Under the pieces are notes generated by a model, which saw nothing but the letters and a program-made list of their open reading frames with translations, was not told the DNA's origin and made no database searches. 64,000 nucleotides of DNA from Apibacter raozihei. Lineage in GTDB: Bacteria > Bacteroidota > Bacteroidia > Flavobacteriales > Weeksellaceae. A program made the position numbers and the translations under genes. Shown here piece by piece: positions 1 through 64,000 of this stretch. Within the stretch, counting starts at the first letter, position 1; every line of letters begins with the position of its first letter. The stretch lies in assembly GCF_004014855.1 (NCBI RefSeq), contig NZ_CP034930.1, positions 2,461,716 to 2,525,715 on the forward strand, given 5' to 3'.

Positions 1-1
1 A

Positions 2-547
2 TTAGCGTCTCAATCTCCGAGAAGAAAGGAATTATTAAAAAGTCTTGGATATGAATTTGATACCATTAGTTTAAATATAGATGAATCTTATCCTGGAAAT
101 TTGAAAGCCGGAGAAATAACCGAATATTTAGCATATAATAAGTCAAAGAGTTATGGGGAAATTCCGGAAAAGACAATACTGATTACAGCTGATACCATTG
201 TATGGTACAACAATAAAGCATTAGAAAAACCCAATAATTCATTAGAGGCCGAAAATATGTTGAAAAGTCTATCAGGTCATTCTCATGAAGTTTTTACCTC
301 TGTTGGATTTAGTACTAAAGATAACTACAAAGTTTTTACTGACTCTGCCAGGGTGCATTTTTTAAAACTTGATAAAGAAGAAATTAATTATTATGTTAAT
401 AACTTTAATCCAATGGACAAAGCTGGCTCTTATGGTATACAGGATTGGATAGGTTTATCAAAAATTGAAAAAATTGAAGGTTCATACTTTACCATTATGG
501 GGTTTCCTACACATTTAGTTTATAATTACTTAAAATCTTTTGAATAA
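2..547 (+). CDS. maf: Maf-family nucleotide pyrophosphatase, 5' truncated by window edge
   Basis: This is the Maf/YhdE family, house-cleaning pyrophosphatases that hydrolyse non-canonical nucleoside triphosphates such as dTTP/UTP or modified bases in the cytoplasm. Reading in frame from base 2 gives the family's N-terminal signature LASQSPRRKELL, so the gene starts just upstream of the window and only a few residues are missing. A TTG at 101 is an internal codon, not the start. Further Maf hallmarks are ITADTIVW (the catalytic Asp region), DKAGSYGIQ and IEGSYFTIMGFPT near the C-terminus. About 181 residues are visible, close to the usual 190 or so. The next gene starts 9 bases downstream, suggesting an operon. 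Confidence 0.93.
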   Translation, partial: LASQSPRRKELLKSLGYEFDTISLNIDESYPGNLKAGEITEYLAYNKSKSYGEIPEKTILITADTIVWYNNKALEKPNNSLEAENMLKSLSGHSHEVFTSVGFSTKDNYKVFTDSARVHFLKLDKEEINYYVNNFNPMDKAGSYGIQDWIGLSKIEKIEGSYFTIMGFPTHLVYNYLKSFE

Positions 548-556
548 ATTTTAGCA

Positions 557-1324
557 ATGAAATTAATTGAAAATATTGGAGATGTATTTAATTGTAATTC
601 AGCAAAACTCTCTGATAAAATTTTAATAAATTATATAAACCGATTATCAGAAATAGGTTTTTTTGCTATTGATTTAGGATCGTTTGTTTTAAATAATACA
701 ATGTTATTGAAAAAAACAGATGGTTTTATAAATTCAATAGATAAAGCCAAGACTAAAATATATATAAGAGTTTCGGATGAAAAAAACTTTTTTAAAGCTT
801 TAGATATTGATAATATTGATTTTATAGAAATTTCTTCGAATTTGATTTATTTAGTTGAAAATTTAAATTCATTACATAAAGAAAAAATTGTAGTAAGAAT
901 AAATATTGATTTTTCAAACGGTGAGCTTATAATTTTAAATCAAATAGATACAGAAATAGATGTTCTGTATAATAACAAAATTTACGCTGTTAAATTTAGT
1001 AATGAAAATTCTTTATTAGATTTAGATATAGTAAAAAATGTTTTTGATTTCTGTGATAAAAATTTTCCTGGATTGTCTTCAGGAGGACATTTTTATCTAA
1101 ACAATGACATGGTAATTAAAGAATTATTCATGCTCATGAATTCATCGAAGTGTAAATTCCTGGAGGTAAGTACTAATGGTCGAGTCAGCAACAATTTTGG
1201 TTTCTTACCCCCGACCGAAAAAATACTAACATTTTTAGCGGATAAAAATACTAATTTCAAGTTTAATATGTTAAGTTTTGAATCGTCATACAATGAAGCC
1301 AAAAAAATATTTTCAAGGTCTTAG
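557..1324 (+). CDS. Degenerate HMG-CoA-lyase-like protein (probable pseudoenzyme)
   Basis: The 255-residue protein resembles flavobacterial hydroxymethylglutaryl-CoA lyase-like TIM barrels. The segment INRLSEIGFFAIDLGSFV (about residues 27-44) matches the first strands, PPTEKILTFL matches the family's PTEKL segment, and the C-terminus NMLSFESSYNEAKKIF is typical. The catalytic parts look lost. The RDG(L/M)Q motif expected near residue 8 reads NIGDVFN, the metal-binding HLH reads HFY (in GGHFYL), and the loop that should carry the active-site Cys reads NGRVSN. It is also shorter than active lyases (about 285-300). Spacing to maf is 9 bases. Family assignment is by motif memory and the loss of activity is inference. 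Confidence 0.6.
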   Translation: MKLIENIGDVFNCNSAKLSDKILINYINRLSEIGFFAIDLGSFVLNNTMLLKKTDGFINSIDKAKTKIYIRVSDEKNFFKALDIDNIDFIEISSNLIYLVENLNSLHKEKIVVRINIDFSNGELIILNQIDTEIDVLYNNKIYAVKFSNENSLLDLDIVKNVFDFCDKNFPGLSSGGHFYLNNDMVIKELFMLMNSSKCKFLEVSTNGRVSNNFGFLPPTEKILTFLADKNTNFKFNMLSFESSYNEAKKIFSRS

Positions 1325-1333
1325 GAGTTTCTC

Positions 1334-1341
1334 TATTTTTG
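1334..1341 (+). promoter_or_regulatory. Putative -7 promoter element (TATTTTTG)
   Basis: TATTTTTG fits the Bacteroidota sigma-ABfr -7 consensus TAnnTTTG. It lies 19 bases before the ATG at 1360, and this spacing recurs upstream of several other genes in the window. No convincing -33 TTTG is seen. It supports 1360, not the earlier TTG at 1339, as the start of the next gene. Confidence 0.45.
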
Positions 1342-1359
1342 TATAAAAATAATAATAAA

Positions 1360-3225
1360 ATGAAAAAAATATTTTTTTCAATTTTTGTTTTATTGTATGG
1401 GATCTCAATGTATTCTCAAGCTGTTTTGATGAAAATCAACAGTGATACTATTTTTACAAAAGATTTTGAAATTCAACAACAAAAAAGTTTAAAATTAATA
1501 GGTGTTCAGCAAACCATTAATAATTACATTGATTTTAATTTACTTAAACAATATGCTTTATCATACAAAGTAGATAAATCAGAAATGTATGAAAGACTTT
1601 TAATAAAAGAAGGCGAAAAATTGAAAGATAGTCTTTATTACAGAAAAGATTTAATTGAACCTTTACTACAAGATTATTATCAAAAGATTATTAAAGACAG
1701 GAAAATTCAAATTCTGTTTTTTGAAGACAATTTTTTATCCTCACATGGAAAAAACCGAAAAAAGTTTGTTCAGGACTTAATAAAAAATATTAATAATAAT
1801 ACAACCAAATTTAGTGAAGCCGTTGAAAAGTATTCAATTTTGCTTAATTTTAAAATTCCAGCATATTATGACCTCTTTATATTAAATAAATCTTTGGTTA
1901 ATGAAATTTATAAAGCTCCTTTAAACAAGGTGTATGAAGTAAATCAAGATCAAGGTAATTACTTGATTTTAGTTTCTGAAGAAAGAAATTATTTAGGTGA
2001 ATTAGAATTAAAGGAATACAGAATAAAAAATAATTCACCTTCTAGCAAAAATATTGCTGATTTAATATACGATGATTTAAAAAATAATAAAAGTGTAGAT
2101 AATATTCTGAAAAATAATGATTCAATTTTGTTTTTCCATGATATAAAACTAAAAGTTATTAATAACGATGATTTATACAATCAGGTTTTAAATAATAGTT
2201 CAGCAGTTTTAAAGCCTATTCGTACAGATAGTTGTTACTCTGTCTATGTGGTAAAAGACAGAATTCAATATGATCAATATTCTAAAGTCAGAAAAAGACT
2301 ATACAACAGATTGTTACAATCTAATATGGTTGGAGATTTAAATTTGAATCTTATAAATGAATTAAAAAATAAAGTTTCTTTTAAAGAAGATGAAGATGAA
2401 ATTAAACTTTTTAAACAAAATTTACCTAAAAATTATAATGATTTTAAAAATTTCACTCTTTCAGACACAAAAACTTTAGTTAATATTGGAAATGGTGAAT
2501 ATTTGTATACTAATCAAGACTTGCTTAATATACTTAAACAGAATATTACTGATAAAAATATTAATGAAGTAGAAAATTTAATCAATATTTATATTAATTC
2601 TTGGGAAAATACATATTTAGTTCAATATTACGATATTTTTTATTTTGAACTTGATAGATATAAAGAGGAATGGAAAAAATTGAATGATAAACTCTTGATC
2701 AATGCAGCCATATCAATAATCACAGATAAAGCTATAAATGATACAGAAGGTCAAAAAAAGTATTTGAAAGAAAATCAGCAACAGTTTATTTGGAAAGAAA
2801 GAATCAATGGTGACTTTTACTATTGTTTAAATAATGAAGTTAAAAATAAAGTTTTAGAATTACTAAACGATAAAAAATCTGTTGAAGAAATAAAATTATT
2901 GTATAAAGATAAGGTAAACGCTCAAAATGAACCTTTGCTGATAATTAATCAAGGGAAATTAACTAGAGAATCTTTGAATTTGCCTAATGATATCAAACTC
3001 GATAAAAAAGTTTACACAACAGACTATAAAACTAAAAAATTAGTTATTAATATTAAAGATATTAAAAATAATGATCCTATGGATTTGGAAGAATTTAGAA
3101 CAAATTATATAGATTTATACATTGATTTTAAAATGGATCAGGAAATAAAAAAATTGAAAAGTAAAGCTAAAATTGAAATTGTACCTTCACAAGAAAAAGA
3201 ATTGGAGTCTAAATACTCAAAATAA
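1360..3225 (+). CDS. Large SurA-like periplasmic folding factor (divergent PpiC protein)
   Basis: A 621-residue exported protein beginning MKKIFFSIFVLLYG with a Sec signal peptide ending near residue 20 (MYSQ/A). The ATG at 1360 is preferred because the longer reading from TTG at 1339 puts a charged Asn/Lys stretch before the signal peptide and would start inside a -7 element. The mature N-terminus (VLMKINSDTIFTKDFEIQQ) resembles SurA N-domains. The rest is helical, Lys/Asn-rich and lacks an obvious parvulin active site. Flavobacteria commonly carry such a long divergent PpiC-like protein directly upstream of the canonical SurA, as here (61-base gap). A role in outer-membrane protein folding is inferred from this context. 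Confidence 0.65.
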   Translation: MKKIFFSIFVLLYGISMYSQAVLMKINSDTIFTKDFEIQQQKSLKLIGVQQTINNYIDFNLLKQYALSYKVDKSEMYERLLIKEGEKLKDSLYYRKDLIEPLLQDYYQKIIKDRKIQILFFEDNFLSSHGKNRKKFVQDLIKNINNNTTKFSEAVEKYSILLNFKIPAYYDLFILNKSLVNEIYKAPLNKVYEVNQDQGNYLILVSEERNYLGELELKEYRIKNNSPSSKNIADLIYDDLKNNKSVDNILKNNDSILFFHDIKLKVINNDDLYNQVLNNSSAVLKPIRTDSCYSVYVVKDRIQYDQYSKVRKRLYNRLLQSNMVGDLNLNLINELKNKVSFKEDEDEIKLFKQNLPKNYNDFKNFTLSDTKTLVNIGNGEYLYTNQDLLNILKQNITDKNINEVENLINIYINSWENTYLVQYYDIFYFELDRYKEEWKKLNDKLLINAAISIITDKAINDTEGQKKYLKENQQQFIWKERINGDFYYCLNNEVKNKVLELLNDKKSVEEIKLLYKDKVNAQNEPLLIINQGKLTRESLNLPNDIKLDKKVYTTDYKTKKLVINIKDIKNNDPMDLEEFRTNYIDLYIDFKMDQEIKKLKSKAKIEIVPSQEKELESKYSK

Positions 3226-3286
3226 ACAGGTAACAATATTTTAAGAACAGTAATAAAAATTAAATTATAGAAATAGAAAGACAGAA

Positions 3287-4627
3287 ATGAATAAATTATT
3301 TATAACGCTCATGTTTTTTTCGTTCACATTATTGACTTTTGGTCAGGAGAAGAAAATTGACGGAATTGTAGCAGTAGTCGGTGATGAAATCATTACAGAA
3401 TCAGACATTAATGATGCTGAAAATTATGCTCGTTCAGAAGGGCAAATAGTTTCAGACAAATGTAATTTTGTTGAAACCATGATGAAAGAAAAAATCATTC
3501 TTTATAAAGCGAAACAAGACACATTGGTAACAGTAGGTAAAGATGAAGTTTCCAGAGAAGCCGATTCTCGTTTAGATGGTTATAGGAATTATTTCGGATC
3601 CGATGAAAATGTTTTAAAGAATTTCAAGTTTAAAACCATGGGAGAATTAAGAAATGTTTTGGAAACCATGATAAAAAATCAAATGTATACTCAGAGAAAA
3701 ATGATGAGTATTACTAAAAATGTGGATGTTTCACCCGAATATCTTAAGAAATTTTATAATTCACATGAATCTGAATTTCCTAACCTAAATGAAGAAATTG
3801 AATATGCACAAATTTTTTTATATCCTGAACTATCAGAAACGCATAAGCAGCAATTAATTGATCAGCTTAAAGGTATCAAGAAACAGATACAGGAAGGTGC
3901 CAGTTTTTCTGATATGGCTAAAAAATATTCTCAGGATCCGGGTTCAGCAGAAAGTGGTGGACTTATAACCAACGTTAAAAGAGGACAAATGGTTAAAGAA
4001 TTTGATGCTGTAGCTTTTAGTCTGGATGAAGGACAGATTTCGGATCCGTTTGAAACAGAATATGGTTATCATATAGTGTATCTGGAAAAGAAAAAAGGGC
4101 AAGTACTTAACCTAAGACATATCTTGCTTATGGCAGTTCCTGATAAAGATGAAATCAGAGAGGCTACAAAGAAATTAGAACAGATTAAATCAGATATTAA
4201 AGCAGGTAAACTAACTTTTAGTGAAGCGGCTTTAAAGTACTCTAATGATAGATATACAAAATATAATGGAGGTGTATTGTCTAATCAACAGACGGGCGAT
4301 AATAGATTTGAGAAAATTAAGTTACCTACTAAAATATTATATAATTTGTCAGGATTAGTTAAAGGGGATGTTTCTGAAGTATTTGAAGATACAGATAATA
4401 ATAGAACAGTAGTTAAATTATTAAAAATTACAGACGTTATACCTCCTCATAAAATGAATTTGGATATAGATTATAATAGAATTAAAAACTTTGCTCAAAA
4501 GACCAAAGAAAATGAAATAGTAGAGAAATGGGTTGAAAATCAAATACCAACCACTTTTATAACTATTCAGGATCAATATAAAAAATGTAAATTTTCTTTA
4601 AATTGGTTGCAAACAAATAAAAAATAA
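3287..4627 (+). CDS. surA: SurA-type peptidylprolyl isomerase with two parvulin domains
   Basis: Periplasmic chaperone/prolyl isomerase of 446 residues that escorts unfolded outer-membrane proteins to the BAM machinery. A signal peptide covers about residues 1-19 (ending TFGQ). The SurA N-domain follows (IDGIVAVVGDEIITESDI). Two PpiC rotamase domains lie at about 170-272 (ASFSDMAKKYSQDPGSAESGG) and 273-385 (LNLRHILL with FSEAALKYSND). The first keeps the typical GG and F-x-YGYHIV features; the second is less conserved. It is the second gene of a probable operon with the divergent PpiC protein and is followed by a strong hairpin terminator. Confidence 0.9.
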   Translation: MNKLFITLMFFSFTLLTFGQEKKIDGIVAVVGDEIITESDINDAENYARSEGQIVSDKCNFVETMMKEKIILYKAKQDTLVTVGKDEVSREADSRLDGYRNYFGSDENVLKNFKFKTMGELRNVLETMIKNQMYTQRKMMSITKNVDVSPEYLKKFYNSHESEFPNLNEEIEYAQIFLYPELSETHKQQLIDQLKGIKKQIQEGASFSDMAKKYSQDPGSAESGGLITNVKRGQMVKEFDAVAFSLDEGQISDPFETEYGYHIVYLEKKKGQVLNLRHILLMAVPDKDEIREATKKLEQIKSDIKAGKLTFSEAALKYSNDRYTKYNGGVLSNQQTGDNRFEKIKLPTKILYNLSGLVKGDVSEVFEDTDNNRTVVKLLKITDVIPPHKMNLDIDYNRIKNFAQKTKENEIVEKWVENQIPTTFITIQDQYKKCKFSLNWLQTNKK

Positions 4628-4651
4628 TATTAAATATACATTATTGTAGTT

Positions 4652-4681
4652 AAAAGTCTGTGTAATCACAGACTTTTTTTG
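4652..4681 (+). terminator. Rho-independent terminator after surA
   Basis: A 7-bp GC-containing stem, GTCTGTG (4656-4662) with CACAGAC (4667-4673), closes a TAAT loop. Flanking A and T runs extend the stem, and seven T follow. It sits 25 bases after the surA stop codon. Confidence 0.85.
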
Positions 4682-4754
4682 TGTAAAAAATAATTTTGTA
4701 TATTAATATGATATATAGCATTCGTTTAATTTTTATTTTATGAAATAAAATATA

Positions 4755-4762
4755 TAATTTTG
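4755..4762 (+). promoter_or_regulatory. Putative -7 promoter element (TAATTTTG)
   Basis: Matches TAnnTTTG and lies 27 bases before the ATG at 4789, downstream of the surA terminator, so a new transcription unit is expected here. Confidence 0.5.
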
Positions 4763-4788
4763 TATATTGAATTTTAAAATTAAACTAT

Positions 4789-6729
4789 ATGAAAAATTAT
4801 TTTCTGTTTTTATTAGTGTTCTTAAACCTGTGGCAGGTAAAAGGACAAAATTCTTCAACAAAAGAAATTTTAAAATTAGAATTTCGAAGTGGTGACAGTA
4901 AATCCTATTACAACGGTATTAAAATTGGAGAATATTACTGGATGGATAACAATTTTTATGAACCTGTAAATACCGATTACGTAACGGATGAATTAATTCA
5001 TAAACACATGGATCTTTGGGGGGTACCTTATAATGTTTCAGCAAAAGATTTCAATAGATACTTTGGACAATATTATGGAAATGGAGGATTACCAACCGGA
5101 GTAATGTATGAAAATGATAAAATTTCAACAGTTTGGGGATTACCACGAAGAGCTGATTTTTATCAATTGTTGGGAATGTGTGGTACGGGATCCTATACAG
5201 ATATTAAAGAATATTTAGGAGCTAAAACCAACGATAATCCAGCAGCGGTTAATCTTATAGGAAGTGATGATTTAAACAATGGTTATTGGTTTGAACCCAA
5301 CAAAAACGTGTATGGTTTCAATTTAATGCCAGGGGGAGGTCGTATGAATGGACCTTGGAACAACTTAATTACAGGAGATTTTTATGCTTTATATAAATAC
5401 GCAACATTAAGAATTTATAAAGATAAGGAGGAATTGAATGAGCCAGCATTAGCTGCAACATTAGATAATTTAAATCAAAGTATTTCAGTAACATCTTCAT
5501 GGCATTGGCTTAATGTTAGGTTTTCTAAGAAAATTTCGGACGAAGAATTAGGTTATAAGCTTTATATAAAAGAAAGTGATTTTAAAAAATATGAAAAATC
5601 GAATATAATCGCAGGTTTTGACATAGCTTCTGTTGATATTAAAAAATTAGCATTAGATGATAAGATTCCAAATGGTTTTGTTGAACTACCTAAGGGGTGG
5701 ATTAGAGGGTTTTATGTTCAGAAATATGGTACAGATCCTGTAAAAAAATATCCAAAAATAACTTCTCATCTTCGGATAATAAAAGAGAATAATAAATATG
5801 TCTTTAAAGAGAAAGAACAAGTTATAATTTACTTAAGAACTGATGATTCGACTAATAATGACGTAAAGTTTGGATTATATAATCCTAAAGATGGTAATTT
5901 TCGAGGACCTTTAACTGTTCTTTCTAATGAAGGGTATCAGTATACTTGTCAGTTACCGGAAAATTATATTGGTAACTTCATGTTAATACCATATGTTGAA
6001 GATAAAAGTGTGAAGAAAGTATTAGAAAGAGAGACAGACAGCCCATGGATAGATAGATTACCTTTAACAATTGAATATAAAGCAAATCGCAGATATGTAG
6101 CAGATACAGAGTTTAAAACCACCAATTACATGCAATTAAACATCAAAGAAAACGGAGTTAGCTTTATAAATAAGCTATTCCAGACCGAAATGGAAAAAAA
6201 CTTTATAGTTTCAATGCCTACCAGTAATCAGGAAAAAACTAAAATAGGATTATTTTACTCCAATGGGGATTTTTGTACAGATATAACTCTTTCTCGAAAG
6301 AATTCATTATATAATTGTAGTATTCCCAATTCAGTTCAGGGAGGAGATTATATCATCATGCCCTATGTCAATGATAATGAAATTAAAGTAATTGAAAGAA
6401 AAGAGGGAGGATATTATATGGATAGATTGCCTTTAACAGTTATTGAAGAAGATATTTGGGGAGATATAGATTGGAACAGTAGAACTCTAATGGTTCAGAC
6501 TGAAGAAACTTTGAAACCTTATGTAAAAGATAATAACCTATATATAAAAGGGTTAAATATTCCTTCAGAAATCACTTTATATACTATGAGCGGAAATATT
6601 ACCACCATTCAAAAAAATGTAACCCAACAACAAGCAATTCCGGTTCATAACCTTAAATCTGGAGTTTATATACTTCAAATAAAAAACGATCAGGGAAAAA
6701 TATCAAAATTAAAATTTATCAAAGAATAA
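4789..6729 (+). CDS. T9SS-secreted protein with FISUMP-like N-domain and two internal repeats
   Basis: A 646-residue exported protein of unknown specific function. Residues 1-19 are a signal peptide (ending KGQ). Residues of about 25-210 (KIGEYYWMDNN, RADFYQLLGMCG, NVYGFNLMPGGGRMNGPW, TGDFYALYKYATL) resemble the FISUMP/major-paralogous surface domain. Two related modules follow. The first has VKFGLYNPKDGNF, FMLIPYVED and WIDRLPLTIEY; the second has TKIGLFYSNGDF, YIIMPYVND and YMDRLPLTVIE. The last 50 or so residues (LYTMSGNITTIQKN, LKSGVYILQIKNDQGK, KLKFIKE) form a type A T9SS sorting domain. It is monocistronic between two terminators. Surface or secreted location is a firm inference; the ligand or activity is unknown. 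Confidence 0.75.
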   Translation: MKNYFLFLLVFLNLWQVKGQNSSTKEILKLEFRSGDSKSYYNGIKIGEYYWMDNNFYEPVNTDYVTDELIHKHMDLWGVPYNVSAKDFNRYFGQYYGNGGLPTGVMYENDKISTVWGLPRRADFYQLLGMCGTGSYTDIKEYLGAKTNDNPAAVNLIGSDDLNNGYWFEPNKNVYGFNLMPGGGRMNGPWNNLITGDFYALYKYATLRIYKDKEELNEPALAATLDNLNQSISVTSSWHWLNVRFSKKISDEELGYKLYIKESDFKKYEKSNIIAGFDIASVDIKKLALDDKIPNGFVELPKGWIRGFYVQKYGTDPVKKYPKITSHLRIIKENNKYVFKEKEQVIIYLRTDDSTNNDVKFGLYNPKDGNFRGPLTVLSNEGYQYTCQLPENYIGNFMLIPYVEDKSVKKVLERETDSPWIDRLPLTIEYKANRRYVADTEFKTTNYMQLNIKENGVSFINKLFQTEMEKNFIVSMPTSNQEKTKIGLFYSNGDFCTDITLSRKNSLYNCSIPNSVQGGDYIIMPYVNDNEIKVIERKEGGYYMDRLPLTVIEEDIWGDIDWNSRTLMVQTEETLKPYVKDNNLYIKGLNIPSEITLYTMSGNITTIQKNVTQQQAIPVHNLKSGVYILQIKNDQGKISKLKFIKE

Positions 6730-6750
6730 ATAAACATAATTTTGTGACGA

Positions 6751-6781
6751 AAAGGTTATCCAACTTGGATAACCTTTTTTT
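6751..6781 (+). terminator. Rho-independent terminator
   Basis: The 8-bp stem GGTTATCC (6754-6761) and GGATAACC (6767-6774) has a 5-base loop, preceded by three A and followed by a T run. It ends the T9SS protein transcript. Confidence 0.85.
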
Positions 6782-6808
6782 ATTAGTAATAATCTTAACA
6801 CTTTTACC

Positions 6809-6816
6809 TATTTTTG
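6809..6816 (+). promoter_or_regulatory. Putative -7 promoter element (TATTTTTG)
   Basis: Matches TAnnTTTG and lies 19 bases before the ATG at 6835, immediately after a terminator. Confidence 0.5.
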
Positions 6817-6834
6817 CTACAGAAATACTAAATA

Positions 6835-8001
6835 ATGAATTTAAATCAGGAGTCATTTATAATACAGGCAAAAACTTTTTTTGGACTTGAAGATATCCTT
6901 GTGCAGGAGCTAAAAGAATTAGGTGCATCTAAAATAATAAGTAAAAACAGGGCAGTAGAATTTTATGGAGATTTAGGATTTTTGTATAAAGCTAACTATT
7001 CTCTGAGAACAGCTTTGAAAATATTAGTACCTATTTATTCTTTTCAAGCAAAAGATGAAAAAATATTTGAAAGAGAACTTCAAAAATTTCAATGGGATAA
7101 ATATTTGTATAATAATCAGACATTTGCAATAGATTCAACGGTATATTCAGAGTATTTTACGCACTCACAATATGCCTCATTAAAAATGAAAGATGCAATA
7201 GTAGACAGTTTTAGAAAAAAATTTGGAAAAAGACCAGATGTTGACACTAAAAATCCCGATATCAAGTTTCATTTACATATCAGTAATGATCAGGTAACAG
7301 TATCATTAGATAGTAGTGGAGATCCATTATTTAAAAGAGGTTACAGAAAAGCAAATTTTGAAGCTCCTATAAATGAGGTTCTTGCTTCCGGATTATTATC
7401 ATTAGCTGGTTGGGATGGAAAAGGTAATTATTTAGATCCTATGTGTGGTTCAGGAACTTTGCTAATAGAAGCAGCTATGAGAGCTATGAATATACCCCCG
7501 CAGTTACATAGAACTAAATTTGGATTTATGAACTGGGCTAATTTTGATCTCGAATTATTTAATAAAATTAAAGAAACCAGACTTAATCGTATCAAACCAT
7601 TTTCCGGGAAAATAGTAGGGTATGATATTTCTGAAAAAGCAATACAAACTGCTCAAACTAATATTGACGCTGCAGATTTAACAGAATTTATAGAAATAAA
7701 AAAACAGAATTTTTTTGATTCTAAAAAAGAACTCTTCCCGGTTTTATTAGTTTTTAATCCACCCTATGATGAAAGAATATCCATTGATGATAATGAATTT
7801 TATAAAAAAATAGGAGATACTTTAAAAAGTAATTATAAAAATACACTTTCCTGGTTTATAACAGCAGATTTGGAAGCTTTTAAAAAAGTAGGTTTAAGAC
7901 CTTCCAGAAAGATAAAGTTATTTAATGGTAAACTGGAATGTAGATTTTTTCAATATGATATTTATGAAGGAACAAAAAAAGCAAATAAATTAATAAGTTA
8001 A
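6835..8001 (+). CDS. THUMP-domain 23S rRNA guanine-N2 methyltransferase (RlmL N-half type)
   Basis: A SAM-dependent RNA methyltransferase of 388 residues, the stand-alone form corresponding to the RlmL/YcbY N-terminal half that makes m2G in 23S rRNA. A ferredoxin-like/THUMP region spans about residues 10-160 (FFGLEDILVQELKELG, then FHLHISNDQVTVSLDSSGDPL). The Rossmann methyltransferase follows with LDPMCGSGTLLIEAA (motif I, about 200-214) and the target-base motif FNPPYDERI (NPPY at 308-311). Length and motif order are normal for the Bacteroidota orthologue. It is preceded by its own putative promoter. The exact rRNA position is inferred from the family. Confidence 0.88.
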   Translation: MNLNQESFIIQAKTFFGLEDILVQELKELGASKIISKNRAVEFYGDLGFLYKANYSLRTALKILVPIYSFQAKDEKIFERELQKFQWDKYLYNNQTFAIDSTVYSEYFTHSQYASLKMKDAIVDSFRKKFGKRPDVDTKNPDIKFHLHISNDQVTVSLDSSGDPLFKRGYRKANFEAPINEVLASGLLSLAGWDGKGNYLDPMCGSGTLLIEAAMRAMNIPPQLHRTKFGFMNWANFDLELFNKIKETRLNRIKPFSGKIVGYDISEKAIQTAQTNIDAADLTEFIEIKKQNFFDSKKELFPVLLVFNPPYDERISIDDNEFYKKIGDTLKSNYKNTLSWFITADLEAFKKVGLRPSRKIKLFNGKLECRFFQYDIYEGTKKANKLIS

Positions 8002-8050
8002 AAAAAATACAAAAAATCTTTATACTATTTAATAAATCTTTAAAACATGT

Positions 8051-8058
8051 TATATTTG
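8051..8058 (+). promoter_or_regulatory. Putative -7 promoter element (TATATTTG)
   Basis: Fits TAnnTTTG, 62 bases before the ATG at 8120. The longer spacing than elsewhere would leave a leader of roughly 55 bases. Confidence 0.4.
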
Positions 8059-8119
8059 CAACTGTTATAATAATGCTTTTTATTAGTGCTTTATAAAAAT
8101 TAGTAAATTTTAATTAATA

Positions 8120-9079
8120 ATGAAAGTAACCTTAATCTCTTTAGATTATTATGGGTACGATAAATATATCGTTTCAGCAATGAAAGAGTTAGGTATTGAT
8201 GCCTATCATATAGACATATATGAAAATCGATATAAATATCCAAACCTATGGGATAGGTTTAAAAATTTAATTAATAAGACTTTTTTTAAGTCTAATATCA
8301 AGAGGTATCACTTATATCAGTTCATTAAAAATGAATTGACTCATATAGGTAAACAGGATAAAATTATAATCATACATGCAGAATGGTTATCTCCTGAAAC
8401 ACTTTCATTATGTAAATCTAAAAGTAATCAAATGATAGCTTATCATTATGATGGAGTACAAAGAATGCCGGCGATTACTAACACCTTTAATTATTTTGAT
8501 AAAATTTACACTTACGATAAAAGCGATGCAAAAAAATATAATTTAGAATTTATTCCTAACTATATTTACGAATTAAAGGAAAAAAAGATTAATCAGACTA
8601 GAAAAGCATTTAATATTTCATCATTAGATAATAGGACTCCAATTTTGGAAAAAATAGCTTCTGTTTTAGACGAAAAAAATTTTTCATATGAATTTTTAGT
8701 AGTTAATAGAAGGCAAGTTAATCTTTACAGACCGCATATTCGTACTAAAATTAAATATTTAAACCGCATGGTTTCCAGAGATACTGTTTTAGAAAAAATT
8801 GATACTTCAAGTATCATGATTGATATACAGCGACCTGAGCAAGTTGGTTTAACATTCAGAGTATTTGAATCTCTAGGTTACCACAAAAAGTTGATAACAA
8901 CAAACAAAGATATTGTCAATTATGATTTTTATGATTCTAACAATATCTTACTTATAGATCCTGAAAATATTGTAATTCCCGATGAATTTCTAAATTCTGA
9001 TTACAAAGATTTACCGGATGATATATTACAAAAATACAGTACTAAAAATTGGGTTAAGAAAATTTTAGACCTGGTTTAG
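8120..9079 (+). CDS. Putative glycosyltransferase / LPS-core biosynthesis-like protein
   Basis: A 319-residue cytoplasmic protein with a GT-B-like layout. It has an N-terminal Rossmann start (KVTLISLDYYGYDKYIVSAMKELG), a central segment (KIIIIHAEWLSPETL, MIAYHYDGVQRMP, FDKIYTYDKSDAKKYNLEFIPN) and a C-terminal half (SSIMIDIQRPEQVGLTFRVFESLGYHKKLITTN). This resembles CgeB/LPS-core type transferases found in Weeksellaceae, where RPEQVGLTFR-type motifs precede a conserved E. No signal peptide or TM segment is seen. It stands alone between the methyltransferase and rimO, away from the glycan cluster at 42-46 kb. Donor and acceptor cannot be read from the sequence. Confidence 0.6.
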   Translation: MKVTLISLDYYGYDKYIVSAMKELGIDAYHIDIYENRYKYPNLWDRFKNLINKTFFKSNIKRYHLYQFIKNELTHIGKQDKIIIIHAEWLSPETLSLCKSKSNQMIAYHYDGVQRMPAITNTFNYFDKIYTYDKSDAKKYNLEFIPNYIYELKEKKINQTRKAFNISSLDNRTPILEKIASVLDEKNFSYEFLVVNRRQVNLYRPHIRTKIKYLNRMVSRDTVLEKIDTSSIMIDIQRPEQVGLTFRVFESLGYHKKLITTNKDIVNYDFYDSNNILLIDPENIVIPDEFLNSDYKDLPDDILQKYSTKNWVKKILDLV

Positions 9080-9122
9080 TATTTTATCTACCATTTATTT
9101 TTTATATCTTCTCAAGACATCT

Positions 9123-9130
9123 TACATTTG
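9123..9130 (+). promoter_or_regulatory. Putative -7 promoter element (TACATTTG)
   Basis: Matches TAnnTTTG and lies 19 bases before the rimO ATG at 9149. Confidence 0.5.
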
Positions 9131-9148
9131 CAAACTTAAAAGTAACTT

Positions 9149-10450
9149 ATGCGTACTAAATCGGTTGGAAAAAAGAAAATCAATGTAATAACATTAGGTT
9201 GTTCAAAAAATGTATATGATTCAGAAGTCCTGATGAGTCAGCTTAAAGCTAATGGAAAAGAAGTAGTTCACGAAAAAAAAGGAGACATTGTAGTAATTAA
9301 TACTTGCGGATTTATCGATAATGCAAAAGAAGAAAGTATATCCACTATTTTAGATTACGTTGAGCAAAAAGAACAAGGTAAAGTTGATAAAGTATTTGTT
9401 ACCGGATGTTTATCCGAACGATATAAACCGGATTTAGAAAAAGAAATTCCTAATGTAGATCAGTACTTTGGAACCAGAGATTTACCACTTTTATTAAAAG
9501 CGTTAGGGGCTGATTATAAGCATGAGCTGGTGGGTGAACGTTTAGTTACCACTCCTAGACATTTTGCTTATCTGAAAATTTCAGAAGGATGCGACAGACC
9601 TTGTAGCTTTTGTGCAATTCCCTTAATGCGGGGCGGACATATTTCAACACCCATCGAAGAACTGGTAAAAGAAGCAAAATTGTTGGTTAAAGGCGGAACC
9701 CGTGAACTGATACTGATAGCTCAGGATTTAACTTATTATGGGTTAGATATTTATAAAAAAAGAGCTTTGGCTGATTTATTAAATGAATTGGTGAAAATTG
9801 ATGGATTAGAATGGATAAGACTTCACTATGCTTTTCCTACAGGTTTTCCTCAGGATGTTCTTGATATCATGAAAGAACAGCCTAAAATTTGTAATTACTT
9901 AGATATTCCCCTTCAACATATTTCTGACGATATATTAAAATCAATGAAAAGAGGGACAACGAAAGAAAAAACGAATAGACTCATCAATGATTTTAGAGCT
10001 AAAGTTCCTGATATGGCCATTAGAACTACTTTAATAGTCGGATATCCGGGAGAGAGCAGAGAGCATTTTGAGGAATTAAAAGAATGGGTTGCACAGCAAA
10101 GATTTGACAGACTTGGTTGTTTTACTTATTCTCATGAAGAAAATACAACCGCTTTTAAATTAGATGATACAGTTTCTGAAGAAGAAAAGCAAGAAAGGGT
10201 TAATGAAATTATGGAAATACAATCCAAGATTTCCTGGGAATTAAATCAAGAAAAAATAGGAAATACTTACAAATGTATAATTGATAGAAAAGAAGGGGAT
10301 TATTTTATAGGAAGAACTGAATATGATTCTCCTGACGTTGATAATGAAGTTTTGGTTCCTGCGGAATCTACCTATTTATCGATAGGTAGTTTCGTTAATG
10401 TTAAAATTGTTAGAGCTGAAGATTTTGATTTATACGGAGAAGTTATTTAA
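9149..10450 (+). CDS. rimO: Ribosomal protein S12 methylthiotransferase RimO
   Basis: A radical SAM enzyme of 433 residues that adds a methylthio group to the conserved Asp of ribosomal protein uS12. The N-terminal UPF0004 domain carries three cluster cysteines at C18 (TLGCSKN), C53 (NTCGF) and C87 (TGCLSE). The radical SAM Cx3Cx2C motif is EGCDRPCSFCAIP (C148, C152, C155), followed by a C-terminal TRAM domain (about 370-433). Motifs IRLHYAFP, DIPLQH and TLIVGYPGE distinguish RimO from MiaB. Length is normal. The start at 9149 fits the promoter spacing, and a bidirectional hairpin follows. Confidence 0.96.
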   Translation: MRTKSVGKKKINVITLGCSKNVYDSEVLMSQLKANGKEVVHEKKGDIVVINTCGFIDNAKEESISTILDYVEQKEQGKVDKVFVTGCLSERYKPDLEKEIPNVDQYFGTRDLPLLLKALGADYKHELVGERLVTTPRHFAYLKISEGCDRPCSFCAIPLMRGGHISTPIEELVKEAKLLVKGGTRELILIAQDLTYYGLDIYKKRALADLLNELVKIDGLEWIRLHYAFPTGFPQDVLDIMKEQPKICNYLDIPLQHISDDILKSMKRGTTKEKTNRLINDFRAKVPDMAIRTTLIVGYPGESREHFEELKEWVAQQRFDRLGCFTYSHEENTTAFKLDDTVSEEEKQERVNEIMEIQSKISWELNQEKIGNTYKCIIDRKEGDYFIGRTEYDSPDVDNEVLVPAESTYLSIGSFVNVKIVRAEDFDLYGEVI

Positions 10451-10486
10451 TTTGAAATAAAGAATCTAAATATTATATATATGAAA

Positions 10487-10510
10487 AAACTCCGGAAATT
10501 TCCGGAGTTT
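10487..10510. terminator. Bidirectional terminator between rimO and rlpA
   Basis: A perfect 24-base palindrome whose arms are AAACTCCGGAAA and TTTCCGGAGTTT, with A and T runs at both ends. It separates the converging genes rimO (+) and the RlpA-like gene (-), so it probably works in both directions. Confidence 0.85.
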
Positions 10511-10534
10511 TACATATAATATTACTTTTAATTT

Positions 10535-11023
10535 TTATAAAACTTCATAAGTTACATTTAACACACCAGCATTAAGACTAGTTAATTCAGCAAAAGCAGC
10601 TTTACTTAAATCAAAAACTCTTTTAGGAACAAAAGGTCCTCTATCTGTAATTCTAACAATTACCTCTTTACCGTTTTTAGGATTTCTTATTTTAACTTTA
10701 GTACCAAAAGGTAAAGTTTTATGTGCGGCAGTATATTCATTCATATCATATTTTTCACCGCTGGAAGTTTTTCTTCCATGAAATCTGTCCCCATACCAAG
10801 AAACTCTCCCTGATAAAGAAAGTTCTACAGCTTCTTCTTCAATACTTTTAATAATTTCTTTAGTTAAAGTATCATTTGTAATAGAGTCAAATTGTAAAGT
10901 ATCTCCTTTTACTAAATTATGCTTAGAATGTTCGGTAATATGATCTGTTTCAGTATCATTAATTTGCATTGCTGTAAAAGAAAGAGACATTAATAAGACT
11001 ACTGCTAATGTTACTCTTTTCAT
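10535..11023 (-). CDS. rlpA: RlpA-like septal/cell-wall protein (double-psi beta-barrel)
   Basis: A 162-residue exported protein with a signal peptide (MKRVTLAVVLLMSLSFTAM), a spacer of about 50 residues, and an RlpA double-psi beta-barrel at about 70-162. The barrel shows GRVSWYGDRFHGRKTSSGEKYD, LPFGTKVKIRNPKNGK and VRITDRGPFVPKRVFDLSKAA. RlpA proteins bind or cleave denuded peptidoglycan at septa. The catalytic-type Asp of RITDRGPF is present, but there is no SPOR domain, as is usual for short Bacteroidota members, so lytic activity is uncertain. It converges on rimO across a shared terminator. Confidence 0.88.
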   Translation of the reverse strand: MKRVTLAVVLLMSLSFTAMQINDTETDHITEHSKHNLVKGDTLQFDSITNDTLTKEIIKSIEEEAVELSLSGRVSWYGDRFHGRKTSSGEKYDMNEYTAAHKTLPFGTKVKIRNPKNGKEVIVRITDRGPFVPKRVFDLSKAAFAELTSLNAGVLNVTYEVL

Positions 11024-11306
11024 AAATTGTTTTTTTGTTTCATTTGCTGGGCAAAATTACAATTGGCAAAAATTAAAAAGTGTTAAAATATTTATTTAGA
11101 CTTGAAATCACATATAAAAGACCGCCAATTATCAGTAGACAAAGGAAAATTCATGCATTGTTAAAAAAATGTTAAATAAACTTCAATATGTTAATTTTTT
11201 TAGCGTTTTAATATCATTATATTGTTAATATATTGTTATTCAGTGTTTTATATATATTGAGGTTTATGTGAAAAATTGTATTTTTGACTATTATAAAATG
11301 TTGACT

Positions 11307-11795
11307 ATGAATAAAGTTTTAATCATTTTGCTTATACCTTTAATATTTATGAGTTGTATTCAGGTTGAGCAAAGAAAAAATATAAAAAAAACAGAAGAAT
11401 ATTACAAAGTATTTTCAGAAGGAAAGAATATAGAACAATTTCTGGATTTTTATTCAGATTCAGATCCTATATGGAACGATGCCGTTTCACAATCTTCATA
11501 TAAAAATAAAGAAAACATAAAAAATAAGTGTCTTTCAATTTGGAATGATAAAGAGTACGAAGGTTCTAAAACAGTTTCTATAAATCAAATGCTTGCAAAT
11601 GACAGTATTGTTGTTGTAAATGGGCACTACAATTCTTATTATTACAATAATAGTAAATATGATAAAGTTCAGTTTACCGCTTGGTTATATTTTGACAAAA
11701 AAAATAAAATAAAAAAGCAAGTTGAGTGGATTCAATATCCATTTGAGGATCTACAATCAATTATTATTTTTAATCAAAACACGCAAATACAATAA
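11307..11795 (+). CDS. NTF2/SnoaL-like lipoprotein
   Basis: A small lipoprotein of about 162 residues. The reading frame is open from a GTG at 11268, but the lipoprotein signal starts cleanly at the ATG at 11307 (MNKVLIILLIPLIFMSC, lipobox FMSC), so that start is chosen. The mature part begins VEQRKNIKKTEEYYKVFSEGKNIEQFLDFYSD and ends WLYFDKKNKIKKQVEWIQYP, which fits the cone-shaped NTF2-like/SnoaL fold often annotated as nuclear transport factor 2 family. No catalytic residues can be assigned. It stands alone before alaS, with a 70-base gap. Confidence 0.65.
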   Translation: MNKVLIILLIPLIFMSCIQVEQRKNIKKTEEYYKVFSEGKNIEQFLDFYSDSDPIWNDAVSQSSYKNKENIKNKCLSIWNDKEYEGSKTVSINQMLANDSIVVVNGHYNSYYYNNSKYDKVQFTAWLYFDKKNKIKKQVEWIQYPFEDLQSIIIFNQNTQIQ

Positions 11796-11835
11796 TTTTA
11801 TTCGGATGTAATACTAACAATCCTCTTAAATTTAG

Positions 11836-11843
11836 TACTTTTG
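11836..11843 (+). promoter_or_regulatory. Putative -7 promoter element of alaS (TACTTTTG)
   Basis: Matches TAnnTTTG and lies 23 bases upstream of the alaS ATG. Confidence 0.5.
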
Positions 11844-11865
11844 TAAGCCAAAATTCAGTAGAGAT

Positions 11866-14475
11866 ATGACTTCACAGCAAATCAGACAAACATTTCTTGA
11901 TTTTTTTGAATCTAAAAAGCATACGATAGTTCCGTCTGCACCCATAGTTTTAAAAGATGATCCCACACTTATGTTTTCCAATTCAGGAATGACCCAGTTT
12001 AAAGACTTTTTTCTTGGATATAAAGAACCTAAAAGTGTCAGGGTGGCTGATACCCAAAAGTGTCTTCGGGTTTCCGGAAAACATAATGATTTGGATGACG
12101 TAGGTAAAGATACTTACCACCATACCATGTTTGAAATGTTGGGTAACTGGAGTTTTGGAGATTATTTCAAAAAAGAAGCAATTGACTGGGCTTGGGAGCT
12201 TTTAACCGAAGTATACAAAATACCTAAGGATTGTTTATATGTAACTATTTTTGAAGGAGATGCTAAGGAAGGGTTGACAAGTGATATGGAAGCCTTTAAC
12301 TACTGGAAGCAGCACATAGACGAAAATCGTATCTTATTAGGTAATAAAAAAGATAATTTTTGGGAAATGGGTGATACAGGACCTTGTGGTCCATGTTCTG
12401 AAATACATGTAGACATAAGATCGACCGATGAAAAAGCCAGTATTGATGGAAAAACATTGGTTAATCAGGATCACCCTCAGGTCATTGAAGTATGGAATCT
12501 TGTATTCATGGAATTTCTACGCAAAGCCGACGGAAGTTTAGAAAAATTACCTAAGCAAAATGTTGATACTGGAATGGGGTTTGAAAGACTGTGTATGGTA
12601 TTGCAAAATAAAACATCAAACTACGATACAGATGTATTTACGCCTTTAATTAAGCGTGTAGAAGAACTTACAGGGTACAAATATGGAAATAATACAGCTA
12701 CAGATATAGCTTTTAGAGTAGTTGTAGATCACGTAAGGGCAGTGGCATTTGCAATTGCAGATGGACAACTACCTTCCAATTCAGGAGCAGGTTATGTAAT
12801 CAGACGTATTTTGCGAAGAGCTACAGGATATGCATATAGATTACTTAATAAAAAAGAACCAGTTTTGTTTGAATTAATTTCAGTTCTTAAAAGTCAGATG
12901 GGGAAATTTTTCCCCGAAATAGACCAACAGGAAGAATTGATTACTGAAGTTATAAAAGAAGAAGAAACAGGCTTTTTAAGAACTATAGAACAAGGATTGG
13001 TAAGATTAGGATCTTTCATTGATTCGAACCCTGATTTAAAAGTTATACCTGGTGATGTAGTTTTTGAATTATATGATACTTATGGATTTCCTTCTGATTT
13101 GTCAAGAATTATTGCAGAGGAAAAAGGTTTATCAGTAGATGAACTAGGTTTTGAAGAGCATATGATTAAGCAAAAAGAAAGATCTAAATCTGCAAGTACA
13201 TTTAAAAATTATGACTGGGAAATATTAGAAGATGATTCTGAAGAAGAATTTGTAGGGTATGATTTTTTGGAAACACATGTTAAAATTACACGATTTAGAA
13301 AAGTTGAAAATAAAGACGGTGAGTTTTATCAGCTGGTTTTTCAGGTAACTCCTTTTTATGCTGAAAGTGGTGGACAGGTAGGAGATATAGGATATATAGA
13401 AAACCCAAATGAAAAGATTGAAATAATCAATACCCGAAAAGAAAATAATTTAATAGTTCATATTGTAAAAGAACTACCCAAATACCCTGAATTTCCTTTT
13501 AATGCAGTAGTTGATAAAAAAAGGAGAGAAGCTATAACAAAAAACCATTCAGCAACCCATTTATTGCATGAAGCTTTACGAGAAGTGCTGGGTACTCATG
13601 TTGAACAAAAAGGTTCGTATGTTGGACCTGAATATCTACGGTTTGATTTTTCTCATTTCAGTAAACTGACAAATGAAGAAATTTTTGAAGTTGAAAAAAA
13701 GGTGAACATGAAAATCTATGAAAGACTGGATTTGGATGAAAATCGTTCAGTACCTTTTAAAAAAGCTTTAGAAATGGGAGCAATGGCATTATTTGGTGAA
13801 AAATACGGAGATGTTGTCAGAGTTATCAAATTTGGAGAATCCGTAGAACTTTGCGGGGGTACTCATGTTAAAAATACTCAGGATATTATTTTCTTTAAAA
13901 TTATGAGTGAATCTTCAAGTTCTGCAGGAGTAAGAAGAATAGAAGCTATAACAGGAGAAGTTGGGATAAATTTCCTTAAAGAGCAGACAACTCAATTTTA
14001 TGAACTGCGAGCTTTATTAAAAAATACAGATGATCCGGTTAAATCAGTAGAGAAATTAATAAACGAAAACGAACAACTAAGAAAGCAGGCAGAGATATTA
14101 TTAAAAGAAAAAGCATTAAATGAAAAATCTAATTGGTTAAACTCAATAGTTGAAATAAATGGAATAAATTACTTAGGTTTAATTACAGATTTAAACAATG
14201 CAGCAATCAAAGACTTAGTGTTCCAATTAAAAAATGAAAAAGAAAATTTATTTATTATCATTGGTACAAAAACAGATGATAAACCAACAATTTCAGTAGG
14301 CATATCTGATGATTTGGTTGATAAAGGATTACATGCTGGAAAAATAGTTAAAGAACTTGCCCGTGAAATTAACGGAGGAGGAGGAGGACAACCTTCTTAT
14401 GCTACTGCCGGAGGTAGTAATACGTCAGGACTGGATAATGCCTTGCAAAAATCTAAGCAATGGCTTTCAAATTAA
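11866..14475 (+). CDS. alaS: Alanyl-tRNA synthetase
   Basis: Class II aminoacyl-tRNA synthetase of 869 residues that charges tRNA-Ala and edits mischarged Ser/Gly. The N-terminal catalytic core is complete ([72 protein letters not shown]). The editing domain keeps the zinc ligands HSATHLLH and CGGTHV. The C-terminal C-Ala domain ends in the glycine-rich [17 protein letters not shown]. Length is normal, with no disruption. A -7 element and a downstream terminator mark it as a single-gene transcript. Confidence 0.98.
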
Positions 14476-14500
14476 TTTTAATAAATTTATCATAAATTAC

Positions 14501-14536
14501 AAACCTTTTTAGATTAAACCTAAAAAGGTTTTTTTA
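14501..14536 (+). terminator. Rho-independent terminator of alaS
   Basis: The 12-bp stem AAACCTTTTTAG (14501-14512) and CTAAAAAGGTTT (14520-14531) has a 7-base loop and a following T run, 26 bases after the stop. Confidence 0.82.
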
Positions 14537-14627
14537 TTTACAGCTCCTATAAATTCTTATCCTAGGTTAATAATTTTTAAAGCTAAATCGTCGTAAATTT
14601 ACTAAAACAAATAATGACGATATAAAT

Positions 14628-15662
14628 ATGGAGCTAGGAATAAGCATGTTTGGAGATATAAGAATAGATCCACATACAGGGAAAATTCAGCCGGCACAGC
14701 AACGAATAAATGAATTATTAGAAGAAATCAGGTTAATGGATGAAGTAGGTCTGGATTATTTTGGAATAGGAGAGCATCACAGAGCTGACTATGCAGTTTC
14801 AAGTCCTGAAATTATTCTTGCTGCAGCTGCAACAATGACAAAAAATATAAAACTAGGAAGTGCTGTTACAGTTTTAAGTTCAGCAGATCCAGTAAAAGTT
14901 TACCAAAATTTTGCCACCTTAGATTTGATATCCGATGGGAGAGCAGAGATTATGGCAGGGCGAGGAAGTTTTATTGAGTCATTTCCTTTATTCGGGTTCA
15001 ATCTTGATGATTATAACGAGTTATTTGAAGAGAAATTAAATTTGCTTTTAGAAATAAATGAACAAAATAATATAACATGGAAAGGTAAATTTAGAGCCTC
15101 ATTGAATAATCAGCAAGTATTACCCAGAGCAAAAAATGATCAATTAAATATATGGCTGGCAGCCGGAGGAACTCCGGGATCTGTTATCAGAGCTGCTAAA
15201 CTGGGCTTACCTTTGATGATAGCAATTATTGGAGGTAATCCTGCAAATTTTAAACCCTTGTTTGATTTATATAAACAAGAATATATTAACAATGGTCATA
15301 GTATGGATAACTACCAGGTAGGTATTCATTCACATGCTTTATTTGGAGATACCAGCGAAGAAATAGCAGATAAATACTATCCATATTATTCGGCTCAAAT
15401 GGATAGAATTGGAAGCTCAAGAGGCTGGCATAAATATAGCAAAAGTCAGTTTAATGCTGGAAGAAGTGCTAATGGAGCTATTTTTGTTGGAGATGTAAAT
15501 CAAACAATAGATAAAATATTATATCAGCAAGAATTATTCGGATTAACCAGGTTTGCAGCTCATATGGATGTGGGAGCTCCGGAGCATAAAGACATTATGC
15601 ATGCTATCGAACTATATGGAACAAAAATAGCTCCACAAGTAAAAAAATCACTGGATAAATAA
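14628..15662 (+). CDS. LLM-class (luciferase-like) flavin-dependent oxidoreductase
   Basis: A 344-residue TIM-barrel flavoprotein of the bacterial luciferase-like family (F420/FMN-linked). The N-terminus MELGISMFGDI, the segment EVGLDYFGIGEHHRADYAVSSPEIILAAAA, SAVTVLSSADPVKVYQNFATLDLISDGRAEIMAGRGSF and LPLMIAIIGG are family signatures. It groups with the MsnO8/YhbW-like oxidoreductases whose substrates are mostly unknown. It has no obvious operon partner, and bidirectional hairpins lie at both sides (14501, 15697). Confidence 0.88.
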   Translation: MELGISMFGDIRIDPHTGKIQPAQQRINELLEEIRLMDEVGLDYFGIGEHHRADYAVSSPEIILAAAATMTKNIKLGSAVTVLSSADPVKVYQNFATLDLISDGRAEIMAGRGSFIESFPLFGFNLDDYNELFEEKLNLLLEINEQNNITWKGKFRASLNNQQVLPRAKNDQLNIWLAAGGTPGSVIRAAKLGLPLMIAIIGGNPANFKPLFDLYKQEYINNGHSMDNYQVGIHSHALFGDTSEEIADKYYPYYSAQMDRIGSSRGWHKYSKSQFNAGRSANGAIFVGDVNQTIDKILYQQELFGLTRFAAHMDVGAPEHKDIMHAIELYGTKIAPQVKKSLDK

Positions 15663-15696
15663 GATTTTTATATAATTTTAATTAACAGTTAATTAA

Positions 15697-15726
15697 AAAA
15701 AGCAGTATTAATTTAATACTGCTTTT
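15697..15726. terminator. Bidirectional terminator
   Basis: Arms AGCAGTATTA (15701-15710) and TAATACTGCT (15714-15723), with A run before and T run after, lie between the converging LLM oxidoreductase (+) and acyl-CoA ligase (-). Confidence 0.82.
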
Positions 15727-15750
15727 ACTTTCAAAAAATTATCTCTCGAA

Positions 15751-17508
15751 TTATTTTTTGTACATATCTTCAATTAATGATTTAAATTTTTCTAAAACAA
15801 TTTTGCGTCGGACTTTTAATGTAGGAGTAATTTCCCCGGAATTCATATCAAAATCTGAAGGAAGTAATTGAAATTTTTTTATTTGTTCAAAACCTGCTAA
15901 ATGCGCTTGCAATTGATTAATACGTTCATTATAAAAATCTTTAATACCTTTTATCGAAACAAGTTCATCAGTAGAATTAAATTTAATATTTAAATTTTTA
16001 GCAAACTTTTTAAGAGCTTCAAAATTAGGTACAATCAGTGCAGTAACGTAAGGCTGGTTATCACCAATAATCACAGCTTGCTGTATATAGTTATCATTAG
16101 TTAGCATGTTTTCAATAGGTTGTGGAGAAACATATTTTCCATTAGAAGTTTTAAGTAAATCCTTAATACGATCCACAATAATTAAATTTCCTTTCTCATC
16201 AAACTTACCAGCATCCCCAGTTTTAAACCATCCATCTTTTGTGAAAACCTTTTGGGTTTCTTCTTCTTTTTTATAATATCCTTTAAAAACTCCATATCCC
16301 TTAATAAGAACTTCATCCTCATCACCAATAGCCACCTGTACTCCCGTAACTGGTTTACCTGCAGTTCCATGTTCATAATGAGTAAAAGGAAACGCCGTAA
16401 CAGTAGCCATCGTTTCAGTTAATCCATAACCAATGGTTAAATGAATACCAATAGCATCGAAAAAGCGTGTTATATCGGAAGTTATCGAAGCACCTCCCAC
16501 AGGAATAAACCATAAACGTCCGCCTAGTTGTTCTTTTACTTTTTTGAAAGCAAGTTTATTGGCTAAATTATATTTTAATGCTAAAGATAACGGAATTTTT
16601 TCTTCTTTTCTTTTAAGCTCTGATACTTTAGCACCTACAGATATAGACCATTTGAAAAACTTCTGTGCAGCCTTTGAACTGTTTTCGATTTTTTCATTAA
16701 TAGAATTATATATTTTCTGAAATAACCTAGGTACTGAGCACATAGTTGTCGGCTTCACTTCTAGCAAATACTGGGCAATTTCTTTAGGATATTCACAAAA
16801 ACTCAACTCTCCACCACACGAAAGTACAAACGAGCTCCAGCAATTTTCAAAAACATGGCTTAGAGGTAGAAAGACAAGAGAATTTTCGTGAGAAGGATAA
16901 ATATTAAAAAATTTGATATGAGCTTCACATACATTTATAAAACCTCCATGAGAAAGCATTACTCCCTTAGGTTCTCCGGTAGTTCCGGAAGTGTATATGA
17001 TAGAAGCTATTTCATCGTCATCTTTTTCATAAACATCAAAATGAGCAGATTCATTTTCTATTAGTTTGTGGAAATGAGAAGAAAATTTACTCTTAATTTC
17101 AATAGTGTTTTTTGCAGCAATAATATGCTCAATAGAAGTACTTTTCGAGTATACTTCTAGTAAATTATCGTATTGTTTCTGATTACCTGCTAATACTATT
17201 TTAATATCAGCTTCCTCAATGATATATTTAGCCTGATCTGCAGTCAAAGTACCGTAAATTGGGACTGTAACGGCGCCTGTAGATAATATTGCAAAATTCA
17301 TGATCATCCACTGGGGAATATTGTCAGCATAAATAGCTACATTATCATTAGGTTGTACACCCAGTTTTTTCAGAGAATGGGCCGTTTGCATAATCAAGTC
17401 GTGAAATTCTTTCCACGAATAACTTTTCCATTCGTTATCTTCCTTAAAATTTAAGGCTGTTTTAGTATCTAGTTTTTTATTATCTAATATTAACTGTGAA
17501 AAGTTCAT
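15751..17508 (-). CDS. Long-chain acyl-CoA synthetase (AMP-binding)
   Basis: ANL-superfamily enzyme of 585 residues that activates fatty acids to acyl-AMP and then acyl-CoA (FadD/FAA1 type). The P-loop IIYTSGTTGEPKGVML is at about residues 170-185. LPLSHVFE, GYGLTETMATVT, GWFKTGDAG and the hinge/A10 region (DRIKDLLKTSNGKYVSP) are all present. Length is normal for the bacterial AMP-dependent long-chain ligases near 590 residues. It is transcribed divergently from the GH3 gene at 17683, an adenylate-forming relative, with about 175 bases between them. The shared location hints at linked acyl activation but does not prove it. Confidence 0.93.
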   Translation of the reverse strand: MNFSQLILDNKKLDTKTALNFKEDNEWKSYSWKEFHDLIMQTAHSLKKLGVQPNDNVAIYADNIPQWMIMNFAILSTGAVTVPIYGTLTADQAKYIIEEADIKIVLAGNQKQYDNLLEVYSKSTSIEHIIAAKNTIEIKSKFSSHFHKLIENESAHFDVYEKDDDEIASIIYTSGTTGEPKGVMLSHGGFINVCEAHIKFFNIYPSHENSLVFLPLSHVFENCWSSFVLSCGGELSFCEYPKEIAQYLLEVKPTTMCSVPRLFQKIYNSINEKIENSSKAAQKFFKWSISVGAKVSELKRKEEKIPLSLALKYNLANKLAFKKVKEQLGGRLWFIPVGGASITSDITRFFDAIGIHLTIGYGLTETMATVTAFPFTHYEHGTAGKPVTGVQVAIGDEDEVLIKGYGVFKGYYKKEEETQKVFTKDGWFKTGDAGKFDEKGNLIIVDRIKDLLKTSNGKYVSPQPIENMLTNDNYIQQAVIIGDNQPYVTALIVPNFEALKKFAKNLNIKFNSTDELVSIKGIKDFYNERINQLQAHLAGFEQIKKFQLLPSDFDMNSGEITPTLKVRRKIVLEKFKSLIEDMYKK

Positions 17509-17682
17509 TTTTTCTTTCTATAATTATACATACATCAGTTAGCTATGCTTTTACGCGAGGCAAAAGTATAAATATTATTTAACTAGTAACGTAATGTTAG
17601 TAACAAATCTTATATTATTAATAATGTTTTTGCATTAATAAATGATTATACGTAATTTTAACATTCAAAAAACTTTTAAATT

Positions 17683-19191
17683 ATGGTGTCAGGTATCGTA
17701 AATACTTTTATACAATGGTATGTTAAAAAAAGAGTTAAACAAATGGAAGTATTTATTAACAATCCTATTGATACTCAAAATGCAATATTATCAACACTAA
17801 TATATAAAGCTAAAGATACTGAATATGGAAAGAAATATAATTTTAAAGACATTTCTTCCTATCAAGATTTTAGAAAACAAGTACCTCTGGTTTCTTACGA
17901 AGAGTTTGAATCTTACATAACTCGTGCAAGAAAAGGAGAAAAAGATATTATATGGCCTGGCTCTATTCAATGGTATGCAAAATCATCCGGTACTACTAAT
18001 GCTCAAAGTAAATTTATTCCGATTACTAACGATAGTTTAGAAGAATGTCATTATAAAGCAGGAAAAGATTTATTTTCAATGTACGCTTTTAACAATCCTG
18101 ATACAAAAATATTTGAATGTAAAAATTTAAGGTTAGGAGGTACACGCGAAAATTATGATGGTTTTGATTCCAAATATGGCGATCTTTCTGCTGTACTTAT
18201 TGATAACTTACCCTTTTGGGCTGAATGGAAAAGTACACCCGATAAAGAAGTTTCCTTATTAAAAGATTGGGAAATTAAAATGCCGGCAATAGTTGAGCAG
18301 GTTTTATCTCAGGATGTAGGTAGTTTCACCGGAGTTCCTTCTTGGATGATGGTCTTGTTGAGAAAAGTATTAGACACCACTGGAAAAAAATATATAGATG
18401 AAGTCTGGCCTAATATTGAGTGCTTTTTCCATGGGGGAATAAGCTTTACTCCCTATGCGGAACAATATAGCTCTATATTTTCAAGACCTATAAATTATTA
18501 TGAAATTTATAATGCTTCAGAAGGATATTTTGCTATGCAGGATACTAATCAATCTAAGGATATGCTTCTCATGTTAGATTATGGCATATTTTATGAGTTT
18601 ATACCTATGGATGAATTTTATAATGAGAATCCGACGATAGTATCTTTAGAAGAAGTTCAGTTAAATACTAATTACGCAATGATTATAAGTACAAATGGTG
18701 GTTTATGGCGTTATATAATTGGAGATACGGTTAAATTTGTTTCTCAGATACCTTATAGAATAAAAGTAACAGGCAGAACTAAATTTTATATTAATGCTTT
18801 TGGTGAAGAACTTATGGTTGAAAATGCCGAAAAAGCTCTTAAAATAGCTGAAGAAAAGACAAAAGCAATTATATCCGAATATACGGCAGGGCCTGTTTTT
18901 ATGAATGGAAAAGAAAAGGGTGCGCATGAATGGGTAATTGAATTTACAAAAGAACCGGATTCATTAGATCATTTTACTCAAATACTGGATAAAGAGTTAC
19001 AAAGACTTAATTCAGATTATGAAGCTAAAAGATACAATAATATGACACTTAATCTTCCGATAGTACATTCTGTACGTAAAAATCTTTTTTATGACTGGAT
19101 GAAGCTAAGAGGTAAACTGGGAGGTCAGAACAAAGTTCCCAGACTTGCTAATGATCGTGAATATCTGGATTCAATATTAAGTATAAAATAA
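17683..19191 (+). CDS. GH3-family acyl-adenylate-forming protein (copy 1)
   Basis: A 502-residue member of the GH3 family, known from plant auxin-amino acid synthetases and present without defined role in many Bacteroidota. It shares the acyl-adenylate fold: the ATP-binding loop WYAKSSGTTNAQSKFIPIT (about residues 101-119), the central FFHGGISFTPYAEQY and NYYEIYNASEGYFAMQD, and WRYIIGDTVKFVS followed by VTGRTKFYINAFGEEL. The C-terminal LRGKLGGQNKVPRLANDREYLDSI matches the second copy at 46578-48107. The amino acid and acyl substrates are unknown. Confidence 0.88.
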   Translation: MVSGIVNTFIQWYVKKRVKQMEVFINNPIDTQNAILSTLIYKAKDTEYGKKYNFKDISSYQDFRKQVPLVSYEEFESYITRARKGEKDIIWPGSIQWYAKSSGTTNAQSKFIPITNDSLEECHYKAGKDLFSMYAFNNPDTKIFECKNLRLGGTRENYDGFDSKYGDLSAVLIDNLPFWAEWKSTPDKEVSLLKDWEIKMPAIVEQVLSQDVGSFTGVPSWMMVLLRKVLDTTGKKYIDEVWPNIECFFHGGISFTPYAEQYSSIFSRPINYYEIYNASEGYFAMQDTNQSKDMLLMLDYGIFYEFIPMDEFYNENPTIVSLEEVQLNTNYAMIISTNGGLWRYIIGDTVKFVSQIPYRIKVTGRTKFYINAFGEELMVENAEKALKIAEEKTKAIISEYTAGPVFMNGKEKGAHEWVIEFTKEPDSLDHFTQILDKELQRLNSDYEAKRYNNMTLNLPIVHSVRKNLFYDWMKLRGKLGGQNKVPRLANDREYLDSILSIK

Positions 19192-19228
19192 AGTCCTTTT
19201 TTTGAAAATAAAATTTAAATATAAATTT

Positions 19229-19609
19229 ATGAAAAAATTAGGAATTTTAACAGGAGTTTTATGTATTTTATGCTCATGTTCACGTCCCGCCAATCAGACT
19301 TTGGTTGGTAATGACAGCGATAAACACGGATGTAAAGGTTCCGCAGGTTACCAGTGGTCTCAGTTAAAAAATGATTGTATCCGTACATTTGAAGATGGAG
19401 TTCAATTGTCTCCTGTAAGTGTTTCAACTTCAGCTGCTTACGTTTTAAAGGTTAAAGATAAGGTTGAAGTGTTTGAGGCTTCAGTTCCCGGATCTGTCGT
19501 TTTAATTAAGCAAAATGACAAAAGCTGGAAAAACGGAGTTTGGGAAGTTGATAATGTAAATGGTAAATATTTGCTTAAAAAAAATGGAAAAGTTATTTAT
19601 CAAAACTAA
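19229..19609 (+). CDS. Small lipoprotein with GSAGYxWS...C motif
   Basis: A small lipoprotein of 126 residues. The chosen ATG gives the signal MKKLGILTGVLCILCSC (lipobox LCSC); the frame is open further up to a TTG at 19202, which would add a Lys/Phe-rich stretch before the signal. The mature part has CKGSAGYQWSQLKNDCIRTFEDGVQL, a motif I associate with uncharacterised Bacteroidota lipoproteins. A beta-rich tail follows (VLIKQNDKSWKNGVWEV, GKYLLKKNGKVIY). Two conserved Cys may form a disulfide. It follows the GH3 gene closely (37 bases), so may be cotranscribed. Function unknown. Confidence 0.65.
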   Translation: MKKLGILTGVLCILCSCSRPANQTLVGNDSDKHGCKGSAGYQWSQLKNDCIRTFEDGVQLSPVSVSTSAAYVLKVKDKVEVFEASVPGSVVLIKQNDKSWKNGVWEVDNVNGKYLLKKNGKVIYQN

Positions 19610-19713
19610 CATAAATTAAGTATTTCCATTGTTTAAAATCCAATTAATTATTTAAAAACATTTTAAAAACTTACTCTGTAAGCTTAATAATTTTAATAGA
19701 GTTATAATAATGT

Positions 19714-19756
19714 ACTTTGATAATAAAATTGTTAATAACGATTTTATTATCAAAGT
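19714..19756. repeat. 43-base near-perfect inverted repeat (AT-rich hairpin)
   Basis: Arms ACTTTGATAATAAAAT (19714-19729) and ATTTTATTATCAAAGT (19741-19756) are perfectly complementary over 16 bases. The 11-base centre itself contains GTTA-A-TAAC, so the element folds almost end to end. No T run follows, which argues against a simple terminator. It lies 83 bases before rarA. Confidence 0.7.
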
Positions 19757-19838
19757 ATTAAAAAATATATAATAAATTATTTTTGATACAATATGAATTG
19801 GTTGTACATTTATTTATTCATTTAATTCTACTTATAAT

Positions 19839-21119
19839 ATGAATCAACCCCCATTAGCCGAAAGGATGCGCCCTAAAACTTTAGATGAATACCAGTATCA
19901 GGAACATTTAATTGGTGAAGGAGCTCCTATCAGAAGAATGGTAGATAGTGGTAATATTGCATCTATGATTCTTTGGGGACCTCCGGGTACGGGTAAGACT
20001 ACTTTAGCTGAAATAGTTGCATCCGAATCGAAAAGAGAATACTATACTCTGAGTGCAGTAAGTTCAGGAGTGAAAGAGGTTAGAGAGGTTATTGAACAAG
20101 CTAAGAAACAAAATCTTTTTAGCGGCAAAAGTCCCATTTTATTCATAGATGAAATACATAGATTTAATAAATCACAACAAGACAGTCTTTTACAAGCTGT
20201 AGAAAAAGGTTGGATTGTATTAATTGGTGCAACCACAGAAAATCCTAGTTTTGAAGTAGTATCCGCATTATTATCCCGTTGTCAGGTATATACCCTTTAT
20301 TCTTTAGATAAAAAAGCATTGTCTAATTTACTCCACCGAGCTGTAACCGAAGATGTTTTTTTGTCTAAGAAAAAAATAAATCTGGAAGAAGAAGAAGCTC
20401 TCATGCAATTTTCAGGAGGAGATGCAAGAAAATTGTTAAACGGTCTAGATTTAGTTGTTCAGCAATTTAAGGATAATGAATCCATTGATATTACAAATGA
20501 TGAAGTGAAGAAGGTTATACAGGAAAATATGGCCCTATATGACAAAGATGGAGAACAGCATTATGATATAATTTCAGCTTTTATTAAATCTATACGAGGA
20601 TCTGATCCTAACGCAGCGGTATATTGGCTGGCTCGTATGTTAGAAGGAGGAGAAGATATAAAGTTTATAGCCCGTAGAATGGTAATTTCAGCCTCTGAAG
20701 ATATTGGAATGGCCAATCCTACAGCATTGATTCTTGCAAATAATACATTTCAAGCAGTCAATGTCATTGGGAATCCTGAATCCAGAATATTATTGAGTCA
20801 ATGTGCGATTTATCTTGCAACCTCTCCAAAATCCAATGCATCTTATTTATCAATTGATTCTGCAATTTCTTTTGTAAGAAAAACAGGTAATCTTCCAGTA
20901 CCTTTACATCTTAGAAATGCACCTACTAAACTGATGAAAGATTTAAATTACGGTGTAGATTATAAATATTCGCATAACTACCCTGGTAATTTTGTATATC
21001 AGGATTTTCTTCCTGAAGAAGCATCTAATGAAACTTTTTATATTCCGGGAATTAACTCTAAAGAAAGTAAAATAAAAGAATATTTAAAAAGCTTATGGAA
21101 AGATAAGTATAACTATTAA
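19839..21119 (+). CDS. rarA: Replication-associated recombination protein A (RarA/MgsA)
   Basis: AAA+ ATPase of 426 residues related to clamp loaders, acting at stalled replication forks. The N-terminus PPLAERMRPKTLDEYQYQEHL is diagnostic. Walker A is GPPGTGKTT (47-55), Walker B is ILFIDEIHRFNKSQQD, sensor 1 is GATTENPSFEV and sensor 2 is GGDARKLLN. The C-terminal MgsA tetramerisation region includes LARMLEGGEDIKFIARR and SEDIGMANP. Length and motifs are normal. The 43-base inverted repeat lies just upstream and may affect its expression. Confidence 0.95.
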   Translation: MNQPPLAERMRPKTLDEYQYQEHLIGEGAPIRRMVDSGNIASMILWGPPGTGKTTLAEIVASESKREYYTLSAVSSGVKEVREVIEQAKKQNLFSGKSPILFIDEIHRFNKSQQDSLLQAVEKGWIVLIGATTENPSFEVVSALLSRCQVYTLYSLDKKALSNLLHRAVTEDVFLSKKKINLEEEEALMQFSGGDARKLLNGLDLVVQQFKDNESIDITNDEVKKVIQENMALYDKDGEQHYDIISAFIKSIRGSDPNAAVYWLARMLEGGEDIKFIARRMVISASEDIGMANPTALILANNTFQAVNVIGNPESRILLSQCAIYLATSPKSNASYLSIDSAISFVRKTGNLPVPLHLRNAPTKLMKDLNYGVDYKYSHNYPGNFVYQDFLPEEASNETFYIPGINSKESKIKEYLKSLWKDKYNY

Positions 21120-21135
21120 TTTTATTATTACTGAA

Positions 21136-21169
21136 CTAACAAACAGACAATTAATAGTCTGCTTGTTAG
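21136..21169. terminator. Likely terminator between rarA and azurin gene
   Basis: A 13-base stem with one mismatch, CTAACAAACAGAC (21136-21148) and GTCTGCTTGTTAG (21157-21169), has an 8-base loop and lies between converging genes. T-tracts are weak on both sides, hence the moderate confidence. Confidence 0.6.
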
Positions 21170-21183
21170 TAAATATATATATT

Positions 21184-21729
21184 TTAATCTACAATTAATT
21201 TACCTCTCATCAGTACATGATGTCCTGGAAAAGTACATAGAAAATCATACGTTCCCTTCTCATTTATTGTAAAAGTAATTGTATCTGATTCACCACCCCC
21301 TAATAATTTTGTATGTGCAATTATTTTTGAAGTATCTGTAGGAATATAATCATTGGAAGCAAATTTTAAAGCTTCACGTCCAAAAGCATCTATATCGGTT
21401 CCTGATTTCAAAATTACTAGATTGTGGCCCATGTCAGCTTTGCTGGCTTTTCCTACATGAGTAAGTTTTAAAGTAATTGGTTTTCCAGCCTTTGCTTTTA
21501 ACTCTGTAATATCGTATTGCATATTATCAGCACCTTCAATTTCCAGTACGTTTTCAGGTAAATTTGCACGCCTTTCTTCCTTAGATTTTTGTATGTCTTC
21601 AGCTGTTGTATTGGCTGCAATTGCTAGAGGATCCGATTTTCCTGAATTTTCACTATTTTTATTACAAGATATAATAGTCATTGAAAGTCCTAAAGCTAGT
21701 AAGCTTAATATTTTTGTTATTTTTTTCAT
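21184..21729 (-). CDS. Azurin-like blue copper lipoprotein
   Basis: A 181-residue lipoprotein (signal MKKITKILSLLALGLSMTIISC, Cys22) with a C-terminal azurin domain. Type 1 copper ligands are visible as His102 (DMGHNLVIL), Cys165, His170 and Met174 (CTFPGHHVLM), exactly the azurin C-x4-H-x3-M pattern. Such proteins pass single electrons between cytochromes and periplasmic reductases or peroxidases. It lies downstream of the Rrf2-RIC-membrane protein genes on the same strand, after a 103-base gap, so it may share or have its own promoter. The link to nitric oxide or nitrite metabolism is inferred from context. Confidence 0.9.
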   Translation of the reverse strand: MKKITKILSLLALGLSMTIISCNKNSENSGKSDPLAIAANTTAEDIQKSKEERRANLPENVLEIEGADNMQYDITELKAKAGKPITLKLTHVGKASKADMGHNLVILKSGTDIDAFGREALKFASNDYIPTDTSKIIAHTKLLGGGESDTITFTINEKGTYDFLCTFPGHHVLMRGKLIVD

Positions 21730-21832
21730 GTTTAACTGATTTTTATTAAAAAATTTTAAATTAAATTTACTTATAATTTAGTTATTTGCAAAACTGATAT
21801 TTATTAGTTTCGTATAGTTTTATTATTTTAGA

Positions 21833-23044
21833 TCATATTCTTTTTCTGGATGTAAACATTATGCTAATTATAATGCCTGAGATTCCAAAAAGAAGAAATA
21901 GAGAAAACCAGGGAATCATTTGAAAATATATTAAAGATACCTTCCATGGTAAAAATAAAGATATCCCTTGTAAAAAAAGTAAAAATTCTGTACTTAAAAA
22001 TCCTACGGTAAAAACTATAGCCCCTAAATAAAAAATTTGGGTATTGATTTTAAATGAGGAAAAAAATCCAATATAAATAAATAAGAATGTAGAGTACATA
22101 CCTAACACAACTAGATGTATAAATCCAATATACAGATTTCTGATTAAGATTGAATATTCTGTTAATTCTGGAAGTATTAAAAGTAATTGTATGATTGATT
22201 TAAATGTATAGGCAATTAAAAAAACTATATAAATATAATAAATATAATGGCTTTTAAGTTTAAATGCTTTTTTTAATGTTGGATGAATATACCTAATAAA
22301 ATATATAAGAGAAAACAATTGAAATATATTTCCCGTATTTTGCAACCAATAAAGGATATCTAATTTTAAATCCTTCATTAGAGGGAGTGCAAAACCCAAT
22401 AATGTAGCAAGCAAACTTGATATATAAAACCAATTTATTTTTTTTGGAAACTCTTTAGTGTATTTATGGTATACATTAATAATAAAAGACAGTAAGCCAA
22501 ATAAAAACCAGCCGTTTATTTGAAAATGTAAAAAAAACTGTACGGATATAGAGTAAAAAACAGAGTCTTTTCCAAGCTTAGCTATTGTCATCCCTAGTGT
22601 CCAGATACCCAATGTTGAAAGCAGCAGAAAAAATAAGGATGTTTTTAAAAAAAGCTGATCTGGTTTATTCCAACAAAGATAACGCCAGGTGACATAGCAA
22701 AATACATATGCGCATACAATGTATAAGGTAGAGAATAAAATTGAAAAAAAAGCATATCCTTGAAAGGGAAAGCTGACCAGCATCCCTAAAACACTTAGCT
22801 GGGTTAATTGAAAAAGTATGTTATAACTACGTTTTGTTTTTTGATTATCAGGTATGTATTGATCATAAATTATGGTATAATACATTAAAAACAACCATCC
22901 TAATAATGCTATATGAGAATGAGTATGTAAGAAATTATTATAGGGAATTTGAAGATTATAAAGCTGGGAAAATCTTAAAATTAATCCGGCTAATGCAGCA
23001 AGAAAAAAATAAAAAAGACTAATTATGACCCAGCTTTTTTTCAT
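21833..23044 (-). CDS. Polytopic membrane protein, haem-copper-oxidase-like
   Basis: A 403-residue protein with about 12 hydrophobic segments and few charged loops. A His-rich motif, FLHTHSHIALLGW, lies at about residues 37-49, and further His residues sit in later segments (FFLHFQINGWFLFG, YIGFIHLVVLGMY). These resemble the haem-ligand positions of subunit I of cytochrome oxidases and nitric oxide reductases, but the full ligand set cannot be confirmed by eye. Genes of this type are found beside RIC/ScdA in Flavobacteriia. The gene is 10 bases from the RIC gene, so cotranscription is likely. A role in nitric oxide reduction or sensing is inference. Confidence 0.7.
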   Translation of the reverse strand: MKKSWVIISLFYFFLAALAGLILRFSQLYNLQIPYNNFLHTHSHIALLGWLFLMYYTIIYDQYIPDNQKTKRSYNILFQLTQLSVLGMLVSFPFQGYAFFSILFSTLYIVCAYVFCYVTWRYLCWNKPDQLFLKTSLFFLLLSTLGIWTLGMTIAKLGKDSVFYSISVQFFLHFQINGWFLFGLLSFIINVYHKYTKEFPKKINWFYISSLLATLLGFALPLMKDLKLDILYWLQNTGNIFQLFSLIYFIRYIHPTLKKAFKLKSHYIYYIYIVFLIAYTFKSIIQLLLILPELTEYSILIRNLYIGFIHLVVLGMYSTFLFIYIGFFSSFKINTQIFYLGAIVFTVGFLSTEFLLFLQGISLFLPWKVSLIYFQMIPWFSLFLLFGISGIIISIMFTSRKRI

Positions 23045-23054
23045 TGGTTTTTTA

Positions 23055-23774
23055 CTAATTAAAAGACGCCTCCATTTTTATAGATTTAGGAAATAAGATA
23101 TTATTTTCTAAATGGATGTGCTTGTGTAAATTTTGTTCGAATTCATCTAGCATTGAAAAGGAAACTTTGTAAGTATTACAAGCTCCTTCAGGAGGAGTAT
23201 ATCCATGAGATAATTCCGAAATTTTTCTGAACCTGTCTCCTTCAACTGAATGATCATCCATCATCATGGCTATTGGGTTTTCAATGCTTCCAAAATGCCC
23301 CGGTTGCATCGGTTGATTACTAGATTTTGCTTCAACCATTTTGCGTATAAAAGGAAATAGTATCATTTCTTCTTTCTTTAAATGTGTAAGCAAATCTTCG
23401 GAAGATTGTAAAAAAAGTTCAAGTATTTCTTTTAGTTCAGGATTTCTTTCTCCATGTACTTTATAGACTTTGGTTAAAAATTGTGTTAATGGTGGAACCT
23501 TTTCCCTGATGTATTCGTGATGAGTTTTAACTATATAATCTGCTAATAAATCTAAAGGCCAAGAATTAAAATCTACAGACTCGTTTTTAGAAGTTATTGA
23601 TTCTTCAAGTTCTTTAACCAGTTCATCAGAATTAATAGATTTTTTTTCACAAACATGCTCAACAGTTTTATCGCCTCTACAGCAAAAATCAATTTTATAT
23701 TTAGAAAAAACAGCAGCAGTTCTAAAGTCTTCAGCTACAATTTCACCAATGGTTTTATTAAAGATTGCATTCAT
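23055..23774 (-). CDS. ric: Iron-sulfur cluster repair di-iron protein (RIC/ScdA/YtfE)
   Basis: A cytoplasmic di-iron protein of 239 residues that repairs Fe-S clusters damaged by nitric oxide or peroxide. The N-terminal ScdA_N/DUF542 domain has FSKYKIDFCCRGDKTVEHVC. The hemerythrin-like four-helix domain carries spaced His and Glu ligands (YIVKTHHEYIRE, LLTHLKKEEMILFPFI, MMDDHSVEG, NLHKHIHLENNILFP). Length is normal. It lies 11 bases after the Rrf2 gene, and NsrR-type Rrf2 repressors classically control ytfE, so nitric-oxide-induced expression is expected. Confidence 0.93.
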   Translation of the reverse strand: MNAIFNKTIGEIVAEDFRTAAVFSKYKIDFCCRGDKTVEHVCEKKSINSDELVKELEESITSKNESVDFNSWPLDLLADYIVKTHHEYIREKVPPLTQFLTKVYKVHGERNPELKEILELFLQSSEDLLTHLKKEEMILFPFIRKMVEAKSSNQPMQPGHFGSIENPIAMMMDDHSVEGDRFRKISELSHGYTPPEGACNTYKVSFSMLDEFEQNLHKHIHLENNILFPKSIKMEASFN

Positions 23775-23785
23775 AATTGTTATAT

Positions 23786-24229
23786 TTAATAGGTATCAAT
23801 TTTCAAAAAAGTAAGTCCGTGGTCTATTCCCAGCATCAAATCCTGTAAAGATGTTTTAGTAAGCATTTGTTTAAGCTCCTCACGGATATGTTTAAAGCGG
23901 TCATGGACAGGGCAAGGAGTCAATTCGGAACATTGCGGAAGTCCTAGTGCACATCCCCTGAATACCGAATCACCGTCAATAGCCGTAACTATATCGGAAA
24001 GTTTTATTTTTTCAAGAGATATTTCTTCAATATAAAAACCTCCGGTAGGGCCTTTAAATGATTTAATGATTTTATTTTTAGTAAGTATTTGTAATATTTT
24101 AGCTGTAAATGCGACAGGAGAATTTATTTCTTCTGCAATTTCCTTAATCCCTGATTTTTGATTTTTACAGGAATGATTGGCTATTAATAGAGTTGCCCGG
24201 ATGGCATATTCACAACTTTTTGAAAACAT
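23786..24229 (-). CDS. Rrf2-family (NsrR-like) iron-sulfur transcriptional regulator
   Basis: Winged-helix regulator of 147 residues. The start is placed at the ATG at 24229 (MFSKSCEYAIRATLLIANHS), which matches the family N-terminus; the frame is open further upstream but the additional residues look like leader sequence. Three cysteines for a cluster lie in FRGCALGLPQCSELTPCPVH, as in NsrR/IscR. The DNA-binding helix region is IKEIAEEINSPVAFTAKILQIL. It is the first gene of the leftward RIC/azurin operon and likely senses nitric oxide or cluster status and represses its own operon. The divergent gene starts at 24398. Confidence 0.88.
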   Translation of the reverse strand: MFSKSCEYAIRATLLIANHSCKNQKSGIKEIAEEINSPVAFTAKILQILTKNKIIKSFKGPTGGFYIEEISLEKIKLSDIVTAIDGDSVFRGCALGLPQCSELTPCPVHDRFKHIREELKQMLTKTSLQDLMLGIDHGLTFLKIDTY

Positions 24230-24365
24230 AAATAATTTTTTTTCATTGCAAATATAATAAAAAATAATAGAGGACAAAAATGTCTTTTATGAAAAATAAA
24301 TATTAATTTTACTTATGCAGAAATAATAAGGCTTTAAATATTTATAATAATATATAAATAAATAT

Positions 24366-24373
24366 TATATTTG
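24366..24373 (+). promoter_or_regulatory. Putative -7 promoter element (TATATTTG)
   Basis: Matches TAnnTTTG and lies 25 bases before the ATG at 24398. Confidence 0.45.
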
Positions 24374-24397
24374 ATATTTAAGTATAAAATTTAGTTT

Positions 24398-25093
24398 ATG
24401 TCAGAATTAATAGCATTAAAAGCACAACAATTGGCTTCTGATTCAATATTAATGAAAAGTTATGAAGAGTTTTATAATGAAAAAGGCTTTTTTTTCACTA
24501 AAAACCCTAATCTTGCCGGAGCTAAAAGAAAACCTCCAAAATTCCCAATTAACTCTAAAGGTTTTTCTCAAAAATGGACAGAGCCTGAATGGTTTGTGAA
24601 TTCACAAAAATTTTATCTTATGTATTTAGCTGGCATGGATAAAAATAAATATGTCAAGGATTCTGATTATGAAAGTCTGAAAAAAGCTTATGACAAATGG
24701 GATCAAAGATACTATGTAGTGTTCTATGGAGATTCAGCAAAGTGGACATGTAATTTGTTTGTCGGTGAAGCCTTGTATATGGCAGGCAAAAATAGTTTAA
24801 CTTCTTCATCAAAATATTATTCAGCAAAACAAATCTGGAATGAGGAAGGCATATTTAAACAAATTAAAAAGAGCGAAGTACAAAGAGGTGATATTGTATC
24901 TTTTTACAGTGGATTGCATGTAGAGATAGTAAGTCAGGTAATGGAAGAAGGTTTGATTTTTAAAGATAAAGTAAGTTTTTGTTCCAGAGGAGCAGGAAGA
25001 GGCAGTAGTGATTTTGGTACAGAAAAATGCAATGATACTCAAAATAGTAGATTAATAAATAAAAAAGACATTAAATTTTTAAGAGTATTTTAA
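24398..25093 (+). CDS. Signal-less NlpC/P60- or CHAP-like amidase, candidate toxin
   Basis: A 231-residue protein with no signal peptide. The C-terminal half looks like a papain-fold peptidoglycan hydrolase: nucleophile region KWTCNLFVGEALYMAG (Cys118) and VQRGDIVSFYSGLHVEIVSQ (His174), the usual Cys-His spacing of NlpC/P60 and CHAP domains. The N-terminal 100 residues are helical and unrecognised. Its stop codon overlaps the start of a lipoprotein gene by one base, so the two are translationally coupled. A cytoplasmic cell-wall hydrolase paired with an exported lipoprotein is the arrangement of T6SS amidase effectors and their immunity proteins. That role is inference. Confidence 0.6.
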   Translation: MSELIALKAQQLASDSILMKSYEEFYNEKGFFFTKNPNLAGAKRKPPKFPINSKGFSQKWTEPEWFVNSQKFYLMYLAGMDKNKYVKDSDYESLKKAYDKWDQRYYVVFYGDSAKWTCNLFVGEALYMAGKNSLTSSSKYYSAKQIWNEEGIFKQIKKSEVQRGDIVSFYSGLHVEIVSQVMEEGLIFKDKVSFCSRGAGRGSSDFGTEKCNDTQNSRLINKKDIKFLRVF

Positions 25094-25974
25094 TGAAAAA
25101 AAAATTATTATATTTTGTTTTATTTGTAGTATGGCAAAGCTGTACTAAAAATACAGAAGTTAAATCTGCCAAAATAGTACACAGTATTATGATAAAATAT
25201 GAAGACTCTACTTTTAATAAACCGATTGATTCTTTATATATAAAAGAAACAGATACTGTTTTTTATAATAAAAAATTTTTATTGCAAGGATATTTTAAAA
25301 TATTCGAAGCAGAAAAGCAATTATATTCTCAAGGAGAATTAGATAAAGGTCGTAAACTAGGTGAATGGTTAGCATTTCAGAAACAGTCAGAATCCGGACA
25401 ATGGAAGCTAATTAGAAAATCAAGTTATAATAAACTGGGTTATTTACAAGGAAATCTCATTTACTATAATATAAATACAGACAAACCTGCCGAGATTCAT
25501 AAATATGAACAGGATGAGGAAAAAGGAAAGCAACAAATATTTTATCCTTCAGGAAAGCTACACATTGAGTATGAAAAGGATGGATGGAATAATTTTATTA
25601 ATACCTATATTGTATACACTGAACAGGGTAAAGAACTATACAAAGTGGATTTAGGTAATAATGGAAACGGTTATATTAAATTCTACAATGATACGAATAA
25701 ACTTGAATGGGAGGGAGGATTTGTAAATAAAAAGAAAGAGGGGTGGCATAAAAAATATAGTTCGGACAATGATAAGTCTATATTGGTCGAAAGATTATTA
25801 TATAAAAATGATGATTATACCTCACGAACAATAATATTTTTACCTAATGAGGAAATAGATGTACCTGGTCAAAAAGCCGATAGCGTTACTTATAAATCTT
25901 TTGCAAATAATATTTTTGAGGTTATTTATTATCATAATGGTAACGTAATTAAAAAGGAAAAAACTGAAGGGTAA
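25093..25974 (+). CDS. YwqK/MORN-repeat lipoprotein, candidate immunity protein
   Basis: A 293-residue lipoprotein (signal MKKKLLYFVLFVVWQSC, Cys17). The mature part contains degenerate MORN/YwqK-type repeats: YSQGELDKGRKLGEWLAFQK, LGYLQGNLIYYN, KQQIFYPSGKLHIEYEKDG, and NGYIKFYNDTNKLEWEGGFVNKKKEGWHKKY. Proteins of this family are often annotated as YwqK-type antitoxins. The start overlaps the stop of the amidase-like gene (TAATG), which supports a functional pair. Exported location would suit protection of the periplasm from a peptidoglycan hydrolase. Direct evidence for immunity is lacking. Confidence 0.62.
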   Translation: MKKKLLYFVLFVVWQSCTKNTEVKSAKIVHSIMIKYEDSTFNKPIDSLYIKETDTVFYNKKFLLQGYFKIFEAEKQLYSQGELDKGRKLGEWLAFQKQSESGQWKLIRKSSYNKLGYLQGNLIYYNINTDKPAEIHKYEQDEEKGKQQIFYPSGKLHIEYEKDGWNNFINTYIVYTEQGKELYKVDLGNNGNGYIKFYNDTNKLEWEGGFVNKKKEGWHKKYSSDNDKSILVERLLYKNDDYTSRTIIFLPNEEIDVPGQKADSVTYKSFANNIFEVIYYHNGNVIKKEKTEG

Positions 25975-25999
25975 AAAAGTACTGTTTTTTAATAAATAG

Positions 26000-26007
26000 T
26001 ATTTTTG
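26000..26007 (+). promoter_or_regulatory. Putative -7 promoter element (TATTTTTG)
   Basis: Matches TAnnTTTG and lies 24 bases before the ATG at 26031. Confidence 0.45.
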
Positions 26008-26030
26008 TATTACTGACATTAAAGTAAAAA

Positions 26031-26882
26031 ATGGATTTAAATCTTATATTTTCTGAATTGCCCTTCAAAATAATCAGATATAAGTCTCTTTCAGGAGGAG
26101 ATATTAACAATTCTTTTTGGGTTGAAACAGAAAATGGAAACTTTTTTATAAAGTTAAATAGGGCAAAACCCTATCCTCAAATGTTTAGAAAAGAAGCTAA
26201 CGGATTATTATACTTGTCAGATTCCGGATTCGTTTCCGTACCAAAAGTAATAGCTACAGGAGAATCCAATAATATTCAATATCTAGTATTAGAATGGATT
26301 GAAGATAATAGAAGCAAAACAACTTCATGGGAGGATTTTGGTGTTTCCCTTGCTAAAATGCACCAAATAGTTCAGCCCTGTTTCGGTTTTAAAGAGGATA
26401 ATTATATTGGAAGTATTAAGCAAATAAATACACCTTCTCATACATGGGAAGAGTTTTATTCAGAATGTAGAATATTAAAATTAGCTCATATACTATTTAA
26501 TCAAAAAAAAATTGGCGCTCAGGAATTAAATCAAGGACAAAATGTATGTAAAAAATTGAATGAAATTTTTCCGGAGGAAAAACCCGCCTTACTGCATGGG
26601 GATTTATGGAGTGGAAATTATTTGGTCTCAAGCAATAACAAAATTGTTTTAATAGATCCGGCAGTATATTATGGACATAGAGAAATGGATTTAGGTATGA
26701 CTCTTCTATTTGGGGGCTTTCCTTCTTGTTTTTATGAAGCATACTCAGAAGAGTATTCACTTGAAAAAAATTGGAAGCAAAGGTTACCTTTAACCCAATT
26801 GTATCCCCTAATGGTACATGCTATACTTTTTAATGGAAACTATCTACTTGAAGTTAAAAAAGTATTAAAAAAGTTTAGTTAA
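26031..26882 (+). CDS. Fructosamine kinase family protein
   Basis: A 283-residue small-molecule kinase of the aminoglycoside-phosphotransferase-like fold that phosphorylates fructosamines or ribulosamines for protein deglycation. Signatures are LSGGDINNSFWVETENGNFFIKLN (nucleotide-binding part), YLVLEWIE, the catalytic loop LLHGDLWSGNYLV and the metal-binding IDPAVYYGHREMDLGMTLLFGGF. Length is typical. It is converged on by tatC only 11 bases downstream, with no clear terminator hairpin between. Confidence 0.9.
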   Translation: MDLNLIFSELPFKIIRYKSLSGGDINNSFWVETENGNFFIKLNRAKPYPQMFRKEANGLLYLSDSGFVSVPKVIATGESNNIQYLVLEWIEDNRSKTTSWEDFGVSLAKMHQIVQPCFGFKEDNYIGSIKQINTPSHTWEEFYSECRILKLAHILFNQKKIGAQELNQGQNVCKKLNEIFPEEKPALLHGDLWSGNYLVSSNNKIVLIDPAVYYGHREMDLGMTLLFGGFPSCFYEAYSEEYSLEKNWKQRLPLTQLYPLMVHAILFNGNYLLEVKKVLKKFS

Positions 26883-26893
26883 AATTTAAACCA

Positions 26894-27730
26894 TTAAGAT
26901 TTTAAAACTTCTTTATTATCTGATAAATTTCGTTTATATACTACGGCTGAAACTAAAATACTGGCTTCGTACAACATATATAGAGGAATAGAAGCAACCA
27001 GCATGGAAGGTATATCGCCGGGAGTAATAAAACCTGCTAAAATCAAAATAACAATTACAGCATGTCTTCTGTAAGTTTTTAAAAATTTTGGAGTCAGTAT
27101 ACCTACAGCAGTTAAAGCATATACAATTACAGGTAAAAGAAATACCAATCCCATACCCAAAACAGTTTGTAACAAAATACTAATGTAATTGGAAAGGTCT
27201 ATCTGTATATTGATAGTGTCCGAAATATTGAAAAAATACCCGAAATGCATAGTTAGAGGAGTAATGAGAAAATATCCAAAACAACATCCGAAAAGAAATA
27301 AAAAATAAGTTGATAAAAAAAATGTCAAGGAATTTTTCCTTTCATTAGGTTTTAAACCAGGAGCTATGAATTTCCACATTTCATAAATCACATATGGAAA
27401 AACCAAGATAAAACCTCCGACAACAGCCACATAAAAAGCTGTATTTAACTGTTCAAATATTCTTCTTACTAAAATCGGAAAATGAGCTGGCATGCTAAAA
27501 ACTTCTTTAGATCCAAACAAACCACTCACCGTGTTCATTATTCTGAATGTTATAAAATCATTTTGAACAGGACCAAAAATTATATGATCCATGACAAAAT
27601 GCATTTTATATCCTACTAAAGCAGCTCCTGCACAAACAGCAACCAAACAGCGAAGTATATGCTTTCTTAAAACTCCTACATGGGCAAGAAATGGCATTTC
27701 GCCAGTATTGATTTTTTTCTTTTTACTCAT
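26894..27730 (-). CDS. tatC: Sec-independent twin-arginine translocase subunit TatC
   Basis: Inner-membrane receptor component of the Tat pathway, 278 residues with six hydrophobic segments. The N-terminal GEMPFLAHVGVLRKHILRC corresponds to the conserved FxxHLxELR region (Glu replaced by Val/Leu context). VVGGFILVFPYVIYEMWKFIAPGLKPNERK and FVLLPVIVYALTAVGILTPKFL are typical. A 50-residue insertion in the first periplasmic loop (FGPVQNDFITFRIMNTV) is usual in Bacteroidota. It lies 40 bases downstream of the kdsD-like gene on the same strand, likely one operon. No tatA/B is visible nearby. Confidence 0.93.
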   Translation of the reverse strand: MSKKKKINTGEMPFLAHVGVLRKHILRCLVAVCAGAALVGYKMHFVMDHIIFGPVQNDFITFRIMNTVSGLFGSKEVFSMPAHFPILVRRIFEQLNTAFYVAVVGGFILVFPYVIYEMWKFIAPGLKPNERKNSLTFFLSTYFLFLFGCCFGYFLITPLTMHFGYFFNISDTINIQIDLSNYISILLQTVLGMGLVFLLPVIVYALTAVGILTPKFLKTYRRHAVIVILILAGFITPGDIPSMLVASIPLYMLYEASILVSAVVYKRNLSDNKEVLKS

Positions 27731-27770
27731 CTGTTACTTTATAAAAGTTTACGAAGTTATAATTTTTTTA

Positions 27771-28733
27771 TTATTTAAACCCTTCGTCTAACAAAGTATG
27801 TAAATCTATAATACCAATATATTTATCCCCTTCTAATACAACCAACTGACCAATCTGATTTTCACGCAGCTCTTCGAAAGCTTTACTAGCCAGTTCGTTT
27901 TTCTGGATGGTTTTAGGATTCAATGACATAATATCCTTAGCAGTTAATTCATTATAATCAATATCTTTGGACAAAGTTCTTCTTAAATCTCCATCAGTTA
28001 TGACCCCTTTAACAACATCATTTTCTATAACGACGGTTATTCCATATGAAGAATAAGTCAGAGAGTTAATAATTTCTTTTAAATGGGCTGATAAATTTAC
28101 TTCCGGTTTTCGATCCTGTTTAATCACTTGTTCTACTTTCAAAAGTAATTTTTTACCTAATGCTCCCCCCGGATGAAATTTAGCAAAATCAGAAGATGTA
28201 AAATCACGGGCTTGTAGTAAGGCAAGAGCTATAGCATCTCCCAAAGCAAGTTGTACCGTTGTAGATGTGGTAGGGGCTAAATTATTAGGATCTGCTTCTT
28301 TTTCTATATGAGTATCAAGAAATATATCGGCATATTCTGCTAAGATACTATTTTTGTTAGCAGTCATAGCTATTAACTTGGACGAATAATCTTTAAGAAA
28401 AGGGACTACCTCAACAATTTCAGAAGAAGTTCCACTGTTAGAAATACAGATAACAACATCATCTTTTGTAATTAATCCCAGATCTCCGTGCTTAGCTTCT
28501 GCGGCATGTAAAAATTGCGAAGGAGTTCCGGTAGAATTAAATGTAGCTACGAGTTTATTAGCAATATGAGCGCTTTTACCTACCCCGCAAAGAACTAATT
28601 TTCCTTTAGAATTCAGAATGCATTTTACAGCAGTTATAAAATCATTACCTAATCGGTTATATAAAGATTTCAGTTCTGTAATTTCAAACAAAATAGTTTC
28701 TTTTCCGGCTTTTAATATATTTTCATTTTCCAA
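27771..28733 (-). CDS. kdsD: KpsF/GutQ-type arabinose-5-phosphate isomerase (TTG start)
   Basis: A 320-residue sugar-phosphate isomerase that makes D-arabinose 5-phosphate for KDO in lipopolysaccharide. The N-terminal SIS domain includes LVLCGVGKSAHIANKLVATF, FLHAAEAKHGDLGLI and ISNSGTSSEIVEVVPFLK. SDFAKFHPGGALGKKLL leads into a pair of CBS domains (ITVVIENDVVKGVITDGDLRR and IGQLVVLEGDKYIGIIDLHTLL). The only in-frame start giving the family N-terminus (ENENILKAGKETI) is the TTG at 28733. It is divergent from recQ and probably cotranscribed with tatC. Confidence 0.93.
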   Translation of the reverse strand: MENENILKAGKETILFEITELKSLYNRLGNDFITAVKCILNSKGKLVLCGVGKSAHIANKLVATFNSTGTPSQFLHAAEAKHGDLGLITKDDVVICISNSGTSSEIVEVVPFLKDYSSKLIAMTANKNSILAEYADIFLDTHIEKEADPNNLAPTTSTTVQLALGDAIALALLQARDFTSSDFAKFHPGGALGKKLLLKVEQVIKQDRKPEVNLSAHLKEIINSLTYSSYGITVVIENDVVKGVITDGDLRRTLSKDIDYNELTAKDIMSLNPKTIQKNELASKAFEELRENQIGQLVVLEGDKYIGIIDLHTLLDEGFK

Positions 28734-28822
28734 ACTAAATAATATTTTTTTGTATTTTGAAATTAAATTGTATTTTTAAACTTTAATAATGGCAAATTTA
28801 ATTAAAAAACTAAAGTTAAAGA

Positions 28823-31024
28823 ATGAAATCTTTAGAAAAAGACTTACCTAAGTCATTAAAAAAGTATTTTGGTTTTAATTCATTTAAAGAGCCGCAGGAA
28901 CAGGTTATTTCCAGTTTATTGGAAGGGAACAATGTATTTGTTTTAATGCCAACAGGAGGAGGAAAATCTTTATGTTATCAGTTGCCGGCGTTAATATTGG
29001 AAGGAACAGCTATAGTAGTGTCTCCTTTAATAGCTTTAATGAAAAATCAAGTTGATGCTGTACGGGGCATTTCTTCTCAGGAAGGTATCGCCCATGTGTT
29101 GAATTCATCTTTAAATAAAACAGAAATTAAAAGAGTTAAAGATGATATTACTTCCGGAACAACCAAATTATTATATGTAGCTCCGGAATCTTTGACCAAA
29201 GAAGAATATATTGATTTTTTTAAAACTATAAAATTATCTTTTTTTGCAATAGATGAAGCACATTGTATCTCTGAATGGGGTCATGATTTCAGGCCAGAAT
29301 ATAGAAATCTGCGGACTATCATAGAAAAAATAGGGAAAACGCCTATTATTGCACTTACTGCTACCGCAACACCTAAAGTGCAGGACGACATACAGAAAAC
29401 GTTAGGAATGACGGATGCCAAGGTCTTTAAATCTTCATTTAACAGACCTAATTTGTTTTATGAGGTAAGACCTAAAGTTAATCCTGAAAAACAAATCATT
29501 AAATATATAAAAGATAATCTGGGAAAATCAGGAATTATTTACTGTTTAAGCAGAAAAAAAGTTGAAGAGCTGGCGGAACTTCTCAGAGTTAACGGAATTA
29601 ATGCATTACCTTATCATGCAGGATTAGATGCAAAATCCAGAGCTACACACCAGGATAAATTTCTGATGGAGGAAGTTGATGTAATTTGTGCAACTATTGC
29701 TTTCGGTATGGGTATTGATAAACCGGATGTTCGTTTTGTTTTTCACTATGACATTCCTAAAAGTTTAGAGAGTTATTATCAGGAAACAGGTAGGGCAGGA
29801 AGAGACGGAGGCGAAGGCCATTGTATAGCATTTTATGATTATAAGGATATTGAAAAACTTGAAAAATTTTTAGCCGCTAAACCTGTTTCGGAAAGAGAAG
29901 TAGGCTTACAGCTTCTTCAGGAAGTAGTAGGATATGCTGAAACCTCAATGTCCAGAAGAAAATATTTACTACATTATTTCGGTGAAGAATTTGATGAAAT
30001 AAATGGTCTGGGAGCAAAAATGGATGATAACGCATTGCATCCTAAACCATTAATTGATGTATCTGAGCAGGTGTCACAAATTCTTTCTATAGTAGAAAAA
30101 ACCAAAGAAAAATTAAAATTGAAAGATTTGGTTAATGTTGCTATGGGAAAAGAATCTGTAATAACTAAATCCTATAAATTAGGAACGGAAGATTATTTTG
30201 GTATAGGTAAAGATAAAACTGACAATTTCTGGAAATCTGTGATTAGGCAGGCTATTGTTCATGATTTTTTAATTAAAGATATAGAAACTTACGGAGTATT
30301 AAAACTTTCAGTTTCAGGAAAAGAATTTTTAAAAAATTCAAGAGAAATATTAATGGCAGAGGACATTGATTTTGAAAAGGAAATTGATGCACAGAATCAG
30401 ATTGCTGTTCAGCCTACAGGAGGAGGGAATGCTCTTGATAAAAAGTTGTTTGATGATCTCAAGGATATTCGTAAAAAAGTTGCGAAAAAAAATAATATTC
30501 CTCCTTTTGCCGTATTTCAGGATCCCAGTCTTGAAGATATGGCTTTTCAATATCCTACCACATTACAGGAATTAGCTAATGTTTTTGGTGTTGGTGAGGG
30601 CAAAGCCAAGAAATTCGGAAAAGAATTTGTGGAGTATATTGCACAATATGTAGAAGAAAATGATATTGTACGTCCAGAAGATTTGGTAATAAAACATGTT
30701 GCAAATAAATCTTCACATAAAGTATTTATTATTCAAAGTACTGATAGAAAACTAGATTTGATAGATATAGCCAAAGCTAAAGATCTTTCCATGGATGATT
30801 TATTGAGTGAAATGGAAAGTATTGTTTATCAGGGAACTAAGTTAAATATTGATTATTATGTTGATGAATTGTTAGATGATGATCAACAGGAGGAAATCAT
30901 AGACTTTTTAATGGAGTCAGAAAGTGATAAAATGTCCGTTTTGTTACAAGAGTTTGGTGATGATTATTCTGATGATGAATTACGAATTATGAGAATCAAG
31001 TTTATAAGTGATGTAGCTAATTAA
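28823..31024 (+). CDS. recQ: ATP-dependent DNA helicase RecQ
   Basis: 3'-5' helicase of 733 residues acting in recombination and replication-fork repair. Walker A is VLMPTGGGKSLCYQLP, the DEAH box is FFAIDEAHCISEWGHDFRPEY, and motif III is ALTATATPKVQDDI. Helicase C carries YHAGLDAKSRATHQDKF and YYQETGRAGRDG. A zinc/RQC region follows, with CIAFYDYKD and MSRRKYLLHYFGE; several expected zinc cysteines look absent from this stretch. The HRDC domain is at about 545-625 (PPFAVFQDPSLEDMAFQYPTT). A long acidic C-terminal extension ends the protein. This long form is typical of Bacteroidota RecQ. Confidence 0.95.
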   Translation: MKSLEKDLPKSLKKYFGFNSFKEPQEQVISSLLEGNNVFVLMPTGGGKSLCYQLPALILEGTAIVVSPLIALMKNQVDAVRGISSQEGIAHVLNSSLNKTEIKRVKDDITSGTTKLLYVAPESLTKEEYIDFFKTIKLSFFAIDEAHCISEWGHDFRPEYRNLRTIIEKIGKTPIIALTATATPKVQDDIQKTLGMTDAKVFKSSFNRPNLFYEVRPKVNPEKQIIKYIKDNLGKSGIIYCLSRKKVEELAELLRVNGINALPYHAGLDAKSRATHQDKFLMEEVDVICATIAFGMGIDKPDVRFVFHYDIPKSLESYYQETGRAGRDGGEGHCIAFYDYKDIEKLEKFLAAKPVSEREVGLQLLQEVVGYAETSMSRRKYLLHYFGEEFDEINGLGAKMDDNALHPKPLIDVSEQVSQILSIVEKTKEKLKLKDLVNVAMGKESVITKSYKLGTEDYFGIGKDKTDNFWKSVIRQAIVHDFLIKDIETYGVLKLSVSGKEFLKNSREILMAEDIDFEKEIDAQNQIAVQPTGGGNALDKKLFDDLKDIRKKVAKKNNIPPFAVFQDPSLEDMAFQYPTTLQELANVFGVGEGKAKKFGKEFVEYIAQYVEENDIVRPEDLVIKHVANKSSHKVFIIQSTDRKLDLIDIAKAKDLSMDDLLSEMESIVYQGTKLNIDYYVDELLDDDQQEEIIDFLMESESDKMSVLLQEFGDDYSDDELRIMRIKFISDVAN

Positions 31025-31235
31025 TAAATTACTTTAAAATTATATTTACAAATCTTTATCTTAAATTTCTATTTAGTAAAAATCGGAATGTAAGATGAAG
31101 TTTTGTTTTATCAGATATATTTTTATTATAAGTATATAAAAAATATTATAAAGCTTCTACCTTATTAGTTTTATATTAATCAAAAATGATAATAAACTAT
31201 ATCTACAAAAAAGTAACAATTTAACTCGCGTTATG

Positions 31236-31850
31236 CTAAAACAGGCCATGGATATTAGATTCCACCTGATCGATAATTAGTCCCAAATGTTCTTTATTGT
31301 CAACAAAATCTATTTGATCAACATCAACAATCAATAATTTTCCTTCTTTATAACCAGAAATCCATTCTTCATATTTTTCGTTAAGACGATTCAAATAATC
31401 TATGCTGATAGAGGATTCATATTCTCGCCCTCTCTTTTGTATCTGACTTACCAGTTTTGGGATCGAAGCTCTAAGATAGATAAGTAAATCCGGAGCCTGA
31501 ATGTAATCTTTCATTAAATTAAAAAGATTAAGATAATTATTAAAATCCCGGGTCTGCATTAATCCCATCTCATGTAAATTTGCCGCAAAAATATATGCAT
31601 CCTCATAAATAGTACGATCCTGAATAATGTTTTTTTTACTTTCTCTAATTTCTTTTATTTGATTAAAGCGAGAACTTAAAAAGTAAATTTGGAGATTAAA
31701 GGACCACTTTGCCATGTCAAAATAAAAATCATCCAGATAAGGATTGTCATCCGCATCTTCAAACTGAGCAATCCATTGGTAATTTTTGGCTAATAGTTGA
31801 GTCAAAGTAGTTTTTCCAGCTCCTATATTTCCGGTTATTGCAATATGCAT
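31236..31850 (-). CDS. Deoxynucleoside kinase
   Basis: A 204-residue P-loop kinase of the dNK/dGK-dAK family that phosphorylates deoxynucleosides for nucleotide salvage. P-loop IAITGNIGAGKTTLTQLL (4-21), substrate-site segments FEDADDNPYLDDFYFDMAKWSFNLQIYFLSSRF, the ERS/DRS-like IIQDRTIYEDAYIFA, and the lid RGREYESSISIDYLNRLNEKYEEW are all present. It is preceded at 10 bases by an exported beta-rich protein on the same strand and converges with recQ. The 211-base space to recQ contains nothing else that I can recognise. Confidence 0.92.
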   Translation of the reverse strand: MHIAITGNIGAGKTTLTQLLAKNYQWIAQFEDADDNPYLDDFYFDMAKWSFNLQIYFLSSRFNQIKEIRESKKNIIQDRTIYEDAYIFAANLHEMGLMQTRDFNNYLNLFNLMKDYIQAPDLLIYLRASIPKLVSQIQKRGREYESSISIDYLNRLNEKYEEWISGYKEGKLLIVDVDQIDFVDNKEHLGLIIDQVESNIHGLF

Positions 31851-31860
31851 GGGTTAAGAT

Positions 31861-32700
31861 TTAAATTTCTGATTTCAGAGTGTAAAGATACATAACCTTA
31901 GATTTCCATAGAAATAATTGATCGTTTAATATGTAATAATTTTCAGCCTTTGCAGGGAGTTGAATCTTTTTAGGTTCATTTTCAAAATCATAGGAGTAAA
32001 AATAATTTTTATCAATCCATTCGAATTTGTTCTCATTCCAGAAATAATAATTTAAATCCGGAATATCAAAATATTGAACCTCACCATTCATATTATTTTG
32101 ACGAATAATTCTAAAGTTGTTAAGGGAATCTTGTTTAGAAATCTTTTTAGCTAAAAGGTAACGGCTGTATTTCGTCGCATAAATGTCTTTTAATTGAAAA
32201 TCTTTTAGAATTTTGCCGGTTAAAGAATTAGAAAATACAAGATTTTTATCATTCCTGTAATCATATTGTATAAAAGAACCGGAATTAAATTCATCAAAAT
32301 AGGTCAGGTTTTTATTATCTTGAACATATAAAAGTTGTGAGTTAATTATCTGGTCAGGCAGTATTTTCACAGGATCCTGAGTAAGATTTAGTTTATCATC
32401 AAAAAATTCCAATGTTTTATTCACTTTGTCCCACATAACTACAAATAAGGAATTAACAATAAATAATTTTTTGGTAGGATTGAAATTTTCAAAAGTATAT
32501 TTTTTAAAATCCTGGGTTATTTTTATGAGCGAATTATTTTGGTAAGAGGCAAAATATAAAGAATTAAAAGCATCTGATTGTAATAATATATAACTATCAG
32601 GAATATCGATCGTAATACTATCTTTTAAAGTAAAAATTTGTGCTTTTACTTGAAAGTTATAAGAAGAAACAAAGAATATCAATACTAAAATAAACTTCAT
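31861..32700 (-). CDS. Exported beta-propeller-like protein of unknown function
   Basis: A 279-residue protein with a signal peptide (MKFILVLIFFVSSYNFQVKA). The mature part is built of repeating beta-strand units of about 40 residues (LQSDAFNSLYFASYQNNSLIKITQDF, FIVNSLFVVMWDKVNKTLEFFDDKLNL, YVQDNKNLTYFDEF), which suggests an incomplete propeller. No catalytic motif is seen. It sits directly upstream of the deoxynucleoside kinase (10 bases), an arrangement that I recall as conserved in flavobacteria, though the functional link is unclear. Confidence 0.6.
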   Translation of the reverse strand: MKFILVLIFFVSSYNFQVKAQIFTLKDSITIDIPDSYILLQSDAFNSLYFASYQNNSLIKITQDFKKYTFENFNPTKKLFIVNSLFVVMWDKVNKTLEFFDDKLNLTQDPVKILPDQIINSQLLYVQDNKNLTYFDEFNSGSFIQYDYRNDKNLVFSNSLTGKILKDFQLKDIYATKYSRYLLAKKISKQDSLNNFRIIRQNNMNGEVQYFDIPDLNYYFWNENKFEWIDKNYFYSYDFENEPKKIQLPAKAENYYILNDQLFLWKSKVMYLYTLKSEI

Positions 32701-32762
32701 AAATTATATTTATAATAGGTAAAGATAAACAAATACTTAATTATTACATGTTTTTATATTAT

Positions 32763-32770
32763 TATATTTG
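32763..32770 (+). promoter_or_regulatory. Putative -7 promoter element (TATATTTG)
   Basis: Matches TAnnTTTG and lies 24 bases before the ATG at 32794. Confidence 0.5.
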
Positions 32771-32793
32771 CGGAAATTATTAATAAATAAATA

Positions 32794-33261
32794 ATGAATA
32801 CTTTTCTTTGGATATTTTCAGCATTAGTGGTTTTAGCTGCAATATTATTTTATTTTATAGCTAAAAATAAAAAGCGAGATGTTACAATAACCACAGATCT
32901 GGAAAAGAAAGAAGTATCCAGACCATTGCAAAGATTCATCACAGTTATTCAGGAATTCGAATTCAATGTAAAAGGGACTCAGGATAATGCACAAAGAACA
33001 AGCAGAAACCGTCAGATGCTTTTATTGGATATGGGAAGCTATGATGAAGTTATTCTTCAGCAGGATAGAGACAAATTTAACGGCGAGATTGTAGTTTTAA
33101 ATGAACAAGGATATGATTTGGGATATCTGGGTGATGATGATAAAATGAAAATTTCTCCTTACATGAATAAAGATTTATATAAAATTGAATCTGGTGTTAA
33201 ACGCTTTTACAGAGATGAAAAAGGTGAAAATCTGTCAATATATGTTACAATACTTGAATAA
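32794..33261 (+). CDS. Membrane-anchored protein with HIRAN-like domain
   Basis: A 155-residue protein with one N-terminal TM segment (about 4-23, FLWIFSALVVLAAILFYFIA) followed by a basic cytoplasmic-type stretch. The soluble part (residues 48-153) reads FEFNVKGTQDNAQRTSRNRQMLLLDM, then YDEVILQQDRDKFNGEIVVLNEQGYDLGYLGDDD. This resembles the HIRAN pattern (F-x-V-x-G, L-x-R-D-x-x-N-x-x-x-I-x-V-x-x-x-x-G-x-x-I-G-Y-L). HIRAN domains bind DNA 3' ends in helicases, so a membrane-tethered stand-alone copy would be unusual. The domain match is tentative. It is a monocistronic gene followed by about 500 bases without a gene. Confidence 0.5.
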   Translation: MNTFLWIFSALVVLAAILFYFIAKNKKRDVTITTDLEKKEVSRPLQRFITVIQEFEFNVKGTQDNAQRTSRNRQMLLLDMGSYDEVILQQDRDKFNGEIVVLNEQGYDLGYLGDDDKMKISPYMNKDLYKIESGVKRFYRDEKGENLSIYVTILE

Positions 33262-33754
33262 CGAAATTGTTTCTATTATACGTAAATAGACTAAAATCAT
33301 GCATTTAAATATCGTTTTTAATATAAAATTTCAAATATTTTAGTTTTTTTATACGTTATATTATAAATGAAAACACTGAAAAAAAATATGGTATAAAATA
33401 TCTTTTTTAAAATTTTTTTGACATATTTGTTATATAATATGTTTTTTTTTATCAATTGAGGATTTCCTCATTTTTATTTGAAAATTTCTTCCGAATTTTG
33501 CTAATAAGTTGAAGATAATACTTCTTCTTATAGACAGGAAAGTAAGATTGATTATAGTAAGAGAATTTTGAATTTAAGTTAAAAGCTGGGCTCTAATGTA
33601 ACATTAAAAACTTTATTATTTAATCGACTAAATTAAGAGTGCAATAAACGAAATAGTGTACTCTTTTGTTGATTTTCTTTTCAGGGATTCGGATGTTTTT
33701 TGATTTTTTAAATTAAATAGTAGTTCTGAGATTTTTCCATTTCTTGTTTTTAAT
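33262..33754. other. Gene-free AT-rich stretch with small hairpins
   Basis: About 490 bases without a credible gene or tRNA. A short stem GAGG-ATTT-CCTC at 33458-33469 followed by five T could be a weak terminator for the preceding gene. AAGAGT and ACTCTT arms near 33635-33667 could form another hairpin in the prmA leader. Nothing else is recognised. Confidence 0.4.
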
Positions 33755-33762
33755 TAAATTTG
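33755..33762 (+). promoter_or_regulatory. Putative -7 promoter element of prmA (TAAATTTG)
   Basis: Matches TAnnTTTG and lies 19 bases before the ATG at 33781. A palindrome, TGCGTTCGCA, overlaps its end (33761-33770) and could be an operator. Confidence 0.5.
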
Positions 33763-33780
33763 CGTTCGCAAATAATATAT

Positions 33781-34614
33781 ATGAAGTATATAGAATACCA
33801 ATTTTCGGTAAAACCTCTGAATCCATGGAAAGATATTTTAATAGCTTATCTGGCTGAATTAGAATTCGAAAGTTTTGTTGATTCAGATACAGGTTTTATG
33901 GCTTATATTAAAGAATCTTCAGATGACGAACAACTTGTAAAAGAACTTCCTGTTTTATCCTCAGATCAAGTCGAAGTTACCTATCAAAGGCAAAAGTCAC
34001 CTGATATTAACTGGAATGAAGAATGGGAAAAAAACTTTACACCTGTAAACATTGAAGATCAGGTTTATCTCCATGCAGATTTTCATCCTAAAAGAACTGA
34101 TATTCCTTACCCTATCATTATTGAACCTAAAATGTCTTTTGGTACAGGTCATCATGAAACTACCTACAATATGATCCACGCTATGTTATCTATGAATTTT
34201 GAAGGCAAAGATGTATTGGATATGGGAAGTGGTACCGGAGTTCTGGGTATTTTTGCCAAAATGAAAGGAGCTAACTTTGTGGAAGCTATAGATATTGATG
34301 AGTGGTCGTATGGTAATGCAGTGGAAAACGCTACGAAAAATGGAATATCCATTCAAATCAAATTAGGGGATGCAAGCCTTTTAGGTCATCATAAATTTGA
34401 TATAATTTTAGCTAATATAAATAAAAATATACTTTTACAGGATATAAATATATATGCGGAAAATTTAAATGCTTCCGGTCAATTATTGTTAAGTGGCATA
34501 TATGAACATGATTTTGAAGATATTATCAATGAATGTGAAAAGTATGGCTTAAATTTTGTTCAGAAGTGGTCAAAAAATAACTGGATTTCAATATTATTAA
34601 CCCATGATTTATAA
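33781..34614 (+). CDS. prmA: Ribosomal protein L11 methyltransferase
   Basis: A SAM-dependent methyltransferase of 277 residues that trimethylates ribosomal protein uL11. The start at 33781 (MKYIEYQFSVKPLNPWKDIL) is chosen over an earlier in-frame codon because it matches the family and the promoter spacing. An N-terminal recognition domain precedes INWNEEWEKNFTPV, IEPKMSFGTGHHETT, motif I VLDMGSGTGVLGIFAKMKGA and the post-motif DIILANINKNILLQ. It overlaps clpS by 11 bases, so the two are coupled. Confidence 0.95.
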   Translation: MKYIEYQFSVKPLNPWKDILIAYLAELEFESFVDSDTGFMAYIKESSDDEQLVKELPVLSSDQVEVTYQRQKSPDINWNEEWEKNFTPVNIEDQVYLHADFHPKRTDIPYPIIIEPKMSFGTGHHETTYNMIHAMLSMNFEGKDVLDMGSGTGVLGIFAKMKGANFVEAIDIDEWSYGNAVENATKNGISIQIKLGDASLLGHHKFDIILANINKNILLQDINIYAENLNASGQLLLSGIYEHDFEDIINECEKYGLNFVQKWSKNNWISILLTHDL

Positions 34615-34891
34615 TAATCAGCCTAATTGGAAAGAACAGGAGAATGTAGATACATTAGTGGAAGAAGAAAATCCACATGTAATAGTTCTTCATAATGATG
34701 ATGTTAATACATTTGACTTTGTAATCGATAGCCTGATTGAAGTATGTGGTCATAGTTTAGAGCAGGCCCAGCAGTGTACCTATTTGGTTCATTACAAAGG
34801 AAAATGTGAGGTTAAAACAGGCTCTCTTGAAGATCTCATTCCCATGAATAATGCTTTATTACGAAGAGGTCTGTCTTCAGAAGTCGTATAA
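34604..34891 (+). CDS. clpS: ATP-dependent Clp protease adaptor ClpS
   Basis: A 95-residue adaptor that binds N-degron substrates and delivers them to ClpAP/ClpCP. The core VIVLHNDDVNTFDFVIDSLIEVCGHSLEQAQQCTYLVHYKGKC contains the NDD substrate-binding triad and the helix-binding residues. The Met start overlaps the end of prmA by 11 bases in a different frame. Length is normal, and a terminator follows. Confidence 0.95.
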   Translation: MIYNNQPNWKEQENVDTLVEEENPHVIVLHNDDVNTFDFVIDSLIEVCGHSLEQAQQCTYLVHYKGKCEVKTGSLEDLIPMNNALLRRGLSSEVV

Positions 34892-34910
34892 CTGTTGATA
34901 TAATAATATA

Positions 34911-34939
34911 AAAAACCTTACTATTCGGTAAGGTTTTTT
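34911..34939 (+). terminator. Rho-independent terminator of prmA-clpS
   Basis: Stem AACCTTAC (34914-34921) with GTAAGGTT (34928-34935), extended by A/T pairs, has a 6-base loop and a T run, 20 bases after the clpS stop. Confidence 0.85.
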
Positions 34940-34968
34940 TGTTTTGATCAAAAAATTGAAAGGTTAAT

Positions 34969-35739
34969 TTACTTAATTAAAGATGAAGGCTGTAGCAAAT
35001 TTTTAAGTCTTACTGGTGCATCCGTCGTTATAAAATCTATTTTTTTATCAATTAACAGATGCATGTCATTATCTTCATTAACAGTCCATACATTAATTTT
35101 TAAACCCATTTCTTTTGCTTCCTGTAACCATTCAGGTTTAGAGATTAATAAAACTTTATAATAATAATCGATCCCTGTTAACCCTATTTCTTTGATTGTT
35201 TTCGGACTTACATCGCTTCCCAAATAATATATTTCAGAATTCGGATTTTTAGATTTTAGTTCTTTACAAATATTCATACTAAATGATATGAATTCAATTT
35301 GTTTTTCAAGATTATATTTTTTTACTAAAGCCAAAACTTCACGAACAGCTCTTTTTTCGTTTTCTTGTTTTTTATGAGGTTTAATTTCTAAAATTAATTG
35401 TAAATCCGCAAAAGATTTACCCAAAATGAGATATTGTTCCAGTGTAGGAAGAATTTCTCCGTTTGGAAGTTTTAAGTTACTTAGTTGGGAGTAGGGTGTA
35501 TTCTCAATTACATGACCTTGTATGTCATCATCGTGATTTACAACAGGGATGCCATCTGAAGTTATTAAAACATCAAATTCAGAACCATAAACTTTTATTT
35601 CGTTTGCTTTGGATAAAGATACCAGAGAATTTTGTGCACTGCCCGCAGTATCCCAGTAACCTCTGTGTGCAATTACACGTGTTTGGGTATAAAACAAATT
35701 TATATTCATGAATAATAAAATTACAATTGCGTTTTTCAT
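34969..35739 (-). CDS. Exported glycerophosphodiester phosphodiesterase
   Basis: A 256-residue GDPD-family enzyme with a signal peptide (MKNAIVILLFMNINLFYTQ). TIM-barrel motifs are VIAHRGYWDTAGSAQNSLVSL (HRG), GSEFDVLITSDGIPVVNHDD (metal/His site), LQLILEIKP and the C-terminal INVWTVNEDNDMHLLIDKKIDFITTDAPV. It would hydrolyse glycerophosphodiesters in the periplasm, releasing glycerol 3-phosphate. It lies 25 bases downstream of the large TonB-dependent receptor on the same strand, suggesting import and hydrolysis of a phosphodiester nutrient or polymer. That coupling is inference. Confidence 0.92.
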   Translation of the reverse strand: MKNAIVILLFMNINLFYTQTRVIAHRGYWDTAGSAQNSLVSLSKANEIKVYGSEFDVLITSDGIPVVNHDDDIQGHVIENTPYSQLSNLKLPNGEILPTLEQYLILGKSFADLQLILEIKPHKKQENEKRAVREVLALVKKYNLEKQIEFISFSMNICKELKSKNPNSEIYYLGSDVSPKTIKEIGLTGIDYYYKVLLISKPEWLQEAKEMGLKINVWTVNEDNDMHLLIDKKIDFITTDAPVRLKNLLQPSSLIK

Positions 35740-35764
35740 TGGATAATATTAATTGATTATGTTT

Positions 35765-38700
35765 TTAAAAATTATATCGAATACCTATCTGTATCTGATA
35801 AGGGTTACCGTTTCTAGAAGAAATACCGGCATTAGGATTAACCGTGTAAACGAACTCCTTTTTATCCGCATCAAAACTTTTTATAGAATAAATATACTGC
35901 TTACCCAGAAAATATCCAGCTCCCCAATCTTTATTCAATAAGTTCAAAAAATTAAATATGTCTACAGACAGCTCAATATTTTGAGTTAATATAGTTTTAA
36001 ATTTTTTAGATATCCTGAGATCGAAAGTGCCGTAAAATCGATTAACACCACCATTTCTTTCAGCAATTTTACCATAACTTTTTTTGATGTAGTTTTTAAA
36101 ACTTTGTTCAACTTTCGGGTTTGCTAGAATGGCATGTAATCCTTCTCTGATATGGGCAGGTGTTGTCAAATCATCAGGATTATAAATATATGCTAAATCA
36201 TTGGTGGACACAAAATCACCATTTACATTTCCGTTTACAGCTAATGAATACCGGGTACCTCCGAAACCTGAAAATCTAAGTCCTATATTAATGCCCCAGA
36301 AAGAAGGAGAGGTTCCGTAAAAAATAATTTTATTGCGAAACTGATTATCAGAATAGGTCATATTCCTAAGATTGCGAGGATCTTCTTTAACCATTAAGGA
36401 TAAGGTTGCAGAATTAGCTACATTTCCATTATAAGAAGTATTATCTTTAGAATCATTCCATGTATAGCTAAAAGAAAACTGTCCGTCTTGATGATATTTA
36501 TAAGAAGTATCAAAAATAAAAGCAAATTGATTAATTTTTCCTTGACTAGTTAGTTCCAGAACACGGCCCACCTTGCTGGTTTTTCTTCCGGTTGTCCAGT
36601 CTGCAACACCATTCACAGGATTAATACCAGATACAGGAACATAGACAGCACGGTTTGCTTCAGAAGCAATTCTGAAAAAAGGTTCATCTACCATATTTCT
36701 ATCGATATACATATAATTATGACGTGCCAGTGTAGTATAAAAGCTGAGTCCGATTTTAAACCTGCTGTTAAAAAAATGAGAGTAGGTAAAGTTTGCCTTG
36801 TAAACTGTAGGAACTTTTGAATTTTTTGCATTGGTATTTATAGTTGTCATACGAGGAATGCTGGGGTCTGACAAGAGATTTTTTCCCGGAGCCGATAAAG
36901 GATTTTCCCTGTAGCTTATAAAATCGGGTGTAGGTACAAAACTACCGACAAGGTCTACAGAAGACATACGGGATCCATCAAACACCATATTATTTATTAA
37001 TGCATAATTATTTATGTCTGAACCGAAAATTCCCCCGCCCAAACGTAATATATCTTTATGCTGATTATCTATATCCCAGGTAAACTGTATTCTCGGTTGA
37101 AATTGTAATGTATTTAGCTTATTATTGGTTTTAATACCTAGTTCTTCAAAAACTAAAGAGTTAAATCTTCCTGTATTCATATAATCAGTATAATCAAGTC
37201 GAATGCCGGCTGTCATTTGAAACCCGTTGAATAATTGTGTCTGAAGTTGTCCATAAACTCCTGATGCAAGAATATTTTGTTTGACCCTTTCTTCATCCGA
37301 AGTATATATTTCTCTGGTATATCGATAGGGTTTCATGGTATCAAAATTATCCAAACCTGAAAAATAGAACCGACCATTAGCTTCGCTACCATAACGTGAA
37401 TTCATATGGGTATACATCAAATCAATACCCAGAGTATATTTAAAACGATCAGTAGTGTAGTATATATTATCCACCAATTGTATCACATTGTTATAAAAAT
37501 TTTCAGGTATATATCGTTGTCCTCCCAGCTGTATAGATGTATAAGCCATTTTTCCCTCAATTTCAGATTCAACTCTTTCTACAATAGCTCTGGGTATGTT
37601 TTGAGATGGTAATTGTTTGTTAGGAGATGTTTTTTCAGCTGTATATAAATGTTGTATTTTAAGCTCATTAGTCACTTGGGTTGAAAAGACAGAGCGGAGA
37701 GAAGCCATTAAACTATTGTCTACAGATTTAACATCTCCATATACCTCATATAAATTTATAGATGTGTTATCGCCGATTGCCTGATGATTACTATCGTTTA
37801 TGTAATTATTACGAAGCGTAAACAAATTAGTATCATTAAGTTGCCAATCCAACTTAAAAAAAACTGCATCTGTACCTTGTTTTTTATTAAAAGCGCCAAA
37901 TTGAGGAGAAGAAGCTACTCCGTATTTATTTCTGGCAATGGCGAGATATCTGTCTAAGGTTGTTTGTGAAACATTATATCTTTTTTCATCCTCTATACTA
38001 TGAATATCTGCGATGTAAATCGGACGTTTATCATCCTGATGATCCCAGGCAATAAAAAAGTGAGCTTTATTTTTGATTATCGGACCGCCAAGGGAAAAGC
38101 CATATTGGTAAGTTGAGAAATCAGCCTTTCGTTTGTTTCCTCTTATATCGTATGGACTGGAAAGCCAATCAGCTCTACCAAAGGTAAACAAACTACCTTT
38201 AAGTGTATTCGTACCAGATTTTGTCACCGAACTTATGGTTCCGCCACCACTTCTTCCGTAGGTTACATCGTATTGATTGGTTACAATTTCAAATTCTCTT
38301 ATAGCTTCCATCGATATAGCATAGGGACCTCCGTTACGATTAGTACTACCTCCGGAAGTTGGGTTTTTAGCAGTCATCCCATTTATTGTGAAATTTACGG
38401 AAGATCCTAACTGCCCTGATAAGTTGGAACCACTGCTTAAGGGAGATAAATCTGTTAGAGAAGTATAGTTTCTTCCATTAACAGGTAAACGAGCCAGATC
38501 GGTTGCCGTTACGGAAGTAACCGCGCCTATTTTAGCTATGGTCTTAGTTACAGGAGCTGCATTGATTATCACTTCTTCTAATTGAGAAAATTGATCTTGT
38601 AAATTAAAATCAACAGTAAGTTGATCTCCCTGATTAAGTATAAATCCCTTTTCTTCCCATTCTCCGCCGTTATCGTCTGTAACTTTTAAATTGTATGGCC

Positions 38701-38923
38701 CCCCCAGTGGAAGTTGCTGAAAATAATATTCACCTGTAGTATTAGTTTGTGTTCGTGTACTAAAGCCATTTGATTCGTTAACCAGTTCCACCCATATAGA
38801 GCTTAGGTTTTTATTATCATCTACCAATATTTTACCCTGTATACTACCATTAATTCCCTGAGAAAAGATTTCATGACAATAAAAAAGGCAAAAGACAAAT
38901 ATTATTCTTAAAAATATTTTCAT
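35765..38923 (-). CDS. Oar-like TonB-dependent outer-membrane receptor
   Basis: A 1052-residue outer-membrane protein. Signal peptide (about 1-21, ending EIFSQG), carboxypeptidase-regulatory-like domain (about 24-110: SIQGKILVDDNKNLSSIWVELV), plug domain (KIGAVTSVTATDLARLPVNGRNYTSLTDLSP) and a 22-strand barrel ending in YQIQIGIRYNF with the C-terminal Phe needed for assembly. NGGPYAISMEAIREFEIVTNQYDVTYGRSGGGTISSVTKSG is typical of the Oar subclass. Upstream of the gene is a 285-base divergent region shared with etfB. Substrate unknown; the GDPD gene downstream suggests a phosphodiester or lipid-derived ligand. Confidence 0.93.
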   Translation of the reverse strand: MKIFLRIIFVFCLFYCHEIFSQGINGSIQGKILVDDNKNLSSIWVELVNESNGFSTRTQTNTTGEYYFQQLPLGGPYNLKVTDDNGGEWEEKGFILNQGDQLTVDFNLQDQFSQLEEVIINAAPVTKTIAKIGAVTSVTATDLARLPVNGRNYTSLTDLSPLSSGSNLSGQLGSSVNFTINGMTAKNPTSGGSTNRNGGPYAISMEAIREFEIVTNQYDVTYGRSGGGTISSVTKSGTNTLKGSLFTFGRADWLSSPYDIRGNKRKADFSTYQYGFSLGGPIIKNKAHFFIAWDHQDDKRPIYIADIHSIEDEKRYNVSQTTLDRYLAIARNKYGVASSPQFGAFNKKQGTDAVFFKLDWQLNDTNLFTLRNNYINDSNHQAIGDNTSINLYEVYGDVKSVDNSLMASLRSVFSTQVTNELKIQHLYTAEKTSPNKQLPSQNIPRAIVERVESEIEGKMAYTSIQLGGQRYIPENFYNNVIQLVDNIYYTTDRFKYTLGIDLMYTHMNSRYGSEANGRFYFSGLDNFDTMKPYRYTREIYTSDEERVKQNILASGVYGQLQTQLFNGFQMTAGIRLDYTDYMNTGRFNSLVFEELGIKTNNKLNTLQFQPRIQFTWDIDNQHKDILRLGGGIFGSDINNYALINNMVFDGSRMSSVDLVGSFVPTPDFISYRENPLSAPGKNLLSDPSIPRMTTINTNAKNSKVPTVYKANFTYSHFFNSRFKIGLSFYTTLARHNYMYIDRNMVDEPFFRIASEANRAVYVPVSGINPVNGVADWTTGRKTSKVGRVLELTSQGKINQFAFIFDTSYKYHQDGQFSFSYTWNDSKDNTSYNGNVANSATLSLMVKEDPRNLRNMTYSDNQFRNKIIFYGTSPSFWGINIGLRFSGFGGTRYSLAVNGNVNGDFVSTNDLAYIYNPDDLTTPAHIREGLHAILANPKVEQSFKNYIKKSYGKIAERNGGVNRFYGTFDLRISKKFKTILTQNIELSVDIFNFLNLLNKDWGAGYFLGKQYIYSIKSFDADKKEFVYTVNPNAGISSRNGNPYQIQIGIRYNF

Positions 38924-39208
38924 AGCTGTTTTTTATGCTGTATTGTTATAGCAAATCTATTATTACTATATTACTATGAAGTTAATATTTTACTACAAAG
39001 TAACTAAGATTGATTTATAACATTAAAATCAATTCATATATCTTATTCAGTTTTATATAAAGGATAAATAGTACGTATAATTACATTAATACATGAGTAC
39101 ATATAAAAACTTATACATTAATATTTAGATAAATTATAAATAAAAAAAGCATTTCTTATGCACGCATAATATTTTTTATTATATTAGTCCTTAGAAAAAA
39201 CATGAAAG
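38924..39208. other. Divergent promoter region between TonB receptor and etfB
   Basis: 285 bases of AT-rich DNA between divergently transcribed genes. Arms ATTGATTT (39009-39016) and AAATCAAT (39026-39033) form a short inverted repeat that could be a regulator site. No exact -7 consensus was located for either gene. Confidence 0.35.
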
Positions 39209-39955
39209 ATGAAAATACTAGTAGCTATAAGTAGTGTGCCAGATACTACATCGAAAATTAATTTTACCCAAGATAATACTCAATTTGATACTAATGGAAT
39301 ACAATATGTTATAAATCCGCAGGATGAGTTCTGTTTAAGTAAAGCAGTTTATCTTCAGGAGCAACAAGGAGCTGAGGTTACGGTTTTATCCGTAGGAGAC
39401 AGTTCGGTAGAACCCGTACTGAGAAAATGCCTTGCAATCGGAGCAAAAGAGGCTATTCGTATTAATGCAAAACCGCTTGACAGTGAAATTGTAGCTAAAG
39501 AAATTGCAGCCGTAGCAGGAGAAGGAAATTATGATATAATTTTATTAGGAAAAGAATCGTTAGATTATAACGGAGGTTTAGTTCCGGGTTTGACTGCTGC
39601 GGAAATGGATTTATCTTTTGTTAATGCTGTTATAGGTCTTGAGGTAGAGGGTAACATAGCTAAGGTAACCCGTGAGCTGGATAACGGTAAAGAAGTTATT
39701 TCTCTTAATTTACCGGTGGTATTAGCAGGTCAGAAAGGTTTGGTACAGGAAAATGAATTAAAAATTCCTAATATGAGAGGTATTATGACTGCGAAAACTA
39801 AACCATTAACAGTTATCGAGCCCAAGTATTCCGGATCTAAAGTTTCAACTATAGCTTATGAAAAGCCCAAAACCCGTTCCAGTGTTGTTTTGGTAGATAA
39901 AGATAATCTTGATGAATTGGTTCGATTATTACATGAAGAGGCAAAAGTTATCTAA
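39209..39955 (+). CDS. etfB: Electron transfer flavoprotein beta subunit
   Basis: A 248-residue soluble flavoprotein subunit, partner of EtfA, that carries electrons from acyl-CoA and related dehydrogenases to the quinone pool. N-terminus MKILVAISSVPDTTSKINF, the AMP-binding segment AVYLQEQQGAEVTVLSVGD, ILLGKESLDYNGGLVPGLTAAEM and the C-terminal lysine/leucine recognition region LPVVLAGQKGLVQENELKIPNMRGIMTAKTKPL are present. It is followed after 32 bases by etfA. Confidence 0.95.
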   Translation: MKILVAISSVPDTTSKINFTQDNTQFDTNGIQYVINPQDEFCLSKAVYLQEQQGAEVTVLSVGDSSVEPVLRKCLAIGAKEAIRINAKPLDSEIVAKEIAAVAGEGNYDIILLGKESLDYNGGLVPGLTAAEMDLSFVNAVIGLEVEGNIAKVTRELDNGKEVISLNLPVVLAGQKGLVQENELKIPNMRGIMTAKTKPLTVIEPKYSGSKVSTIAYEKPKTRSSVVLVDKDNLDELVRLLHEEAKVI

Positions 39956-39987
39956 ACATAATGATGGTTTAATTTAAAAAAGAAAAA

Positions 39988-40935
39988 ATGATTTACGCAT
40001 ATACGGAAAATTCAAACGGAAAATATAAGAAATCTTCATTTGAAGTTGTTTCTTATGCAAAAACACTGGCAGACATGATTGGTGATACGGTAACAGTTAT
40101 TACTATTAATTCAGACGATTCACCTGATGATTTATATAAATATGGTGCCACTAAAGTTTTAAATGTAAAAAATGAAGCTTTAAAAGTATTTGATCCTAAA
40201 GTTTTTGCTGGAGTTATTTCACAATTGGCCGATGGAAATTATATACTATTTTCTCATTCTAACGAAAGTGCTTCTATAGCTCCTTTTTTAGTAAAGGAAA
40301 AAGATGCTGCATACATTACTAATGTAATTTCTCTCCCTATATCAGCCTCTCCTTTTCAAGTTAAGAGAAATGTATTTTCAGGAAAGGGAATAGCTACGGT
40401 AGAAACCACAGCATCTAAGTTAATTATTACTGTATCTGCTAACTCCGTTGGATGTAAAGAAAGCCCTGTGCAAGGGATTCAGGAAAATCCGCAGGTAAAT
40501 TTACCTACAGATCCTGGTTATAAAGTTGAATCTTCAGAATTAAATACAGGAAAAATAGATTTAAAAGAGGCTGAAATTGTTGTAAGTGCAGGAAGAGGAA
40601 TGAAAGGTCCGGAAAACTGGAAAATTATTGAAGATTTAGCCAATGTTTTAGGAGCAGCAACAGCTTGTTCCAAACCTGTTTCTGATGCAGGATGGAGACC
40701 TCATGCTGAACACGTAGGACAAACCGGAAAGGCTATCGCACCTAAATTATATATAGCTATTGGTATATCCGGTGCTATTCAGCATTTAGCCGGTATAAAC
40801 AATAGTCAGACTATTGTTGTGATTAATAATGATCCTGAAGCACCGTTTTTTAAATCGGCTGATTATGGCGTAGTAGGTGATTTATTTGAAGTAGTACCTA
40901 AGCTTACTGAAAAATTGAAGGTTTTTAAAGGTTAA
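39988..40935 (+). CDS. etfA: Electron transfer flavoprotein alpha subunit
   Basis: A 315-residue FAD-binding ETF subunit. The C-terminal FAD domain is complete: VVSAGRGMKGPENWKIIEDLANVLGAATACSKPVSDAGWRPHAEHVGQTGKAIAPKLYIAIGISGAIQHLAG, then VVINNDPEAPFFKSADYGVVGDLFEVVPKL. It forms the heterodimer with EtfB encoded just upstream. A hairpin terminator follows at 40964. Confidence 0.95.
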   Translation: MIYAYTENSNGKYKKSSFEVVSYAKTLADMIGDTVTVITINSDDSPDDLYKYGATKVLNVKNEALKVFDPKVFAGVISQLADGNYILFSHSNESASIAPFLVKEKDAAYITNVISLPISASPFQVKRNVFSGKGIATVETTASKLIITVSANSVGCKESPVQGIQENPQVNLPTDPGYKVESSELNTGKIDLKEAEIVVSAGRGMKGPENWKIIEDLANVLGAATACSKPVSDAGWRPHAEHVGQTGKAIAPKLYIAIGISGAIQHLAGINNSQTIVVINNDPEAPFFKSADYGVVGDLFEVVPKLTEKLKVFKG

Positions 40936-40963
40936 TATATAGGCCTTTGACAGGGCTGGTTTG

Positions 40964-40989
40964 AGAGAGTATCTTTTTAGGTACTCTCT
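40964..40989 (+). terminator. Terminator of etfBA
   Basis: Stem AGAGAGTATCT (40964-40974) with AGGTACTCTCT (40979-40989) is closed by a TTTT loop. The T-tract after it is short, so confidence is moderate. The rest of the 288-base space before the next gene shows nothing recognisable. Confidence 0.65.
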
Positions 40990-41223
40990 TGCTATTTGTA
41001 AATAAATAGTAAATTTTAATCTGATTTTTTAAAATGTGTATCATTTAAAATAGTTATTCTAAATAGCCAGTTTTAAAAAAAGACTTCTAAGCTCTCTTTT
41101 TATTTAGTAAAAAAAAGCATAGTTATGTGAAAAATTATAATTACTAATTAAATAAAACCGGTTAAACCTATTTAACTATGTACATAGATTTTTAATTTAT
41201 ATAGAAGATTATCCGTAAGAATA

Positions 41224-42057
41224 TTATTCCTTTTTATCTGGGAAATAAGTTTCCCCTATTTTGGGATTTGAAGAAATAACTTTGTTCTCTTTTCTAGCTT
41301 TAAACGCAAGTATGTTTTTGTCAAACGTATTTAAAATCTGAAAATAATTTCCATGTTTATAATAAAATCTTACATCATGATTTAGGTAAGTATAAAGAAT
41401 AAATTCATCAATTTGATTTTTTTCAAGTCCTAATCCCAAAAAATATTCATCCCCAAAATATTCATGAATAGTTTTAATTTCTTTAATCTGTTCCTCATAA
41501 GCAGAAAGTCTCTCTCTTCTTTTATTATCTCCTGAAAGAACATCAAATACAGCATCAATGCCAAATTTCATAGTACTTAGCTTAGCTGATTCCGTAGCAA
41601 CATCAGTGCTTCCATCCATTTTCATGGTAGGATATAAGTTACCTAATTTCGCCATAAGTTCATTCGTTTTATTCATCATAGGAATCCTTTTTACATCTAA
41701 TTCTATATTGCCGTAAGTTTTAAAATCAGTTATGTAGATGTTATCCAATTGCTTTTCTTTTACATCCAGCTGAATAGACATTATACCTTTCTCTTGCATA
41801 AGAAAAGTTACGATTACAGTTCTTTTTTCAATGTTGTAGGATTGAAAAACTATTGCGTCTCCTTTCTCGGCAGGTATGTAGAAATTTCCAATTAAATCCG
41901 TTATAGTTGTATAATCAGAATTAAGATTTTTAACATAAATACCCGAAACAGATTCACCCGTTTCATTTATATAGACCTTTCCCTTTAAAATTTTTTTTTG
42001 CTGAGAAAAAAGTAACAGACTTAAAAGGGTAAACAGGATCGTACAAATAAATTTCAT
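41224..42057 (-). CDS. Exported carboxypeptidase-regulatory-like domain protein
   Basis: A 277-residue exported protein. The start is placed at the ATG at 42057, giving the signal peptide MKFICTILFTLLSLLLFSQQ; an upstream in-frame Met would add ten residues before it. Residues of about 20-95 form a CarboxypepD_reg-like beta-sandwich (KKILKGKVYINETGESVSGIYVKNLNSDYTTITDLIGNFYIPAEKGDAIVFQSYNIEKRTVIV). The remaining C-terminal part is helical and not recognised. Such proteins are widespread, probably envelope-associated, in Bacteroidota. It precedes the glycan operon on the same strand, but a 90-base gap separates them. Confidence 0.75.
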   Translation of the reverse strand: MKFICTILFTLLSLLLFSQQKKILKGKVYINETGESVSGIYVKNLNSDYTTITDLIGNFYIPAEKGDAIVFQSYNIEKRTVIVTFLMQEKGIMSIQLDVKEKQLDNIYITDFKTYGNIELDVKRIPMMNKTNELMAKLGNLYPTMKMDGSTDVATESAKLSTMKFGIDAVFDVLSGDNKRRERLSAYEEQIKEIKTIHEYFGDEYFLGLGLEKNQIDEFILYTYLNHDVRFYYKHGNYFQILNTFDKNILAFKARKENKVISSNPKIGETYFPDKKE

Positions 42058-42176
42058 ATATTGCTTCTTAAGATGACAAAAGTACATTAAATACTTTTTA
42101 TATAATAGATACTAATAACTGAGACTGTCTATAAAATAGTATACTTTGTCTATAATATTTACAAAAATTGTACAAA

Positions 42177-43658
42177 TTATTTTTTTCCACTCAAAAAACT
42201 CTTAAGATTTGTAGAAAAAATTTCTTTAAACGGAAAAAATTTAAGCCACAAATTTATGATAAGAAAAATGATTATCACAACCAATGGCTTTAAAAGGAGG
42301 TTGATTAAGTTATTGGAGGTATCAGGTATCGACCATGCCAGAATTACTGCTGAAATTCCGGTTATCAGTATATATAAATATACTCGGGTAAAAGGCTGAA
42401 TTTTAAATATTTTATAATTAAAAATTAGTTTAATAATGTTATATATAGTAAGAGATATTGCTGTAGCCATTGCAACACCTTCAATACCCAGATTAAAATA
42501 TACAATAAAGATCCAGTTAGAGCTAATGGTTAATACAGCAAGTAGAAGCATTGCATAAATGTTAAACCGGTAATATCGAGAATAGGTTATAATTTGGCTG
42601 TTAAATCCAGTTGATATATCAAAAAGAGTAGCAATACCCAGAATATAAATAATAGATTTAGCCTCGCTGAGTTCGTGTCCGTTTTTCATTAATAAAAAAA
42701 GATAATCACATCCGGCAAATATACAGGATAGTAATACCGTTCCGAATAAAAATAAAAATTTGGATATTTTTTGGTAAAAGTCATTAAGTTCGGCATGTTG
42801 ATTATTTTCAAGTTTTTCAACTATAATAGGACCTGAAATAGCAAAAACACCAGCCAGAGGTACTGAAAGAAATCCTACGATAGACATAAGTATTGAATAT
42901 ATTCCGTTTTGTTTATAACTGATCAATTCGGATATCATCAGGTTATCAATACGTAATGCCAGCTGATTTCCTATACTTCCTAAAACAGAAAAAATACAGA
43001 AATAAAATAATTCTTTACGAAAGTTTTTACTGGAAAGAATACTGAGACTACCACTAGGTTTATCTTTGTTCAGTCTGAGAAAATAAACAATAAGACCTGC
43101 CAGAGCGGCAAAAAAGAAAAATATAAAAATATATAAAGAATTAATTTCAGAAATACCCAGATAAACAAAGCAGATAAAAGCAACTAAAGATCCTAATTTT
43201 GGGAAGAAATTTTCAAATATTCCAGTTATGGCAACACGTTTAAAGTTTGAAATATATTTTGAAAATAACTGCGATAAAGCAAGTATAAGTATAACCGGAA
43301 GCACATATTGTTTCATTTTCCAGGAGTCTGAATTTCCAATTGAAGGAAAAAGACTGGCAAATAACCAATAAAGTAGACAAATGATAAGAAAACTAATTAC
43401 AATAAATTTTATAGAAAAAACTAAAAAATCCAGATTTTGATTTTTAGCTTTAAATTGTTGGTAAAATTTAATATTAGCATAGCTGAGACCAAATACGACA
43501 AAAGGAAAAATAATTTCAGCTGAAGGCTGGATAAATCGTAATTGACCCAAAAAAGTGGTATCTGCCGGGTATATGAAAATTGTGGAAAATGTACCAAGTA
43601 AAAAACTTAAATAGCTGATGATACTGTATTTAATTCCTTGTCTAGCGACTACACCCAT
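42177..43658 (-). CDS. Wzx-like polysaccharide/oligosaccharide flippase
   Basis: A 493-residue inner-membrane protein with about 14 hydrophobic segments and the MATE/MOP-superfamily layout. Features include the N-terminal VARQGIKYSIISYLSFLLGTFSTIFIYP, the conserved FGLSYANIKFYQQF, the central LRIDNLMISELISYKQNGIYSILMSI and the GIATLFDISTGFNSQIITYSRYYRFN segment. It would flip lipid-linked glycan units to the periplasmic face. It is the last gene of a leftward cluster with FkbM methyltransferase and two glycosyltransferases (13-base gap and overlaps). Confidence 0.88.
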   Translation of the reverse strand: MGVVARQGIKYSIISYLSFLLGTFSTIFIYPADTTFLGQLRFIQPSAEIIFPFVVFGLSYANIKFYQQFKAKNQNLDFLVFSIKFIVISFLIICLLYWLFASLFPSIGNSDSWKMKQYVLPVILILALSQLFSKYISNFKRVAITGIFENFFPKLGSLVAFICFVYLGISEINSLYIFIFFFFAALAGLIVYFLRLNKDKPSGSLSILSSKNFRKELFYFCIFSVLGSIGNQLALRIDNLMISELISYKQNGIYSILMSIVGFLSVPLAGVFAISGPIIVEKLENNQHAELNDFYQKISKFLFLFGTVLLSCIFAGCDYLFLLMKNGHELSEAKSIIYILGIATLFDISTGFNSQIITYSRYYRFNIYAMLLLAVLTISSNWIFIVYFNLGIEGVAMATAISLTIYNIIKLIFNYKIFKIQPFTRVYLYILITGISAVILAWSIPDTSNNLINLLLKPLVVIIIFLIINLWLKFFPFKEIFSTNLKSFLSGKK

Positions 43659-43671
43659 AGAATTAGTAAAA

Positions 43672-44466
43672 TTATTTTGATAAAAATATGAAATTATTTA
43701 TATATGTTGTCTTATTATGTAATTCAGATGTATTCTGATAAGTAGGTGTAGAAGAGGTGAACTCTTTCAGTTCAAGGGTTTCTCTGTCCAGATAAAAAGA
43801 CAGATAACCAAGTTCCAATATAGGCTGTATAATATTCCATATATTTTGATTATGGTGTCTTTCTTCAACCTCTATTAATAGTGTCGGACGAAATTTTCTT
43901 AGTGTTTCTTTAGCTCCTTCAATCACCTTGATTTCAGCTCCTTCAACATCAATTTTTATAAATGAAATTTTTTCAATCTGATGATTTTTTATAAATCTGT
44001 CCAGAGTTTCGGTCTGTACTTCGTAAATCTTTGAAGAAGTTTCATTTTCTTCTTTATATTCAGTGTTTAAAGTACCGCGTCCGGTTGTTTCATGAGAATT
44101 GATAATAGGAACTTTAAAATTGAGAACTTCACAAGTATTACTCAAAGCAATATTAGAAGTATGTATTTTAGGAAATAAATGTTTAATTCTTTTATATAGT
44201 TCCGGATGTGGCTCAAATCCAACAATATTTTCAGGGTGTACCAGTTGTTCCGCATAGTAAATATAATATCCCATATTTACACCAATATCAAAAAAAACAC
44301 TGTCTTTATCAAGAAAACGAGAGAGAATAAGAAATTCAAATTCTACATTTCTTTGTTTAATGTTTAAAGCATTTAACTGATTTATTTTTTTAAAAAATCT
44401 TTTTTTATATAGTGAAGGCCAATAAGAATAAGCCAAATCAATTGCCTTTTTACGTAATAAATTCAT
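43672..44466 (-). CDS. FkbM-family SAM-dependent methyltransferase
   Basis: A 264-residue methyltransferase of the FkbM type, commonly modifying surface glycans. Motif I is DSVFFDIGVNMGYYIYYAEQLV, followed by GFEPHPELYKRI, and the family core FIKIDVEGAEIKVIEGAKETLRKFRPTLLIEVEERHH. Its start overlaps the end of the upstream glycosyltransferase by four bases (ATGA), so translation is coupled. Methyl acceptor unknown. Confidence 0.9.
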   Translation of the reverse strand: MNLLRKKAIDLAYSYWPSLYKKRFFKKINQLNALNIKQRNVEFEFLILSRFLDKDSVFFDIGVNMGYYIYYAEQLVHPENIVGFEPHPELYKRIKHLFPKIHTSNIALSNTCEVLNFKVPIINSHETTGRGTLNTEYKEENETSSKIYEVQTETLDRFIKNHQIEKISFIKIDVEGAEIKVIEGAKETLRKFRPTLLIEVEERHHNQNIWNIIQPILELGYLSFYLDRETLELKEFTSSTPTYQNTSELHNKTTYINNFIFLSK

Positions 44467-45575
44467 GATTGGGATAAAATAGTTAACATGTTAATAAGTT
44501 TTTCTTTTACCTTTTCTTTGTCATAATAAGGTAATTGAGCTTCAAGATTATTTTTTAGTTTATGATATTCCTGTATAGTAAGATTTTCCAGAATTGTTTT
44601 AAGGTTTTCAGCGGAATCATAATAAAGAGAATTCCAGTTACTCAACGGGTAATGTTGTGGAAATATTCCTATTTTGCCATAGGAAATACAATCAGCTTCA
44701 TTTCCACTGGCTTTAGTTTGACCATATATTTCTTTTTGTAAATAAAATTGAGTTTCTTTATGTAAAGGACATAATACAAAATGAGATTCGTTCATGATCA
44801 AGTCAAATTCAGATTGAGGAATTCTTTTTCTAAAATACGAAATTTCAACAGAATTATTCCTGTTTTTTTTGAGAAGATGTAAGGATTGTAACATCGACTG
44901 GTCAGAAATTTTACCCAAAAAAGTGAATTTCATTATCTGTTTTGGAGATAAATATTTCAATAGTTTAAAAACTAATTGATAATTTCTCCTGCTTTGAGAA
45001 ACTTCTCCCGGAATAACGATATTAATTTTATTCTGTTCACTAGGCTCTACGTTAAATTTATTGTATATAAGAGGCAAGGTTATATATTTTTTCTCATCAG
45101 TACTAAAATGTTGTTTTATATTTTCATTAAGAAACGCATATGCTTTCGCTTCACAAGTTATTTTTTTAGTAAAATATATATTTTCTTTAAAAATTAATTT
45201 AAGGTAATAATATTGAAGGTGTAAATTTTTTACTTTTAAAAACAATTTCCAATCCGGTTTTCGCGAATTGAAAAAAAAATTTCCGTTATGTACAAGTATT
45301 TGAGTGTTTTTTTCTTTAAATAAAAAATTAAATTTTTGAAAATTACGATGTAATGTGTTAAATATAATAAGGTCATTATCAGCTAAAAAATCAGAGAGTT
45401 GTGGGTAATCTTTAACTTCCAGTACAGTTTTTAGTGAATCCGGAATTTCTGGAATTAGACAGGAAATAGATGATGAAATATAAAAATGATAATCTATTCC
45501 TGAATTTTGCAATAAAGCATCCCATTGAAGTAATAAATGAGTATGGGTTTCAAACTCCAGAATGGCAATTTTCAT
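44463..45575 (-). CDS. Putative GT-B glycosyltransferase
   Basis: A 370-residue cytoplasmic protein with a glycosyltransferase-like two-domain pattern: N-terminal MKIAILEFETHTHLLLQWDALLQNSG and a C-terminal half containing NIVIPGEVSQSRRNYQLVFKLLKYL, FTFLGKISD and FVLCPLHKETQFYLQKEIYGQTKASGNEADCISYGKIGIFPQHYPL. The last stretch resembles the nucleotide-sugar-binding region of family 4-like enzymes. Four-base overlaps on both sides place it firmly in the glycan operon. Specificity cannot be read. Confidence 0.65.
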   Translation of the reverse strand: MKIAILEFETHTHLLLQWDALLQNSGIDYHFYISSSISCLIPEIPDSLKTVLEVKDYPQLSDFLADNDLIIFNTLHRNFQKFNFLFKEKNTQILVHNGNFFFNSRKPDWKLFLKVKNLHLQYYYLKLIFKENIYFTKKITCEAKAYAFLNENIKQHFSTDEKKYITLPLIYNKFNVEPSEQNKINIVIPGEVSQSRRNYQLVFKLLKYLSPKQIMKFTFLGKISDQSMLQSLHLLKKNRNNSVEISYFRKRIPQSEFDLIMNESHFVLCPLHKETQFYLQKEIYGQTKASGNEADCISYGKIGIFPQHYPLSNWNSLYYDSAENLKTILENLTIQEYHKLKNNLEAQLPYYDKEKVKEKLINMLTILSQS

Positions 45576-46426
45576 ATACCGAATTTATTTAAAACTTCTT
45601 TCCAGCGGTATTTTCTGATAAATGAAATTTCATCAGGTGTAATTTTTCTTTCTTCTTTATTTATGACCATAGATATATAGGATTGGTACGAAATGAAGAA
45701 ATTAGATACAGAACGATCGTTCCATGCAGCTTTGGCACACGAAATAAACGAAAGAGCAGGATCTAAACCGATATTGTAAAAATACTTTCCTAGTTTAAGC
45801 GCTTTGGTATCATTATATACATGAGCCGTAGGCTTTAAAAGTTTTACCCAGACATTTTTTACAACTTTAACATCCCAACCCTTCATTCTAGATAATAATA
45901 CGTCCAGATTGTCCCAGCCTAAGGTCTCTCGTAATCCGCCAATATCTTCAAAGCATTCTTTTCTGTAAGTTTTTACAGCTCCGCGAATATGATTTTTGCT
46001 TGCTATGGTTTCATGATTCCAGATGCCGTTTTTTTCAACGTAAACCAAACCGCCTACCATACCGATTTTTGGATTATTTTCAAGTTCCGTAATCATGGTT
46101 TCATAATAATCCGGAGGAAGTATTATGTCTGCATCTAATTTTGCAATTACGTCAAAATCTTTATAATTAACAGAATTCAAGCCTTTGTAAAAAGTACGTA
46201 CAACTTTAGCACCCGGTTTGTGTTCTGATTTATGAGTCAGATTCACGAATAAAAATTCAGATTTATCCTGAATGAAATTTTGTATAATTTCCGGTGATTC
46301 ATCGGTGGAAGCATCATTTACAATTATCCAGGTAATATTTTTATACGATTGACTTGCAAATGATTCCAAACATTCACGTAAAAATTTGGCTTCATTATAT
46401 ACCGGTACTACAACAACTAACTTCAA
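45572..46426 (-). CDS. Family 2 glycosyltransferase
   Basis: A 284-residue GT-A enzyme. The nucleotide-sugar-binding start VVVPVYNEAKFLRECLESFASQSYKNITWIIVNDASTDESPEII, the DxD-type AKLDADIILPPDYYE and the acceptor region VKTYRKECFEDIGGLRETLGWDNLDVLLSRMKGW are clear. First gene of the leftward glycan operon; it overlaps the following gene by four bases. Upstream lies a 151-base gap to the second GH3 gene, where the promoter is expected. Confidence 0.92.
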   Translation of the reverse strand: MKLVVVVPVYNEAKFLRECLESFASQSYKNITWIIVNDASTDESPEIIQNFIQDKSEFLFVNLTHKSEHKPGAKVVRTFYKGLNSVNYKDFDVIAKLDADIILPPDYYETMITELENNPKIGMVGGLVYVEKNGIWNHETIASKNHIRGAVKTYRKECFEDIGGLRETLGWDNLDVLLSRMKGWDVKVVKNVWVKLLKPTAHVYNDTKALKLGKYFYNIGLDPALSFISCAKAAWNDRSVSNFFISYQSYISMVINKEERKITPDEISFIRKYRWKEVLNKFGI

Positions 46427-46577
46427 TTTTAAATTTCTTTGGACAAATATAACTGATTTTTGTTCTTTTGTTCTTATATATTTTTAAATATATACATGAA
46501 GATTTATAGGGGTGTGTTAGTAATCTGACTATGAATTATAAGAGAATAGCTAAATAACTAATTAAGATTATGATAAC

Positions 46578-48107
46578 TTACAATAAATACTTAGTTAGTT
46601 TATCAGCAATTTTACGATCATTAGATAAACGTGGGAGTTTATTTTGTCCTCCTAGCTTTCCTATTTCCTTCATATAATCATTGAAGCCGTTTTTTCTGAT
46701 TAGCGAAATTTTTAGAGGCTGTAAAATTTTACCTGTAATTAAATCATTGTAATAAGTGTTCCTACACCTAAGTGCAGAGTCCAGTTTTTTAGCAAATAAA
46801 TTTATATCATCCGGCATTTTTTCAAACTCTATAAACCACTCATGATAGGGCAGACCTTCTTTCGGAGTAACCTGAGGTGCTAAGGTAAATTCCTGAACCA
46901 CGGTTTGAGTATTTTCTACCGCTTCTTTTATAGCATCTTCCACTTCATACGATATAACATGTTCTCCAAAAGCAGACGTAAAATGCTTAGTTCTTCCGGA
47001 AACCAGTATTTTGTAAGGGTTTTTACTAACAAAACGCACGAGATCACCTATTTCATAGGCCCACAATCCTGCATTGGTAGTAAGAATGATAGCATAATCC
47101 TTATTCAATTCCACCTCATTTAAAGTGAGTCGTATCGGATTTTTTTTGCCTATTTCCTCAGCGGGAATAAACTCGTAAAAAATCCCATGATTTACCATTA
47201 ATAAAAGATCATCGCTATCAACATTATCCTGAAACGCAATAAAACCCTCAGATGCAGGGTAAGTTTGTATAATGTCCAGTTTTTTTCCGATTAATTCTTC
47301 AATTTTTTCTTCATAGGGTTTATAATTTACCCCACCGGTGACTAATAACTGTAGATTAGGAAATAAACTGCTAACTGATTTTCCCGTTTTTTCAACCAGT
47401 TTTTCAAAATACATAACCAGCCAGGGAGGTATTCCACTGATTAAAGACATGTTTTGATGAACAGTCTCGTCAATAATTTGATCAATTTTTGTTTCCCAGT
47501 CTTCTATACAATTAGTTTCCCAGGAAGGAAGACGGTTTTTTTGCAGGTACTGGGGTACAAAATGAGCAGAGATTCCGGAAAGTCTTCCAACTTTAATGCC
47601 ATTGACTTCTTCAAGTTCAGGGCTCCCCTGAATAAAGATCATTTTGCCATTTACAAAATCTGCATTTTTTCGTTTATGAATATAGTGTAGCAAAGCACTT
47701 TTTGCACCGTCAATATGAAAGGGTACCGAATCTTTAGTGATAGGTATATATTTGGTACCAGAAGTAGTTCCCGAAGTTTTGGCTAAATAAAGAGGTTTGC
47801 CCGGCCAAAGCACATTTTCTTCTCCTTTTTTTACTGATTCCAGATAGGGTTTTAAATTTTCATAATCGGAAATTGAAACCAGATCTTGAAAATCTTTTAT
47901 AGAATTGATTGCTGAAAAAGAATGATCTTTACCAAACTGAGTTTTACAACCTTTTAAAATAAGCTCAGAAAACCATTTGTTTTGAGATTCTATGGGGTTT
48001 TGTATCCATTGGTTCTCCTTAGTATCATGTACAGACGACCAAAACAAAGCCAGTTTCTTTTTAAAAAATCCCATACGATTAGCTCTATCAAAATTTTTAT
48101 GGTTCAA
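46578..48107 (-). CDS. GH3-family acyl-adenylate-forming protein (copy 2)
   Basis: A 509-residue paralogue of the protein at 17683-19191. The ATP loop is YLAKTSGTTSGTKYIPIT, with LLVTGGVNYKPYEEKI, IIQTYPASEGFIAFQD, WAYEIGDLVRFVSKNPYKILVSGRTKHFTSAFGEHV and the C-terminal KEIGKLGGQNKLPRLSNDRKIADKL. The N-terminal 25 residues differ from copy 1. Both copies keep all visible catalytic blocks, so they are likely two active enzymes with different substrates, not recent duplicates. Transcribed divergently from the outer-membrane barrel gene. Confidence 0.88.
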   Translation of the reverse strand: MNHKNFDRANRMGFFKKKLALFWSSVHDTKENQWIQNPIESQNKWFSELILKGCKTQFGKDHSFSAINSIKDFQDLVSISDYENLKPYLESVKKGEENVLWPGKPLYLAKTSGTTSGTKYIPITKDSVPFHIDGAKSALLHYIHKRKNADFVNGKMIFIQGSPELEEVNGIKVGRLSGISAHFVPQYLQKNRLPSWETNCIEDWETKIDQIIDETVHQNMSLISGIPPWLVMYFEKLVEKTGKSVSSLFPNLQLLVTGGVNYKPYEEKIEELIGKKLDIIQTYPASEGFIAFQDNVDSDDLLLMVNHGIFYEFIPAEEIGKKNPIRLTLNEVELNKDYAIILTTNAGLWAYEIGDLVRFVSKNPYKILVSGRTKHFTSAFGEHVISYEVEDAIKEAVENTQTVVQEFTLAPQVTPKEGLPYHEWFIEFEKMPDDINLFAKKLDSALRCRNTYYNDLITGKILQPLKISLIRKNGFNDYMKEIGKLGGQNKLPRLSNDRKIADKLTKYLL

Positions 48108-48199
48108 ATATCGGAATTTAATTTTATTTCTATTCTTCAGATGAAAAAAAGTATTTGTATTTTAATATAAAAGGTAAATACAGGTAATTTTATAATAAC

Positions 48200-48207
48200 T
48201 ATCTTTG
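48200..48207 (+). promoter_or_regulatory. Putative -7 promoter element (TATCTTTG)
   Basis: Matches TAnnTTTG and lies 47 bases before the ATG at 48254. Confidence 0.45.
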
Positions 48208-48253
48208 TCATTGATACATAAATTAATCAACTAACAATATAAATCTCTTTTTT

Positions 48254-48877
48254 ATGAAAAAAAAACTAACTCTTTTGTTATTGCTTTCTTTTTTTATTGG
48301 AAACTCACAAATTAAACTGGGAGTAAAAGCAGGAATCAATATATCTTCTCTGTATGGTGACATGTCTACAAATAATGCAAAAGCCGGTGTCTATGGAGGC
48401 GTCTATGCAAGAGTACAAGTAGCAGAAAGATTTTCAATTCAGCCCGAAGTTTTATTCTCCATGCAGGGAGCAGAATCAGACGATACATGGGGTTGGAATT
48501 ATTGGCATACCGATTCTTATTACGATGAAAAGTATGTATTAAATTACATTACTATTCCATTGATGTTTCAATACCGTATCATTAAAGGATTAAGAGCAGA
48601 AGTGGGACCTCAGGTAAATTTTGCCCTATATAAAAAACATAAAATAAGAAATAATTACATGTATCCGGAATCTGTCAGAAATCAAAGAGATAAAAACCTA
48701 AGGAATTTTGATGTGGGCATAAATGCCGGAGCAAATTATGAATTGAAAAACGGTTTAAATTTTACTTTACGATATAATCTGGGGTTTATAAATGTTAATA
48801 AATCCAAAAGTGACTATTATTACAATTATGAAATCCGGAATCAGGTTTTGTCTATGGGAGTAGGGTATAGCTTTTAA
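48254..48877 (+). CDS. Outer-membrane beta-barrel protein (porin family)
   Basis: A 207-residue outer-membrane barrel of the OMP_b-brl_2/PorT-like type. Signal peptide MKKKLTLLLLLSFFIGNS, then amphipathic strands starting QIKLGVKAGINISSLYGD and including GGVYARVQVAERFSIQPEVLFSMQGAESD, YITIPLMFQYRIIKGLRAEVGPQVNFALY and GINAGANYELKNGLNFTLRYNLGFINV, ending VLSMGVGYSF with the terminal Phe recognised by BAM. Function beyond this is unknown. Confidence 0.9.
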   Translation: MKKKLTLLLLLSFFIGNSQIKLGVKAGINISSLYGDMSTNNAKAGVYGGVYARVQVAERFSIQPEVLFSMQGAESDDTWGWNYWHTDSYYDEKYVLNYITIPLMFQYRIIKGLRAEVGPQVNFALYKKHKIRNNYMYPESVRNQRDKNLRNFDVGINAGANYELKNGLNFTLRYNLGFINVNKSKSDYYYNYEIRNQVLSMGVGYSF

Positions 48878-48990
48878 TTTTTATAAATTAACCGTGGCGG
48901 AACTAACAGAGTTTTAACTTTTTTAACTTTATTCAGTTCCACACAAAATTAATATTATTACTATATTCGCAAATTATATATAAAGGCACA

Positions 48991-51900
48991 ATGAATTCAA
49001 GCTATAAGAAAGTAAATAATCTTACCGGTTGGGCTGTTTTCCTCATAGCAGCAATCACTTATCTGTTAACCATTGAACCAAATTTCAGTTTTTGGGACTG
49101 TGGAGAATATATCTCATCAGCAGTAAAACTTGAAGTTACTCACTCTCCCGGAGCTGTTTTTTTTCAGATTTTAGGAGCTGTTTGGGCAATGCTGGCTTTT
49201 GGAGATGGTACTAAATATTCTGTAGTGATAAATGCTATGTCGGCCATTATGAGTGCCTTTGCAATTTTATTTTTGTTTTGGACGATTACCCATATAGCAA
49301 GAAAAGTACTTTTCGTGGATACGGAGCCCGAAAATTTTACCCGGTTTCAAAAGATCATGCTCATGTTGAGTGGAGCTGTAGGAGCTTTAACATTTACTTT
49401 TACGGATACCTTCTGGTTTTCTGCGGTTGAAGGAGAAGTTTACGCGGCAGCATCCTGTTTTACAGCATTATTATTATGGTTAATGTGCAAATGGGAAAAT
49501 GATTTTTATTCTCCCAGAGCCGATCGCTGGTTAATTTTAATTTCACTTCTTATAGGACTATCAGTAGGAGTACACTTAATGGTTATATTAGTTGTTCCTA
49601 CATTAGGATATATTTATTATGTTAAAAAATACAAGTTTACTTGGAAAAGTTTTATAATCGCAAACATAGTAGTAGGGTTCGTATTTTTATTAGTATTTAA
49701 AATCATATTTCCACTTACCATGGCTTTCTTTGGTAAGTCTGAAATATTTTTTGTGAATAATCTTCAAATGCCGTTCAACACAGGTTCTGTATTTGCTTTT
49801 CTGGTAATACTTCTGGTATTTTATTTTTCATTAAAATACACGGTAAAAAAACAATATGTTACTGCCAATACCATCATATTATCCATATGGTTTATGCTGA
49901 TAGGATTTTCGAGCTGGATAGTTTTACCGATACGCGCCAATGCTAATCCTCCGATCAATCTTAATGATCCGGATAACGCCATAGGAATGCTTGACTATTA
50001 TAACCGAGCTCAGTACGGTGACTGGCCTGTATTTTATGGAGCGAACTATACGGCATATTTGGATCCGGAGGGAATAACCGGGGTTGAAGATAATGGCCCG
50101 GTATATGAAAAAGATGAAAAAACAGGAAGATATTTGGAAACCAGCAGAAGATGGTCTTATAAATTTAATCCGGAACATGTAAGTATACTACCAAGGATGT
50201 ACAATCCGGATTCAGGAGTAATGGAAAATTACGGACTCATGGAAGGCTACCCTGATTTTACGGCTAATCCTGATTATGTCAAAAGCACTACAGAGAGTTA
50301 TATTGAAGATTATATTCAAAGTAATAATTTAAGTAATCTGCCGCAGGAACAAATGCAGGGATTATATGATCAATTATATAATCAGATTCAGCCTAAAGTA
50401 GCAGCTGAACAGCAAAAAGTGGTTGATTCCTTAAAATATTTAAAATCTCACGATCAAATAGATATAGCTGCATATAATAAGTTTAGCAGCCTGATCAAGG
50501 TGAAGAAACCTCAAGTATCTCAAAATCTGGATTTCATGATGACTTATCAGATGGGATATATGTTTATACGATATTTTCTTTGGAATTTTGCAGGAAGGCA
50601 AAATGATTATCAGGGATATTATGAAAATACCAAAGGCAATTGGATTACCGGTATCAGTTTTTTTGATAACTGGCATCTCGGAGATCAAAGTAAATTACCA
50701 GCTATATATAAAAACAAAGCGACCAACACTTATTTTTTCCTTCCGCTTATATTAGGATTGATTGGGTTTTTCTTTCAATTAAATCGGGATCCGGGTAGAA
50801 ATTTTGCATTAGTAGCCTTGTTTCTTTTATCCAGTGCAGGAATTATCCTTTATACAAGTATCAAGGCCTTTGAGCCCAGGGAAAGGGATTATGCTTTAGT
50901 AACCTCTTTTTATACGTTTGCTATTTGGATAGGTTTAGGAGTCACTGCCATAATGTATGGACTAAGTTTACTGAAAAAAGAAAAAGTAGCTCTAACATTA
51001 GGCTTTATAACTTTAGGAGTGCCTGTTTTAGTAGGTTTTCAAAACTGGGATGATCATGACAGAAGTAAGAGATATACTGCATATGATTTCTCAAAAAGTT
51101 ATTTGCAAGGGTTGGATAAAAATAATCCTATTCTTTTCGTATATGGAGACAACGATACATATCCTCTATGGGCATTACAGGAAACAGAAGAATTCCGTTC
51201 GGATGCAAAAGTGGTGAATTATACCTTATTAGGTACTGCCTGGTATATAGATCAGGTACTTCGAAAAACGTATGAAGCTCCGGCATTGCCATCATCAATG
51301 AGCCATGAAGAATATAGAGATGGAGTAAACGATCAGGTTATTCTTTTGTCTCATAATACCTGGAAGCAATTATTTGCTTCTTTTCCTAATGATAGCATAC
51401 CTGCTGAATTTGCTCCATTTAAAAAATATGCGGTTCAGGACAGTATGTCAGCCAAAGATGCTATTGCTTTTCTTAAAGATAAAAAAATTCAAAAAGCGGT
51501 AAAAAGTTTATATGCAAAGGATTTTGGAGGTAGAGATTACGGATTTTTACCTTTAAATAAAATTTATATTCCGGTAAACAAAGCCAATGCGTTAAAATAT
51601 GGAATTGTAAAACCGGAAGATAAGAATCTCATGGTTGACAATGTGGTCCTAACCTTAAATAAATCAAGAATAAATAAGGATGCTTTGGCGGTATTAAATC
51701 TGTTTGCCAATTATAATTGGGACCGATCTATATATTTCAGTTCAGGAGGCACCTATTCACAGTCCAATATAATGTATTCACAAAATTATCTTGAATATCA
51801 GGGACTGGTTTCCAAATTAGTTCCGATTTATACAAAAGATGATGGAGTAACTCAAGGGAGAATCAATCCGAATACACTTTATCATTTGGTTATGAATTAT

Positions 51901-52536
51901 AAGTTTGGTAATCTGAAAGATCCCAAAGCTTATTTTGATGAAACTTGTAGAAGTAATATCCTCAATTACCGAATGTCTTGCGGAGCAGCAGCGATTGCCT
52001 TAGCAAAAGCCGGTGATAAAAAAAGAGCCAATGATGTTTTAGAATTAATAAATACAGAAATACCACTGGATTTATATCCGGCAAGTCCTTCATTTAATTC
52101 AATTATAAGTGCCTATTTTTATATAGGAAAAGAAAAAGAAGGATTGGCATTAGCAGACAAATACAAAAAACAAGTATTGGAAGAGTTAAACTACTATTTG
52201 GCTTTACCACTTAAATCGCAAACTTTCGTAACAGACGATATGTATAAATTATCTTCTTATTACAGACTTATAGTTAGTAATATGGTGGAGACTTATATAG
52301 ATTTGGGTGAAAAGGAAAAAGCGGTGAATTATATAGCTGAATCTTTTAAACCATTAGATGAAAGACTAAAGAAATTTGAAATGTTGGGAAAAACTAATGC
52401 GAAAAACGATTATGTTTCTTTGCAGAACCTGGATTATACATACAAAATGATATTTCAGGTATTGTATCCTATTGATTCAGTGTACGTACAGGAAAAAGCT
52501 GAAGAAATTTCAAATATTTTTATGAAGTTAGAGTAA
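48991..52536 (+). CDS. DUF2723 polytopic membrane protein (GT117-like O-mannosyltransferase)
   Basis: A 1181-residue inner-membrane protein. The N-terminal DUF2723 domain (about 10-350) has a dozen TM segments and the signature NFSFWDCGEYISSAVKLEVTHSPGA (FWDCGEY at 34-40), where the acidic pair is thought to be catalytic, as in PMT-fold glycosyltransferases. A second TM block lies at about 585-690, then a large soluble domain (LFVYGDNDTYPLWALQETEEFRSDAKVVNYTLLGTAWYIDQVL) and a TPR-like C-terminus. In Bacteroidota this family is linked to protein O-glycosylation. Length is normal. Confidence 0.88.
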   Translation: MNSSYKKVNNLTGWAVFLIAAITYLLTIEPNFSFWDCGEYISSAVKLEVTHSPGAVFFQILGAVWAMLAFGDGTKYSVVINAMSAIMSAFAILFLFWTITHIARKVLFVDTEPENFTRFQKIMLMLSGAVGALTFTFTDTFWFSAVEGEVYAAASCFTALLLWLMCKWENDFYSPRADRWLILISLLIGLSVGVHLMVILVVPTLGYIYYVKKYKFTWKSFIIANIVVGFVFLLVFKIIFPLTMAFFGKSEIFFVNNLQMPFNTGSVFAFLVILLVFYFSLKYTVKKQYVTANTIILSIWFMLIGFSSWIVLPIRANANPPINLNDPDNAIGMLDYYNRAQYGDWPVFYGANYTAYLDPEGITGVEDNGPVYEKDEKTGRYLETSRRWSYKFNPEHVSILPRMYNPDSGVMENYGLMEGYPDFTANPDYVKSTTESYIEDYIQSNNLSNLPQEQMQGLYDQLYNQIQPKVAAEQQKVVDSLKYLKSHDQIDIAAYNKFSSLIKVKKPQVSQNLDFMMTYQMGYMFIRYFLWNFAGRQNDYQGYYENTKGNWITGISFFDNWHLGDQSKLPAIYKNKATNTYFFLPLILGLIGFFFQLNRDPGRNFALVALFLLSSAGIILYTSIKAFEPRERDYALVTSFYTFAIWIGLGVTAIMYGLSLLKKEKVALTLGFITLGVPVLVGFQNWDDHDRSKRYTAYDFSKSYLQGLDKNNPILFVYGDNDTYPLWALQETEEFRSDAKVVNYTLLGTAWYIDQVLRKTYEAPALPSSMSHEEYRDGVNDQVILLSHNTWKQLFASFPNDSIPAEFAPFKKYAVQDSMSAKDAIAFLKDKKIQKAVKSLYAKDFGGRDYGFLPLNKIYIPVNKANALKYGIVKPEDKNLMVDNVVLTLNKSRINKDALAVLNLFANYNWDRSIYFSSGGTYSQSNIMYSQNYLEYQGLVSKLVPIYTKDDGVTQGRINPNTLYHLVMNYKFGNLKDPKAYFDETCRSNILNYRMSCGAAAIALAKAGDKKRANDVLELINTEIPLDLYPASPSFNSIISAYFYIGKEKEGLALADKYKKQVLEELNYYLALPLKSQTFVTDDMYKLSSYYRLIVSNMVETYIDLGEKEKAVNYIAESFKPLDERLKKFEMLGKTNAKNDYVSLQNLDYTYKMIFQVLYPIDSVYVQEKAEEISNIFMKLE

Positions 52537-52567
52537 ATTATTACTAATATTGCAAAACTAAAAAGGA

Positions 52568-52641
52568 GGCTGCGTAGTTCAACTGGATAGAATATCAGAT
52601 TTCGGCTCTGAGGGTTGGGGGTTCGAATCCCTCCGCGGTCA
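52568..52641 (+). tRNA. tRNA-Arg (anticodon UCG)
   Basis: A complete cloverleaf of 74 bases. Acceptor GGCTGCG pairs with CGCGGTC (two G-U wobbles), D stem GTTC/GAAT, anticodon stem TCAGA/TCTGA with loop TTTCGGC (anticodon TCG), variable loop GGGTT, T arm GGGGG-TTCGAAT-CCCTC. The discriminator is A, and CCA is not encoded (CT follows). It reads CGA-type arginine codons. Its 3' end is the boundary of a decayed integration scar. Confidence 0.93.
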
Positions 52642-52686
52642 CTAAGTAACAGACAACGATTAAATTCGGATTCTGAAATTAAATTT

Positions 52687-52734
52687 AAAAGCATCTATAA
52701 ATCATGGATAAAGTGGTTTATAGATGCTTTTTTT
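52687..52734 (+). terminator. Terminator of tRNA-Arg
   Basis: Stem GCATCTATAAA (52691-52701) with TTTATAGATGC (52717-52727), a 15-base loop, flanking A run and seven T. It lies 46 bases after the tRNA. Confidence 0.8.
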
Positions 52735-52831
52735 GTTCATATACGTTAAAGGAAGAACAGGTATTTTACAATTTAATGACACCATCCGTGATCCCCGTTT
52801 ACGTGTTGGTGTCGCCAAAAAATTATATACT

Positions 52832-53017
52832 ATGATTTATAAAAGATTTAGCTTAAGAAGTAATCCTGATAAAAGTGGTTTGCCTATGATATATTTAAAA
52901 ATAACGCATAAGAAAAGTAGAGTAAGAATTTCTTTAAATCTAAAAGTTCCGGAAAAAAATTTAATGCAGTTAAACTTTTCTATAGCCTGTTGCTTCGTAA
53001 AGTTATTTTTTAACTGA
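52832..53017 (+). pseudogene. N-terminal stub of a Bacteroidota tyrosine recombinase/integrase
   Basis: From the ATG at 52832 the frame reads MIYKRFSLRSNPDKSGL, then MIYLKITHKKSRVRISLNLKVPEKN. This matches the Arm-type DNA-binding domain at the start of tyrosine integrases in this phylum (F-x-L-x-x-N-x-x-K-x-G-x-x-x-I-Y-L-R-I-T, R-x-S-L-x-x-x-V-x-x-x-x-W). The match ends near 52970; the rest of the frame to the stop at 53017 is unrelated, and core-binding and catalytic domains are absent. It lies directly after tRNA-Arg, a classic integrase site, and is almost certainly a non-functional relic. Confidence 0.72.
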
Positions 53018-53151
53018 TGGCTGAAGATATACCGGAGCTGCTCCAGTAATTTTTCTTCAGATTCTGTTAACTTAACGCTTTCATCCAAGTAAGAAGCTTT
53101 CATCTTATGCAGACTCAAGTCCTGGTGAAATTTAACTATCAGATTCTTCAT
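52837..53151 (-). pseudogene. Truncated opposing reading frame fused onto the integrase relic
   Basis: From an ATG at 53151 the minus strand encodes MKNLIVKFHQDLSLHKMKAS, then a helical charged stretch ending in SHQLKNNFTKQQAIEKF (about 60 residues, to 52972). Beyond that the frame runs antisense through the integrase stub and is not expected to be real. The first 60 residues look like a genuine protein N-terminus cut by a junction at about 52960-52972. I do not recognise the family. A terminator-like hairpin separates it from the next minus-strand gene. Confidence 0.4.
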
Positions 53152-53179
53152 AGTACAAAAATGGAAAGAGAAGAAAGAA

Positions 53180-53225
53180 TAAAAAAGGAAAAAAGAAAGC
53201 CGCATTATATTATAAAGCGGCTTTC
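53180..53225 (-). terminator. Terminator of the LolA-like gene (minus strand)
   Basis: Stem GAAAGCCGC (53195-53203) with GCGGCTTTC (53217-53225) and a 13-base loop. On the minus strand it is followed by a T-rich run. It lies 20 bases past the stop of the gene at 53245-53961. Confidence 0.78.
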
Positions 53226-53244
53226 GTCCAATTAATGATTTTTT

Positions 53245-53961
53245 TTATTTAAAGTCTTTATTTAATATATTCTTGTTTATAATTATTTCATCAACAGTAA
53301 TAGTCTGAAAGTCTATTGAATCTCCAACTTTAATTTTGCTATAATGAATTAAATCATCAAATTTTTTAAAATCCGAAAAAATAGTTGTTGTAAATGAATC
53401 TTTCTCTGCATTTTTAATCTTATCAGATCGTAAAGTAAGAAAAGTTTCCTTGTCAAAATATAATATTTTAACTAAACCATTTATTAATGAAGCTTTAATT
53501 TTATAGCAACTTCTAGAGTCTACGTTTCCGTCTCCAATTAATTCTAATTTCCATGAATCTGAATTTAAATAATCAAGTTCATTAAATATATTTTCTTTAT
53601 ACGGTTTATCTTTAAACTTAGCCGGATCTGCTTTTACTTTTTCTCCACGAACAAACTCATAGCCATTTTTTCCATCATAAAAATTTTTATAAACTATTCT
53701 CCCTTCATATTTAATTTCAAATGAACCTTTATTTGGAATCATTTCCCTTACTATCCAATTTACTTTTCTACCTTCCATTTCAGTACTCATGTCAGTATAA
53801 AGGGTTTTTATACTTTTTAAATATTTTTCACCCCCCATAGCATCAATAGATTTTGTTACAATCTCTTGAGCAGTAATGTTATTGTTTTCCTGAGCATTAA
53901 CTAATGAAATAGATATTATTAATGACAAGCAACATAATAATAGTTTTTTAATTATTTTCAT
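53245..53961 (-). CDS. Exported LolA-like / outer-membrane lipoprotein-sorting-like protein
   Basis: A 238-residue periplasmic protein with a signal peptide (MKIIKKLLLCCLSLIISISLVNA). The mature part has NITAQEIVTKSIDAMGGEKYLKSIKTLYTDMSTEM, then VNWIVREMIPNKGSFEIKYEGRIVYKNFYDGKNGYEFVRGEKV and LKIKASLINGLVKILYFDKETFLTLRSDKI-like strands. This is the half-barrel pattern of LolA/LolB-like lipid-handling proteins, common as orphan members in Bacteroidota. It lies inside the scar between the integrase relic and a pseudogene, so may be a cargo gene. It is intact. Confidence 0.7.
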   Translation of the reverse strand: MKIIKKLLLCCLSLIISISLVNAQENNNITAQEIVTKSIDAMGGEKYLKSIKTLYTDMSTEMEGRKVNWIVREMIPNKGSFEIKYEGRIVYKNFYDGKNGYEFVRGEKVKADPAKFKDKPYKENIFNELDYLNSDSWKLELIGDGNVDSRSCYKIKASLINGLVKILYFDKETFLTLRSDKIKNAEKDSFTTTIFSDFKKFDDLIHYSKIKVGDSIDFQTITVDEIIINKNILNKDFK

Positions 53962-54143
53962 AAAACTAGTTTTAATTCTAAGCCAAATATAATAATATTT
54001 AACTTAAATAATAAGATTAGTAATAGCCTCGGTATCAGGTATCATCTGACAGTAAGGAATAAAAAAGGAGAGAAAAATTACCTTTTCAATTAAGGAAATA
54101 GTATCTTTTTTTATTAGGTCTTTATTTCTAAATTGATTAATAT

Positions 54144-54500
54144 TTAGTCGATTCCCGTATTTTCTCTATACTCCTTCCAATTATCAGTTAAACCATTCCG
54201 TACATCCCCATTAAACTGTCTTATGTCATTGTTTATTTAATTTAATTCAGCAATAATAATTTCAGCAATAATTTCTCTTTGTTTTAACACATCATTTAAC
54301 CAATAAGATTTTCTATCGTTTCACCTTTAAAAAGTATTTCGGCTCCTTCTTTGAGTCCCAGATAGGTGAGATTGATATCAAGAGCATTATGAGGGCTCAC
54401 TCCGCGGTCATTAAACTATATAAAGAGAATAATATCACTTGGTGTTAAATAATTTAAAAGCATTGAAATATCAGGGATAAAATCAAAAAAATTGTACTAT
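54144..54500 (-). pseudogene. Decayed coding remnant with stops and frameshift
   Basis: The minus strand reads FFDFIPDISMLLNYLTPSDI, an in-frame TAG, then FNDRGVSPHNALDINLTYLG and LKEGAEILFKGETIENLIG. A frame change then gives NDRKSYWLNDVLKQREIIAE, IIIAELN, a TAA, and INNDIRQFNGDVRNGLTDNW, KEYRENTGID and a final stop at 54144-54146. The continuous protein-like character across two stops and one frame shift points to a pseudogene. I do not recognise the family. It lies next to the T6SS cassette, so a lost effector, immunity or phage gene is possible. Confidence 0.5.
54400..54410 (+). repeat. 11-bp direct copy of the tRNA-Arg 3' end (possible att remnant)
   Basis: CTCCGCGGTCA occurs at 52631-52641, as the last 11 bases of tRNA-Arg, and again here in the same orientation, 1.77 kb away. 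Such a GC-rich 11-mer is unlikely by chance in AT-rich DNA. The copy lies within the decayed minus-strand remnant, which weakens but does not exclude an attachment-site reading. Confidence 0.45.
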
Positions 54501-54804
54501 TAAAGATATACATATTTTGATAGCTTCATGATATAAACATTCGTGCTGTGATAACCATTAAAATAGCTTTATTTTTTCTGTCCCAGTCATGGTTAGCCGA
54601 TTAAAAACAGAAAGATATAAATGGTTATTTTTTAATAAATATAAAAAATATCATGAATAAGATTTCAGTAAGGTTAAAACCTGATATTATTACTATAATT
54701 CATTATATTATTAAAAAATAATTATTATATTAAAATAATTGATAAATTTACCTTATATTTATTTTTTGTAATATTTTTAATTTTAATAATTAGTTATATA
54801 GCTT

Positions 54805-56736
54805 ATGAAACCATTCTCATCCGATGAAGACAAATCCTTCAAATTATTCAGTCAACAAGAAATAGAAGAACTTAACAAGCGTAGTGGAAGTATAGCCCGA
54901 TACGGTGGAAATAAAGAAAACCTGTACGGAGACTCTCATATTGTTAATGTAGGAGTACAAATCAATGGAACCCCGTTTTTTTCAAATACCTGCATACAAT
55001 TAAAATTAACCCAGAAACTCAATGCGGATCACGAATTCATTCTGACCGCTGATCCGGATGAGTTTGGAGAGTCTGATTCTTATATATTACAGAATTCTAG
55101 GCAGTATCTGGGCAGCCGCATTAGCTTTACCTTTCGCCAGTGGGGGAAGGCAGCATCTGTTTGGACAGGTGTTATTACTTCTGTCTCCAGCCAAAAGAAA
55201 GACGGGGTAAAAAAAATTATCATTAAAGGAAAATCCCCTGCTTACCTTATGGACAACGGGCTTCACTGTCGCAGTTTCGAAGATAAAACCTTTGAAGAGA
55301 TTATAAAAGAAGTAACTCAAGAATATCCGCAGAATTTAGTCTCTTTTGATGTTAATCCGAATTTTAAAGATAAATTAAAATATATAGCCCAATATAATCA
55401 GACAGACCTCCAGTTTCTTAAAAATTTAGCTCAAAGATATGGGGAGTATTTATTTTATACTGGAGAAATATTCAGCTTTTCAGCTTGGGGTAGCCGCATA
55501 GTAGAACTTACCGAAGGAGAAGATATCTACGATTTTGAACTGAAAATGGAAACCGGACCCCAAAAATTTTCTTACACAGCTTACGACCCTAAACAAGCTT
55601 CCGATTATACCATACATTCAGAAAGTCAGGCAGTGCAGCAATCAGAAAATCCTTTTCAACAGTCAGCGGTTAACTCCAGTGAAACTTTATTTACAGCAAT
55701 TCCTACTGCACATTATGATAAGAGTCTGCTGCATAAAAATCAGGTGGATATAGAAGAGTCTGTGCTCAGACAAAGAAAGAAGCAGCAAAACCTGGTTTTT
55801 ATAGAAGCAACCACCAATAATCCTGAAGTAAGAATCGGAGATATTGCTAAAATGAATGCCTACATGCCGGGCAATACAACTTTTAAAACAGGCAAAATTC
55901 CTATAGAATCCTACCGTATCACAGAAATCGTTCACGAATTTTCGGATGGCGAAGGCTATACCAATACCTTTGTAGGAGTTCCAAAAGATTTAACGGTTCC
56001 CACGTATTATAATGAGCAGGATACACCTAAAGCCCAGATACAACATGCTACCGTGACCGATAACAAAGATCCTTTACGAATGGGAAGAGTCCGTGTGCAA
56101 TTTATCTGGCAAAAACCGAACAATCAGCAAACTCCGTGGATACAGATCATACAGCCCCACAGCGGAACCGATAAGGGAACCTATTTTAATCCGGAGATTG
56201 GCGAAACTGTGGTATGTGCTTTTCAGGGAGGAAATGTGGAAGCGCCAATAGTTTTGGGAACTGCCTATAATGGAGGAGAGATAGCTGCTTATTACACCGA
56301 AGGAAATGACATTAAAGTATTACAAACGAGGAGTGGAACCAGGATTGTTTTCAACGATGCCGAAGGACAAGGTTCTATACTCATGGAGGATCCGAGTGGA
56401 AATAAAATGTTTATGGACGGGGAAGGCAACATTTCTGTGAATGCACCTAAAAATATGGATTTTACTGTAGGAAATGATTTTACGATCAATGTAGGCAATA
56501 ACCTGAGCACCCGGGTAGGAAATGATAATGAGCTAGAGGTAGCTCAGGCTCATACTCATACTTCTTTTTCGTATAATCAGAGGGTGTATGAAAATAAACA
56601 GGTAACCGTAAACGGAAATTTATCAGAAACTACCTCAACTTCGACCTATAAAATTATAGGAGGCGATTTTTGGGTTCAAAGTGCAGGAATTTCAACCATT
56701 GTAGGAGCCATTGATGCTAAAATCAATAAAGGGTGA
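54805..56736 (+). CDS. vgrG: Type VI secretion spike protein VgrG
   Basis: A 643-residue T6SS spike protein. The gp27/gp44-like N-terminal part (about 30-400) contains GTPFFSNTCIQLKLTQKLNADHEFILTADPDEF, FTFRQWGKAASVWTGVITSVSS, YNQTDLQFLKNLAQRYGEYLFYTGEIF and NPEVRIGDIAKMNAYMPG. An OB-fold follows (DNKDPLRMGRVRVQFIWQKPN, PEIGETVVCAFQGGNVEAPIVLGTAYNGG), then a beta-helix needle (FMDGEGNISVNAPKNMDFTVGNDFTINVGNN). The layout is that of Bacteroidota T6SS subtype iii VgrG. No C-terminal toxin domain. No structural T6SS genes are in the window. It heads the rightward effector cassette. Confidence 0.95.
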   Translation: MKPFSSDEDKSFKLFSQQEIEELNKRSGSIARYGGNKENLYGDSHIVNVGVQINGTPFFSNTCIQLKLTQKLNADHEFILTADPDEFGESDSYILQNSRQYLGSRISFTFRQWGKAASVWTGVITSVSSQKKDGVKKIIIKGKSPAYLMDNGLHCRSFEDKTFEEIIKEVTQEYPQNLVSFDVNPNFKDKLKYIAQYNQTDLQFLKNLAQRYGEYLFYTGEIFSFSAWGSRIVELTEGEDIYDFELKMETGPQKFSYTAYDPKQASDYTIHSESQAVQQSENPFQQSAVNSSETLFTAIPTAHYDKSLLHKNQVDIEESVLRQRKKQQNLVFIEATTNNPEVRIGDIAKMNAYMPGNTTFKTGKIPIESYRITEIVHEFSDGEGYTNTFVGVPKDLTVPTYYNEQDTPKAQIQHATVTDNKDPLRMGRVRVQFIWQKPNNQQTPWIQIIQPHSGTDKGTYFNPEIGETVVCAFQGGNVEAPIVLGTAYNGGEIAAYYTEGNDIKVLQTRSGTRIVFNDAEGQGSILMEDPSGNKMFMDGEGNISVNAPKNMDFTVGNDFTINVGNNLSTRVGNDNELEVAQAHTHTSFSYNQRVYENKQVTVNGNLSETTSTSTYKIIGGDFWVQSAGISTIVGAIDAKINKG

Positions 56737-56756
56737 ACCTTACCTTTTAGCTGAAA

Positions 56757-57863
56757 ATGAATCCTGTAAAGATAAAAAAATACCTGCTCGTGCTACTGAT
56801 ACTTAATTCGGTCGTAGCAGTTTCCTGTCAGGACCAAAACAAACAACAGATGAATGAAAAATTTCAATGGAAAGAAACGATTTCCTGTCCGTCTGGCTAT
56901 CCGGTAGATGTGTTTAGAGGAGGGCTGGAATCCAACGATGGCAGATTTACCAGCTTATTTTCTGGTATTGTAGACAATGGAGAATGGGGAAGTGAAGGGC
57001 GAAGCATGAGCAATGGGCTCAAACCCCTGCCAGAACGTCTGCATGTGATTTGGATTTCGTATGCCGAAAAAACCTTTTACGAAGTAGATACAGCCATTGA
57101 TCGGGAAAAAATCTACCGGCTTTTCTCCCGGGGCTATTACACTCCTTCCATGAACAAGCAAAGCCCGGAACCTTTTAAAGAATCATACCTAACTATTAAT
57201 GTTGGTTTTGCCCCCGGAGGAGTGGTCGTTATCTGGGTAGGGGGTGTAGGAAGGCAGATAGAAATAGGAAGATACCAGGCAAAAAAAAACACTATTCCGC
57301 AAGAGGTTATTGATAAATTAAAAGAAGAACCGGTATATAGTATGCTTAGGCCAGAATATCAGGAATCAGTAATGAAAAACCCGGGAATAGTACCCCCGGA
57401 AGTGCAGCAGGCCCATCAGGGGAAACCCATTCCTTTCGGACTGTGGGATAGCTATCGTAAACCTTATCCCTGGAAGGTTAATTTTGTTCTTCTTGAAGAA
57501 GCGGTTTTGGATGACATGACACTGTTTTTGTATAATGGGGAAATGGAAACTCTCTTTGGAGATGATCAGATTGATCAGTTCCGCATCCCGCAGGAGCTCA
57601 AATGGAATACTCCCACCCCCCGGCCGGATCCTAAACAAATTAATTTTAACAGGATTCAGAATAAAGAAATTTTTGCCGGTTCCGTTACTTTTAATGAAGA
57701 AGAAATATTTCAGGCCTTTGAGGAACTGGGCAGTCAGTTGAGACCCGGGGAAGAATTGCGGCTAACGATACGAATCAGCCAGGATCAAACGGATGCCTCC
57801 GTATGGCTGGAGGCCAACGGAAAAAAAACAGGCTTACACCAAAGCGAGGTAAAAATATTTTGA
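56757..57863 (+). CDS. DUF2931 lipoprotein, copy 1 (candidate Tle1 immunity protein)
   Basis: A 368-residue lipoprotein (signal ending VVAVSC, Cys24) of the DUF2931 family (KFQWKETISCPSGYPVDVFRGGLES, then LHVIWISYAEKTFYEVDTAIDREKIYRLF). It starts 20 bases after vgrG. DUF2931 proteins are frequent neighbours of T6SS lipase effectors and are presumed immunity proteins; here a Tle1-type lipase follows the second copy. Its DNA is visibly richer in G and C than flanking chromosome. Compared with copy 2 it is identical over long blocks and differs in a few short patches (about residues 71-76, 136-145, 176-178, 243-256 and 290-315). Confidence 0.85.
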   Translation: MNPVKIKKYLLVLLILNSVVAVSCQDQNKQQMNEKFQWKETISCPSGYPVDVFRGGLESNDGRFTSLFSGIVDNGEWGSEGRSMSNGLKPLPERLHVIWISYAEKTFYEVDTAIDREKIYRLFSRGYYTPSMNKQSPEPFKESYLTINVGFAPGGVVVIWVGGVGRQIEIGRYQAKKNTIPQEVIDKLKEEPVYSMLRPEYQESVMKNPGIVPPEVQQAHQGKPIPFGLWDSYRKPYPWKVNFVLLEEAVLDDMTLFLYNGEMETLFGDDQIDQFRIPQELKWNTPTPRPDPKQINFNRIQNKEIFAGSVTFNEEEIFQAFEELGSQLRPGEELRLTIRISQDQTDASVWLEANGKKTGLHQSEVKIF

Positions 57864-57916
57864 GATAAACAAAAACTGTTACCGCTAAAAAATAAAGTTT
57901 TAAATTAGATAAAAAA

Positions 57917-59029
57917 ATGAATCCTGTAAAGATAAAAAAATACCTGCTTGTGCTACTGATACTTAATTCGGTCGTAGCAGTTTCCTGTCAGGACCAAAAC
58001 AAACAACAGATGAATGAAAAATTTCAATGGAAAGAAACGATTTCCTGTCCGTCTGGCTATCCGGTAGATGTGTTTAGAGGAGGGCTGGAATCCAACGATG
58101 GCAGATTTACCAGCTTATTTTCTGGAATACACACTGGTAAATATGGTTGGGGAAGTGAAGGGCGAAGCATGAGCAATGGGCTCAAACCCCTGCCAGAACG
58201 TCTGCATGTGATTTGGATTTCCTATGCCGAAAAAACCTTTTACGAAGTAGATACAGCCATTGATCGGGAAAAAATCTACCGGCTTTTCTCCCGGGGCTAT
58301 TACACACCTTCCATGAACAAGCAAAGGCCGGAACCTTTTAAAAGGGAATATGATCTGATAAATGTAGGCTTTGCCCCCGGAGGAGTGGTCGTTATCTGGG
58401 TAGGAGGTGTAGGAAGACAGATAGAAATAGGAAGATACCAGGCAAATAAAACAACTATTCCGCAAGAGGTTATTGATAAATTAAAAGAAGAACCGGTATA
58501 TAGTATGCTTAGGCCAGAATATCAGGAATCGGTAATGAAAAACCCGGGAATAGTACCCCCGGAAGTGCAGCAGGCCCATCAGGGGAAACCCATTCCTTTC
58601 GGACTGTGGGACAGCTATCGTAAACCTTATCCCTGGAAGGTAAATTTTACTTTTCCTAATCAGGATATTTTAACTAACCGGATAACCTTATTCTTGTATA
58701 ACGGGGAAATGGAAATTCTCTTTGGAGATAATCAGATTGATCAGTTCCGCATCCCGCAGGAACTTAAATGGAATACTCCCACCTCCCGGCCGGTTCCTAA
58801 ACAAATAACCTTTAGCTGGATAGATAAAAACAAGGTTTTAAAAAGCGGAGCAGTAACCTTTGAGGAAGAAGAAATATTTCAGGCCTTTGAGGAACTGGGC
58901 AGTCAATTGAGTCCCGGGGAAGAATTGCGGCTAACGATACGAATCAGCCAGGATCAAACGGATGCCTCCGTATGGCTGGAGGCCAACGGAAAAAAAATAG
59001 GATTATTTAGAAGCGAAATAGATATATAA
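57917..59029 (+). CDS. DUF2931 lipoprotein, copy 2 (candidate Tle1 immunity protein)
   Basis: A 370-residue tandem paralogue of the preceding gene, 53 bases downstream, with the same lipoprotein signal and near-identical DNA over the first 200 bases. Differences lie in patches: SGIHTGKYGWGSEG against SGIVDNGEWGSEG, RPEPFKREYDLINV against SPEPFKESYLTINV, and NFTFPNQDILTNRITL against NFVLLEEAVLDDMTL. Its stop codon overlaps the start of the Tle1 gene by one base (TAATG), so this copy, not copy 1, is the one translationally tied to the lipase. Immunity function is inferred from location and lipoprotein nature. Confidence 0.85.
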   Translation: MNPVKIKKYLLVLLILNSVVAVSCQDQNKQQMNEKFQWKETISCPSGYPVDVFRGGLESNDGRFTSLFSGIHTGKYGWGSEGRSMSNGLKPLPERLHVIWISYAEKTFYEVDTAIDREKIYRLFSRGYYTPSMNKQRPEPFKREYDLINVGFAPGGVVVIWVGGVGRQIEIGRYQANKTTIPQEVIDKLKEEPVYSMLRPEYQESVMKNPGIVPPEVQQAHQGKPIPFGLWDSYRKPYPWKVNFTFPNQDILTNRITLFLYNGEMEILFGDNQIDQFRIPQELKWNTPTSRPVPKQITFSWIDKNKVLKSGAVTFEEEEIFQAFEELGSQLSPGEELRLTIRISQDQTDASVWLEANGKKIGLFRSEIDI

Positions 59030-60630
59030 TGGGAAAAGTATTGGTCTATAATTCCGGAAAACCGGAGGACACGCCCGGTACCCTTTCCCTAACCTACGGG
59101 CTGTTTTTTGACGGCACGCTGAACAATCGGGAAAATACCAAAATATGGAAAAAGGTACGAGGGGTGGACGGATACGGCTCGCCTACAAAAGAAGAAAAAG
59201 AAATCTACACCACCATGGCCCAGAAAAAGAAATACTGGTTGTTTGGGAAACGGGTAGATATTGAAAACAACAGTTACCTGAACGATTTTTCCAATGTGGC
59301 CCGCAAATCCATGAGCTGTGATGAACCTTATACCATTTATGTGGAAGGCATTGGCACCGAGGTCTGGGAGGGGGATTCCACCCGGGGTTATGCCTACGGA
59401 AGCGGCGACACCGGCATTCCGGAAAAGGTTACCAAAGGCTGTGAAGAACTGGCTAAGAGAGTTAATAAAGCTCGAGAGTTGACCAAAAAACCAGATGATA
59501 TTAAAACAATCCTCATCACTCTGGATATTTTTGGTTTTAGCCGGGGGGCAGCTGCGGCTCGGTATTGTGCCTATAACCTGCAAAAAAGGGAATATGCAGC
59601 ACAAACAGAACCCGGCCAGACGGGGCATGCAGGTATACAGTCCGCCATTTATAAAGATCATGAAGGGAAACGGGTAGACCAACAATGGCTAAAAAACCAA
59701 AAACTGCCTGCCATGGGCAATTTTGGTCTTGCCCTGCTTAAAGCAGGAATGGATCGGGAACTGGTGGAAGCTGTACAGGTACGGGTGCGTTTTTTGGGAA
59801 TTTACGATACGGTAGCGTCTTATGACCCCGACAGCCTCATATTCCCCAGTTTTAGAAAAAAAATTAAAAAACTGCATCTGGACGAACTGGGCAATCCGCA
59901 GAAAATTGTTCACTTCACTTCCATGGACGAGCACCGTACCTATTTCCCCCTTACCCGGATAAAACCCGGTGAAAAACGCATAGAAAGGAACTTTCCGGGC
60001 GTGCACAGCGATATTGGCGGCAGTTATACCAACTATACCGATACGGGAAGTGAAAAAAGGCTTATACAAAGAAGCAGTGGATGGAATTATAAGAAAGCTA
60101 AAAACTATTACCAGGAACTTCTTCAAAGTGGTTGGTACACAGATCTGCAATTAAAATTCATTGATTTTGATGAAAGAAAACGCTCATACTGCGAAATTAT
60201 AGGGGAACGAAACCTAAGAAAAGAATACAGTTATATTTTTCTCCATTTTATGAGGGACGAATCCCAAATTTATATGGGAAATGCCTATATACCCGGAGAA
60301 ATTGATAAATATTCCTTAGAAGGCAATGAATTTCTTCAAACCATCAAAGAGCGGTTGCAGGTATATACCCTGGAGGAAAATGAAGACTGGGTACTAAGAA
60401 AAGAAAGGAGTTCGCTCAATCCTCAGGCTCTAACCGAAAATACCGGATCGGAATCACCCCCCGAGAGAGAAACGGAGCTGGATACTATTTGTGTGCAGGA
60501 CTGGGATAGAAAGCTAAAAAAACTAAGGAACGAATACCTGCATTGGTCATCGTATTGGGGTAAATTGGGCTATGAACCAAATACAAACAGAAAAAGACAG
60601 TTTTATAATGCAGACGGAACCCTTGGATAA
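59029..60630 (+). CDS. Tle1-family T6SS phospholipase effector (DUF2235)
   Basis: A 533-residue alpha/beta hydrolase of the T6SS lipase effector family Tle1. The N-terminal DUF2235 core starts LTYGLFFDGTLNNRENTK and continues YTIYVEGIGTEVWEGDSTRGYAYGSGDTGIPEKV. The nucleophile elbow is DIFGFSRGAAAARY (Ser171), Asp260 lies in FLGIYDTVASYDPD, and His326 in NFPGVHSDIGGSY, giving a complete Ser-Asp-His triad. No signal peptide, as expected for injected effectors. Family members cleave membrane phospholipids in the target periplasm. GC-rich DNA, tight coupling to DUF2931 copy 2, and overlap with the next gene mark it as cassette cargo. Confidence 0.93.
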   Translation: MGKVLVYNSGKPEDTPGTLSLTYGLFFDGTLNNRENTKIWKKVRGVDGYGSPTKEEKEIYTTMAQKKKYWLFGKRVDIENNSYLNDFSNVARKSMSCDEPYTIYVEGIGTEVWEGDSTRGYAYGSGDTGIPEKVTKGCEELAKRVNKARELTKKPDDIKTILITLDIFGFSRGAAAARYCAYNLQKREYAAQTEPGQTGHAGIQSAIYKDHEGKRVDQQWLKNQKLPAMGNFGLALLKAGMDRELVEAVQVRVRFLGIYDTVASYDPDSLIFPSFRKKIKKLHLDELGNPQKIVHFTSMDEHRTYFPLTRIKPGEKRIERNFPGVHSDIGGSYTNYTDTGSEKRLIQRSSGWNYKKAKNYYQELLQSGWYTDLQLKFIDFDERKRSYCEIIGERNLRKEYSYIFLHFMRDESQIYMGNAYIPGEIDKYSLEGNEFLQTIKERLQVYTLEENEDWVLRKERSSLNPQALTENTGSESPPERETELDTICVQDWDRKLKKLRNEYLHWSSYWGKLGYEPNTNRKRQFYNADGTLG

Positions 60631-61360
60631 CATACAAATGCAGCCCCGGAAACTTTACCGCTACCGTTTCCGAACCTGCCATACTTTGCGGGAAGGTTTC
60701 GCAAAATCTAGGGAGAAAATATGGATAAGGAACACGGGGATTATGTATACCGGAAAGGCTAACGGTTTGCATCATTTCCATCTTCTTGGTTTTCAGACGG
60801 AATTTATACAAGGTACAACAGCTCCCGCTTTTAATCTGCTTAAGGAAACAGCCTATATTTTTGATGATCTCAGAATCTGTCTCACCGGTGAGGGAAAAAT
60901 AGTTTCCATTAAAAACTTAAAAAAAATCAAAGAACGCTGGCATCAGGAACGGGAACAGCTGGAAACCTTCAATCGGGGAGCTTCCGTACAAAATTATTTT
61001 GACTTTTTGAGCCAGGTGCTGGAAGACGAGCAAAAAATATCGGAGTATATACTCAGTTATACTATGTACGGCATGTTCTTTAACGGGAGTCATCTGGGGA
61101 GTCTTACACCTGATGAAAGCGTTATGCGGAAAATTGTATTTCCATATTCAGAGGATATCTTTTCGGAAAACTGGAAGTATATATCCCATTCTGCCAACGA
61201 AGAAACTACTTTTACCGTAAAAGGAAAACCGGCACAAACAGATTCCGGCTCTTTATACCTGGGCAGTTTTATATATAATTCAGGAATTTTACAGGAAGCA
61301 TCCCTGAAAATAACTCATCAATATAATCACACAAAATACACCGTACTATGGGTTGGCTGA
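60572..61360 (+). CDS. Unrecognised T6SS-cassette protein between Tle1 and DUF4280
   Basis: A 262-residue protein with no signal peptide or TM segment. The longest reading starts at 60572, 59 bases inside the lipase gene; ATG codons at 60608 and 60638 are alternatives, and the last would remove the overlap. Features are YRFRTCHTLREGFAKSREKIWIRNTGIMYTGKANGLHHFHLLGFQTEF, an NLKKIKERWHQEREQLETFNRGASVQNYFDFLSQVLEDEQ helical core, and SYTMYGMFFNGSHLGS. Its stop lies 13 bases inside the DUF4280 gene. The lack of a signal, the same composition and double overlap suggest a chaperone or adaptor for loading one of the flanking effectors. I do not recognise the family. Confidence 0.65.
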   Translation: MNQIQTEKDSFIMQTEPLDNIQMQPRKLYRYRFRTCHTLREGFAKSREKIWIRNTGIMYTGKANGLHHFHLLGFQTEFIQGTTAPAFNLLKETAYIFDDLRICLTGEGKIVSIKNLKKIKERWHQEREQLETFNRGASVQNYFDFLSQVLEDEQKISEYILSYTMYGMFFNGSHLGSLTPDESVMRKIVFPYSEDIFSENWKYISHSANEETTFTVKGKPAQTDSGSLYLGSFIYNSGILQEASLKITHQYNHTKYTVLWVG

Positions 61361-62973
61361 ATAAAAGAAGCAACTATTCCCGAATGCTGGAAAAAGCAAA
61401 GGAAAGAGACCTAAAGGAAAAAGAATTTGAAGAACTTCCTACCATGGGCAGAACCGCCACGCCGGAAGATAAAAAAAACGGCGAAATACTACTTTTGGAG
61501 GAAGAAAACAGCAAATATCTGGAGCCCGAACGAAAAAAAAGAAAAGAAGAGAGGCAGGCAGCGTTAGAGGATTTACTGGTTATTGACGGAGCCGAACTGG
61601 AATGTTCCTTATGCACGGCTCCGAAAGGAATTCTTAAGGTGAATTTTGATACACCGTCCACACAGGAAAAGAAAACGGCAACCATTGAAGAAAAAAGTTC
61701 CTTCAGTCTTATTTTTACGGGAAACTGTAAAAAAAGTCCGAATTGTTCCCTGCCCTGTAAAGCAGCAATGACTTTAGGAGATTGGAAAAAAACCGGAATG
61801 ATGAAAGTTCAGGAGCGCCCGCCATTACTGCTAAAAAGCACTATTCCCTGCCTGTATGGAGGAGTAGAGGTGAAAATAACCGACAGCGGACAGGTTAACG
61901 AACCGGAAATAAATCCGGAAGCAGCTCCGGTTCCGGCTCCTAAGAAGAAAATACAGATTAAAGCCCGACAAAATGAATATACCGTGGTTTTAAAAAAAGA
62001 CGGAACTCTTTTCAACGCCCTTTATCCCAATCTGGAATTTGATATTTCGGAGGGAACTCCGGGAGAATTTATAGATATACAGGTGGTCAAAATAGACAAA
62101 AAATTATTGAAAAATACGGTTGGTATAGCCGGTAGCTGGGATAAAAACAATTTACCGAAAGACCGGGTGCCTGTAAAAACGTTTAGCAGCTATACTAACG
62201 GAGATACTGCATTAAAACTGGATGCCTCCGGAAAAGCATCCTATACCATGCCCTTAGACTGGTGGAGAGATTTGGCAAGACAGCCTTTAAGCGATTTTAC
62301 CAGCATGAAAATTTATTTTAAGGTTTTATCATTTCAAGCGGCTTCCTCAGTAAAACAAGAAAGTTTAGTAAAATCGGTGGAGATTTCTAATAATTTAGTT
62401 AGTTTGGAAATAGATGTTAATTTATACGCAACGAATTCCTCTGGGATACAAATTAAAGATTTTTCTGCTGATTTTACGGTCAAAGAACCGAACACAACAG
62501 AAATGTATACCTTTGTTCAATGGAAAAAAGGAGGAAGAGAGCGATGGGATGCCGCTAAACGAATGACAAGGCCTACTGTACGAGATTATAATCAAAGACA
62601 TATAAGCCATTATCCAGACTGGACATTGGATAGAATCGGATTAAATCCCAGATATGCTGATGGGGTATATAGCATTTCAAATGGAGGTAAAACAGCAACC
62701 TTAAAAGATAAGCCTTCTTCAGATATAGCAAGTGCTACAATGCCCTGGGCTTATACACATATTGATTTTGAAACGAGGGTTCACCTTAATTTAGATGTTC
62801 CTGATGTACTTACTGTAATAAATTTGACAGGAGGTAATATTAAAGGAATCATTCCTCCGCCAGAACCATTAACCTTAAAAAATGTTTTTTGGGAATCGAG
62901 AATCCTTCAAATATGGAATGCAACTACAACAAGTTCAATAGTAACACATCCTGCAATATATACAGGTCCTTAA
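61348..62973 (+). CDS. DUF4280 (PAAR-like) protein with unrecognised C-terminal extension
   Basis: A 541-residue protein. Residues 1-75 are a charged helical region (SRMLEKAKERDLKEKEFEEL, ERKKRKEERQAALED). Residues 77-182 form a DUF4280 PAAR-like domain with paired Cys and the closing PCLYGGVEVKITDSGQ (LVIDGAELECSLCTAPKGILKV, GNCKKSPNCSLPCKAAMTLGDWKKTG), expected to cap the VgrG spike. A Pro/Ala linker (PEAAPVPAPKK) leads into residues 200-541, which I do not recognise. GC-rich up to about base 62,320 (residue 324), then AT-rich to the end (RERWDAAKRMTRPTVRDYNQRHISHYPDWTLDRIG). The extension is a candidate effector domain, with possible immunity in the following lipoprotein. Confidence 0.75.
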   Translation: MGWLNKRSNYSRMLEKAKERDLKEKEFEELPTMGRTATPEDKKNGEILLLEEENSKYLEPERKKRKEERQAALEDLLVIDGAELECSLCTAPKGILKVNFDTPSTQEKKTATIEEKSSFSLIFTGNCKKSPNCSLPCKAAMTLGDWKKTGMMKVQERPPLLLKSTIPCLYGGVEVKITDSGQVNEPEINPEAAPVPAPKKKIQIKARQNEYTVVLKKDGTLFNALYPNLEFDISEGTPGEFIDIQVVKIDKKLLKNTVGIAGSWDKNNLPKDRVPVKTFSSYTNGDTALKLDASGKASYTMPLDWWRDLARQPLSDFTSMKIYFKVLSFQAASSVKQESLVKSVEISNNLVSLEIDVNLYATNSSGIQIKDFSADFTVKEPNTTEMYTFVQWKKGGRERWDAAKRMTRPTVRDYNQRHISHYPDWTLDRIGLNPRYADGVYSISNGGKTATLKDKPSSDIASATMPWAYTHIDFETRVHLNLDVPDVLTVINLTGGNIKGIIPPPEPLTLKNVFWESRILQIWNATTTSSIVTHPAIYTGP

Positions 62974-62986
62974 TAAAAAGCTGAAA

Positions 62987-63847
62987 ATGAAAAAAATATT
63001 AATCGTAACAGCAATAATATTCAACCTTGCCTCATGCATAGGTCAAAATGTAACTAATTATAAAAATATGACTATGAATAATTCCGAATTATACAAAAAA
63101 ATAGTGAATGTCGAGGTAAGTCTTTTTACACGAATAGAATCAATAAATCAGTTAAATTTATCAGAAAACAAAAAATTAACTATAAACGAACTAAAAAAAT
63201 TATTAAACAGACAGAAACCTGAACCACAACCAGATTTAATAGATTTTGATCCGGTTGCAGAGGAAAGAGTCATAGATATGCATCTTATAGGAGTTCTTAA
63301 TGCAATGGGAGATAAGTCAGAAAACTATAGGATTCCTAATTTAATATCTCAGGCAATTTCTTTTATGGCAGAATTTGGAGATGAGCGTAAGGAAGATGCA
63401 AAAGTTATAAAATCTATAAATGACAGTAAACTGATTGCTGAGATTATAGTTTTAACCCAAAGTACTACACCAACCATAGTAGAAAACGCTGTGGTTGTGC
63501 TGAATAATCTGGACCTACCCAATGCTCCGGTAGGAGGAGAAGTAAGCGCTATTCTATCTACTCAAAAAATTACGTTTAAATTTTCAAAGTTAAAAGAAGA
63601 GATGGAATTATATGTCAAAGAATCTCATGGAAAAATAGAATTATCCAAAGGGGTAAAACAAGTCATTGAAACCAATAATATTCAAAGAGGAGATGATATT
63701 AGTTTAGAAATGTCACTGGTTGGAATAATTCAAAAAATATTGCCGGTACATCATTTGGATTATTATGTAGAAAATGGTAAAATTATAATTTGTACCTATG
63801 CCGAAACTGCCGAAAGATGGCAAAAATGGTTGAAAGAAAATCCATAA
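62987..63847 (+). CDS. Lipoprotein downstream of DUF4280 effector, candidate immunity protein
   Basis: A 286-residue lipoprotein (MKKILIVTAIIFNLASC, lipobox LASC, Cys17), AT-rich like the 3' end of the preceding gene. Helical N-terminal half (ELYKKIVNVEVSLFTRIESINQL, DPVAEERVIDMHLIGVLNAMGDKSE). C-terminal segments KITFKFSKLKEEMELYVKESHGKIELS and DISLEMSLVGIIQKILPVHHLDYYVENGKIIICT resemble the secretin/TonB N-terminal (STN-like) fold, tentatively. It starts 13 bases after the DUF4280 stop. Position, export and compositional match with the effector tip suggest an immunity role, without direct proof. The sequence AGCTGAAAATG before it also precedes DUF2931 copy 1. Confidence 0.7.
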   Translation: MKKILIVTAIIFNLASCIGQNVTNYKNMTMNNSELYKKIVNVEVSLFTRIESINQLNLSENKKLTINELKKLLNRQKPEPQPDLIDFDPVAEERVIDMHLIGVLNAMGDKSENYRIPNLISQAISFMAEFGDERKEDAKVIKSINDSKLIAEIIVLTQSTTPTIVENAVVVLNNLDLPNAPVGGEVSAILSTQKITFKFSKLKEEMELYVKESHGKIELSKGVKQVIETNNIQRGDDISLEMSLVGIIQKILPVHHLDYYVENGKIIICTYAETAERWQKWLKENP

Positions 63848-63961
63848 ATTTTGTTAGAATATAAAAATACTTTACATTGAACAAATACTATGATTGATAG
63901 TTTTTTATCTGAAAATATACTAGTTTTACAGTTTCAATAGAAGGTAATTTATCTTACAAAT

Positions 63962-64000
63962 ATGAATATAAAAGGTCTATATCCGTACGAAAACCATTCT
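63962..64000 (+). CDS. Possible start of a further gene, cut by window end
   Basis: An ATG at 63962 opens a frame, MNIKGLYPYENH, that runs off the window after 13 codons. The 114 bases before it are AT-rich and contain nothing else recognised. Too short to identify. Confidence 0.25.
   Translation, partial: MNIKGLYPYENHS

Follow-up and report, generated by a model that had tools for sequence, protein, structure and literature searches.

The gene at 557–1324 (+) of the window, by which we mean the entire 64,000-nucleotide stretch of Apibacter raozihei DNA analyzed here, descends from a flavobacterial HMG-CoA lyase (HMGCL), encodes a protein that by its sequence is catalytically dead, and is under relaxed but real purifying selection. 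Probably, catalysis was lost from the HMGCL inherited by this lineage, in the simplest case ahead of the split among the four species carrying the gene, and the protein has been kept as a folded, non-catalytic barrel. Two further genera of the family also contain dead HMGCL genes. This recurrence is the most interesting part of the analysis, and was absent from the earlier account of the window made from its letters and reading frames (the sequence-only reading).

Descent and predicted fold

The open reading frame comprises 255 codons with no internal stop, ending in a TAG at 1322–1324. From the HMGCL loci found in this study, 22 intact flavobacterial proteins were hand-picked for a profile, which aligns with the window protein end to end, with an E-value of 2.4e-24 (72.6 bits for the whole protein, 62.0 bits for the best stretch, Z = 1), placing the homology beyond chance. 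Both the uninterrupted frame and the HMG-CoA-lyase-like character claimed in the sequence-only reading are thereby borne out. Its designation as an HMGCL-derived pseudoenzyme gene draws on the open frame, profile homology, active-site lesions, predicted barrel, and constrained relatives.

General searches returned little. The window protein has no Pfam match at E 1 or better, including to the HMGL-like family (PF00682), which scores the intact homolog of genome G036 at 70.7 bits, and two dead genes tested from a second genus (g29, see below) have no Pfam match either; such genes are easily overlooked. The NCBIfam match to HMGCL (E 0.07) is at chance level, a PDB sequence search gave a chance match only, and the window protein alone as query against the genome contigs found no relative. 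A four-row alignment run against the same contigs matched four loci in all, recovering three genus copies once more along with one intact HMGCL. Rfam has no match in positions 1–12,000 of the window, and a literature search, thin on subscription journals, found no HMGCL-derived dead gene in print.

An AlphaFold2 model computed from five alignment rows (mean pLDDT 79.7, pTM 0.81) predicts an HMGL-like (β/α)8 barrel with all eight strands. Confidence drops below a pLDDT of 50 only at residues 46–52 and 207–217, the latter corresponding to the former catalytic loop. Foldseek searches with the predicted fold highlight PDB entries 3bli (E 2.3e-8) and 1ydo (E 3.3e-8), and VIA gives Z scores, rmsd values and aligned lengths of 19.7, 3.0 and 233 for 4ov9; 19.1, 3.5 and 240 for 6nds; and 18.6, 3.8 and 241 for 1ydo. 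The nearest solved folds are HMGL-superfamily enzymes, many of which nearly tie in Z, so the fold does not single out the nearest enzyme. The window protein resembles HMGCL (EC 4.1.3.4; PDB entries 1ydo, 1ydn, 2cw6, and 6nds) in ancestry, whole-length alignment and predicted eight-stranded barrel, and both carry the conserved C-terminal motifs PTEK and ESxYN.

Loss of the active site

HMGCL coordinates its metal ion through Asp42, His233, His235, and Asn275 (human numbering), with Arg41 and Cys266 as catalytic residues, the latter in a GGCP loop. Aligning the window protein with 24 intact homologs reveals its lesions. Two of the four metal ligands are lost, with Tyr180 in place of His235 and Leu217 in place of Asn275, while Asp9 and His178 occupy the positions of Asp42 and His233. 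Neither catalytic residue of an active lyase is present: Arg41 is replaced by Gly8, and the loop with the Cys266 equivalent is deleted. Further departures from HMGCL are the replacement of Asp204 by Asn149 and of the Cys preceding the Pro-Arg pair by Asn6, and a deletion of approximately 19 residues between strands 4 and 5. At the Glu72 position the window protein has Asp39, the residue that the intact homologs have there too. Among the 22 intact homologs, 78 columns reach at least 95% conservation; the window protein retains only 26 of them, and its three relatives within the genus keep 27–29.

By its sequence, with these substitutions and deletions, the window protein is catalytically dead, and the pseudoenzyme assignment of the sequence-only reading stands with corrections. 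That reading held the RDG motif, the second metal His and the Cys loop all to be replaced, which is correct for the Arg, the second His, and the loop, but not for the Asp of the R-D pair (Asp9). It also understated the damage by omitting the Asp204 and Asn275 equivalents and the residues missing between strands 4 and 5. The surviving Asp9 and His178 are probably leftovers, since the relatives do not keep both.

Presence and loss in the genus

The genus (g1) was sampled by nine genomes, including that of the window (G000); three of the g1 relatives are MAGs. As none of 60 genomes passes the curated cut-off of the HMGCL family model, an E threshold was used instead. At 1e-50 or better, HMGCL is found in none of the nine genus genomes, compared with 26 of 28 from elsewhere in the family and 18 of 23 from elsewhere in the order; its absence is less sure in G006 and G001, which are 83% and 93% complete. 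Matches to the HMGCL model within the genus are mostly weaker ones to frames of approximately 500 residues, which are HMGL-superfamily synthases. The HMG-CoA synthase model matches in all nine genomes, and the genus therefore probably still makes HMG-CoA. Other genomes of the family and order without a strong HMGCL include G015, G044, G047, G051, G057, and G059; upstream of surA in G015 (L143), tblastn found no HMGCL relic.

A degenerate but open gene of 220–255 codons follows maf in four of the nine genomes (G000, G001, G005, and G006), the latter three encoding proteins 32–34% identical to the window protein. The other five (G002, G003, G004, G007, and G008) yielded no copy. The absence of an intact enzyme, with no strong match in any of the nine genomes, is thus shared by the genus, but the dead gene is not. 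With no other HMGCL found, the window gene would be the old HMGCL of the lineage rather than a side copy. All four copies share the changes Cys11-to-Asn, Gly99-to-Glu, and Asp231-to-Glu (L024 numbering), and all have lost Asp178 (L024 numbering) and the catalytic loop. The shared lesions suggest that inactivation, most simply, predates the split of the four species, in which case the divergence among the copies is that of an already dead gene.

Where the gene is missing, its surroundings vary. The foldase-like gene that lies next after the pseudoenzyme gene in G000, G001, and G006 comes directly after maf in G007 and G008 (the G005 locus ends at a contig edge beyond the degenerate gene). In G004, approximately 4.5 kb of other sequence separates maf from the foldase-like gene, and G003 has maf on one contig and the foldase genes on another. 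No maf or HMGCL-like gene was found in G002 (L111), which has a racemase-like gene between lpd and the foldase genes. Relics of the lost gene were sought in these five genomes, in the sequence preceding the foldase-like gene. Of 15 comparisons, 14 were negative (at least 17 of 300 shuffles); the remaining one, G007 against G001, was borderline (1 of 300 shuffles), and no relic is claimed. Deep nodes of the genus tree are too weak (support 40–71) for independent losses to be counted.

Genomic context

In the window the pseudoenzyme gene is preceded by maf (1–547, +; its first ∼17 bases precede the window), which ends 9 bases before the pseudoenzyme start. In the three other species (G001, G005, and G006) the start overlaps the maf stop, suggesting coupling with maf; the pseudoenzyme may be co-translated with Maf. 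Downstream lie a SurA/PpiC-like foldase-related gene (1339–3225, +), listed from a TTG as 628 codons but with a probable ATG start at 1360, and surA (3287–4627, +), encoding a PpiC-type peptidyl-prolyl isomerase of 446 residues. The sequence-only reading placed the gene between maf and a SurA pair; maf and the second gene, a clear PpiC/SurA rotamase, are as described, but the first gene has no Pfam match. It is related to a PpiC-like gene beside the HMGCL of another genus (28.6% identity over 182 residues, E 5e-13). The foldase-like gene evolves fast, the G000 product being 37–45% identical to those of seven other genus genomes, and the neighboring surA products are 69–83% identical. Farther downstream, 4789–6729 encodes a protein with a Por secretion tail (PF18962).

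Just past the pseudoenzyme stop, positions 1334–1341 (+) hold the promoter-like box TATTTTTG, which fits the Bacteroidetes −7 box TAnnTTTG. The box is present upstream of the foldase-like gene in all eight genus genomes that were aligned, including those in which the pseudoenzyme gene is lost, a count made without a chance control. It is possibly the foldase-like gene's own promoter.

Among 40 intact HMGCL loci, mostly examined with 1.5 kb flanks, surA or a PpiC-like gene is a neighbor in five (G017, G025, G028, G035, and G036). The other 35 have no foldase gene within the examined flank, so the link between HMGCL and foldase genes is not general, and a general HMGCL/foldase neighborhood was rejected as a rule. 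pepT is a neighbor in 19 loci, all within the family, which contributes 25 of the 40, and maf in none. The downstream neighbors of the window gene are hence common to some intact HMGCL copies, while maf upstream is particular to the genus.

Selection after inactivation

ω was estimated from pairwise GY94 codon maximum-likelihood fits; IQ-TREE codon runs gave no ω value, but rejected ω = 1. In the closest pair within the genus, G001 and G006 (147 of 249 residues identical; p12 0.249, p3 0.482), ω is 0.106, with a likelihood-ratio statistic (LRT) of 91.4 against ω = 1, and none of 2000 simulations under ω = 1 reaches the observed contrast. Synonymous sites are saturated in this pair (dS ∼3), as in pairs of the genus generally, making ω imprecise; with the dS of neighboring genes (maf 1.33, surA 1.48) it becomes approximately 0.22–0.24. 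Pairs with G000 or G005 have very large or unbounded dS, and their ω was not used. When sequences were evolved neutrally to about the same third-position distance, with base composition assumed, none of 300 frames stayed open and the mean number of stops was 15. For the g29 pair G079 and G093 (159 of 247 residues identical, dS 1.16), ω is 0.188 (LRT 57.2, 0 of 2000 simulations), or 0.24–0.73 with neighbors' dS (0.30–0.91). Altogether ω = 1 is rejected in four lesion-sharing pairs from two genera (LRT 47.7–91.4), pairs within a genus not being independent.

Constraint is relaxed relative to the neighbors. Between G001 and G006, dN is 0.323 for the pseudoenzyme gene, 0.138 for maf, 0.253 for the foldase-like gene (a small margin), and 0.092 for surA; between G079 and G093 it is 0.218 for the dead gene, 0.018 for pepT, 0.055 for PpiC1, and 0.006 for surA.

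An alternative, which we consider unlikely, is slow decay of a useless gene whose frame stays open only because breaks would disturb translation or transcription of maf or the foldase genes. The absence of a detected copy in five of the nine genus genomes, the fast change of the protein, and the start overlapping maf in three of four species are all in keeping with this. However, slow decay predicts ω near 1 with stops excluded, which is precisely the null of the codon model that is rejected above. The G007 and G008 genomes keep maf and the foldase genes without the pseudoenzyme gene, and the possible promoter box past the stop is retained where the gene is gone; if the downstream gene has its own promoter there, polarity is a weak reason for an open frame. 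None of the eight dead copies found has a stop, and ω is 0.11–0.19, unlike the pattern of a decaying pseudogene. Ordinary bacterial pseudogenes in reductive evolution likewise lose catalytic residues and are lost in relatives; the window gene differs in its frame, open over a large divergence, and in an ω well below 1. The suggestion of early decay in the sequence-only reading is therefore not supported, given lesions shared at 32–34% identity, no stops, and rejection of ω = 1. The dN/dS comparison it called for came out well below 1 in the closest pairs, if imprecise in value. Its other suggestion, a new non-catalytic role, has the support that sequence is able to give: the gene is dead by sequence, open in four diverged species, and constrained.

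Dead copies in other genera

The four-row alignment was used to search 296 family genomes, of which 286 matched. The four genus copies score below 1e-87 and intact-length homologs from 1.2e-34, with weak matches or none in a few genomes. Four of these weakly matched or unmatched genomes were re-examined, and G093 and G103 (g29) and G024 (g17) carry degenerate open genes. The fourth, G079 (g29), was missed by the search, and its degenerate gene was found with a g29 profile (E 1.1e-112); the profile matched none of 14 other genomes, and matched G036 through its intact gene. Like the search of the family, an order-wide one with an alignment of intact HMGCLs (186 of 246 genomes matched) is insensitive to dead copies. 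The eight dead copies in three genera are accordingly a lower bound.

Three of the four g29 genomes have a degenerate gene (L137:2749–3492, L138:2514–3254, and L142:2955–3698), and the fourth, G036, an intact HMGCL (L136:3945–4793) in a slot between pepT and two PpiC-like genes with surA. The dead genes of G079, G093, and G103 occupy this same slot, and share loss of the loop, loss of Arg41, and Glu for Asp204. The G024 gene (L139:4819–5331, −; 171–200 residues) lacks its middle and lies near pepT, with no foldase gene found nearby; it may be further gone than the other dead copies. All eight dead copies have lost the equivalents of Asp204 and Asn275 along with the second His. The catalytic Cys is lost in seven, G024 aligning a Cys-Pro there in a poorly aligned stretch, and Arg41 is lost in seven, being kept in G001.

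Dead HMGCL genes likely arose repeatedly, judging by gene slots and lesions. A single ancient pseudoenzyme, arising before the genera split and then kept or lost while other lineages retained the intact gene, seems improbable to us. A tree with one dead clade passes the AU test (p-AU 0.281), and the unconstrained tree search stopped at a tree no better in likelihood than this one. Against this, the best-likelihood tree unites the g29 dead genes with G036 (p-AU 0.723), by a difference of 4.6 that is not significant, the g29 slot is alike for the intact and dead genes, and loop deletions differ between genera. Furthermore, no intact HMGCL was found in any of the eight genomes that carry a dead copy.

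Possible functions

As a predicted barrel that is dead by sequence, the protein would act by binding, either as a scaffold or as a barrel for a small ligand or another protein. The job would be a weakly demanding one, because the protein changes faster than its neighbors and five of nine species yielded no copy; by the same absence, any role is dispensable. Some pseudoenzymes serve an active paralog as prozymes or allosteric partners. The window gene is like these in being dead by sequence and open under selection, but intact HMGCL was found in none of the nine genus genomes, where the approximately 500-residue HMGL-superfamily synthases remain, and regulation of an HMGCL partner is unlikely for that reason.

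Least probable in our view is a retooled enzyme, a barrel with a new active site for another reaction. Although ten derived positions are invariant in g1, among them Asn6 where strand 1 ends, Glu91 on strand 4, and Glu203 on strand 8, and ligands bind to this fold at its strand ends, shared ancestry of only four sequences explains much of this invariance, the derived residues are mostly absent from g29 (the Asn being shared only by G103), and of the four metal ligands only Asp9 and His178 are left, a pair that the relatives do not keep complete. More generally, the two lineages mostly differ in which residues have become newly conserved, which argues against one common new function.

The binding role would be a non-lyase job that was already present in the HMGCL barrel and carried over to the dead protein. 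Extending this to the family is more tentative, and we regard it as rather unlikely: HMGCL would have a hidden second, non-catalytic function, and would have been stripped repeatedly to a dead barrel that keeps this function alone, whenever the catabolic reaction became useless. Such stripping would have happened independently in two genera at the least, and probably in three, two of which have the dead gene beside envelope foldase genes. The linkage to foldase genes is one of position only, and does not extend to G024. Among kinases and phosphatases, selection is well known to maintain dead enzymes; to our knowledge, repeated origins of such proteins from a single metabolic enzyme have rarely been demonstrated. 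The g29 genomes, with an intact enzyme and its dead counterparts in one slot, make a non-catalytic job testable by gene deletion or swap.
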